Assembly: GCA_021807085.1 (NCBI GenBank)
Contig: JAKAPM010000007.1
Location: 1-40,377 of the forward strand
Length of the DNA stretch: 40,377 nt
Direction: 5' to 3'
Source: Nanobdellota archaeon
GTDB taxonomy: Archaea > Nanobdellota > Nanobdellia > Parvarchaeales > Parvarchaeaceae
Shown here: piece after piece, positions 1 through 40,377 of the stretch
Layout of the letters: the number at the start of each line of letters is the position of its first letter
Position numbering within the stretch: position 1 is the stretch's first letter
Translations under genes and position numbers: made by a program
Notes under the pieces: model-generated
Databases searched by the model: none
The model's input: the letters and a program-made list of their open reading frames with translations, nothing else
Told to the model about the DNA's origin: nothing

Positions 1-2
1 AC

Positions 3-902
3 ATAACTAAGATAACTGCCACTGGAAACGGTGGAACCGCCTCATTTACCGGTAACTCCACATTTGACCCCAACCCCGAGATATCGCCAGATGGAACCTA
101 TACCTTTTCGTTGTCGAACATATGCCCATCGGCAGGATCAAGGTTCTCCGTGTCATTCAGCATCAATTACACAGAACCCAGCCAGGTTTTCTCCGGGTCT
201 TACATTTCAACAGGAATCGTATCAGGCACAGTCTCATCGACTAACTCGTCTGCCGCAGTCGGTTATTTTTACGGCGGTTCCCAAGCCTTTAATATCCAGA
301 ACCCCCCCTCGTTTGGGACCGCGTATCTTACGGTTTCCGCCTGGTTTTACGAAACCGCCTATTTCGGCGCGGGGAGGGAAAAAATCTCTGGAAATAACTA
401 TGGGGGGGCGAGCGCTTTTTATTTAGACCTTCTCAACGGTAACTCCGCAGAATTTTATGTCTGTTCGGGCGGGACATCATGGTACACTACTGGCGCTAGT
501 GGTTCGGTAAATCAAAACAAGTGGACTTTTGTTACAGGAGTATACAACGGGACGTACCTTTTAGTTTATTTAGACGGTACGCTGGTCGGGCAGCTTAAAC
601 AAGCGGTAACATTCAGCCAGCCCTACGGTTATCTGTCGATAAGTAACCCCTCCACCAACAGCCCGTTTTACGGCTATATAACAAATGAACAGATCTACAA
701 TACATACCTGTCACAAAGCCAAATAATGCAGATGTATAATGAAGGGCCCGATAATCAGCCCATACTACAAGCAAATCTTGTAGACTGGTGGCCACTTAAC
801 ATGAGCAATAGTACTGGATGGACGAAAGATTTTGCCACAAACACATACAACGCCCAGGAACGGAACGGCGCCATACTAACAAGCAATTACCCCGCGCCCT
901 GA
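3..902 (+). CDS. Secreted/surface protein with LamG/concanavalin A-like domain, 5'-truncated by window edge
   Basis: Frame 3 is open from the window edge (ITKITATGNGGTASFTGNSTF...). Ser/Thr/Asn/Gly-rich, and contains a LamG-like pattern (LTVSAWFYE...KWTFVTGVYNGTYLLVYLDGTLVG...GYITNEQIYNTYLSQSQI). Confidence 0.75.
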   Translation: MTKITATGNGGTASFTGNSTFDPNPEISPDGTYTFSLSNICPSAGSRFSVSFSINYTEPSQVFSGSYISTGIVSGTVSSTNSSAAVGYFYGGSQAFNIQNPPSFGTAYLTVSAWFYETAYFGAGREKISGNNYGGASAFYLDLLNGNSAEFYVCSGGTSWYTTGASGSVNQNKWTFVTGVYNGTYLLVYLDGTLVGQLKQAVTFSQPYGYLSISNPSTNSPFYGYITNEQIYNTYLSQSQIMQMYNEGPDNQPILQANLVDWWPLNMSNSTGWTKDFATNTYNAQERNGAILTSNYPAP

Positions 903-920
903 TATAGTTTGGTTGCAGGC

Positions 921-1100
921 CTATTTCTTGCCGGCGAAAGCTGTGTAGCCACATCTTCCGCAGCTCAGCCTGTTGTTGTGCTTCGCGAGGAAAACTCCAG
1001 AACCGCACTTCGGACAGGTCTGTCTGAGCCTTTCCAGTCCGTCTTTGTCTGTCTTGTAGAATTTCCAGACTCCGTATTTTTCATTTTTTTTCTTCGCCAT
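921..1100 (-). CDS. rps27ae: 30S ribosomal protein S27Ae
   Basis: [16 protein letters not shown]...[27 protein letters not shown]; one zinc ribbon. The start is probably the internal Met at 1100 rather than the one at 1109. Confidence 0.93.
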
Positions 1101-1377
1101 GCTCACCAATCGAATTCTTCTTCAGTATCGCCTTTTGCAGCACCTTCTTAGCGGTGTTCTCGTTGCTGTACAGGTGCGCTATGCCCTTTGCCTCGTTTTT
1201 TCCGTAGACGTTCTTCAGAGTGTATACGATCAAAACCCCTTCGCTGTACCTCTCTGCCAGCTTGTCCTTCACGTCTTCCAGCTTGACGGTCTCGCCCTTC
1301 TCCTTTTTTATCCTGAAGGTTATCACTTTCCTGTCCAGGTACTTGTTGGCTTCGACCTTCTCGTCGGTTATCTCCAT
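1081..1377 (-). CDS. rps24e: 30S ribosomal protein S24e
   Basis: 98 aa; S24e pattern ([34 protein letters not shown]), next to S27ae in the usual archaeal order. Confidence 0.92.
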
Positions 1378-1563
1378 TCAATCCACCGCCAGGGCGTACT
1401 TGCCCGGTTTTCCTATGCCGAGTTTCTTCGCTGCCTCAGATTTTTTCGAATCCGATATTATGATTTCACCCTTCCATTTGGACGAGAGGTTGTCGCTGCC
1501 GCAGGCCGGGCATTTCTTCCCCTCTGTAAGATAGTTGCAAACCCTGCACGCCTTTTCAGCCAT
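1378..1563 (-). CDS. spt4: Transcription elongation factor Spt4 / RNA polymerase subunit E''
   Basis: 61 aa, CRVCNYLTEGKKCPACGS zinc finger; lies between Rpo7 and S24e. Confidence 0.92.
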   Translation of the reverse strand: MAEKACRVCNYLTEGKKCPACGSDNLSSKWKGEIIISDSKKSEAAKKLGIGKPGKYALAVD

Positions 1564-1564
1564 A

Positions 1565-2104
1565 TCACTCCTTGCCCTTCTTCTCCACTTTTTTCTTCGC
1601 GCCTATCTTCCCAAGTCCGGGAGCACGCATGGTCAGACCGACCTTCATTATTCCCCTCGTGCTTATTGCGATTATGCTGGCAAGTACAGTGTCCCCCGTC
1701 TTGACGGATACCCTGCTTTTTCTTCCCACGAGCTGGTTCTTGGAGAAATCCACGAAATCATCCATGGTCTGCGATATGTGCACAAGCCCGTCGACCGGCC
1801 CTATGTTGACCATCGCGCCTATCTCGCTTATGTTGGAAACCTGTCCCTTTACCGTCTCGTGCAGCACCGGCACGTACGCAAGCATCTTGAAAACGGTGTC
1901 GTAGTATACCGACGCGTCGTTGGCTATTATTATGCCCTCCTTGACGCTCTCTATGTTTACGAGCCCTAAAAGCAGCATCTTGTCCTCGATTATCTTCCCT
2001 ATGTAGTTCTGCCTTATCTCTTCGCGTATGGCTTCGGTCTTGTCCTCTTTCATCTTCATCGGTTCGACCCTTACCTTGTCTCTTATCGTAACCACTTCGT
2101 ACAT
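1565..2104 (-). CDS. rpo7: DNA-directed RNA polymerase subunit Rpo7 (E')
   Basis: MYEVVTIRDKVRVEP... N-terminal domain plus S1 domain (VKGQVSNISEIGAMVNIGPVDGLVHISQ). Confidence 0.95.
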   Translation of the reverse strand: MYEVVTIRDKVRVEPMKMKEDKTEAIREEIRQNYIGKIIEDKMLLLGLVNIESVKEGIIIANDASVYYDTVFKMLAYVPVLHETVKGQVSNISEIGAMVNIGPVDGLVHISQTMDDFVDFSKNQLVGRKSRVSVKTGDTVLASIIAISTRGIMKVGLTMRAPGLGKIGAKKKVEKKGKE

Positions 2105-2257
2105 ATTTGCCTCTGGTTTGCGTTTGCTACACGGCCCGGCGTGCTGGTCAGGCCGTCATATCTCTATAAAATAGTTACAAGCATTTATATACGTTCCGCT
2201 GTTCTCCTTTTTCCTCTGCAAGACTATTAATATGTCCCTCCTGCAACTATATACGTT

Positions 2258-3172
2258 ATGTGTGGTAAGCGGTTGGGCAGTGTTCTCGTGGTCGGCGCCG
2301 GCGCTTTGGGAAGCAGGGTGATACCGAGACTCGCTGAGGCCGAGATTGACAGAATAGGAATAGTCGACGGCGACATAGTGACTGACAGGAACAAGGCCAG
2401 CCAGCCGGCGTACTCGCTAGCTGACACTTCCAAGGTAACGTACAAATCCGATTTCCTAGCCAGCAGTCTCTCCTCGGAGCACCCTGGAAAGAGGTTCGAC
2501 AGCTACCCGTTTTACATCGGCACCGGCCGCGCGGAATCCTTGACTGGCGAATACGACATAGTCGTGGATCTCACCGACAACCTTCAGACTCGGTTGGTGC
2601 TGAACAGCGTGTGCGTAAAACTATCCAAACCGGCGGTCTTCGCGTCGATAGACGAGCGGGAAGGATTCTTCTACGTTTACTCGGACGGTTCGGCGTGCTA
2701 TAACTGCATACACAGAAAAGCAGTAGGCCGCATAAATGAAGGGTGCGACAGCTCTTCCGTTCTCCCTGCCGACGGTTTTGTGGAGGAAGTAGTCTCCGGC
2801 GTGCTTGAACCCACCCCCGGCAGCCTCCGTTACTCATCTTTCGCAAACTACTCGCACCTTGTGGTGGAGATAATGAAAGACGAGAGCTGCGAGGTATGCT
2901 CCGCGCACGATTATTCCCGCACCGGGCTATCCAGGTTCATACAGCTGTGCGGATCGGGTGTAAAGGTCTCCCTCCAGAGAGAACTCAATCTGAAAGAGAT
3001 TCGGGGCAGGCTCGAAGGCTATTCCCTCGACTGGGACGATGATTACTTGTTGGCCAGCAGGGACGGAAAATCCGTACTCATCTCGCCGAGAGGCGACATG
3101 CTTTTCACAGGCTACGACAAGACCGGCGCAGAGACACTACTCGATTCGCTTGTTTCTGCGTCTCCTGGCTGA
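2258..3172 (+). CDS. ThiF/MoeB/E1-like adenylyltransferase
   Basis: VLVVGAGALGSRVIPRLAEAEIDRIGIVDGD Rossmann/adenylation motif, D-LTDN-QTR, and CxxC...CxxC (CYNC, CEVC) zinc site. Confidence 0.88.
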   Translation: MCGKRLGSVLVVGAGALGSRVIPRLAEAEIDRIGIVDGDIVTDRNKASQPAYSLADTSKVTYKSDFLASSLSSEHPGKRFDSYPFYIGTGRAESLTGEYDIVVDLTDNLQTRLVLNSVCVKLSKPAVFASIDEREGFFYVYSDGSACYNCIHRKAVGRINEGCDSSSVLPADGFVEEVVSGVLEPTPGSLRYSSFANYSHLVVEIMKDESCEVCSAHDYSRTGLSRFIQLCGSGVKVSLQRELNLKEIRGRLEGYSLDWDDDYLLASRDGKSVLISPRGDMLFTGYDKTGAETLLDSLVSASPG

Positions 3173-3445
3173 TAGTTTTCTTATCTCGATAACCATGAGC
3201 GCCGCGCTGAGCACCAAAAGCGCAGACGCGGTCGCTATCACCGCGAAATACTCCTCCTCGAGCACACCAAACGCGCTCCCACCCATTCCTAGCGACATCG
3301 GGATGTTCGCGTTTTCCACGTAGTACAGCGCGTTCAGCTGGTTGGCCGTCATAATCAGCAGGACCACGCCGGTCGCCAGACCAACGAGGGAGATGAGGAA
3401 AAGCAGCTTTCTATTTATACGCCTTTTTTGCATTCCCCGCTGCAT
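3137..3445 (-). CDS. Small membrane protein with two predicted TM segments
   Basis: 102 aa; two hydrophobic stretches (LLFLISLVGLATGVVLLIM, YFAVIATASALLVLSAALMVI). Convergent 36-nt overlap with the E1-like gene. Confidence 0.65.
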   Translation of the reverse strand: MQRGMQKRRINRKLLFLISLVGLATGVVLLIMTANQLNALYYVENANIPMSLGMGGSAFGVLEEEYFAVIATASALLVLSAALMVIEIRKLSARRRRNKRIE

Positions 3446-3453
3446 AACTATTT

Positions 3454-3466
3454 ATTTAAATACTAG
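3454..3466 (+). promoter_or_regulatory. TATA-like promoter element ATTTAAATACTAG
   Basis: 13-nt sequence about 29 nt upstream of the ATG at 3483; the identical 13-mer occurs at 4063-4075. Confidence 0.55.
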
Positions 3467-3482
3467 TCAGTTATTAATATGT

Positions 3483-4031
3483 ATGTTTAATTTAATCGCT
3501 TTCGCTGCGAACCTGACAAATGTGACCAGTCAGCTCACAAGTAGGTCCCCTTCCGTTTCTCTCCTATATTCCACTGTAGAATCGTTCCTGTTCCCGTTCC
3601 TTCTGGTGTTCGCCATAGTCTACGGCATACTGCAGAGGAGCCAGATATTCAATGGTAAGAGCGACATAGACGCCATAATAGCGTTTGTCCTGGGTATAAT
3701 ATTTGCGACAACCAACTACACGCTCAACCTCACTTTCCTAATACTTCCAATAGTCGGCATAATAGCCGTCGTGATATTCCTCCTGCTGGTTCTGGGCTCC
3801 ATGGTCTACGGAAACACCTCTGACCTGCTAAAGGCGAAGGGCGCGAGGAAGATAATCGTGTTGATAGCCTTCGTAGTGTCGATAGGCTTGGTGATATGGA
3901 TTTTCTTGAGTGCGAATTTGGGTTTCGCCGGCGTGTCGAGCGCGGCTGTTTCCAACGGTCTCCAGACCTACGCACCGTACATAGTGCTTCTGGTCTTTCT
4001 GATAGGAGTAGGCTATTACCTATCGAAATGA
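3483..4031 (+). CDS. Multi-TM membrane protein, paralog 1 of 3
   Basis: Start placed at MFNLIAFAANLTN. Contains PFLLVFAIVYGILQRSQIFNGKSDIDAIIAFVLGI followed by several TM segments. Confidence 0.8.
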   Translation: MFNLIAFAANLTNVTSQLTSRSPSVSLLYSTVESFLFPFLLVFAIVYGILQRSQIFNGKSDIDAIIAFVLGIIFATTNYTLNLTFLILPIVGIIAVVIFLLLVLGSMVYGNTSDLLKAKGARKIIVLIAFVVSIGLVIWIFLSANLGFAGVSSAAVSNGLQTYAPYIVLLVFLIGVGYYLSK

Positions 4032-4062
4032 TTCACTTTAGAGTAAAAATATAGGTGTAAAG

Positions 4063-4075
4063 ATTTAAATACTAG
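4063..4075 (+). promoter_or_regulatory. TATA-like promoter element ATTTAAATACTAG
   Basis: Identical to 3454-3466 and about 32 nt upstream of the ATG at 4095. Confidence 0.55.
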
Positions 4076-4094
4076 AATTATCAATATTATCTAC

Positions 4095-4670
4095 ATGGTA
4101 GTCGGAACGGTAGGGTCGTTTTACACACAGATTAGCGATGCGCTCAGACTGATAACTCCCGCCAACGTCACGGATCCGATAGAGTTCTGGCTGGCGTTTC
4201 TTCTCGTCCTTTCAATCATAAATACCGTCCTGAAGAGGGTTGAAATATTCTCCGACACTGAAGGAAAGAATAACAGGGCCACAAGGGGCCTTGTCGGCAT
4301 GATAATCTCCTATTTCGCAGTAACAGCGGTATGGGTCAGCCCCGTACTCATGTATATGTCCTCCACACTAGCAGTTACAGCCGTGATACTTGTAGCGATA
4401 CTGATAGTAGCCCAGCTCGCCGGCCTGAAAATGGATGACAGGAGCTCCAAAGCCCTGTTCGGCGTGGCGCTGGTGATACTGTTCTTGGGAGGAGGTCTGT
4501 TTTCCTACCTATCGGTGCCTTCCAGTTCCGGTACTACGAGCGAACTGTCGGTCATGTTCTCGACACTGGTCACTCAGGACCTTGCCTATCTGATTCTGGG
4601 TGTGGTAGTGATAGGCGTGCTTGCCTATGCTTTCTCCGGGTCCGGGGGTTCGGGCAGTGGCAAGAAATAG
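4095..4670 (+). CDS. Multi-TM membrane protein, paralog 2 of 3
   Basis: Contains FWLAFLLVLSIINTVLKRVEIFSDTEGKNNRATRGLVGMII, the same architecture as its neighbours; Gly/Ser-rich C-terminus. Confidence 0.8.
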   Translation: MVVGTVGSFYTQISDALRLITPANVTDPIEFWLAFLLVLSIINTVLKRVEIFSDTEGKNNRATRGLVGMIISYFAVTAVWVSPVLMYMSSTLAVTAVILVAILIVAQLAGLKMDDRSSKALFGVALVILFLGGGLFSYLSVPSSSGTTSELSVMFSTLVTQDLAYLILGVVVIGVLAYAFSGSGGSGSGKK

Positions 4671-4691
4671 CGTTTCAGGGTGTAACTTTGT

Positions 4692-5249
4692 ATGGTAGTA
4701 ACATTGGGTAACGTCGGTCTGTATGATTTGGTGGTCTTCCTGCTGATATTCTCAGTCTCGTACGGTTTCATGCGCAGGTTCAAGTTTTTCGATTCGTCTG
4801 ATATTCCGGCACTTATAGCGCTGGCGATATCCCTGGTGGCCCTTACTTCGTCTTTCTTCGTGTCGTTCATAGCCACGTTCATGCCATACGTGCTGTTCAT
4901 ACTCGTGTTCATATTCCTGATAATACTGCTGCTGAGCGTTGCGCTCGTGCCACAGGAAAGCATAACCAGCTATCTCAGGAAGAGCACTGTCGTGCCTGGC
5001 TTAGTGGTAATGATGATGTTCATTTTTGGCCTGATAGCTTTCGGGACGGTCAGCAGCCAACAGACCGGCGCTTCAGGGAGCTACAGCGTATCTGCGACCA
5101 ACACAACGGTAACGAGCACGTTCCCGACCGACCTGACCGGCCAGTACATAATCTCGATATTCACAAACACGACATTCCTGTCGATGATACTTACGCTTCT
5201 AGCCATGACTCTGGCGGTTTTTGCGATGACCAGAGAAAAAGCCCACTGA
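4692..5249 (+). CDS. Multi-TM membrane protein, paralog 3 of 3
   Basis: Contains YDLVVFLLIFSVSYGFMRRFKFFDSSDIPALIALAISLVAL. Begins 21 nt after paralog 2, probably the same transcript. Confidence 0.8.
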   Translation: MVVTLGNVGLYDLVVFLLIFSVSYGFMRRFKFFDSSDIPALIALAISLVALTSSFFVSFIATFMPYVLFILVFIFLIILLLSVALVPQESITSYLRKSTVVPGLVVMMMFIFGLIAFGTVSSQQTGASGSYSVSATNTTVTSTFPTDLTGQYIISIFTNTTFLSMILTLLAMTLAVFAMTREKAH

Positions 5250-5252
5250 TTT

Positions 5253-5762
5253 TCAGACCAGTCTGTAGTAATCTCTGAAATCGCTGCCGTATACGTGCAG
5301 GTTCTCGGCACGGAATTCCCACACAGTGCCGGTGTCTGGCAGCTCACTCATGACTCGTTTGACTCTGCATATCGTAAAGTGTGGTACGAACGCCTTCCTA
5401 TCTCCTAAACCGAGAAGGTCCGCGATTTCGTCGTGCACTTCCCCCAGATCCGCGTTGACCTGAAGGAACAGCACCTTCGGAGTATGCATGTCTGGAAAGG
5501 CATCCAGGCCCCCTATTCTGACGCTCTTGTCGAGCCTGCGAGTCCCTGCGAATTTGGTAAGGAGGCCGATGTCGAATTTCCTGTTTCCGATGAAGAAGAC
5601 TGTTATGTGCAGGTTTTCCCTGCGTACGAAATTACCCTCAACGTGCTTTTCCAGTTCGTGCTGATATGCGATTATGCTGTCCTTCACTTCGTCTGGAACG
5701 TCTATTGCGACGAAAACCCTTCTGACCGCTCTCTCCCCGCCGATGTCCACGGTGATGTTCAC
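5253..5762 (-). CDS. thpR: RNA 2',3'-cyclic phosphodiesterase / 2'-5' RNA ligase
   Basis: 2H phosphoesterase motifs HITVFF and HFTICRVKR; RRVFVAIDVPDEV N-terminus. GTG start at 5762 is preferred over the longer ORF, which overlaps the upstream gene. Confidence 0.9.
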   Translation of the reverse strand: MNITVDIGGERAVRRVFVAIDVPDEVKDSIIAYQHELEKHVEGNFVRRENLHITVFFIGNRKFDIGLLTKFAGTRRLDKSVRIGGLDAFPDMHTPKVLFLQVNADLGEVHDEIADLLGLGDRKAFVPHFTICRVKRVMSELPDTGTVWEFRAENLHVYGSDFRDYYRLV

Positions 5763-5764
5763 GC

Positions 5765-6697
5765 CTACTTGGCTATTTCTATGGAGTCTATCTGGCCGTC
5801 TCCGTCTATGTCGTAGCCCCTGACGACCGCGCCCCATGCATCCTCAGAACCGTAATTTCGAAGCGTTATGCCGGCGAACCTCGTTGCTCCCAGTACCGAT
5901 GCGAAAGTACCGTGGTTTCTTATGCCAGCTATCACTATTATGTCCTTGCTCTTGTCGAACGGGTTCCTTATCTTCGTAACGAGTCCCTCGTACTCGCGTA
6001 TGTGTAGGCCCGTCTTATCCTTGAGCCCCCAACCCTCTTCCTTTATGAATTTTATCGGCATATAGCTGTTTATGTCCCTGGTTATCAGGTTGGTCACAGG
6101 TCCGCCTATGACTAGCAGGTTCTCCTTGAAAAGGTTCCTCGATATCACCTCTGTGTCCAGTACAATCGGGAAGTTAGTAGGCAGTTCCACGTACTGCCCC
6201 AGGAACATCGACATGTAGAGCGCGTAGTGCGTGTCCCTGGCTATAGACTTGTACTCCCCGTGTGGATCTGGAGATCCAACGCATATGTACCCGTTGAATT
6301 TCCCCCCGTCTATGAACTTGCTGTAGAATTTCCTCGTAGCTTCATCCATCTCTTTCTCCCTGAGATTGAGCTTTATGTTAGCGTCCTCTATCTCGAAAGA
6401 AAACGAATTTGCCGTTCTTTTGTACACCAGTTCCTTCGTCCTTTTCCCGCTGCTGGCCGCCATTTCGTCTATTATCCTGGCTTTCTTGAGCTTTTCCAGC
6501 TGCAACGCCGCGGCCTTTTTGTTGGTCTTGAGCATTTTGGCGATGGCGTCGAGGGCAGCTGGTTTTTTCGAGAGGCGCCGTAGCATGTTTACGGTGTTTT
6601 CGTTTGCCAGTGCCTTGAGATGGCTTATCTCGTCGACTATCCTTGTATCGTTTACGAAATAACCTCTGTCATCTTTCTTTAGTATGTATGTTTTCAT
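5765..6697 (-). CDS. Winged-HTH protein fused to an S-layer-like (Rossmann) C-terminal domain with terminal EF-hand-like motif
   Basis: ArsR-like HTH (ENTVNMLRRLSKKPAALDAIAKMLKTNKKAAALQLEKLKKARII), then VGSPDPHGEYKSIARDTHYALYM...LLVIGGPVTNLITRDI...NPFDKSKDIIVIAGIRNHGTFASVL, ending YDIDGDGQIDSIEIAK. Confidence 0.65.
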   Translation of the reverse strand: MKTYILKKDDRGYFVNDTRIVDEISHLKALANENTVNMLRRLSKKPAALDAIAKMLKTNKKAAALQLEKLKKARIIDEMAASSGKRTKELVYKRTANSFSFEIEDANIKLNLREKEMDEATRKFYSKFIDGGKFNGYICVGSPDPHGEYKSIARDTHYALYMSMFLGQYVELPTNFPIVLDTEVISRNLFKENLLVIGGPVTNLITRDINSYMPIKFIKEEGWGLKDKTGLHIREYEGLVTKIRNPFDKSKDIIVIAGIRNHGTFASVLGATRFAGITLRNYGSEDAWGAVVRGYDIDGDGQIDSIEIAK

Positions 6698-6836
6698 GAC
6701 GTCGACCCAAATATCTTTTAGTCTTTGTTTTTCTATTAATACTTATCATTCATATCTAATAAGATTTTATATTTTTGCAGCTGGGCGCATTGAAGCTTTA
6801 AATATTAGATGGTTTCTTAGTAAATTTTATATCTTT

Positions 6837-8594
6837 ATGTGTGGAATAATCGCCTACAACGGGAGTGACAACGCCGTACCTTATCTTGTCGATGGTATAA
6901 AAAACCTTGAATACCGTGGATACGACAGCGCAGGGTGCGTGCTTTTGGACGGCTCGGGCAACCTGCTTATAAGGAAGAGCGAGGGAAAAGTCGGCGATGT
7001 CATAAAGAACTACGCGATAGACAAATACACCTCTCCGAAGGGGATATTTCACACCCGCTGGGCGACAAGAGGAGAAGTAAACACCAGGAACGCCCACCCC
7101 ATCTCCGACTGCACCGGGAAGATAGCGGTGGCACACAACGGGATAATAGAGAATTACGACGAGATAAAAAATAGCCTGAGCGACCACAAATTCACGACAG
7201 ACACAGACACAGAGATAATAGCTCATTTTCTTGAAGACAGGATGAATGGCGGTTTGACCATGAAGGATGCAGTAGCGGAGCTGGCGCACGAAATGAAGGG
7301 TTACTCATCATTCGTCGCTATAGACAGGGATTCAGATGATATAGTCGCGCTTAAGAACGGTTCCCCTCTGGTTGTCGGGCTGGCCAGCAACGGCACTTTC
7401 GTTGCCAGCGACGTTCCTTCTTTCATAAAATACACTAACAGAGTGGTCTATTTGTTCGACGGTGATGTCGTCAGCATAGGCAAAAGCGGGTACAGGATCG
7501 ACAACCTCTCTGATTCTGACAAGAAGCACGAAGTCAAGACAGTGAAAATAAAATATGATGAATCCACAAAAGGCGATTTTCCGCATTTCATGCTGAAAGA
7601 GATAATGGAGCAACCGGCTGTCGTGGGCAGGATAGAGGAGTCCGGCATCGAGAGCATCGAGAGGGCGGCAGAACTGGTGAAAGCGTCCGGCAGAGTGTAT
7701 CTTATAGGCGCCGGCACGTCTTTTAATGCATGCATGATAGCGGCCAACCTGTTCAGGAGCCTTGGTATGGATGCCACCGCTATAGAGGGACAGAACATAT
7801 CCAACTATGCTGGTGTGATATCCGACAAGGACCTTTTCATACTGATATCCCAGAGTGGTGAAACAATGGACGTCATACAAGCGCTCGATTTGATAAAGGC
7901 CAACAAGAAAATAGGTATACTGAACGTAGAGGGCTCGACACTCTCAAACAGCGTCGACGTAGTCGTATACATCGGCGCTGGCCACGAGAACGCCGTGGCT
8001 GCGACAAAAACGTTCACAGCATCCGTAGTGTACGCGATGCTGATAGGCATGTACGCCGCCGGAAAAGTAGAGGAAGCTAGGAACGACCTAGGGTTGCTGA
8101 AACTCGCACTATACAACACGCTCGTACCATCCGTCATCGGGGCGGTGGATGCGACGGCCAGTCTCATAAAGGACAAGGTAAACCTGTTCTACCTGGGAAG
8201 GGGCGCGGATTACGTAACCGCACTGGAAGGCGCTCTCAAGATGAAAGAGGTGTCGTATATACACGCGGAAGGCATAGACTCTTCTACATTCAAACACGGG
8301 CCGCTCGCACTAATATCGAAGGATATCTACTCCATAGCGCTCGTATCCGATGCGGACAGAGACGCCGTAATGCACAACCTATCGGAAATAAAGGCGAGGG
8401 GCGGAAGAATAATAGGAATATCCAACCATAATTCCGAACTGTTCGATTTCTACCTAAAATCCCAGCCGGCTGGAATATTCGATTTCGTGCCGAAGGTCGT
8501 GATAAGCCAACTTCTAGCGTACAAAGTGTCTGTGCTGAAAGGCATAAATCCTGACAGGCCCAGAAATCTAGCGAAGGCGGTAACTGTAAAGTGA
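6837..8594 (+). CDS. glmS: Glutamine--fructose-6-phosphate aminotransferase (isomerizing)
   Basis: N-terminal Cys nucleophile MCGIIAYNG, LEYRGYDSAGC, HTRWATRGEVNTRNAHPI; two SIS domains (GAGTSFNACMIA, ISQSGETMDVI); C-terminal PRNLAKAVTVK. Start at 6837 rather than 6684. Confidence 0.96.
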   Translation: MCGIIAYNGSDNAVPYLVDGIKNLEYRGYDSAGCVLLDGSGNLLIRKSEGKVGDVIKNYAIDKYTSPKGIFHTRWATRGEVNTRNAHPISDCTGKIAVAHNGIIENYDEIKNSLSDHKFTTDTDTEIIAHFLEDRMNGGLTMKDAVAELAHEMKGYSSFVAIDRDSDDIVALKNGSPLVVGLASNGTFVASDVPSFIKYTNRVVYLFDGDVVSIGKSGYRIDNLSDSDKKHEVKTVKIKYDESTKGDFPHFMLKEIMEQPAVVGRIEESGIESIERAAELVKASGRVYLIGAGTSFNACMIAANLFRSLGMDATAIEGQNISNYAGVISDKDLFILISQSGETMDVIQALDLIKANKKIGILNVEGSTLSNSVDVVVYIGAGHENAVAATKTFTASVVYAMLIGMYAAGKVEEARNDLGLLKLALYNTLVPSVIGAVDATASLIKDKVNLFYLGRGADYVTALEGALKMKEVSYIHAEGIDSSTFKHGPLALISKDIYSIALVSDADRDAVMHNLSEIKARGGRIIGISNHNSELFDFYLKSQPAGIFDFVPKVVISQLLAYKVSVLKGINPDRPRNLAKAVTVK

Positions 8595-8604
8595 GGTGGG
8601 TGCG

Positions 8605-9216
8605 ATGAAGATACTAGCTGCTTCGGACATACACGGAGACAAAGCCGCAGTCAAACTTCTTGCGAGCAGGGCGAAGAAGGAGGCGGCGGATCTCGTTATA
8701 CTGGCCGGCGACCTGTCGATATTCGGCAACGGGCTGGAAGGACTGCTCAAGCCGTTCAAGGACGTCAACAAGAAAGTCGCAATAATACCCGGCAACCACG
8801 ACAGCGAGGCCGACATTTTCATGCTCAAGAAGAGATATCCCGAGGTAATATACGACCTTCATAACTATGCATTCAAGATAGGCGACATAGGTTTTTTTGG
8901 CTGTGGGCTAGCCAACATAGGGCCAAACGAGATATCTGAGCGCGAGATAAGGGACAAGATAGCGCATTCCTTCTCTTACGTTAAGGACGTCAAGAAGAGG
9001 GTGATGGTGGTTCATGCCCCCCCGTACAAGACGAAGCTCGACAGGATAGCCCCCAAAACCAACGTGGGCAGCGTTGCCGTAAGGGAAGCCATAGAACGGT
9101 TCAAACCGGACAGGTGCATATGCGGCCACATACATGAGACCTTCGGACTGGAGGATGCTTTGGGCGATACGAAAGTCTTCAATGTCGGTCCAAAGGGAAA
9201 AATAATAGAGATTTAA
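8605..9216 (+). CDS. Metallophosphoesterase (calcineurin-like)
   Basis: SDIHGD, AGDLS, GNHDSE, VHAPP and CGHIHE motifs. Confidence 0.92.
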   Translation: MKILAASDIHGDKAAVKLLASRAKKEAADLVILAGDLSIFGNGLEGLLKPFKDVNKKVAIIPGNHDSEADIFMLKKRYPEVIYDLHNYAFKIGDIGFFGCGLANIGPNEISEREIRDKIAHSFSYVKDVKKRVMVVHAPPYKTKLDRIAPKTNVGSVAVREAIERFKPDRCICGHIHETFGLEDALGDTKVFNVGPKGKIIEI

Positions 9217-9400
9217 TTGGGGGGAATATAACATACTGCGCGTTTCCGGGCAGCCTATTTCTAAACCCCGTCAGTATATTTTTAACATCTTCCTGACCTT
9301 TGCGGAAATTTATCCAAGGGTCCATCCAGAGCCCGCCAGTTTTTACGACGTAATGACCGTACGGATATCTCTTCGATCTTTTTAAAATACAATCGACAAT
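9179..9400 (-). pseudogene. Possible decayed ORF between metallophosphoesterase and tRNA-Arg
   Basis: Open frame without an ATG reads ILKRSKRYPYGHYVVKTGGLWMDPWINFRKGQEDVKNILTGFRNRLPGNAQYVIFPPIK; protein-like composition but no plausible start. Confidence 0.25.
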
Positions 9401-9451
9401 TTAGAGTATCTCACGCTAAAGCTAAATATATAAGTTGTCCATTAATCTAAT

Positions 9452-9542
9452 GGGCCCATAGTCTAGCCTGGATAGGACTGATGGCTTCGAATGCCTCAGA
9501 TGGAAGCAACCATCTGACCTGGGTTCAAATCCCAGTGGGCCC
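9452..9542 (+). tRNA. tRNA-Arg(UCG) with 18-nt intron at 37/38
   Basis: Acceptor GGGCCCA/TGGGCCC, D stem GTCT/GGAC, anticodon stem GATGG(9480-9484)/CCATC(9510-9514), loop CTTCGA+A with anticodon TCG at 9487-9489, T arm CTGGG-TTCAAAT-CCCAG. CCA is not encoded. Confidence 0.88.
9491..9508 (+). other. tRNA intron (bulge-helix-bulge type)
   Basis: CTTC(9485-9488) pairs with GAAG(9503-9506) as a 4-bp central helix. It is flanked by 3-nt bulges GAA(9489-9491) and CAA(9507-9509), with symmetric cut sites. Confidence 0.8.
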
Positions 9543-9552
9543 TCATTATGCT
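9540..9552. repeat. Left direct repeat CCCTCATTATGCT (candidate target-site duplication)
   Basis: 13-nt exact match to 11078-11090; the first 3 nt are the tRNA-Arg 3' end. Confidence 0.7.
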
Positions 9553-9558
9553 GGGATA

Positions 9559-9583
9559 ATGCTATCTAAGAGAGATGGCACTA
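9559..9583. repeat. Left terminal inverted repeat ATGCTATCTAAGAGAGATGGCACTA
   Basis: 22/25 matches to the reverse complement of 11048-11072. Confidence 0.72.
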
Positions 9584-9661
9584 ATTTTATGAGAGTAATT
9601 CAAGTCCAGTAATAAAACAAAAAAGTTGCTTTTTAGTACTCTTAGAAACTAATTTTGTTTC

Positions 9662-9946
9662 TCATAATCTATGAAATAGCGACAAAAAGAAATTAAAAAC
9701 GACATTACGTTTTGGCCTTTCTCGTCTACCTGCTGCAGCGATTATAGTACTGTCTGCAATTATAAGGAACTTTTTACATATTGTTTTACGCACGTCTAAG
9801 TCTAAATTTTCATTTATATCCCAAGCATCATGAGCAAATTGAATCGCTAATTTAACTGTCTTAATTTCATTTTCAGTTAAATTAACATTTTTCAATCTGC
9901 TTTCAAAATTATATGATTTTATTATGTCGTCTATTCCTTCTTCCAT
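9662..9946 (-). CDS. Hypothetical protein inside the insertion
   Basis: 94 aa ORF, MEEGIDDIIKSYNFESRLKNVNLTENEIKTVKLAIQFAHDAWDINENL...; no recognised family. Confidence 0.5.
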   Translation of the reverse strand: MEEGIDDIIKSYNFESRLKNVNLTENEIKTVKLAIQFAHDAWDINENLDLDVRKTICKKFLIIADSTIIAAAGRRERPKRNVVFNFFLSLFHRL

Positions 9947-10060
9947 ACTTTTATAGTTCTAAGATTTTCCATTTGCTCAAATCATTTGAATTGTATTGGT
10001 AAATCTTTTCATCATCTCAGCTTAAAAATGCCATTTTATTATTTATTGGTAGATTAAGGA

Positions 10061-10648
10061 CTAGTACCTTCTTGTTTTCAGCCTTAAAATCCCATCGTTG
10101 CTTATTTTGGATTTTTTGCATATGTAAACTATCTCCTGTCCTATGAAAACCGGTACGGGAAACCTTTTATTTACTTTGGGGATTTGCAGTCCGAGGGAAA
10201 TCCTTTTTTCTATTTTAAAGCCGTTGTGGCTAAAAAGCAGCGTGAGATTTCTCGGAGGAATCACTGAGATATGCTCTTTTGCAGTCGGCAATCTCGTCGG
10301 AAAAAAGAGATTCGTAAACAGAGTAAACGGAGAAAAGGGGTTTGGAACTGTTATTATCAGCAGACCGCTTGAATTAAGCACGCGATGACATTCTCTGAGA
10401 AAGGCGCTTGGATTTTCAAGATGCGCTAGAACGCAGCCGACTGTAATACTGTCGAAACTGCCTGATTTGAATTTCATGTTCTGCGCATCCATTACAAAAA
10501 CTTTTTTGTAGTTTTTAGGTTTTTTGCTTTTCTTTATGTCAATGCCTACAACATTGTTTAAGAAAGCATTGCCCCCTCCTACACCAACATCGAGAACTTT
10601 TCCTCTTGCGAATTTGGCTATTCTTTTATTTCTATTTACCCAGAACAT
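10061..10648 (-). CDS. Class I SAM-dependent methyltransferase (type 11-like)
   Basis: KVLDVGVGGGNAFLN (motif I), VVGIDI, GSFDSITVGCVLAHLENPSAFLRECHRVLNSSGLLIITVPNP. Confidence 0.85.
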   Translation of the reverse strand: MFWVNRNKRIAKFARGKVLDVGVGGGNAFLNNVVGIDIKKSKKPKNYKKVFVMDAQNMKFKSGSFDSITVGCVLAHLENPSAFLRECHRVLNSSGLLIITVPNPFSPFTLFTNLFFPTRLPTAKEHISVIPPRNLTLLFSHNGFKIEKRISLGLQIPKVNKRFPVPVFIGQEIVYICKKSKISNDGILRLKTRRY

Positions 10649-10652
10649 ATAT

Positions 10653-10823
10653 TCAGCCGTTTATTGCCTTCTTCTTTAATTCTTCCAATTGCTGCGAAAG
10701 AAGTATTGTTTGTCCGGAAAATATCTTTATCCTCCGATCCATTTCTGTCATTCTGCCTGCAATCCCACTCTCCTTTATTACTTCCTTAAAAAGTGCTTCT
10801 ATCTTTTCGGTTTCCACTACCAT
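10653..10823 (-). CDS. Small ORF (56 aa), absent from the supplied track
   Basis: My reverse-strand translation: MVVETEKIEALFKEVIKESGIAGRMTEMDRRIKIFSGQTILLSQQLEELKKKAING*. It stops 4 nt before the methyltransferase start and is charged/helical. Confidence 0.55.
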   Translation of the reverse strand: MVVETEKIEALFKEVIKESGIAGRMTEMDRRIKIFSGQTILLSQQLEELKKKAING

Positions 10824-11047
10824 ATATAATCTCTCATATTGTATAATAAGAGAAGTTTTTTCCGAATATAAATAGATTTTGAAATGCTTGCAAGGATGAA
10901 ATCAAAGGACATCGTTACCGATGAAATTAAATTATTGAACTGGTAGCGCATGGAAGAATGCAATTCACCCTCGAAACATATAAATTATCTTCCACAGATT
11001 TTTAGTTCACGTTGACGAGGGTTGTGCGTCTAAACACTTTAACACCT

Positions 11048-11072
11048 TAGTGCCATTTCTTTGAGATAGCAT
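11048..11072. repeat. Right terminal inverted repeat TAGTGCCATTTCTTTGAGATAGCAT
   Basis: Reverse complement matches 9559-9583 at 22/25 positions. Confidence 0.72.
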
Positions 11073-11077
11073 ATCTC

Positions 11078-11090
11078 CCCTCATTATGCT
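11078..11090. repeat. Right direct repeat CCCTCATTATGCT
   Basis: Exact 13-nt copy of 9540-9552. Confidence 0.7.
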
Positions 11091-11124
11091 AATGTTTTAA
11101 TAGAAAGTTGTCTCTATACTGGCT

Positions 11125-11616
11125 ATGCGTGAAAGACTCGACGGGCGTATGCTGGGGTTGGAATTAAACGATATGCTGCGCGTTATGCTCAAGGAGAGTG
11201 CTAAAGGGCTGGATGCGGTGCTTTTTTACACAGACCGCGACTCGAAAAAGGGCCCGGGCGCGCAGATAAACACCAGAGAGTACTCCCTGCCGAAGGTCCT
11301 GAGGAACACGGAGACTGCGCTCAAATGGTACGTCAACCAGTGCGACAGGTTGTCCCTGCGCACCGAGAAGGGAGAGTCATACAGAAAATACCTGGTGCGC
11401 CCGTACATGGGCTACAGACCGATGGAATTGCTTTTCTCGCTTCTGGAAGACGTGGAAATTTACCTAGACAGTAAGCTGCAGGACCCGACCCTTAGCAGAG
11501 AAAAGGCAACGCACTCGCAGAAGATGCTGGATACCGTCCACAAGATATACGATACGCTCGAAGAAACGGATTTCTGCACCGACACGGATGAATCCGTAAG
11601 CTACTGGCGTGAGTGA
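11125..11616 (+). CDS. Hypothetical protein
   Basis: 163 aa ORF with host-like codon usage; no recognised motif. Confidence 0.6.
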   Translation: MRERLDGRMLGLELNDMLRVMLKESAKGLDAVLFYTDRDSKKGPGAQINTREYSLPKVLRNTETALKWYVNQCDRLSLRTEKGESYRKYLVRPYMGYRPMELLFSLLEDVEIYLDSKLQDPTLSREKATHSQKMLDTVHKIYDTLEETDFCTDTDESVSYWRE

Positions 11617-11672
11617 TAAAGGTTACCTCAGCGCGAAGAATATATAAATACTTGTAGGTGTAATCCATTCCT

Positions 11673-11942
11673 ATGGCTTCGCTAACCGGTAAATCGATAC
11701 GCAAGCTCTTCCTGCACGACAAGCCGTTTATGCTTCTGCAGGCCATAAACGACAGCAACGGCCGCGTATACGCAGCAATGGTCTCAAAGAAGATAGACTG
11801 CAGTTATGCGTATATAGTTAAGCTGATAAAACTCATGAACAGCCTAGGACTGTTGATCGTGGATGATAGCAATCACAAGAAAACTGTAATGATAACGCAA
11901 AAGGGCAAGAAGTTGCTGAAACTGATTTCTGAAATAAAATAA
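11673..11942 (+). CDS. Winged-helix DNA-binding protein (MarR-like)
   Basis: 89 aa; VYAAMVSKKIDCSYAYIVKLIKLMNSLGLLIVDDSNHKKTVMITQKGKKLL is a typical wHTH. Confidence 0.75.
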   Translation: MASLTGKSIRKLFLHDKPFMLLQAINDSNGRVYAAMVSKKIDCSYAYIVKLIKLMNSLGLLIVDDSNHKKTVMITQKGKKLLKLISEIK

Positions 11943-12416
11943 TCACTTGTTTCTGTCTATAGCGTCTGCGTACTCAATTATCCTGTTGAATATTTTGTCT
12001 ACTATGTACGGTTTTATGAAAGTTTTGAGTATCTCGTTGATTGGAAGGTTCTCCTTTATCCTGTACCCGTTGTCCCTCTTTTCTACGAGACCAACGCTTA
12101 TCAGTTTCCTTATATCGCGCAGCACGTTGGCGTAGACTATCTTCACGTTCCTCCTGTACAGCTCCTTCACTACGGCGTAGCTGTCCAGGCTTTTCTGCTT
12201 CTTCTCCCTTGCCTTTATCAGTATATCGAGTATGTAGACTATCGCTATTCTGCTCTCCCCAGGGCTAACGACCCCCAAAGATATGCACAGCCTTCTTAGG
12301 TTCGTAATATAATCCGATGTAGGCTTTTCGAATTCCTTGAGTGATATCTCGGCGAGCGGCCGGTCCTTGTACAGCCTCTCCCTTATCTTTTTGCTGTCCT
12401 TTTTTGGCTTCTCCAT
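11943..12416 (-). CDS. Predicted winged-helix protein
   Basis: SYAVVKELYRRNVKIVYANVLRDIRKLISVGLVEKRDNGYRIKE resembles a wHTH; 13 nt downstream of the coiled-coil gene. Confidence 0.55.
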   Translation of the reverse strand: MEKPKKDSKKIRERLYKDRPLAEISLKEFEKPTSDYITNLRRLCISLGVVSPGESRIAIVYILDILIKAREKKQKSLDSYAVVKELYRRNVKIVYANVLRDIRKLISVGLVEKRDNGYRIKENLPINEILKTFIKPYIVDKIFNRIIEYADAIDRNK

Positions 12417-12429
12417 GTACTGGATGCTC

Positions 12430-13716
12430 CTACTGTTTCTGTTCGTTCTGCAGCTTGTTGCTGAGCGACACTACTTCATCCTTTGTTGCGAACAGCGATA
12501 ATCCTCCCTCTATCTTGTTGTACTTAACATCCAGTTCGTTTAGCCTCTTGGAGAATTCGTTCAGTTTGTTGTTGAGATCCACTATCTTGTTCATGCTGGA
12601 ATTTATCTGGTTGAACATCACCTCCACCTTAGATGTCTGCGTGTTCACCCTGTTCTCGCTGTCCTCCACTGTCTTCGATACCGACTGAACGTTGTCGAAA
12701 AGCTTGCCCGCGTTCTTGACGACAGATAGTTCGGATATCCTGCTAGACAGGTCCGATATCGCCTTGTTTAGCGTATTCGTCCTGTCGGATATCTTCTCAA
12801 CTTCCTTTCCTATTATCTCTATGTTGTCCGCGTTCTTTCTGGTCTCTATGGCTACACTCTCTGGATTGTAAGTGGTTATGGTGGCGAGCTGGCCTCTTGC
12901 CATGTTTATGAACTCTGCGACATGTTTCTGCGTGCCAGATATCCCCTCCTGTATGTTGTTGAACTCGTTGCCTATCGTCTCCAGTTTCAGGTTTAGGCCG
13001 TTCACTTCGACGGTGAGGGCGTTTACAGTGTTGGTCACCTTCTCGAATTTGCTGTCGTTGTCCACTTTGCTCTTCTTGAGATCATTTATCTCGTCTGTGA
13101 GGGAATTCACGCCCGGCAGGCCTGCGTAGACCGTCTCAGAGAGCTTATTCAGTTTCTCTGCGATCTCGTTCTGTGACGCGTTCAGGGTCGTTACGCTGCT
13201 ACGCAGGTTTTCGGACAGCAGTTTGTACTGGTTGTCAGCGACCACGGCGACCTGCTCCAGCCTCTTCACGTTCTCCGAATAAGTCTGCGTCTTCGCATTG
13301 ACCGCTTTCGATACAGAGTTGAAATTTTCCAGTGCCTTGTTCATGTTCGCGGACATGTCGCTTATGTTGTTCCTGAGGCTCTCCGTTGCTTCGTTTAGCT
13401 TATTTATCCTGGCCGACGTGTCAGAATACGTATCGTTCGCCTTTTTTACGGCGGCATTGAAACCGTTTACCGTGCTCTCCATCGTGGCAGAAACGGTGTT
13501 CAGGTCGGTCGTCAGTTTGTTCAGCTTGTTGCTGAAGGCTTCCTTGTTTGAATCGGCGACTATCTTCTTGTCCAGTGTTACCAGCTGTTCGTTTAGGAAG
13601 TTTATCTTGTTGTATATGTCGGACACTATCATGCTTATGGAGCTGTTGAATTTGTCTACGTTCTCTATATAGACCTCATAGTCCTTCGGCATCTCTATCT
13701 TTTGTGCCCCATCCAT
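12430..13716 (-). CDS. Long coiled-coil protein
   Basis: 428 aa with near-continuous heptad-like pattern (LNEQLVTLDKKIV..., KLNKLTTDLNTVSATMESTVNGF...); no other domain recognised. Confidence 0.7.
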   Translation of the reverse strand: MDGAQKIEMPKDYEVYIENVDKFNSSISMIVSDIYNKINFLNEQLVTLDKKIVADSNKEAFSNKLNKLTTDLNTVSATMESTVNGFNAAVKKANDTYSDTSARINKLNEATESLRNNISDMSANMNKALENFNSVSKAVNAKTQTYSENVKRLEQVAVVADNQYKLLSENLRSSVTTLNASQNEIAEKLNKLSETVYAGLPGVNSLTDEINDLKKSKVDNDSKFEKVTNTVNALTVEVNGLNLKLETIGNEFNNIQEGISGTQKHVAEFINMARGQLATITTYNPESVAIETRKNADNIEIIGKEVEKISDRTNTLNKAISDLSSRISELSVVKNAGKLFDNVQSVSKTVEDSENRVNTQTSKVEVMFNQINSSMNKIVDLNNKLNEFSKRLNELDVKYNKIEGGLSLFATKDEVVSLSNKLQNEQKQ

Positions 13717-13751
13717 ATCTAATATTAAACTTTTTGATATTTAAATATTGG

Positions 13752-14666
13752 TTATACCGCCGTAGCTGTCAGTTCGTTTTTTATACTGCAGGCGTCGCAT
13801 ACCGTACCTGATGACGGTGAGCCGCATTGCGCGCACTTACCTATGCTCCTGCCGAAGTATTTCTTCCGGTACTTGGCTTTCATTGACATCATCCTGCTGA
13901 CCATGTGCGCTTTGGAGCCAGCTCTGGATGATTCCAGTTCTTTTATCTTCCTAGACACAACGCCCCTAAAGCCAAACCCTGCGTAGAAGCACGGCGTGTG
14001 AACGGCATTGATTCCTTTTATGACCGAGAAGAGCATCGTCTCCTTCTCACTCACGAACATGAACGGTTTTACTCTCGGTACAAACCCTTCCGTCTTTACT
14101 ACACCAGACACAGGCCCTAGCCTGAGGAGCTTGTCGATGTCATTCTGCAGAAGGTTCATCAGGACACTCTCTGCTTCATCATCAAGGTTGTGCGCGGTGG
14201 CTACTTTGTCTGCGTTCACGTCGGCAGCAGCATAGTTGATGAGATATCTCCTCAGCGTACCGCAAGTTGCGCACGGTATTCCCCGTTTGATCCTGGTTAT
14301 CTTATCCATAGTCTTTCCGAAGAAATCCTTGTACGAATATATTTTGTATTCCACTCCGAAGCTGGCGCAATATTCCTTCATAGTCTCTATGGTCCTGTCC
14401 CTGTATCCTTCTATGCCTTCGTCTATTGTTATAGATACCAGCTTGTTCCTGTCGGAAAAATGTTTGGATAGTATGTACAGTAGCGATAGCGAGTCCTTGC
14501 CCCCCGAGTTTGCGACCGCTACGGTCTCGCCGTCCCTGAAAAGGCCGTATTTTTTGATTGTGTCGAGTACTCTCTTCTCAAAGTTTTCCTCGAAATGCGC
14601 TACGCAGTACGCTCCCACAGCGGAGGATATTATCGCGTTTTCGTCGCAGACCTGGCATTTCATCAT
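13752..14666 (-). CDS. ttuA: tRNA 2-thiolation ATPase, TtuA/Ncs6 family
   Basis: Zn-finger CxxC pairs at both ends (CQVC, CAQC/CDAC), PP-loop SGGKDSLSLLYIL, PCATCGTLRRYLIN, AHNLDDEAESVLMN. Confidence 0.85.
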   Translation of the reverse strand: MMKCQVCDENAIISSAVGAYCVAHFEENFEKRVLDTIKKYGLFRDGETVAVANSGGKDSLSLLYILSKHFSDRNKLVSITIDEGIEGYRDRTIETMKEYCASFGVEYKIYSYKDFFGKTMDKITRIKRGIPCATCGTLRRYLINYAAADVNADKVATAHNLDDEAESVLMNLLQNDIDKLLRLGPVSGVVKTEGFVPRVKPFMFVSEKETMLFSVIKGINAVHTPCFYAGFGFRGVVSRKIKELESSRAGSKAHMVSRMMSMKAKYRKKYFGRSIGKCAQCGSPSSGTVCDACSIKNELTATAV

Positions 14667-14875
14667 CCGCCGGAGAAGACTTCCAGCAACGTCAACTCTT
14701 CCCCTTCCTCCAGTTTCCTGTCTTTTGTGTATATCTCCCCCTTGTCGTTTATCAGTATCACAGAATCGTCGTTTGTAGCAAGCTTTCTTATCAGCTCGTC
14801 GGCGCTGCCGCCGTCCAACTCTACGGTTTTTTCGCCGAAATTTATATTTTTGACCTTTATACTTACCATGTTCAA
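14663..14875 (-). CDS. ThiS/MoaD/TtuB-like ubiquitin-fold sulfur carrier
   Basis: 70 aa beta-grasp-like protein ending in LLEVFSGG (diglycine tail); 4-nt overlap with the TtuA-like gene. Confidence 0.85.
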   Translation of the reverse strand: MNMVSIKVKNINFGEKTVELDGGSADELIRKLATNDDSVILINDKGEIYTKDRKLEEGEELTLLEVFSGG

Positions 14876-17244
14876 GCCTTTATGTTGTGCATGCTCCTTA
14901 GGTCTTTTTCGACCTCCCCCAGTCCCTTCGGAATCTCAATGTCTATTTCGCTCTTGAGTGAAAGTTTCTTCTCCTTCTTTGCGTTCCATACGTTCTTGTC
15001 GAATTCCATTATCGCCGCACCAAGACTCATGTATTTTTCGTCGCCCTCCTCCAATTTTTCCTGTTCTATCACCTGCGAGTGCACCGACTCGTCCGAGTAG
15101 TTCTTTAGCCATATTATCTCGGATACGGATGGGGTTATCGGCGCCAGAAGCTTTACGATGCTCTTCAGAACGTAATTCAGGGTGTACAGTGCAGCTGTTT
15201 TTTCGTCCGCGGAGAAACCGTCGCCGTAAGCCCTTCCCTTGACCAGCTCTATGTAATGTGGTGCGAAGACGTTCCATACAAATTCCCTCATCTTGTTCGA
15301 TGCCGTGAACAGGTTGTATCTGCTGTAACTGTCCCTGCAGTCGTTGACCACCTTCTTGGTTTCGGCTATTATCCATCTGTCAGAATCCTCTAGTTTCTTC
15401 GGCTCGCTCCCCATCTCAATGTTTCCAAAGCTGTTCACGAGCCTTGCGACGTTCCACAGCTTCGTCAGGAACTTATTGGCCGCTATAACCTTCATCTCCG
15501 AATACAGGAAGTTGCTGCCAGGCGACGCCTCCGACGCCGCCCAGAATCTGAAGGCGTCAGCGCTGTATTCGTCGATAAGGGGCATAGGGTCCACTCCGTT
15601 TCCCTTGCTCTTTGCCATCTTCTCGCCGTGTTCGTCCAGGCCAACACCGTCCACGTACACGTCTCTCCACGGCAGCTTGCCGGTCAGTTGGTAGCAGCGC
15701 ACTATGCTGTAGTTCAGCCATGTTCTTATTATGTCAACACCTTGTATCCTTAGGCTTGTAGGGTAGGTCCTGCCGCTGAATTTCTCGTCTTTTCTGTATT
15801 TTGTCACGAAAAGCGCGGATACACTCGAGTCCATCCACGTGTCGAAAGTCCTTACGTCCCCCACGAAGCTGCTCTTGCTGCACTTCTTGCACACCGGGTT
15901 GCCAGGCGGGTTCTCCTTCCACGGCCTGTAGTATTCACCCGGCACCGGCACGTAAGGCTCGCCGCATTCCTTGCAGTACCAGACAGGTATCTCCGTTCCG
16001 TAGTACCTCCTTCTGGAAATCGGCCAGTCCGTGGAGACTTTTAGCCAATCTGTCAATATCTGTTTGTGCTGCTTGGTTACGAAATTAAGATCGTCTATCA
16101 GCTTGTTCAGTTCGTCTTTTAGGTCGATTGTTTTGAGGTAGTACTCTTCCATTGGAATTATTTCTATAGGGGTTTTGCTGCGGTCGCACATCGGGGTGCG
16201 GTGCGCTACGTTTTCACTCTTCTCCAGCAGACCCTTTTCTTTGAGGATTCCGACCATTTTTTTCCTTGCTTCTTCGACCAGCAACCCTTCGATGTCCTTG
16301 CCAGCGTCTTTGTTCATCTTTCCGTCCGTGCCTATAAGTATGGTCTCTTCCAGTCCAAGCTCCCTGAACAGCATCACGTCGTTGTAGTCACCGTAGGAGC
16401 AAACCATCACGACTCCACTGCCGAATTCAGGTTTTGCTGACGGGTGCGCGACCACCTTCACACTGGCGCCGTACAAAGGAGTCACTGCCTCTTTGCCTAT
16501 GAAGGGGGTATACCTATCATCGTCAGGATTCACTATCAGTGCCTTGCATGCTCCGAGGAGCTCCGGTCTAGTCGTCGCAACGGTTATGGTGTCGCCGCCA
16601 ATCTTGAATTTTATGTATACAAGCCTGGTCTTCAATTCCTTGTATTCTATCTCGGCATCCGCTATGGTGGTCCCGCAGTCTACGCAGTAATTGCTGGGCC
16701 GGTGTCCCTTGTACACCCTTCCTTTGTTCCACTGCTCTATGAAAGTGGCCTGCGTGAGGGCCCGGTACTCCGGCGAATCCGTCCTGTAAATATTGTCGAA
16801 ATCCGCAGAATACCCTATTGTCTTGAGTATGTCAATCATCTCAGTTTCCAGCTCGTCCAACGACTGCCTGCACAGCTCAATGAATTCCTCGCGCGGAGTG
16901 TCCCTCATGCTTACGCCGTGCTTTTTCTCCGTATACTTCTCTACCGGAAGGCCATTCCTATCCATTCCCACCGGAAACAAAACTTCTTTTCCGAGCATGC
17001 GTTCCACCCTGGCCATAATATCTATCTTTGAATAGTGGGCTACCGCTCCGAGATGCCACGGTCTGCCCGAAGGGTACGGCGGAGGGGTGTCTATTGTAAA
17101 AATTTCCTTCTTTGAATTTACGTCGAACTTTCCCAGGCGCAGGTTCTCCGAACTCTTTTGGATTGCTTCCTCTATCCCCCTATTCCATCTGTTCTGGGAA
17201 AAGATATCAGCTGGTAAACCGTCAAAAATCCCGTCTACGGCCAT
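14872..17244 (-). CDS. valS: Valyl-tRNA synthetase
   Basis: Class I aaRS motifs PYPSGRPWHLGAV (HIGH) and KMAKSKGN (KMSKS); ValRS-like GMDRNGLPVE and YCVDCGTTIADAEIEYKE. Confidence 0.93.
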   Translation of the reverse strand: MAVDGIFDGLPADIFSQNRWNRGIEEAIQKSSENLRLGKFDVNSKKEIFTIDTPPPYPSGRPWHLGAVAHYSKIDIMARVERMLGKEVLFPVGMDRNGLPVEKYTEKKHGVSMRDTPREEFIELCRQSLDELETEMIDILKTIGYSADFDNIYRTDSPEYRALTQATFIEQWNKGRVYKGHRPSNYCVDCGTTIADAEIEYKELKTRLVYIKFKIGGDTITVATTRPELLGACKALIVNPDDDRYTPFIGKEAVTPLYGASVKVVAHPSAKPEFGSGVVMVCSYGDYNDVMLFRELGLEETILIGTDGKMNKDAGKDIEGLLVEEARKKMVGILKEKGLLEKSENVAHRTPMCDRSKTPIEIIPMEEYYLKTIDLKDELNKLIDDLNFVTKQHKQILTDWLKVSTDWPISRRRYYGTEIPVWYCKECGEPYVPVPGEYYRPWKENPPGNPVCKKCSKSSFVGDVRTFDTWMDSSVSALFVTKYRKDEKFSGRTYPTSLRIQGVDIIRTWLNYSIVRCYQLTGKLPWRDVYVDGVGLDEHGEKMAKSKGNGVDPMPLIDEYSADAFRFWAASEASPGSNFLYSEMKVIAANKFLTKLWNVARLVNSFGNIEMGSEPKKLEDSDRWIIAETKKVVNDCRDSYSRYNLFTASNKMREFVWNVFAPHYIELVKGRAYGDGFSADEKTAALYTLNYVLKSIVKLLAPITPSVSEIIWLKNYSDESVHSQVIEQEKLEEGDEKYMSLGAAIMEFDKNVWNAKKEKKLSLKSEIDIEIPKGLGEVEKDLRSMHNIKA

Positions 17245-17285
17245 CTTATGTTAACGTCCAGCGCCCTTTTATTTTTATCTCGGCT

Positions 17286-18617
17286 TCAGTTGAACGATAT
17301 CTCCTGCCCGTCTAGGAGCATGTGCGAACTCTTGTTCAGCTCGTACCCAAGCTCTTTCCCTATGTCTATCGTCCCGCTGAGCTTCTCCATACCGCCGTGC
17401 GATGGTATTATGTGCTCTGGCTTGAGCATCTTTAAGAAGGTCTTTATGTCGTTCCTGGATGCGTGTCCTGATACATGCACGTTGTCGGCTATGTTGACAT
17501 TGTAGCTCTCCAGCGCGCTCTGGAGCATGCTCCTGTTGGCTATGTTTAGGGGCGTCGGTATGGTCCTGGACGAGAAGATTACGGCGTCTTCGCTCGACAG
17601 CTTGTAAGCATATTGTCCTGTTACGAGTTTGTCAAGAAAAGCTCCCCTCTCTCCCTGGTGTCCAGTGCAGAGTATAACATATTTTCCAGGTCTATCCTTC
17701 GCGTATTTGAGAAGGCCGTTCACCTGTTCTCTCCTAGTAGCTACCTCTGGTATTAGGTTCTTGTCTATTATGTTATTGTTTACCGCGGCCTTTATGTACA
17801 TGTCCATGCTCCTTCCGAACACCATCACGTTCCTGTTGAGCTTCCTGCTTATTTCGACTATATTCTTGATCCTGGCTATGTGCGAGGAGAATGTGCTTAT
17901 AAATATAGTCTTGTTGCTCAGCGTCCTTTTTATTACGTCTTCCAGCATCGTTCTTACAACACTCTCCGAGAACGTGTACCCTTCCTGGTCCGAATTGGTC
18001 GAGTCGAGTATAATCGTCTTTATGCCGTCCTTGCTGAGCTGCGTAAGCCTCTCGTAGTCCGGTTTTCTCCCGAGCGTAGGGTTGTCGTCCAGCTTCCAGT
18101 CGTTCGTGTACAGGACCACGCCGTATTTTGTGTGTATCGCCGCAACCGCGCTGTTAGGGATGGAATGCGTTATGTTCACTAGTTCCACAGTTACGTTGTC
18201 CGATACCCTATATTTTGTGCCCGTGTTCAGGCTGAGGAACCTAGCCGGCCTGAGTTTCAAGTTTCTCATGAGGTGCTCCAGCACCTTTATCGTGAACGGG
18301 GTAGCTATAATAGGGCACTTGTATTTCTGGCTGAGGAAAGGCACCGCCCATACATGATCCAGGTGCCCGTGCGTTAGCACTATCGCCTTGACTCTCCCTT
18401 CTTCCTTCTCGAAGAAATCCCTATCATCCGGTATGACCGCGTTCTCAATCAGGGCCGCCGTGTCGTTTATGGAGATGTAATTCTTATCCCCCTCGAAATT
18501 CACTAGTTTTTCTATGTCGGCGCCCATGTCTGTTATAACGATGTCTCCGTCGACGTCTATGGCAGTCATGCTCTTTCCTATTTTGTTGTATCCGCCGAAT
18601 GCTCTTATTTTTATCAT
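17286..18617 (-). CDS. rnj: RNase J family beta-CASP metallo-beta-lactamase ribonuclease
   Basis: LTHGHLDHVWAVPFL, GVVLYTNDWKLDDNPTLGRKPD, CTGHQGERGAFLDKL, VHVSGHASRNDIKTFLKMLKPEHIIPSHG. Confidence 0.93.
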   Translation of the reverse strand: MIKIRAFGGYNKIGKSMTAIDVDGDIVITDMGADIEKLVNFEGDKNYISINDTAALIENAVIPDDRDFFEKEEGRVKAIVLTHGHLDHVWAVPFLSQKYKCPIIATPFTIKVLEHLMRNLKLRPARFLSLNTGTKYRVSDNVTVELVNITHSIPNSAVAAIHTKYGVVLYTNDWKLDDNPTLGRKPDYERLTQLSKDGIKTIILDSTNSDQEGYTFSESVVRTMLEDVIKRTLSNKTIFISTFSSHIARIKNIVEISRKLNRNVMVFGRSMDMYIKAAVNNNIIDKNLIPEVATRREQVNGLLKYAKDRPGKYVILCTGHQGERGAFLDKLVTGQYAYKLSSEDAVIFSSRTIPTPLNIANRSMLQSALESYNVNIADNVHVSGHASRNDIKTFLKMLKPEHIIPSHGGMEKLSGTIDIGKELGYELNKSSHMLLDGQEISFN

Positions 18618-19531
18618 ATTCCTTCTATAAACTCACCTACTGTTTTGTAACCCCCTCTTTTCGAGAGTAGCTCTATTCTGTCGACCACGCCACTTCCGTA
18701 CTGCATGGCCTTCTTCTTCCTTTTTACTATGAATTCGCTCAATCCCAGCTCTTGGCCCAGGGCTCTGAGTAAACTCTTATCGAAATTCTTTGTCAATTCA
18801 TTAAGGTCTAATCCCAATGCGTAATCTATAACGTTCTCCTCTAAGTAAGGATAGTATAATTTTGCATTTAAAACTTTCCCTACGGTGTTCAATCTGAGTA
18901 GGTCGGTAGCGTTCATATACGCTAGACGCCTGTCCCTGAAGTCCGCGAGCGCCTCTCTGGGCATCTTGCGGTGGCGGTAGAACCCGAAGAAGAGTTCGTC
19001 GCTGCCTATCCCGCTTATCACTGTGCGTCTGCCCTTATCTCTGAGGGCCTTAACGGCCGCGTACTCCGTCGCACCCATTATCAGATTGTAGGAGTATAGA
19101 CCAGCGCGTTTGAGTTCGGCCATTGACTTCATAAGCGATTCGTCATCCATCTCCGCGACAAGCACGTCCTTCCCGAGGTCCCTGGCAAGAACTCCAGCCG
19201 CAGCTACATCCTCGCTGTCCCCGAAGCCCGCGACACAGAGTTCTGTGTCCCTCCTCACGGAATCGGCCAGCACTGCAAGCACGGATGAATCTATCCCGCC
19301 GGATACCATTACAGCATCCGCCCTTGTTTTTCTGACGGCTCCCATGAGCACTTGCCTCAAATCGGAGATGTACCCTCCTTCCTTGTTATCTTTCCGCCTT
19401 ATAGATATCGAATCACTGAGTTCGACCCTTGAGGAACCCGGCAGAATCAGTTCACTGTCGTCGAATGGGATGGTTTCGGATTCAGAATTCAGCCTGTCTG
19501 TTATTATTGTTCTTTTCCTATCGTCTTTCAT
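18614..19531 (-). CDS. Asparagine synthase-like PP-loop protein lacking a glutaminase domain
   Basis: ADAVMVSGGIDSSVLAVLAD, ISGIGSDELFFGFYRHRKM, YPYLEENVIDYALGLDLNELTKNFDKSLLRALGQELGLSEFIVKRKKKAMQYGSG. No N-terminal Ntn amidotransferase. Confidence 0.82.
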   Translation of the reverse strand: MKDDRKRTIITDRLNSESETIPFDDSELILPGSSRVELSDSISIRRKDNKEGGYISDLRQVLMGAVRKTRADAVMVSGGIDSSVLAVLADSVRRDTELCVAGFGDSEDVAAAGVLARDLGKDVLVAEMDDESLMKSMAELKRAGLYSYNLIMGATEYAAVKALRDKGRRTVISGIGSDELFFGFYRHRKMPREALADFRDRRLAYMNATDLLRLNTVGKVLNAKLYYPYLEENVIDYALGLDLNELTKNFDKSLLRALGQELGLSEFIVKRKKKAMQYGSGVVDRIELLSKRGGYKTVGEFIEGI

Positions 19532-19862
19532 ACGTCTTTATTGTCAGCCTGTCGCCTATGTTTATCTTGGAGTCGTTGTATACAGGGAGTTCCAGCACAT
19601 GTCTGGCCCGAGCCGGACCGTAATACATCTTCCATCTTTTAGCTCTTACCTTGTGAAGTACCTTGAAATCTCCGTCGAGCCAGACTATTTTTAGCTCGAA
19701 TCTTACGAAGTTCATATGTATATCCTTGACATCCGGAAGGAACGCTCCTGCCCCAGGAGTGGGGGTAAACATTAGACCGACTAGCTTTCTCGAGAAAGTA
19801 CCGCAATATTTGACCCTCTTGGCTATTATCCTGTCTCCCTTGTATACATCACAAAAATTCAT
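19518..19862 (-). CDS. DUF192 family protein
   Basis: 114 aa; GLMF...AGAFLPDVKDIHMNFVRFELKIVWLDGDFKVLHKVRAKRW...ARHVLELP. Confidence 0.82.
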   Translation of the reverse strand: MNFCDVYKGDRIIAKRVKYCGTFSRKLVGLMFTPTPGAGAFLPDVKDIHMNFVRFELKIVWLDGDFKVLHKVRAKRWKMYYGPARARHVLELPVYNDSKINIGDRLTIKTYERR

Positions 19863-19865
19863 ATC

Positions 19866-20462
19866 CTATATTATCTCTTTTGTAAGAAAGTCCTCTATAT
19901 TTATACGTTCCAGTCGCTCCTTTTCCTCTTTGTTGGCCATGTTGAGTGCCAGCATGTAGAGTATCAGGCCTATGCTGTTGCCGCTCTTGTTGTTTCCAGG
20001 TATGATCAGGTCTATGAAAGAGGTGCTGTTGTCAGTGTTGGATATGCCTATTACCGGCACATTTATCTTCTTTGCGTCATTTACCGCCCTCCTGTCTGAT
20101 TTGGGGTCGGTCACTATCACGACTTTCGGCTCGAAAAAGTTCTTGTAGCTTATGTTGGTGAGGGAACCAGCCAGGTACCTCCCGAAATTGACGCTGAAGT
20201 TCATGAGTTTCGAAAAGTTGTAGACGCCGTAGTACGCGCTGTCGAGGGTGCATACTAGAAGTATGTCCTTCCTTGAATAACCTTCGAGCATCTTGGCGGC
20301 CAATTTTATCCTCTCGTCTATAACCTTTATGTTCAGTATGGTGAACTTGTTTGGTATCCTCTTGAACACGAATCTGTCGAACGCCTTGTTGTTGGCCTTC
20401 GAGCCTATCCTAGTACCGTAAGTTTTGTACGCCTCTATTTTGTCCAATTTCTTAAATACCAT
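19866..20462 (-). CDS. rps2: 30S ribosomal protein S2
   Basis: GRYLAGSLTNISYKNFFEPKVVIVTDPKSDRRAVNDAKKINVPVIGISNTDNSTSFIDLIIPGNNKSGNSIGLILYMLA. Confidence 0.95.
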   Translation of the reverse strand: MVFKKLDKIEAYKTYGTRIGSKANNKAFDRFVFKRIPNKFTILNIKVIDERIKLAAKMLEGYSRKDILLVCTLDSAYYGVYNFSKLMNFSVNFGRYLAGSLTNISYKNFFEPKVVIVTDPKSDRRAVNDAKKINVPVIGISNTDNSTSFIDLIIPGNNKSGNSIGLILYMLALNMANKEEKERLERINIEDFLTKEII

Positions 20463-21624
20463 GTTCGATTTCTATCAGCCTGTTTATCTTCTCCACTCTT
20501 TCTCCTCTATTGATTCCAACTTTTAAATACTTTGCGCCCAATCCCACCGCAAGATCCGATATTATCGGCACGCACGTTTCCTCCGATCTGTGTGATACTA
20601 CTTTCGTTATATTAAAGCTATCCGCGAGGTCGGAATACGCGCCCACGAGCTTAAGCAGCGCCACTTGGTTCGGTTTTATCAACGTTGAGTTTATGTTATC
20701 GTGCACTTTTTCGAGCCTCTCCGGCGTGGTCGCTGTTAGGTCGTCCCCTACTACCAATCCGTCGGTTTTTCCCATTATCTCGCCGTAATCTTCGGGGAGA
20801 GTCTGGTCCACAGGGTCCTCTATGTAATAAAGGTCGAACTCGTTGGCCAGCTTTACCGTAAGGTCAATCTGCTCGCCCTTTTCGAGCGTCTTCTTGCCGT
20901 ATATCGGTCTCCTGTAGGTATATCTGCCGTCTTTGTAAAACGTGGATGCCGCGAAATCTACACCCATCCTTATGTCGGACCCCGTTTCTTTTATCACGTT
21001 TTCCACGGCTTTGCGGACGGTCTTTAGAGACTCGTAATTATCGAGTCCGCTGACGAATCCACCTTCTGGGTCTACACCCCCTATAAAGCTGGACGTCGTC
21101 TTCTCCAAGAGGTCCTTTACCTCCTTGTACACTTTTATCGTGTCGTTTATGCTCGACGTGGAGCTGTCTGACAGGGTGGCGACGAGTATTTCCTGGATAT
21201 CCATCCCGAGTCCCGAGGCATGCAGACCTCCTCCTATCATCTTGCAGACCGGTATTACCGTCTCCTTCTTTCCGAAGAGCTGGTAAGGAGACTTGTGGAG
21301 GCTGTTGCTGAGTGCGTACAGCAGGGCGTAGGAAAGCGACAGCGACGGTCCGCCGATGAAATTTTTTGGCATGCTGTCCTCTATCGCGTATATGTCCTGG
21401 AGAGCCTCTATCTTTCTGTTCTTCAATCCCTTTAGGAAGGAAGCGAACGACTGCAGTTCCTTGTCTATACTCTCCCCGAACTGGTTTACCTCGTACATGC
21501 TGTTGCTCTCGCCGGCTGGTGAAGAGCCCCTGAATACACCGTTCTCGGTTTCGATTTCCACCTCCGCGGTTGAGTTTGAGTTTGCGTTCAGTATCTTCAG
21601 GACTGTTGCATCTCTTATCTTCAT
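20452..21624 (-). CDS. eno: Enolase
   Basis: Conserved IEDPVDQ, VVGDDLTATTPERL, VSHRSEETCVPIISDLAVGLGAKYLKVG; adjacent to rps2 as in many archaea. Confidence 0.94.
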   Translation of the reverse strand: MKIRDATVLKILNANSNSTAEVEIETENGVFRGSSPAGESNSMYEVNQFGESIDKELQSFASFLKGLKNRKIEALQDIYAIEDSMPKNFIGGPSLSLSYALLYALSNSLHKSPYQLFGKKETVIPVCKMIGGGLHASGLGMDIQEILVATLSDSSTSSINDTIKVYKEVKDLLEKTTSSFIGGVDPEGGFVSGLDNYESLKTVRKAVENVIKETGSDIRMGVDFAASTFYKDGRYTYRRPIYGKKTLEKGEQIDLTVKLANEFDLYYIEDPVDQTLPEDYGEIMGKTDGLVVGDDLTATTPERLEKVHDNINSTLIKPNQVALLKLVGAYSDLADSFNITKVVSHRSEETCVPIISDLAVGLGAKYLKVGINRGERVEKINRLIEIEHGI

Positions 21625-21716
21625 ATCCTAATCAGTAGCCGAAATTATTTAAGCTTTGGAGACGCAGCGGACGGCCGTGTAGCTACATTTATTAATAACC
21701 CGTTTGTTAGTTAGAT

Positions 21717-22193
21717 ATGGTGAAAAATCGGCAAATCTACGTAGTAATAGGCACGGCCGTTCTGCTCGTCGCTCTATTTGTATCTGCGCCATACTTCTCG
21801 AACGCACCAGCAGCGAATCTCGCGCAGGCCACAGTATGTCAGCCGGTTAATTTCTCGGTGTCCTCACCGAACAATGTGGCGGCACCTATCGGTACCAACA
21901 CTTTCATAAACCTGATAGTCAACAACACTGGCAAGTCCACTTATACGTTATCGCTGTCGGCAGCGAAGAGTGCCGGCGCACCCTTCACCCTGCAGACAGC
22001 CAAGGCAATCGTGCAGAGTCCGGGTCAGAACAATTACACCCAAATCGGTGTGTACTCTCCGACAATCCTTGGAAACTATTCGGTGTCTGTGAATGTAACC
22101 GCACAGTACGCGAATTGCGCCGTTAAATCCCGGCTTTTGACAGTAGGAATCCGCGTTGTCAACGGGACGGCGGCTAAAAACGGTTCCGTTTGA
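21717..22193 (+). CDS. Secreted or membrane-anchored protein with N-terminal TM segment
   Basis: 158 aa: VVIGTAVLLVALFVSAPYF followed by Asn/Thr/Ser-rich beta-like extracellular region. Confidence 0.65.
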   Translation: MVKNRQIYVVIGTAVLLVALFVSAPYFSNAPAANLAQATVCQPVNFSVSSPNNVAAPIGTNTFINLIVNNTGKSTYTLSLSAAKSAGAPFTLQTAKAIVQSPGQNNYTQIGVYSPTILGNYSVSVNVTAQYANCAVKSRLLTVGIRVVNGTAAKNGSV

Positions 22194-22195
22194 CG

Positions 22196-22531
22196 ATGGA
22201 AAGTAAGGTGATAGCCGACAAATCGCTCGGCGATATAACCGCCGAGGATACGCGCGTGAGGTTCGTTGGCAAAGTCGAGAAAATAGACGACATAGGGATG
22301 TTCGATGTGTCCGAGGGGGACAAAAAAGTGACTTGTCTTCCCCCCGTTTCCGTCAAGCCTAACATAGGTAAAGGGGACTTCGTGCTCGTTACAGGGCGGG
22401 TCGCACTTGGGGATTCAAAGGAAGATTTTGAGGTAAGAACTGATTCCGTGCGCAAAATAAGCGGCGAAGAGCGCGATAATTACAACAAGTATTTAAAGAT
22501 TAGGAGCGAACTATTAAATAATGGAAGTTGA
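22196..22531 (+). CDS. OB-fold nucleic-acid-binding-like protein
   Basis: TRVRFVGKVEKIDDIGMFDVSEGDKKVTCLPPVSVKPNIGKGDFVLVTGRV pattern; 11-nt overlap with PCNA. ATG at 22196 preferred. Confidence 0.65.
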   Translation: MESKVIADKSLGDITAEDTRVRFVGKVEKIDDIGMFDVSEGDKKVTCLPPVSVKPNIGKGDFVLVTGRVALGDSKEDFEVRTDSVRKISGEERDNYNKYLKIRSELLNNGS

Positions 22532-23264
22532 GTTCAAAGACGTCGAATTCTTCAAAAGAATGATGGACGTCATAGGCAACTTAATGTCCGATGTTTCGCT
22601 GGATTTCGACCAAGAAGGCTTCACCATAAAGGCAATGGATCCGGCCAACATAGCGATGATACTCTTCGAGGGTACGAAAACCCTGTTCTCCGCCTTCAAT
22701 GTGGAAAAAGAGACGAAACTATCCGTATCGCTCGACGACCTCAACAGCATACTGAAGATGATGAAAAAAGAGGATAAAGCCAAGTTCAAGGACTCGAAAA
22801 ACAAGCTCGAGATAGACATAAAGGGCAAGTCCAGGCTTCACTTCTCCATACCTTTGATAGACGAGAATTATACCGCACAGAAAGTGCCACAGCTCAACTT
22901 CACTGCCGAAGCGTCCCTAGTGAGCTCTGCTCTGAAAGAATCCATAAAAGCCGCCAGCCTGGTGGATGACTCGATATATTTCACAGTGGATGGCACGCGG
23001 CTCATGCTGAGTTCGAGAAGCGAGGAGAAGGATTTCTCCCAAGAGATATCTATGAACGAGAACAAGGAGCTGCTGAACATAAAAGCCGACGGAATGACCA
23101 GGGCGAAATACTCGATAGACTATCTGACCAAGTTCCTTAACGTCGCGGACCAAGACAGGCCTGTCAAGGTGCTGTTCTCAAACAATTATCCTCTGCGGCT
23201 GGACTACGAGCTTATAAACAAGGACGCGGTCCTATCTTTCATACTCGCAAACAGGCTCGAATAA
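22521..23264 (+). CDS. pcn: DNA polymerase sliding clamp (PCNA)
   Basis: DVSLDFDQEGFTIKAMDPANIAMILFE, SVSLDDLNSILK, YSIDYLTKFL, PLRLDYELI...FILANRLE. Confidence 0.95.
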   Translation: MEVEFKDVEFFKRMMDVIGNLMSDVSLDFDQEGFTIKAMDPANIAMILFEGTKTLFSAFNVEKETKLSVSLDDLNSILKMMKKEDKAKFKDSKNKLEIDIKGKSRLHFSIPLIDENYTAQKVPQLNFTAEASLVSSALKESIKAASLVDDSIYFTVDGTRLMLSSRSEEKDFSQEISMNENKELLNIKADGMTRAKYSIDYLTKFLNVADQDRPVKVLFSNNYPLRLDYELINKDAVLSFILANRLE

Positions 23265-23266
23265 TC

Positions 23267-23698
23267 TCAGAGTATCCCTTTGAACGACAAAAGCTCGCTC
23301 TCGTAGACTGGAAGGTTTGACAACAGCTCGTTAAGACTGTTTATGTCTACTGCCAGTATCTTTCCAACCCCCTCTTTGTGATTTATGAGCGAACTAGTCC
23401 TGTACTTCGTCACGAGCAGCGCTACGTTGTTCTTCCACGCGAACGAGGCGTTGGTCTCGACGTAGTTTTTCATCCTCGCAACTTGTTCTATCATGAAATT
23501 CTCTTCCTTCGACGGTGGTATGTAGAAGTGGTCCTTGCAGTCGACGAAGAATGCGCGAACTCTGTTGAACGCTATCAAGTCTATCTGGTACCTCCGGGTG
23601 GTCTTGAAGTTGACGTTCCTCATTATATCGTATCCTAACTCCTCGAAGATATCACCCGTCCTTTCCTCAAATTCACGCCATTCTGGCCGTTCCTGCAT
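23267..23698 (-). CDS. PD-(D/E)XK nuclease-like protein
   Basis: FEELGYDIMRNVNFKTTRRYQIDLIAFNRVRAFFVDCKDH is compatible with the D...(D/E)xK core. Start trimmed to MQERPEW because the longer ORF runs antisense through tRNA-Gly. Confidence 0.65.
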   Translation of the reverse strand: MQERPEWREFEERTGDIFEELGYDIMRNVNFKTTRRYQIDLIAFNRVRAFFVDCKDHFYIPPSKEENFMIEQVARMKNYVETNASFAWKNNVALLVTKYRTSSLINHKEGVGKILAVDINSLNELLSNLPVYESELLSFKGIL

Positions 23699-23737
23699 AT
23701 TTTTATATTGTGCGGTAACTATTATTAAATACATCAC

Positions 23738-23808
23738 GCACCGGTAGTCCAGTGGTAAGACACTACCCTGCCACGGTGGAGACCCGGGTCCGAATCCCGG
23801 CCGGTGCA
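23738..23808 (+). tRNA. tRNA-Gly(GCC)
   Basis: GCACCGG...CCGGTGC acceptor, CTACC-CTGCCAC-GGTGG anticodon arm, CCGGG-TCCGAAT-CCCGG T arm, discriminator A. Confidence 0.93.
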
Positions 23809-23818
23809 TTTGTATTAT

Positions 23819-24048
23819 TTAAGTAAAAACTATGTTACTGTCATATGCCTGAATCCCAGCGGCGCGATTAATTCGCCTCTTGACTTGTCTAGTTGCCGGC
23901 GTGAGCAGTTCGTTTGTTTCGGGCACCGTGGCAAACTTCAGCAACTCGAGTTCCATGTCGATACCGCACTCCCCCTTTCGACAAGATAGAGTCCAACGTC
24001 GTATTTGTGCCCCCATAAAAGCGATGTTACCTCGTCGTATGCGGTCAC
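23819..24048 (-). pseudogene. Small gene interrupted by a one-base frameshift
   Basis: GTG start overlapping the upstream stop (GTGA): VTAYDEVTSLLWGHKYDVGLYLVERG. The reading then continues in the neighbouring frame: ECGIDMELELLKFATVPETNELLTPATRQVKRRINRAAGIQAYDSNIVFT. The junction is at the C5/G5 run at 23971-23975. Confidence 0.5.
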
Positions 24049-24380
24049 TGCTCTTTCTTTTTCAGCGGAGCATTTCTCGCGAACCTTTTTAGGTAGAACC
24101 AGTTAGATATGTTCCTTACCCATCTGATAATTATGTCTAACCCAATCAGCGACAGCGCCAGAAGCACTATCGACAGTACCAGGGTGATGTATATCCACGG
24201 TATGAACACGTCGGCGTAGTAGAATATTGCAGACAGCACAGCCGTCAAGCCGAGCCCAACTTCCAACCTGTACAGGTAAGTCAGTCCCACTCCAGCGATT
24301 ATGAATACTATGAATACGTAGAAAAAAAGAGGATTGTTTATGGACATTACGCCGATGACTGCAGACACAACATTGGTCAT
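24045..24380 (-). CDS. Small membrane protein (about 3 TM segments)
   Basis: MTNVVSAVIGVMSINNPLFFYVFIVFIIAGVGLTYLYRLE...; start chosen just after pth2 because the longer ORF overlaps pth2. Confidence 0.7.
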   Translation of the reverse strand: MTNVVSAVIGVMSINNPLFFYVFIVFIIAGVGLTYLYRLEVGLGLTAVLSAIFYYADVFIPWIYITLVLSIVLLALSLIGLDIIIRWVRNISNWFYLKRFARNAPLKKKEQ

Positions 24381-24745
24381 AGCAGTTTGAGCTTCCCCGT
24401 AACCTTGTCGAGCTCGTTCTCGTAGTACGGCCCCACTCCTATCGCTGTTTCCGTGCCAGGGGTAACCTGCGTCTGTCCGGCATCCTTGACAACCTTGAAA
24501 GGCAGGCCGGCACTCCTGAGTTTTTTCTTGATGTCTTCGAACTCTTCCTCCCCTTTGGTTTTCAGGACTATCTTCGTCTCGCCTTCTTCCATCCACCTGT
24601 CCGCTATCTCGGGATACTTGGATGAAACCGCCATGAAAGCCATGAGGCTGGCATGGGACGCCTGTGCCACTACCTTCCCCCAACCCATATCCAGGTCCCT
24701 TCGTATTATGAGTACCTGCTTTAATTTTTTGGCTGAAGTTCTCAT
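24377..24745 (-). CDS. pth2: Peptidyl-tRNA hydrolase Pth2
   Basis: KQVLIIRRDLDMGWGKVVAQASHASLMAF, VKDAGQTQVTPGTETAIGVGP. Confidence 0.95.
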   Translation of the reverse strand: MRTSAKKLKQVLIIRRDLDMGWGKVVAQASHASLMAFMAVSSKYPEIADRWMEEGETKIVLKTKGEEEFEDIKKKLRSAGLPFKVVKDAGQTQVTPGTETAIGVGPYYENELDKVTGKLKLL

Positions 24746-24798
24746 AATTAATGATATGTACAGAAACATATAAATAGGACTCTATCCTAGATTAACAA

Positions 24799-24987
24799 AT
24801 GACAGATAAGAAACCGGCAGAAGCGACCGGCAATTTTTGCAACTCGTGCGGCAGGAACATAGCGGCGATAAAGAACTCTGTTACTTTCAAATGCCCGAAC
24901 TGTTCGTCGATGATATCAAGGTGTGGAAAATGCAGGAGCAGAAGTGTGCAGTACACCTGCAAAGTCTGCGGGTTTCTGGGGCCATAA
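24799..24987 (+). CDS. Zn-ribbon protein co-located with EF-1beta
   Basis: CNSCGR...CPNCSS...CGKCRSRSVQYTCKVCGFLGP; four CxxC pairs. This gene order with EF-1beta is common in archaea. Confidence 0.88.
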   Translation: MTDKKPAEATGNFCNSCGRNIAAIKNSVTFKCPNCSSMISRCGKCRSRSVQYTCKVCGFLGP

Positions 24988-24990
24988 ATC

Positions 24991-25260
24991 ATGGCGAAGG
25001 TAGTTTTGAAGGTAAAGGCGTTGCCGAAGGACATAAATCGCAACGTTGATGAGCTGACTGCTGGCATAAAGGCTTTTTTGGGCAAGTACGGCGAGGTTTA
25101 CAATACTGAAGCGCAGCCGCTCGCTTTCGGGCTGACGGTCATAATGATAACGCTTATAGTCGACGAGGACCAAGGTACCACCAAGCTAGAAGACGGTTTC
25201 GCAGAGTTCAAGGATGCCAGTCTGAGCATAGTTGAACTGACTAGAGCCGCAGATTTCTAG
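24991..25260 (+). CDS. ef1b: Translation elongation factor 1-beta
   Basis: MAKVVLKVKALPKDINRNVDELTAGIKAF...EAQPLAFGLTVIMITLIVDEDQGTTKLEDGFAEFKDASLSIVELTRA. Confidence 0.93.
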   Translation: MAKVVLKVKALPKDINRNVDELTAGIKAFLGKYGEVYNTEAQPLAFGLTVIMITLIVDEDQGTTKLEDGFAEFKDASLSIVELTRAADF

Positions 25261-26318
25261 GCGCTGCCCATCTGTTTAGCGACTTCTTCTATAAACAGTT
25301 TCTTGAACGCCTCCTTGTCTCTTGCGTTTATAGAGCCGCCCGACGCCTTATCGTGGCCACCACCTTCCCCCTTTATCTTCTTGAATATCTCGCGGAGGAT
25401 GTCCGGCAGTCTTATCTCGACGCCGTTGGCTCTTATATTTATTCTAACTAGCTTGTGGTTTATCTTGGTCATGAACACCAACACGCTACCATAGTATTTC
25501 TTCCTGAAACTGAGGGCTGTCACAAGCGTTGAGCCGTATCTTTTGTATTTTGGATCCATCTCGAAGAAGTAGATTATCCCATACTTCTCCTTTTTAGCCT
25601 CAAATTCGTCGTTCAGCTTCTTTAGCTCGCTGTTGACGGTGTTGTCGGCGGTTCTCAGTGTCTGATTCGACAGCAACGAAGCGAGAGAGCCACACAACAA
25701 TATTATACCTAGCGCCTCTTCTGCGCCGTTCCTCCCGTATAAGCTGGTCATCGAACCTATCATGCTCGCCGCTTCCCCGAAAGAGTTGTCGTACATGTAC
25801 TCGTCGCTTCCTAGCTTCACAGCGTACTTACCGGCCGTATCCTCCACGAATTCTCCGTTATCTTTTCCGCCCGAGTCTCCGACCAAGCCAACGGCCGAGA
25901 GCCAATCGTAGCCGCTTATGTAATCACCGAATATCTTATACACCAGTAGAGACGCGGGAGTGTACTTCATGTCGCCCCACATTTTCGGATTTATGTAGGC
26001 GAACCCTTCCGCGTTAATCGGCTCGTGGTGGTCTATCACGCACAGTTTCCTCCCGGAAAAGAGGCCGAAATATTTTTCCCTTAGCTGCATATCGCATATG
26101 AATACCGACCCGCTGCATTCGGACACATCCAGCGTCTCGAAATCCTCGTAGTTTGTGGGTCTGTACGATACGACCTTCTTTCCCAGCGTCTCCAGAACCT
26201 TGGTGAGCAGCGCCGCGCTGACTATCCCGTCCGTGTCCAAGTGGTACAAAATCGTGAAATCATCGTTATTTTTTGAGAAATCTATCACGTCCTCCATGGC
26301 TTTGTCTCTGTCCTTCAT
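25257..26318 (-). CDS. DHH/DHHA1 family phosphoesterase (RecJ-like)
   Basis: LYHLDTDGIVSAALL, FICDMQL, CVIDHHEP and C-terminal GEGGGHDKASGGSI. Confidence 0.9.
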   Translation of the reverse strand: MKDRDKAMEDVIDFSKNNDDFTILYHLDTDGIVSAALLTKVLETLGKKVVSYRPTNYEDFETLDVSECSGSVFICDMQLREKYFGLFSGRKLCVIDHHEPINAEGFAYINPKMWGDMKYTPASLLVYKIFGDYISGYDWLSAVGLVGDSGGKDNGEFVEDTAGKYAVKLGSDEYMYDNSFGEAASMIGSMTSLYGRNGAEEALGIILLCGSLASLLSNQTLRTADNTVNSELKKLNDEFEAKKEKYGIIYFFEMDPKYKRYGSTLVTALSFRKKYYGSVLVFMTKINHKLVRINIRANGVEIRLPDILREIFKKIKGEGGGHDKASGGSINARDKEAFKKLFIEEVAKQMGSA

Positions 26319-26392
26319 TTGTGGTGCCTCTTTGCCTCTCTTTATACAAAACAGACCTGCTGTGTCTATAAATAAGTTAGCCGCGCCAGCCG

Positions 26393-28549
26393 TTATTTCT
26401 TCAGGATTCTGTCCATCGACCTGTAGAAACTAGATCCTCCAGCGGCGTTTATATCCGCGTGTATGGTCTGCGAAGGTATGAACCTGTATTTTATGTACGA
26501 CGTGCCTATCGACTCGTCGGCCGGCAGGTACAGCTGGCTTATTCCTTTGGTGTACGGGTGCTTGTGGATTATGTTCTTTTCAAATCCAGTCTGCTTCTCG
26601 AGCGATGGTATGGTCGTCGTTACCAGCGTCCTCCACTCACCGTCCTCCAGACCCTTGGTATATTTCCTTTTGAAAGCGAACTTTATCCCTGCTTCGTGGC
26701 AGTCCCCCGCCATAGCGATGTCGACGGTATCCTGTGCCGTATTCTTTACTACATTCATAAGCCCGGTCCTTGCGTCCAGTCCGCCCCTGTAACCCGGGCT
26801 GTGTGTTAGGTACAGCACGTATGGCCCGAGCGTTGGGTTCATGTCGTTCTCCAGAAGGGCGTCGGCGTAAACCACTTCTTTGGTCCCATTATCCTTGTAC
26901 TTCGAGCCTTTCGCATCGCTCTCGCTCCCGTTTCCAGTGGCCTTCTCCATGTGATTGCCGTTTACCAAGTACACCGTTGAGAACAGGGGTGCGAGCGGTT
27001 TTATGTACGTGTTCAGTCTCTTGAGCTGCCTGCCTATATCAAGGTCAGAGTGTCCGAACACCGATTCGTACAACATCGTTTCCATTTTTTTGATCCGCTG
27101 TCCGTAATCGGTTATCTTTTCTATGTTGTTCAGTTCTTCCTGCAAGTCCTCTGGAGTGGGAGCTGTTGGGAGGGACATCTTGGTCCTCTGCGCTTTGTCT
27201 ATGCCGCCGTCCACCGCGTCTCCGCCGTCGAATAGTTTCCTGTACTCCAGCGGCACCCTGATTCTGGCGACTATCGCTGGAATGCTTTCTATAGCTTCGT
27301 AATCGCTCTTTGCGTTGCCGATATGCAAGTCCGCAATCTTCGTCACTTCGTACATAGATCCCTTCGACAGTTCCTTTTCTAGCTTGCTCGGGTTGATTCT
27401 TTTTTTAAGGCCGGTGGCGTCTATATGCTCTATCTCGACGCTCCCGTCATCGTTCACAGTGAATATGGATATGGCGCTGTCCTCGAACTGCGACAATCTT
27501 TTCGACACGCTCGTCTTGTTGAAACTAGCCCTCAGCCTGAACTGCTTGTCTATGTCAAGAATCGGCCCTTGGTTGAAAATGAAGACGGGGTCTTTTCTGC
27601 TTCTGTAATCTATAGACGTGAAATCGGTGGAAGAACCGTTTCCTGTTATATAGATGTCCCCGAGCCTGCCGTCCAGCGCGTCCTTGCTCGCATAATCTAT
27701 TATCATCTGTATATTCCTCTCCGACGGCTTCCCCTCGTTCAGTCCCGCGGTCAGGCCGTTTATCGAATAGAACGCCTTTATCTTCATGCCGTTTATGGTT
27801 ATGTCCTCGGGTCTGGTTTCAACTGTTGAATCCCCAGCGTAGTTCTCGAACCTCTTGTACACGTGCACCTTCGCGCCCTTGAATATGTTGTTTATGATGT
27901 TGTGGTAGATTTCGTTCGCCTTGTTCTTTATTCCCCCTTTGTCGGAGTTCTTCCATTTCGAGGTCTTGAACTTGTAGCCATCCGGTATGAACGCCAGCAC
28001 CCGCTCCACTTCGTCGGGACGGACGTTTGGATTCTTGCCCCTCTTCTTCGAGTTGTTCTTGTTGCCGTTGTAATTGTTGCGCTTGCTCAGCTTCTCAAGG
28101 CTCTCTATAAGCATCCTCTTGTTCCTGTAATCCGTATCACCCGCCACACAGTGTATCTCTATATTCTTCTTTTTCGCCTGCTGCGTTATCGGGTCCATTG
28201 TTATCGCGCCGAGTCTTGTGGCCTCCACTAAGTCATCAACGGAGTCGCTGTCGTTCTTCCCCTTCTTCACTTTGTCATACGTGTCTTGCCCGTATCTTTC
28301 TAGAAGGTGGTCTTCCATCAGGTCCAGTCTTTCTCCCCTCCACCTGCTGTATCTGTCCGGTACATAAGCCATCAGACCGTTTATCAGTATTCCGTCGATT
28401 CTCTTGTTGTCGTTTTTTATCAATTCCCCTATACTAGCCATTATGTCCGGATCGTTCAACTTCGTCCCAAGCTCTAGTTCTGACATCACGTAGAATCTTA
28501 ATCTCGGCTGTTTAGTCTCGAGTGTCTTCTCAAGTTTTTCCCCCATCAT
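26393..28549 (-). CDS. Large metallophosphoesterase-superfamily protein with a degenerate N-terminal copy
   Basis: C-terminal motifs IADLHIGN, DGGDAVDGG, VNGNHMEK, LTHSPGYRGG, AGDCHEAG. The N-terminal half has MSELELGTKLN...GILINGLMAY...HCVAGDTDY. Confidence 0.7.
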   Translation of the reverse strand: MMGEKLEKTLETKQPRLRFYVMSELELGTKLNDPDIMASIGELIKNDNKRIDGILINGLMAYVPDRYSRWRGERLDLMEDHLLERYGQDTYDKVKKGKNDSDSVDDLVEATRLGAITMDPITQQAKKKNIEIHCVAGDTDYRNKRMLIESLEKLSKRNNYNGNKNNSKKRGKNPNVRPDEVERVLAFIPDGYKFKTSKWKNSDKGGIKNKANEIYHNIINNIFKGAKVHVYKRFENYAGDSTVETRPEDITINGMKIKAFYSINGLTAGLNEGKPSERNIQMIIDYASKDALDGRLGDIYITGNGSSTDFTSIDYRSRKDPVFIFNQGPILDIDKQFRLRASFNKTSVSKRLSQFEDSAISIFTVNDDGSVEIEHIDATGLKKRINPSKLEKELSKGSMYEVTKIADLHIGNAKSDYEAIESIPAIVARIRVPLEYRKLFDGGDAVDGGIDKAQRTKMSLPTAPTPEDLQEELNNIEKITDYGQRIKKMETMLYESVFGHSDLDIGRQLKRLNTYIKPLAPLFSTVYLVNGNHMEKATGNGSESDAKGSKYKDNGTKEVVYADALLENDMNPTLGPYVLYLTHSPGYRGGLDARTGLMNVVKNTAQDTVDIAMAGDCHEAGIKFAFKRKYTKGLEDGEWRTLVTTTIPSLEKQTGFEKNIIHKHPYTKGISQLYLPADESIGTSYIKYRFIPSQTIHADINAAGGSSFYRSMDRILKK

Positions 28550-28651
28550 CTCACCCCACTTGAATTGTATATCCTTATTCTACTAATTAATAGTACCTAT
28601 CACTTTTTAAATACGGTATGGTATTACTATTATATTACTGAATTTTGCCGT

Positions 28652-29947
28652 TCAGATACGATCGAAGCCAGTGTACTTCCTGAGGGCTTCCGGCACCGTT
28701 ACGTCCCCGTTTTCCTGCTGGTGGGTCTCGAGAATCGCTATCAGCGCCCTCTGTACTGGTATTCCTGTGCCGTCCAGGGTGCTGACGTATGCCTTGTTGC
28801 CGCTGTCGTCGGAGTATTTTATGTTCAGGCGCCTAGCTATCCAGTCGGTGGTGTTGTCGAAAGAGCCAACCTCCCTGTATTTCTCCTGCGAATAGATATA
28901 AGCTTCTATGTCGTACTGCTTCACGTCCCTCACTCCCATATCGCCGGTGCATATGTCGACGACCCTGTACGGTATCCCGAGTTCGGCCCACATCTCCTCA
29001 GCGTTTTCCAGTATCTCCTTGTGTATCCTGTCCGCATCCTCCGGCTTGCAGAAGACTATCTGTTCCGTCTGATTAAACTGGTGCACGCGGAATATCCCCT
29101 TCTGGTCCTTGCCGTGGGCTCCCGCTTCCTTCCTGAACGCCGGACTCACTCCCACGAACTTTAGGGGCAGCTTGCCCTCGGGTATGACACTGTCGGAGTA
29201 CATGGCTATCATAGGGTGTTCAGTGGTAGATATCAGGAATCTTTCCTCCTCGCCCGTGTCCTCCACTCCGCTGACCTTGTAGAGCGCGTCTTCGAAGGTT
29301 GCCATGTGGGCTATCCCGCTGTAGACGTCCTTCTTTATCATAAACGGCGGAATCAGAGGAGTGAATCCTTTCGATGCCATCTTTGCTATGGAATAGGCTT
29401 CTATGGCAAGCGCAAGCTGCACTAGTTTTCCCTTGAGGTAGTAGAACCTGCTTCCAGCGACCCTCGCAGCGTTCTCCAGGTCGACCAGGTCCTTCTTCTC
29501 GCATATTTCTGCGTAACTCTTGGTCTTGAACTTCCTATCAGTTATGTCGCCGGCCTTCTTTATCTCGACGTTTTCACTATCGTCTTTTCCGTCCGGCACT
29601 CCCTCCGCGATTGTGTTCGGAAGCCACAGGAACAGGTTCTTTGCCTCCTCAGTAAGCTTGCCAATCTCATCCTCTTTTGACTTTATCCCTTCCATCAGGT
29701 TTCTGACCTTTTTCCTGTCCCCATCGTCGGTTTTCTTGCCTTCTTTCGACGCCTTCGAGAACCCTTCGCTGATTACGTTCCGTTCGTGCCTGAGCGAATC
29801 TATTTCTCTCTGCATGGTCTTTATCGAATCGTTGAGCTCTATCAGCCTGCCCACGGGGTCTGTGGCAGTTCCCCCCAAGAACCTTCTTTTTATAGATAAT
29901 TCAAGGGCATCTTTGTTGTCCTTGACGTAATTCAAATCGTAAACCAT
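28652..29947 (-). CDS. serS: Seryl-tRNA synthetase
   Basis: N-terminal coiled-coil arm; class II motifs RKEAGAHGKDQKGIFRVHQFNQTEQIVFC and TLDGTGIPVQRALIAILETHQQENGDVTVPEAL. Confidence 0.96.
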   Translation of the reverse strand: MVYDLNYVKDNKDALELSIKRRFLGGTATDPVGRLIELNDSIKTMQREIDSLRHERNVISEGFSKASKEGKKTDDGDRKKVRNLMEGIKSKEDEIGKLTEEAKNLFLWLPNTIAEGVPDGKDDSENVEIKKAGDITDRKFKTKSYAEICEKKDLVDLENAARVAGSRFYYLKGKLVQLALAIEAYSIAKMASKGFTPLIPPFMIKKDVYSGIAHMATFEDALYKVSGVEDTGEEERFLISTTEHPMIAMYSDSVIPEGKLPLKFVGVSPAFRKEAGAHGKDQKGIFRVHQFNQTEQIVFCKPEDADRIHKEILENAEEMWAELGIPYRVVDICTGDMGVRDVKQYDIEAYIYSQEKYREVGSFDNTTDWIARRLNIKYSDDSGNKAYVSTLDGTGIPVQRALIAILETHQQENGDVTVPEALRKYTGFDRI

Positions 29948-30001
29948 AGTTATTCTTTGCAGAAAAATATATTTAAGTCTTTAATTATTCAATCAATTAG
30001 T

Positions 30002-30074
30002 GGGCCCATGGTCTAGCGGTTATGACGTCTGCTTGACGTGCAGAAGGTCGGGAGTTCAAATCTCCCTGGACCCA
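30002..30074 (+). tRNA. tRNA-Val(GAC)
   Basis: GGGCCCA...TGGACCC acceptor (with C4/A69 mismatch), TCTGC-TTGACGT-GCAGA anticodon arm, GGGAG-TTCAAAT-CTCCC T arm, discriminator A. Confidence 0.93.
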
Positions 30075-30117
30075 TATTATATTCGCGCCTTGACGAGCTC
30101 GCCGCGTCGTGAATCAT

Positions 30118-30753
30118 ATGAAAGGAAAATTGGATGACCGAAGGACGTGGATGGTTGCCATGCGTTACCTGTCGAAAAGAGATGGGATCATGTCAAAGGC
30201 TATAAAGTGGAAGGGGTACATCAAGATATCCTTGCACAGGAACCACTTCGAGGCCCTCGTGCGCTCCATAATCGCCCAGCAGATATCTGGTTTCGCAGCG
30301 GCTTCCATAACTAGGAAGCTGCACGGACTCTACGGCGGCAGGTGCCCGACCCCCGAGGAATTTTTGGGCACTAACGTGCAGAAGATATCCTCCGCAGGCA
30401 TCTCGCCGCAAAAACTCTCATACATAAAGGATCTTTCTGAGAGAATAGTGGATGGAAGGGTCGAGTTGAGAAAGTTCGGCAGGCTTTCGAACGAAGCGGT
30501 CATAACAGAGCTGGATGGCGTCAAAGGAATAGGGCGCTGGACGGCAGAGATGTTCCTCATGTTCTCGCTGGGACGCATAGACATACTGCCGAAGGATGAT
30601 TACGGCATAAGGAAATCCATAAAGAGGCTTTACCATCTGGATGGGCTACCCGACAGGGATAAACTCGCCGTATTCGAGAGAAAGTGGAGCCCCTACAATT
30701 CCGTCGCCTCCATATATCTGTGGGAAGACGAAGGAATCAAAGAACCGGCGTGA
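30118..30753 (+). CDS. HhH-GPD DNA glycosylase (AlkA-like 3-methyladenine glycosylase)
   Basis: FEALVRSIIAQQISGFAAASI and LDGVKGIGRWTAEMFLMFSLGRIDILPKDDYGIRKSI (HhH-GPD with catalytic Asp). A GTG at 30109 is an alternative start. Confidence 0.9.
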   Translation: MKGKLDDRRTWMVAMRYLSKRDGIMSKAIKWKGYIKISLHRNHFEALVRSIIAQQISGFAAASITRKLHGLYGGRCPTPEEFLGTNVQKISSAGISPQKLSYIKDLSERIVDGRVELRKFGRLSNEAVITELDGVKGIGRWTAEMFLMFSLGRIDILPKDDYGIRKSIKRLYHLDGLPDRDKLAVFERKWSPYNSVASIYLWEDEGIKEPA

Positions 30754-30765
30754 TGAGGCGAGCTA

Positions 30766-31659
30766 TCAGCCTTTCAGGAGTTTCCAGGAGAGTACTATGC
30801 TTATTATACCGAGAGCGACTGCGAACACTCCAAGATAGATGAAATTGTAGAGCATTGGCGTGGAGAACTGTATGCCGAGAAGCGCCTGTCTTCCTATCTC
30901 TATCGTGAAGCTGACAGGGTTTACGTTTGCTATCGCCTGTAGCCATGATGGCATAGCGGACGTGGGGAAGAAAGCGTTGCTCATGAACAGAAGAGGCAGG
31001 TTCAGGAGGTTTGCGATTGCCATCTGCGTCTGCCAGTCCTTTGACTTTAGCGCCAGTAGCACGAAAAGTGATGACATACCGAAGCCCAAAAGGAACAGTG
31101 CCCCGAACGCCAGCGCTATGCCGGTCGCAGAGACGTGGGTTAGGGTCATACCTAGCAGTATCGCTATGACTAGCACTATCACTGCCTGTGCCAACGACCT
31201 TATCACACCGTTCAGTATCTTGCCTATGACTATAGATCCCCTAGGAACCGGGGTCGTGAGAAGCTTGTCCAAGAATCCTAGCCTCCTGTCCCAGACTATA
31301 GACATCCCGCTCATCATAGATGTGAAAAGGACTATGAACGCCAGCATACCGACCGCTAGAAACGAGAAGTAGCTGGTCGTACCGAAAATGTTGGTCATTA
31401 CCGTGTTGCCGAGGGTGTTGAGCAGGTTGGCAGGGATGTTCAACCCCGGGATGTTGAATGCGCTGGCTGAGAAAAGGTTTCCGAAATTGAATGCCTTTCC
31501 GAAAAGTCCGAGCCATATTACCGGCTGTATGAGAGATATTATTAGTATGGCGGGAGCGGCGTACCATTTCTTCAGGTCGCGGTTTGTAAGCGACCACAGG
31601 CTCCTGAAGAAGTTCGGTGTAGCCGCCCTTTCCTTTACTCCTCTTTTTGTCGTTTTCAT
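30766..31659 (-). CDS. ABC-2 type transporter permease
   Basis: Multi-TM; SIVWDRRLGFLDKLLTTPVPRGSIVIGKILNGVIRSLAQAVIVLVIAILLG. Confidence 0.9.
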   Translation of the reverse strand: MKTTKRGVKERAATPNFFRSLWSLTNRDLKKWYAAPAILIISLIQPVIWLGLFGKAFNFGNLFSASAFNIPGLNIPANLLNTLGNTVMTNIFGTTSYFSFLAVGMLAFIVLFTSMMSGMSIVWDRRLGFLDKLLTTPVPRGSIVIGKILNGVIRSLAQAVIVLVIAILLGMTLTHVSATGIALAFGALFLLGFGMSSLFVLLALKSKDWQTQMAIANLLNLPLLFMSNAFFPTSAMPSWLQAIANVNPVSFTIEIGRQALLGIQFSTPMLYNFIYLGVFAVALGIISIVLSWKLLKG

Positions 31660-31660
31660 A

Positions 31661-32662
31661 TCAGTTCCTGCTTATTCTCATAGTCCTACGCTGGAGCATT
31701 AAGTCGCCCGAGCCGCTGCTCTCTTCTTCCCTCAGCGACCTGCCAGTGTACTCAAGGTATACTTCGTCAAGGGTTGGTTTAGTCATGGAAAGTTTTGTAA
31801 CAGTATATCCTTTGGTGCCGACCAGCGTCATGAGCCTGGGGGCTACCGTCTCAGCTGACTTCACCTTCAGCCTGTATTCTTTTCCTTTCTTCCTTACACC
31901 TTTCACACCTGGGACTTTCCTGAAAATCCCACTGAGGTCCGCTTTTTCGTTGCTTACCTCCAGCTGCACTATGTCCCCCCCTATACTCGCCTTCAATCTT
32001 TCGGGAGAATCTATCCTTATTATTTTTCCGTGGTCTATTATCGCAATCCTGTCGCACAGCGAGTCCGCCTCCTCAAGGTAGTGGGTCGTCATGAAAAGCG
32101 TCATTTTGTAATCATTTTTCATCTTTCTTATGTAATCCCACACCGCCGTCCTTGTCTGTACGTCGAGTCCTAGTGTAGGCTCGTCCATGAAGAGCACTTT
32201 CGGATGGTTAACCAGTCCTATGGCTAGCTCTAGCCTTCTCCTCATTCCGCCGGAATAGGTACCTACTTTTCTCTTCATCGCTGCTTCCAGATCGACGAGT
32301 CTCATAAGCTCGACTATCCTCTGTTTAGATACCTTTCTTGGGATTCCGTAAAGGTCTGCCATCAGCAGTGCGTTGTCAAACCCAGTAAGATCCTCGTCAG
32401 CAGTGAACTCTTGCGGCACCACACCCACCGATGCCCTGACCTTGTTTGCTTCCCTATCTATACTGTGTCCTGAGACAGTTGCGTCGCCGCTAGTAGGCGT
32501 TATGAGAGTGGTCAGCATCTTTATCGTTGTCGTCTTTCCCGCCCCGTTCGGACCTAGAAACCCGAATATCTCGCCTTCCTTTACGCTGAATGAAACGCCG
32601 TCGACGGCCCGTAGTTTTCCGTTGAAGACCTTTGACAATCTTTTGACGCTTATTATATCCAC
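31661..32662 (-). CDS. ABC transporter ATPase (DrrA/CcmA-like)
   Basis: GPNGAGKTTTIKML Walker A, YSGGMRRRLELAIGL signature, VLFMDEPTLGLD Walker B. Confidence 0.95.
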   Translation of the reverse strand: MDIISVKRLSKVFNGKLRAVDGVSFSVKEGEIFGFLGPNGAGKTTTIKMLTTLITPTSGDATVSGHSIDREANKVRASVGVVPQEFTADEDLTGFDNALLMADLYGIPRKVSKQRIVELMRLVDLEAAMKRKVGTYSGGMRRRLELAIGLVNHPKVLFMDEPTLGLDVQTRTAVWDYIRKMKNDYKMTLFMTTHYLEEADSLCDRIAIIDHGKIIRIDSPERLKASIGGDIVQLEVSNEKADLSGIFRKVPGVKGVRKKGKEYRLKVKSAETVAPRLMTLVGTKGYTVTKLSMTKPTLDEVYLEYTGRSLREEESSGSGDLMLQRRTMRISRN

Positions 32663-32667
32663 AGACC

Positions 32668-33120
32668 CTACACCTTTTTCAGTTTCTCTATTATCCTTTT
32701 GAGCTTAGCCTTCTTAGATGCGCTTTTCTTTATGTCCTCGGACTTTTCTAGGAGATATTCCACCTCGTTGTCCATGTCGTCCAGCGTCTTATCTACTGTG
32801 CCGGTCTTCTCCGGCTGTACAAATTTCTTCCAAGGGAACCACGAATAGTTCACGAGTTCCTTCCCCTTCTCTGTTATCGCGTAGTATTTCTTTCCTTTCT
32901 TATCCTTGAGCTCTATAGAGCCCTCATCTAGTAGCTGGTTCAGTATCGGGTACACGCTCCCTGGAGACGGCTTCCAGAAGCCCATAGAAGATTGCTCCAT
33001 CTTATCTATTATCATGGCTCCAGTCGACTCCTCCTTGTAGACAAGCGCTAGTATCCAGTACCTAAGTCCAAACTCTTTGTGTGACCTAAACCCTTCACCA
33101 TGTCCGAAATCGCCAAACAT
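32668..33120 (-). CDS. PadR family transcriptional regulator
   Basis: GLRYWILALVYKEESTGAMIIDKMEQSSMGFWKPSPGSVYPILNQLLDEGSIELKDKKGKKYYAITEKGKEL; heads the ABC transporter operon. Confidence 0.9.
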   Translation of the reverse strand: MFGDFGHGEGFRSHKEFGLRYWILALVYKEESTGAMIIDKMEQSSMGFWKPSPGSVYPILNQLLDEGSIELKDKKGKKYYAITEKGKELVNYSWFPWKKFVQPEKTGTVDKTLDDMDNEVEYLLEKSEDIKKSASKKAKLKRIIEKLKKV

Positions 33121-33312
33121 ATCGAAAACCGATATCGTTTTTAGATATTCTTTATATAAATATCTTTTGTTTTCCGCCGGTCTAGGGATTTCCGTCCCGC
33201 GGACCTGCCTTTTCTGCTCGCCAAACGAGACCGCCTGGAGAACTACAAGTCAGAGTGTCTCTTCCTTTATGTAGAATTTGCACGTATACAGTCAGGTAAA
33301 CGCCGTACGCAT

Positions 33313-34674
33313 CTAGGAATAACTCGAGTAAATTTTTTCTGCCTCAGTTTCAAACATCCTGTCGAAATTGTCCCTGGAGAATTCCAGACCCAGATATTTG
33401 GTTATATCAATTGCATCAACAAGGGCGTTGCCTACGCAGGCGCTGGCCCCAGGCGACGGAGTTATATTGAATGTCAACCCCTTCCCCCTTATCTTATCGT
33501 CCCCCACCGCGAATCTTTTTGTCTTTTCATCCAATATCTGCGGCCTTATCCCACCTACGTTTGGGTCGAACTTCAGTTCGTTTATGCGGAGAGTAGGTAC
33601 TATCTTGTTTACCTCGTTTTTTATGAAGCTGCGTTTCCCCACGCCGGGTATGTCATACACCATGTTTTTGGTTATTATCCTCCTTACGTTTTTCTCCATG
33701 AACACATTCTTCAAGCTCGTGAATGTATCCAGGTCGAAATCGAAGGACCTTATATAATCAAGTAGGGTGCCACCCTTGCCTTTTTCGAGTGATAGAGGGA
33801 TCTTTACCGTCGGGCCGTACCTAGTAACGTTCGGATTGTTTATATCCGGATCCGCATGCACGGCGGCGAAAGGTATCCCGCTGTGCTGGAACCTATACAC
33901 TTTTCCGTTCAGCATTCTTCTCGACTCGTAGAATCCGCCCCCTATATCAAGTATCGATAGGTTCTTCTCCAAACCCGCCTTCTTTGCGAAATAAAGGCTG
34001 TAAGTACCGGTTGAGAAGTCGACGAACCTTCCCTTGAACTCCTCGCCGCCATCCGTTCTGACTGTGAAGTAGTCACCGGTTCGCTTGGTTTCAACAACCT
34101 TGTGGTTAAATATTATTTTTATTTCTACCTTAGTGTTCTTTTTAGCGTCTTCTATGAAAGTCTCGGCAAGTTTTCCGAAGTTGACCATGTAACCGTGACC
34201 GCTAGTTATCGCCGATATCTCCTCTGCAGGGTCCCTGCCTGCCGTAATGTTTGGTTCCAGTTTTCCTATTTCCCCCTTATCTATATTCTGGAGCGTTGGA
34301 AACACTTCTCGCAGACCTGATTCGTATATCTTCTTTAGCTGCTCCACTTCCTCGCTGCCGACCGCCAACACCATAGTTGGGCACTGCTCTATGACCTGCT
34401 TTCTGAACCTATCTGGGAGGGACATACAGTACTTTAGAGTAAGGGTTGATATCGTCTTGACTTTTCTGGCCTTATCGAGCGAATAATTGGTTTCTATGTC
34501 GCCAAAGTGCAGAGTCTGGCTGTTGTTTCTGCTGCTCGAATTAAGTGTGGCCACGCCCTCGTATTTTTCTATCAGTAGCACGCTCTTCACGTTCGTAAAC
34601 CTGCTGAGCATGTAAAGGAGGGACGTACCTGTTATACCTGCACCGATTATTATCACATCGAATATGTCTGCCAT
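33313..34674 (-). CDS. FAD-dependent oxidoreductase, malate:quinone oxidoreductase-like
   Basis: DVIIIGAGITGTSLLYMLSRF FAD motif, NSSSRNNSQTLHFGDIETNYSLDKARKVK, TRYGPTVKIPL, GGIRPQ, NITPSPGASACVGNA. Confidence 0.8.
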   Translation of the reverse strand: MADIFDVIIIGAGITGTSLLYMLSRFTNVKSVLLIEKYEGVATLNSSSRNNSQTLHFGDIETNYSLDKARKVKTISTLTLKYCMSLPDRFRKQVIEQCPTMVLAVGSEEVEQLKKIYESGLREVFPTLQNIDKGEIGKLEPNITAGRDPAEEISAITSGHGYMVNFGKLAETFIEDAKKNTKVEIKIIFNHKVVETKRTGDYFTVRTDGGEEFKGRFVDFSTGTYSLYFAKKAGLEKNLSILDIGGGFYESRRMLNGKVYRFQHSGIPFAAVHADPDINNPNVTRYGPTVKIPLSLEKGKGGTLLDYIRSFDFDLDTFTSLKNVFMEKNVRRIITKNMVYDIPGVGKRSFIKNEVNKIVPTLRINELKFDPNVGGIRPQILDEKTKRFAVGDDKIRGKGLTFNITPSPGASACVGNALVDAIDITKYLGLEFSRDNFDRMFETEAEKIYSSYS

Positions 34675-34768
34675 AATATTCTATAGTCCGACCTCAAAAT
34701 AAAGTTTTTGATTGCCTGCCAGAGCACGTAATAGGCACGTATTAATCCTCCGCATTATTTAGAAAAGT

Positions 34769-37700
34769 ATGGCGAATAATTCTTACACTAAAGACATATC
34801 TGATGAAGTGAATCGCCAGTACGAAGTTGTAGGTAAGCTCAAAGAGATTAAAGTCCCAATAGCCGCTGACGTTGCTTCCAGGATTGAAGGGCTCCTGTCT
34901 GTGTTGAACCCGCACCTATTGAACAGCGGTCTGGCTGATTTTATAAGGGAGTCAGAGAAAAAATATTCTCCGAACGACTGGAGGGTGGCTCTCGACATTG
35001 CGATAGCCACTGCGCAGTCGAAGTTCATACAATTCGGTAGCGTCCACGACGCCATAGAGATGGGGATAAGGGTCGGCCTCGCTTACATCACTTCTGCGAT
35101 AGTCTCCGCTCCACTCGAAGGTTTTGTTGGCTTAGAGCTCAAAAAGAGAAAGGACGGTAACGAGTATTTGGCGTGCTACTTCGGCGGCCCAATTCGTGGT
35201 GCGGGCGGTACCGCAGCGGCGTCTGTGGTGGTTATAGCCGACGCACTCAGGGCTGCTTTCGACCTGGGCAAATACGATCCGGACGAACAGGAAATAAGTA
35301 GGGTCAAGGTAGAAGTGACAGACTACAATGATTATGAGGCCAGGCTACAGTACATGCCAAGCCTGGAAGAACTTGATTTTGTGATGCGAAATATCCCGAT
35401 AGAAATCGAAGGGGATCCGACCTCCGACAGGGAAGTGTCGGCGTACAAGAATCTTCCTAGAGTCAAGACAAACAAAATCAGAGGCGGTATGTGCCTAGTT
35501 ATGTGTGAGGGGTTCACCCAAAAGGCTGCTAAAGTTAATAAGACACTCAAGAACATCTCAGACGCCTACAGAATAACCGACGATTTCAAATTTCTTGGGG
35601 AATATCTGAGAATAAAGGAGATGGCGCACACCGAATCGAATAAAACATCAGAGAACAGCGCGAAAGTGTTGCCCAACTACAGGTATCTTGAAGAGCTTGC
35701 GGCTGGAAGGCCCGTGTTTGCCTATCCTCTGACGAGCGGAGGCTTCAGGCTGAGATACGGGCGCAGCCGGACATCAGGTCTGGCCGCCGCATCCGTAAAT
35801 CCCGCTACCAATAGAATACTCTCCGATTTCATAGCTACAGGGTCACAGCTGAGGGTGGAGCTGCCAGGTAAAGCGTGTGCGGTAACGCCGTGCTCCACGA
35901 TAGACGGTCCAATTGTAAAGCTGAAAGACGGAAGCGTCAGGAGGCTGAACACGCTCGACAAGGCAGACGAAGTGTACAAAAATATTTCAGAGATTCTATA
36001 CCTCGGAGATATCCTCTTTAACTACGGCGACTTTTCTGAGCAGGGCCACCTTCTGATGCCTTCACCGTTTGTTGAGGAATGGTGGGATAGAATAGTCGAA
36101 GAGGCTGGCCCGCAGGCTGTGAAAGCTTCGGAGATGGCATCCAGCTTCGGAGATTACCTCGAGCTGTCAGAAAAATATTCGCTGCCATTACATCCAAAAT
36201 TTCTCTATTTCTGGTCGCAGTTGTCGCAACAGCGTCTGAAGGAGTTGCTGGAATACGTTTACACGCACGCACGCGTCGAGATACAGACGTCTATATCTGG
36301 AAAGGAACACAAACTTCTGCATTTGAAATACGACTCGAATGTGAAAAGGACGCTAGAACTGCTAGGTTTGGAGCACTATATGGTGGAGGATATCATAATT
36401 GATAACGCCGATGCCTTTCTCTACACTCTCGGATACGGTAGAAAGAGCTTCGATGAAGCGGTTCTGAAATTTTCGGATGGCACTTCTAACATAGAAGCGC
36501 TGAGCGAAATTAGCGGAGTGGCTATAAAGGATTCCGCAGGTACATTTATAGGTGGTAGGCTTGGAAGACCGGAAAAAGCAAAGATGCGGGAAATGGAGAC
36601 TAATCCGAACGTAATATTTCCTATTGCTAACAACGGCGGCCTGTCGCGTAACATAATCACAGCTGCTGAAAAAGGACAGATAACTGCCGAGTATGCAACG
36701 TTCTTCTGCGACAAATGCAAGAAAGAATCCATATATTCGACCTGCATTTACTGCGGCGGGTCGACCAGCAGGATATATTACTGCAGGACCTGCATGTCGA
36801 AGAGCAGAGAACAAGTGCACCATGGCAAGCCGACTTCGAAAAAATCTAAGACCAAGATAGACCTCAAAGAATACCTCGACAGGGCTTTTGCCAGGCTTGG
36901 CATACAAGATAGGCCTGCAGCGATAAAGGGAGTCAAGGGCGTTTTCAACTCTTCTGGCGACATAGAACCCCTGGAAAAAGGGATACTAAGGTCGGTTTAC
37001 AAACTGAACGTCAACAAGGACGGCACGGTAAGGTTTGACGCTATAGAGGTCCCAATAACCCATTTCAAGCCCAAGGAGATAGAAGTCGGTATAGAACGGC
37101 TGAAGGAATTGGGGTACGACAAGGACATGTACGGAAACGACCTTGTGGACCAGAACCAAGTGCTGCAGCTGAAGCCGCAGGATATAATACTGCCGACGTA
37201 CGGGGACCAGAACGAGAACGCTTCCGACGTATTCTTCAGGGTATCCCAGTTTATAGACGACCTTATGGTGAAATATTACGGCGCTGGTAAGATAATGAAC
37301 GTAAACTCCAAGCAGGATCTGATAGGCAAACTGGTCGTCGGTCTCGCACCACACACTTCCTCCGGCACAGTAGGGAGAATAATAGGGTTCTCTAAGACAC
37401 AGGGCCTGTTCGCGCATCCTTTCTTCCACGCGGCGATGAGGAGAAACTGCGATGGAGACGAAGCAGCTCTTCTTCTGTTGACGGACATGCTCTTGAATTT
37501 CGACAGGGAACTGCTGCCTGACACCCGCGGCGCGAGGTATATGGATTCTCCCCTAGTCATCTCTACAGTCCTAGACGTTAACAGCATAGATTCCGAGGCG
37601 TACAATCTCGACATAGTCAGCAAATATCCAAAGGAGTTTTACGAGGCCACTCTCTCCTATTCCAAACCATCCGACATAAAGATAAAGCAAGTCAAGTCCA

Positions 37701-38191
37701 TACTCAACGAGCCGGACTCGGCGATTTACTTCACGCACGGCACGGACGACATAAACGCAGGGGTCAACGTGTCATCCTACAAGACTCTGGAGACCATGAT
37801 GGAGAAAGTCACGTCGCAGATGGAGCTGCAGAGGAGGATAAGGGCAGTGGATGTGGCGGACACCGCGCGCATAATAATAGAGAAGCACTTCATAAAGGAT
37901 ATAAAAGGAAACCTGAGGCGTTTCGGTACAGAGGAATTCAGGTGCGTGAAGTGCAACGAAAGGTACAAAAGGGCGCCACTCATTGGAAAGTGCAGGAAAT
38001 GCGGAGGGAACCTAGTACTCACTTCGAGCGAGGGAAACGTCAGGAAATACCTCGATGTCTCCCTGGAGATAGCAAACAACTACGACGTACCGGTCTATCT
38101 CAAGAACGAACTAGATCTGATAAAGATAACCCTGGACAGCATATTCGGCGAGAAAGAGAGGATCAAACAGGCGTCGCTGTTGGCTTTCTGA
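34769..38191 (+). CDS. polC: DNA polymerase D large subunit (DP2)
   Basis: 1140 aa; YFGGPIRGAGGTAAASVVVIAD, GVKGVFNSSGDIEPLEKGILR, HPFFHAAMRRNCDGDEAALLLL; Zn fingers CDKCKKESIYSTCIYCGG and CVKCNERYKRAPLIGKCRKCGG. No intein seen. Confidence 0.96.
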   Translation: MANNSYTKDISDEVNRQYEVVGKLKEIKVPIAADVASRIEGLLSVLNPHLLNSGLADFIRESEKKYSPNDWRVALDIAIATAQSKFIQFGSVHDAIEMGIRVGLAYITSAIVSAPLEGFVGLELKKRKDGNEYLACYFGGPIRGAGGTAAASVVVIADALRAAFDLGKYDPDEQEISRVKVEVTDYNDYEARLQYMPSLEELDFVMRNIPIEIEGDPTSDREVSAYKNLPRVKTNKIRGGMCLVMCEGFTQKAAKVNKTLKNISDAYRITDDFKFLGEYLRIKEMAHTESNKTSENSAKVLPNYRYLEELAAGRPVFAYPLTSGGFRLRYGRSRTSGLAAASVNPATNRILSDFIATGSQLRVELPGKACAVTPCSTIDGPIVKLKDGSVRRLNTLDKADEVYKNISEILYLGDILFNYGDFSEQGHLLMPSPFVEEWWDRIVEEAGPQAVKASEMASSFGDYLELSEKYSLPLHPKFLYFWSQLSQQRLKELLEYVYTHARVEIQTSISGKEHKLLHLKYDSNVKRTLELLGLEHYMVEDIIIDNADAFLYTLGYGRKSFDEAVLKFSDGTSNIEALSEISGVAIKDSAGTFIGGRLGRPEKAKMREMETNPNVIFPIANNGGLSRNIITAAEKGQITAEYATFFCDKCKKESIYSTCIYCGGSTSRIYYCRTCMSKSREQVHHGKPTSKKSKTKIDLKEYLDRAFARLGIQDRPAAIKGVKGVFNSSGDIEPLEKGILRSVYKLNVNKDGTVRFDAIEVPITHFKPKEIEVGIERLKELGYDKDMYGNDLVDQNQVLQLKPQDIILPTYGDQNENASDVFFRVSQFIDDLMVKYYGAGKIMNVNSKQDLIGKLVVGLAPHTSSGTVGRIIGFSKTQGLFAHPFFHAAMRRNCDGDEAALLLLTDMLLNFDRELLPDTRGARYMDSPLVISTVLDVNSIDSEAYNLDIVSKYPKEFYEATLSYSKPSDIKIKQVKSILNEPDSAIYFTHGTDDINAGVNVSSYKTLETMMEKVTSQMELQRRIRAVDVADTARIIIEKHFIKDIKGNLRRFGTEEFRCVKCNERYKRAPLIGKCRKCGGNLVLTSSEGNVRKYLDVSLEIANNYDVPVYLKNELDLIKITLDSIFGEKERIKQASLLAF

Positions 38192-38194
38192 ACT

Positions 38195-39280
38195 CTACCT
38201 GAGGTGTTCGAGGCTGTTCTCCAGCTTGTCTATTATATCCTGGAACAGGACCTCTTTGACCATCCCTTCCACCTTTATATTGTATTTTTTCTTCCCGAAA
38301 GCTATCATATTCATCTGGTATTTCCCGGTGACGTCGCGTATCTTCTTTATGTGGAGTTTTATCTTTTTTATCCCCCCAACATTATAGAGCATCGATTCCC
38401 TCTTGTTTATCATGCTCCTTATCATTATTATGAAATCCCAGTCGTAGTCGCCTGACACCTCTATATCTATGCTGTCTCCTATGTTCTTCGCGGCCAGGAG
38501 GTCCAGTATCTTCAGCCTGCTGAGTATTCCTACCGGGCGGTTGTCGTTGTCTATTACAGTGGCTCCTTTTACCTTGGCTGTGAGCATCATCTCAAGGGCT
38601 TTTCTCAGATTGAGGTTGAGGTATATCTTAGGAAGCTCCTTTCTCGCAACCTCCATGACATTGACGTCCTTATAGGAGTAGTCCCTCCTATCCGGGTCCT
38701 TTTTCCCCTTGTTTGTGCTCGTGAGCCTCTTGTTGAAAGTGTAGTTGAATATGTCAGATATCATGACCTCTCCGACCAGCTTCCCGAAATTGTCTATTAT
38801 CGGCAGGCTGTCTATCTTGTTTATCGATGCGAGATTCTGCGCCTTTCCTATAGTATCCTCGGTCCTGAGGATGGGAAACCTCTTTATGACTATATCCTCT
38901 ACCTTTATCTGGTCGAATATCCTGCTGTTTATCAGGAGCTTCAGGACATCGTAATCGGATATTATGCCAACTATTTTCTTGTCTTCGTCAACAACAGGCA
39001 ATGCGCCTACGCCGCTGCTCTGCATCAGCTGTATGGTACGGTTTATCGAATCCCTCTGGTAGACTGCAGGCACTCTCTTGGCCAGCTCGAGCGCTTTCTT
39101 TGCGTGCATGGCGTTGGCGGATATTACGTCGTAATAGAGCAGAAGCCCTGCATATTTCTTGTTTAGGAGAACGGGTATCTCCTTTATGTTCCTAGAATCC
39201 ATCAGGTCCAGCGTTTTGTCTATAGACGCGTTTGCGTCCACGCAAACTACTTTTCTCGTCATTATCTTCGATACGTTCAT
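38195..39280 (-). CDS. Four-CBS-domain protein with HPF/RaiA-like C-terminal segment
   Basis: CBS repeats beginning SKIMTRKVVCVDANASIDKTLDLM; C-terminal KIKLHIKKIRDVTGKYQMNMIAFGKKKYNIKVEGMVKEVLFQDIIDKLENSLEHLR. Confidence 0.85.
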   Translation of the reverse strand: MNVSKIMTRKVVCVDANASIDKTLDLMDSRNIKEIPVLLNKKYAGLLLYYDVISANAMHAKKALELAKRVPAVYQRDSINRTIQLMQSSGVGALPVVDEDKKIVGIISDYDVLKLLINSRIFDQIKVEDIVIKRFPILRTEDTIGKAQNLASINKIDSLPIIDNFGKLVGEVMISDIFNYTFNKRLTSTNKGKKDPDRRDYSYKDVNVMEVARKELPKIYLNLNLRKALEMMLTAKVKGATVIDNDNRPVGILSRLKILDLLAAKNIGDSIDIEVSGDYDWDFIIMIRSMINKRESMLYNVGGIKKIKLHIKKIRDVTGKYQMNMIAFGKKKYNIKVEGMVKEVLFQDIIDKLENSLEHLR

Positions 39281-39298
39281 AAAAACCTCCTTCGCGGT

Positions 39299-39901
39299 CT
39301 ATTCTTTTTCAGTAAGTCTGACTATAGGGGAGAGTATCCCCAAGATTATGTAAGCTAAAAACAGCGCATAAACAGCTATCGACGACGCACTCACAGTTGT
39401 GTTGTTGAAACCAAGATAGCTGAACAGTATCGCGACAGCCAGAGTATTGAACGGCAGGTATACCAGTATACCGATGAAAACGAACATAGAGAAAATCACA
39501 GTGAATATCATCCCTATCCTGACCCTCTCCCTGTTCTTGGACCTCAGGTAGAACGCCGAAATTATCATGAACGTTCCAGCTATTACCATAAGTGGCACGA
39601 GCAGAAGCAGCGCTTCCTGCAGCGACACTGCACCCTGGGACAGTATAGACAGGTAACTCTGTAGCGTCGCGTTGCTCGTGTTCTGCAGCAGGCTGTTCAG
39701 CGCACCCTGGTCGAATGTCACTACGCTCCAGTTACCAACCAGCGCCGTCAATCCGCCTGCTATCGCGGCTATCCCAGACACAAGCGCGAACACGAACGAA
39801 AGAAACTTTACGTTGCGCCATCCTTTCTCATTTTTTGGGGATTCCGCCCTGCGTTCTTCCGCTCCCGCTTTCTTAGATTCGCTCCTTCTTGTTTCCATCA
39901 A
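39299..39901 (-). CDS. Multi-TM membrane protein
   Basis: 200 aa with about four hydrophobic segments (FVFALVSGIAAIAGGLTALVG..., LLLLVPLMVIAGTFMIISAFYL...). Confidence 0.7.
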   Translation of the reverse strand: MMETRRSESKKAGAEERRAESPKNEKGWRNVKFLSFVFALVSGIAAIAGGLTALVGNWSVVTFDQGALNSLLQNTSNATLQSYLSILSQGAVSLQEALLLLVPLMVIAGTFMIISAFYLRSKNRERVRIGMIFTVIFSMFVFIGILVYLPFNTLAVAILFSYLGFNNTTVSASSIAVYALFLAYIILGILSPIVRLTEKE

Positions 39902-39966
39902 CGTTGCCTTGAGGCTAATTTTATATTAGATTTTAAATACCTCGTTGCTTATATACGCTACAGCCA

Positions 39967-40320
39967 TCAGGGATACAGTCTTCTCATCGTCCTCGGAAAA
40001 GGCACAGTGTACATTATGTGCGGAAGCTTGCATATCCACATCACCAACCTGTCTACGCCAAGACCGAATCCTGAATGCGGTATCGCACCGTATCTTCTGA
40101 GGTCTATGTACCATTTGTAGCTGTCCGGATCCAATCCCTCCTCCTTGAGTCTTCTAACCAGAGTCTCCTTATCGTCTACCCTCTGTCCCCCCCCGACTAT
40201 CTCACCATACCCTTCCGGTGCGAGAAGGTCGTTGCACAGGACATGCGTGGGGTCCTCCGGGTCTGGTTTGTGGTAGAACGGTTTGAGTTTGGAAGGATAA
40301 TCCATCGAGAAGAGTGGCAC
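39967..40320 (-). CDS. Asparaginyl-tRNA synthetase-like class II aaRS, C-terminal portion
   Basis: FYHKPDPEDPTHVLCNDLLAPEGYGEIVGGGQR and motif 3 GFGLGVDRLVMWICKLPHIMYTVPFPRTMRRLYP. The 5' part is missing or broken near the window end. Confidence 0.85.
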   Translation of the reverse strand: MPLFSMDYPSKLKPFYHKPDPEDPTHVLCNDLLAPEGYGEIVGGGQRVDDKETLVRRLKEEGLDPDSYKWYIDLRRYGAIPHSGFGLGVDRLVMWICKLPHIMYTVPFPRTMRRLYP

Positions 40321-40377
40321 GTCTCGCTTCGATGTTCCAACACTCTCTTAGTCAGGGCCGGCCTCTGGGCGGGAACC

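Follow-up and report, generated by a model that had tools for sequence, protein, structure and literature searches.

Casposons are transposons driven by Cas1, and their Cas1 transposases, the casposases, have been proposed as the ancestors of the CRISPR integrase. Solo terminal inverted repeats (TIRs) have been suggested to be a step toward CRISPR arrays. To our knowledge, the casposons described so far are few in number, and they are large and self-contained elements. The casposase of Aciduliprofundum boonei requires the leader TCAAATC 8 bp upstream of the segment that is duplicated, plus CC at the start of this segment (PMC6614799). For Methanosarcina mazei the duplication measures 14 bp, consisting of the last 4 bp of the tRNA gene and 10 bp further (PMC6977970), and the 31-nt TIR of its casposon MetMaz-C1 starts with GGGATA (PMC10359463). 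The deterioration of casposons is already known as well (PMC4046053). As far as PMC6977970 relates, citing Krupovic et al. 2016, M. mazei also has solo TIRs, casposon ends of 19 or 31 bp with no casposase gene and nothing else between them. In the same species an engineered mini-casposon, composed of TSD-TIR-cargo-TIR-TSD and devoid of cas1, was moved in vivo and in trans by the chromosomal casposon (PMC10359463).

The locus described here belongs to a tiny acid-loving archaeon. The stretch of DNA analysed (the window, 40,377 nucleotides) is an entire contig of a 675-kb, 24-contig, 91%-complete archaeal assembly. Its segment 9553-11077, enclosed by two copies of CCCTCATTATGCT, is very probably a non-autonomous casposon derivative, a member of a family spread through the genus, which would have been placed in trans by a casposase and appears to carry captured chromosomal genes. 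The target and the borders are as follows:

9452-9544, forward strand: target gene, tRNA-Ser (CGA), by ARAGORN and Rfam (RF00005, 50.3 bits), with its last paired base at 9542
9525-9531, forward strand: TCAAATC in the T arm of tRNA-Ser, the casposase target motif, read in the sequence, exactly 8 nt before the duplicated segment
9540-9552, forward strand: left copy of the target-site duplication, CCCTCATTATGCT, overlapping the tRNA 3' end, from the sequence
9553-9583, forward strand: left terminal inverted repeat, GGGATAATGCTATCTAAGAGAGATGGCACTA, type A, 31 nt, by TIR similarity search
11048-11077, reverse strand: right terminal inverted repeat, outer end slightly decayed, by TIR similarity search
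11078-11090, forward strand: right copy of the target-site duplication, CCCTCATTATGCT, from the sequence

Most of what the first-pass annotation had read at these borders was borne out: the direct repeat of 13 nt is real, the 25-nt inverted repeats inside it, ATGCTATCTAAGAGAGATGGCACTA (9559-9583) and the complement of 11048-11072, match at 22/25 positions, and the AT-rich insert of 1.53 kb has a G+C content of 34.7% against 49% and 48% in the left and right flanks, with the composition shifting at the boundaries. The tRNA had been taken for tRNA-Arg, which is wrong. The full TIR comprises 31 nt (GGGATAATGCTATCTcagAGAAATGGCACTA), and its left end opens with GGG (GGGATAATG) at 9553, as an alternative reading of the duplication had proposed; the 10-nt duplication of that reading does not hold, the best description being 13 nt with a decayed right end. 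The ambiguity arose because the tip of the right TIR has been altered, with GGAGATATGC.. in place of GGGATAATGC.., while the inner sequence is unchanged. Chance was assessed with 100 first-order Markov simulations of the window, scored for 13-mer repeat pairs and inner inverted repeats; these contained on average 3.2 pairs of 13-mers per sequence and in no case such inverted repeats inside them, against one case in the real window. The Rfam scan gave tRNA genes and no other match.

Like the Family 2 casposons AciBoo-C1 (A. boonei) and MetMaz-C1, the window family targets the 3' end of tRNA genes. The duplicated segment begins with CCC at 9540, and TCAAATC (9525-9531) stands 8 nt upstream of it, the same as in AciBoo-C1 (PMC6614799). 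The 31-nt length of the TIR and its GGGATA start are shared with MetMaz-C1 (PMC10359463), as is the 14-nt duplication that the family makes from the last tRNA bases and 10 nt beyond them (PMC6977970); the window itself has an exact repeat of 13 nt together with the altered right tip, most relatives are spaced at 14 nt, and casposons as a superfamily have duplications of 14-15 bp. The family consensus TIR matches that of MetMaz-C1 at 20/31 positions in an ungapped alignment, a score reached by 0 of 20,000 shuffles. Target and spacing thus equal those of characterised casposases (PMC6614799, PMC6977970), and the casposon-like habit that had been suspected for this insertion holds. Location at a tRNA 3' end would also suit an integrative element of a tyrosine recombinase, or its remnant, but such an origin has next to no probability: the element has TIRs, its repeat of 13-14 nt places just the last 3-4 bases or so within the tRNA, a long tRNA att repeat is absent, and an integrase is found neither in the insert nor in the complete relatives described below. 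The earlier view that this is not a tyrosine-recombinase island is supported.

Outside the window the TIR recurs both in the same genome and in others. The genome itself has the TIR on contig C12 by tRNA-Lys(TTT), on C17 by tRNA-Arg(TCT) and on C23, and the repeat is present in many or most genomes of the genus, whose members are named Parvarchaeota or Nanoarchaeota in public records. By DNA similarity 16 TIR ends besides those of the window were found at tRNA 3' ends, at nearly equal distance, 13-14 nt beyond a fixed point in the tRNA 3' end. A pattern of T arm, spacer and GGGATAATG gave about 40 sites, spread over 18 genomes within the genus and many different tRNA genes. Measured from the first base of TTCAAATC, the distance to the end is 30 nt at 35 of 43 collected tRNA-anchored sites and 29 or 31 nt at the other 8, in a search biased to TTCAAATC and not to any one spacing in the range of 19-27. 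TCAAATC precedes the 14-nt duplication by 8 nt at 34 of the 43 sites, the others differing by 1 nt or by one base.

At many tRNA genes of the genus a single TIR is present and no partner end could be detected (L106, L108, L117, L120, L124 and others); these sites represent decayed, one-ended or longer elements. Such sites could be taken to mean that the TIR is a host element downstream of tRNA genes, a terminator or processing signal, beside which the insertion is coincidental. We regard this as very improbable: after tRNA-Ser(CGA) the TIR is absent in most relatives, and the same pattern, run on about 350 further genomes from the class, matched in only a few places, none of which looked like a tRNA on inspection, with controls near zero. 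Moreover, two-ended copies exist in which the duplications match within a site and differ from site to site. They include short elements of 1039, 1140, 2023 and 2284 bp with TIRs and matching duplications on both sides and with different cargo, which as read from the sequence is a racemase-like protein (1039 bp), a beta-propeller-like secreted protein (2023 bp) and a 672-aa repeat protein (2284 bp).

Some sites are more complex. Tandem insertions, two elements on one target with a copy of the 14-nt duplication between them, occur at L052 1229-1280 (G023:C7), L031 4120-4143 and L038 3660-3679. On G006:C21 (L032 3073 and 12068) two type-A TIRs face each other 9.0 kb apart, each with a different tRNA and duplication, and are probably a recombined pair. 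On G017:C4 (L116, 6860-11775) the 3' end of the target tRNA and its duplication recur 4.9 kb further in, and a degenerate TIR comes after them. Solo TIRs of the M. mazei kind (19-31 nt with the second duplication directly after) were sought in the single-ended sites, and none was convincing.

At the orthologous position the gene order phosphoesterase, tRNA-Ser, fast-evolving gene and conserved small gene is kept throughout the genus. In most relatives the tRNA-Ser(CGA) gene is followed by no insert end, showing that the segment is not always present there; casposon-type ends occur in G004 and G012, independently of each other, and those of G014 and G021 resemble that of G012. The site is a repeated casposon target. 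At an empty site the junction would read tRNA-CCCTCATTATGCT joined directly to AATGTTTTAA; in the genomes available, the proteins encoded next to the insertion are at most about 80% identical, a distance at which a strictly precise empty site is beyond reach.

A search of the genus for Cas1 gave matches in seven genomes, two of which have complete casposons. The first (G023:C7), of 10,449 bp, lies at a tRNA-Arg(GCG) gene and has GGGATAATGCTATCTC ends, the start that is common to the window TIR, and the duplication, GGCAGTTTTATCTG, is exact over 14 nt; the same target has received another element, with type-A ends, immediately beside it. The 10,449-bp casposon codes for a PolB of 865 aa, a Cas1 of 409 aa and HTH-type proteins. 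The other (G012:C8), of 13.5 kb and with a different TIR, occupies the tRNA-Ser(CGA) gene orthologous to that of the window and encodes Cas1, PolB, an HNH nuclease, a glycosyltransferase and LamG/pilin-like surface proteins. Against PDB sequences the G023 Cas1 scored 245 bits with the M. mazei casposase 6opm and 90 bits with the next chain, a CRISPR Cas1. Query residues 1-399 align with 6opm, and both casposases (409 and 392 aa) possess the C-terminal HTH extension; their catalytic E, H and D are conserved, as judged by eye. No Cas2 was found in the eight genomes of the genus that were searched, and no cas genes adjoin Cas1 in the two elements, which is not part of a CRISPR locus in either. 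The complete relatives resemble Family 2 casposons in having a casposase with C-terminal HTH and PolB; of the HNH nuclease and two HTH proteins that also mark this family, the HTH match is weak in G023 and the HNH nuclease was detected in G012 alone. They differ in host lineage, here Parvarchaeota/Nanoarchaeota, and in the many different tRNA genes targeted. In a literature search of incomplete coverage we found no report of casposons in these archaea.

Pilin-like LamG surface proteins are carried by casposons of the genus (L053 12498-15306; L032; L009 3-893) and are possibly relevant to contact with host archaea. The window contig itself begins within a gene for a LamG-type surface protein (1-890), and its first 238 bp align with the beginning of contig C23 at 90% identity.

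Copies with the window's own type of TIR retain parts of the same genes. Type-A ends (..AGAAATGGCACTA) enclose a broken PolB gene in G027:C12, G004:C13, G019:C16 and G009:C24, and the type-A element of G004:C28, located at tRNA-Ser(CGA), holds a broken piece of Cas1. In the genome of the window, a remnant of 110 aa from the C-terminus of a casposase (E 5e-45) is encoded on contig C17 (L105, 7866-8195), about 3 kb inside the TIR at tRNA-Arg(TCT); this element is a decayed casposon. A larger element with the same TIRs, which the first-pass annotation proposed to look for, is represented by PolB and Cas1 remnants in type-A copies; intact Cas1 occurs only with a TIR sharing the GGGATAATGCTATCTC start (G023) or with a different TIR (G012), and a casposon combining intact Cas1 with the exact type-A TIR of the window was not found. 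Of the two enzymes that had been proposed to act in trans, Cas1 is supported by the GGGATAATGCTATCTC start on a complete casposon and by these remnants, and a DDE transposase has no support. MITEs derived from ordinary DDE insertion sequences would likewise show TIRs and direct repeats and no transposase, but the dozens of sites fixed relative to the tRNA T arm, the duplications of 13-14 nt and the larger elements with the same ends, which hold PolB and Cas1 and no DDE gene, make such an origin highly improbable. Target, duplication length and gene content led to the rejection of both the DDE and the tyrosine-recombinase readings.

Between its TIRs the window element contains the following open reading frames:

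9662-9946, reverse strand: ORF of 94 aa, no Pfam match and no similarity to the compared loci
10061-10648, reverse strand: intact SAM-dependent methyltransferase of 195 aa, cargo (Pfam Methyltransf_23 1.1e-14, Methyltransf_11 1.9e-14)
10653-10823, reverse strand: truncated copy of a conserved gene of about 140 aa, with about 34 C-terminal codons at 10668-10769

The element thus carries cargo, as had been supposed, and no transposase: neither the ORF list, nor Pfam, nor comparison with proteins of the relatives revealed a trace of Cas1, PolB or HTH genes in the insert. At 1.5 kb and without Cas1 or PolB it differs from Family 2 casposons, and for lack of these two genes we classify it as a non-autonomous derivative and not itself a casposon. 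The methyltransferase is 63% identical to a homolog in G005:C4 and 54% to one in G014:C6, and in G005:C4 the conserved gene of about 140 aa is directly followed by the methyltransferase homolog, as in the window. TIRs sought around the chromosomal cargo homologs (G005:C4, G014:C6 and others) were not found closely flanking them, and these homologs therefore look like ordinary chromosomal genes. Since G005 has the same gene pair with no TIRs close by, the cargo appears to be a captured chromosomal segment. A complete copy of the conserved gene is present in the same genome as the window (contig C12:9018-9428), but the DNA of the fragment is closer to the copies of other species (79% identity to G020, 72% to G005 and G010) than to this copy (60%). 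Together with the low G+C content, this suggests that the DNA was captured in another species and reached the genome horizontally; the test covers about 108 nt and is good but not conclusive.

A different history of the same element is that a complete casposon shrank in place by deletion of Cas1 and PolB and never moved in its short form, the methyltransferase being ordinary casposon cargo. The 2.9-kb element of G004:C13, which retains PolB pieces, is clearly such a deletion derivative, many copies in the genus are decayed, and the window element has a damaged right TIR. In-place shrinkage and insertion of a non-autonomous element differ in history only. The latter is favoured, and we consider shrinkage rather unlikely, because the window element lacks any trace of PolB, Cas1 or HTH genes and because several neat short elements, with two TIRs, matching duplications and unrelated cargo, fit movement in short form better than separate deletions in place.

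For the favoured non-autonomous insertion, the following course may be envisaged from the sequences. A casposase with C-terminal HTH, encoded elsewhere, would bind the GGGATAATGCTATCTC.. ends and recognise the T arm of tRNA-Ser (TCAAATC, then 8 nt). Strand transfer, staggered over the last tRNA bases and about 10 nt, would join both ends (GGGATAATGCTATC), and gap repair would leave the duplication of 13-14 nt. The captured DNA, the methyltransferase gene and the tail of its neighbour, was probably acquired in a species of the genus with lower G+C content and would then have arrived horizontally. At present the window element is probably immobile, since its right TIR has decayed and no intact Cas1 or PolB was found in the 91%-complete assembly.

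Transposase-less DNA transposons that carry pieces of host genes are familiar in eukaryotes as Pack-type elements. The window element is like them in both respects and differs in its enzyme, Cas1 in place of a DDE transposase, and in its fixed tRNA target. Solo TIRs of M. mazei, as far as PMC6977970 describes them, have nothing between their ends, unlike the two TIRs around 1.5 kb with genes seen here. The engineered mini-casposon (PMC10359463) is a laboratory construct, and the window element seems to be its equivalent in nature. Within the incomplete coverage of our literature search, natural gene-carrying non-autonomous casposons have not been reported.

Copies that are complete, decayed, or short and gene-carrying occur at dozens of tRNA sites in this lineage and provide natural substrates and targets with which to address the end requirements of a Cas1 transposase, its freedom of payload and the shrinkage of casposons toward solo TIRs. 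The evidence is evenly balanced on a broader proposal, namely that casposases in nature move non-autonomous gene-carrying elements, so that in this genus Cas1 may shuttle captured host genes (a methyltransferase, a racemase-like enzyme, surface proteins) between species and park them at tRNA 3' ends, a general gene capture and transfer activity outside CRISPR. The family points to a route by which DPANN archaea of very small genome size could pass genes to one another.
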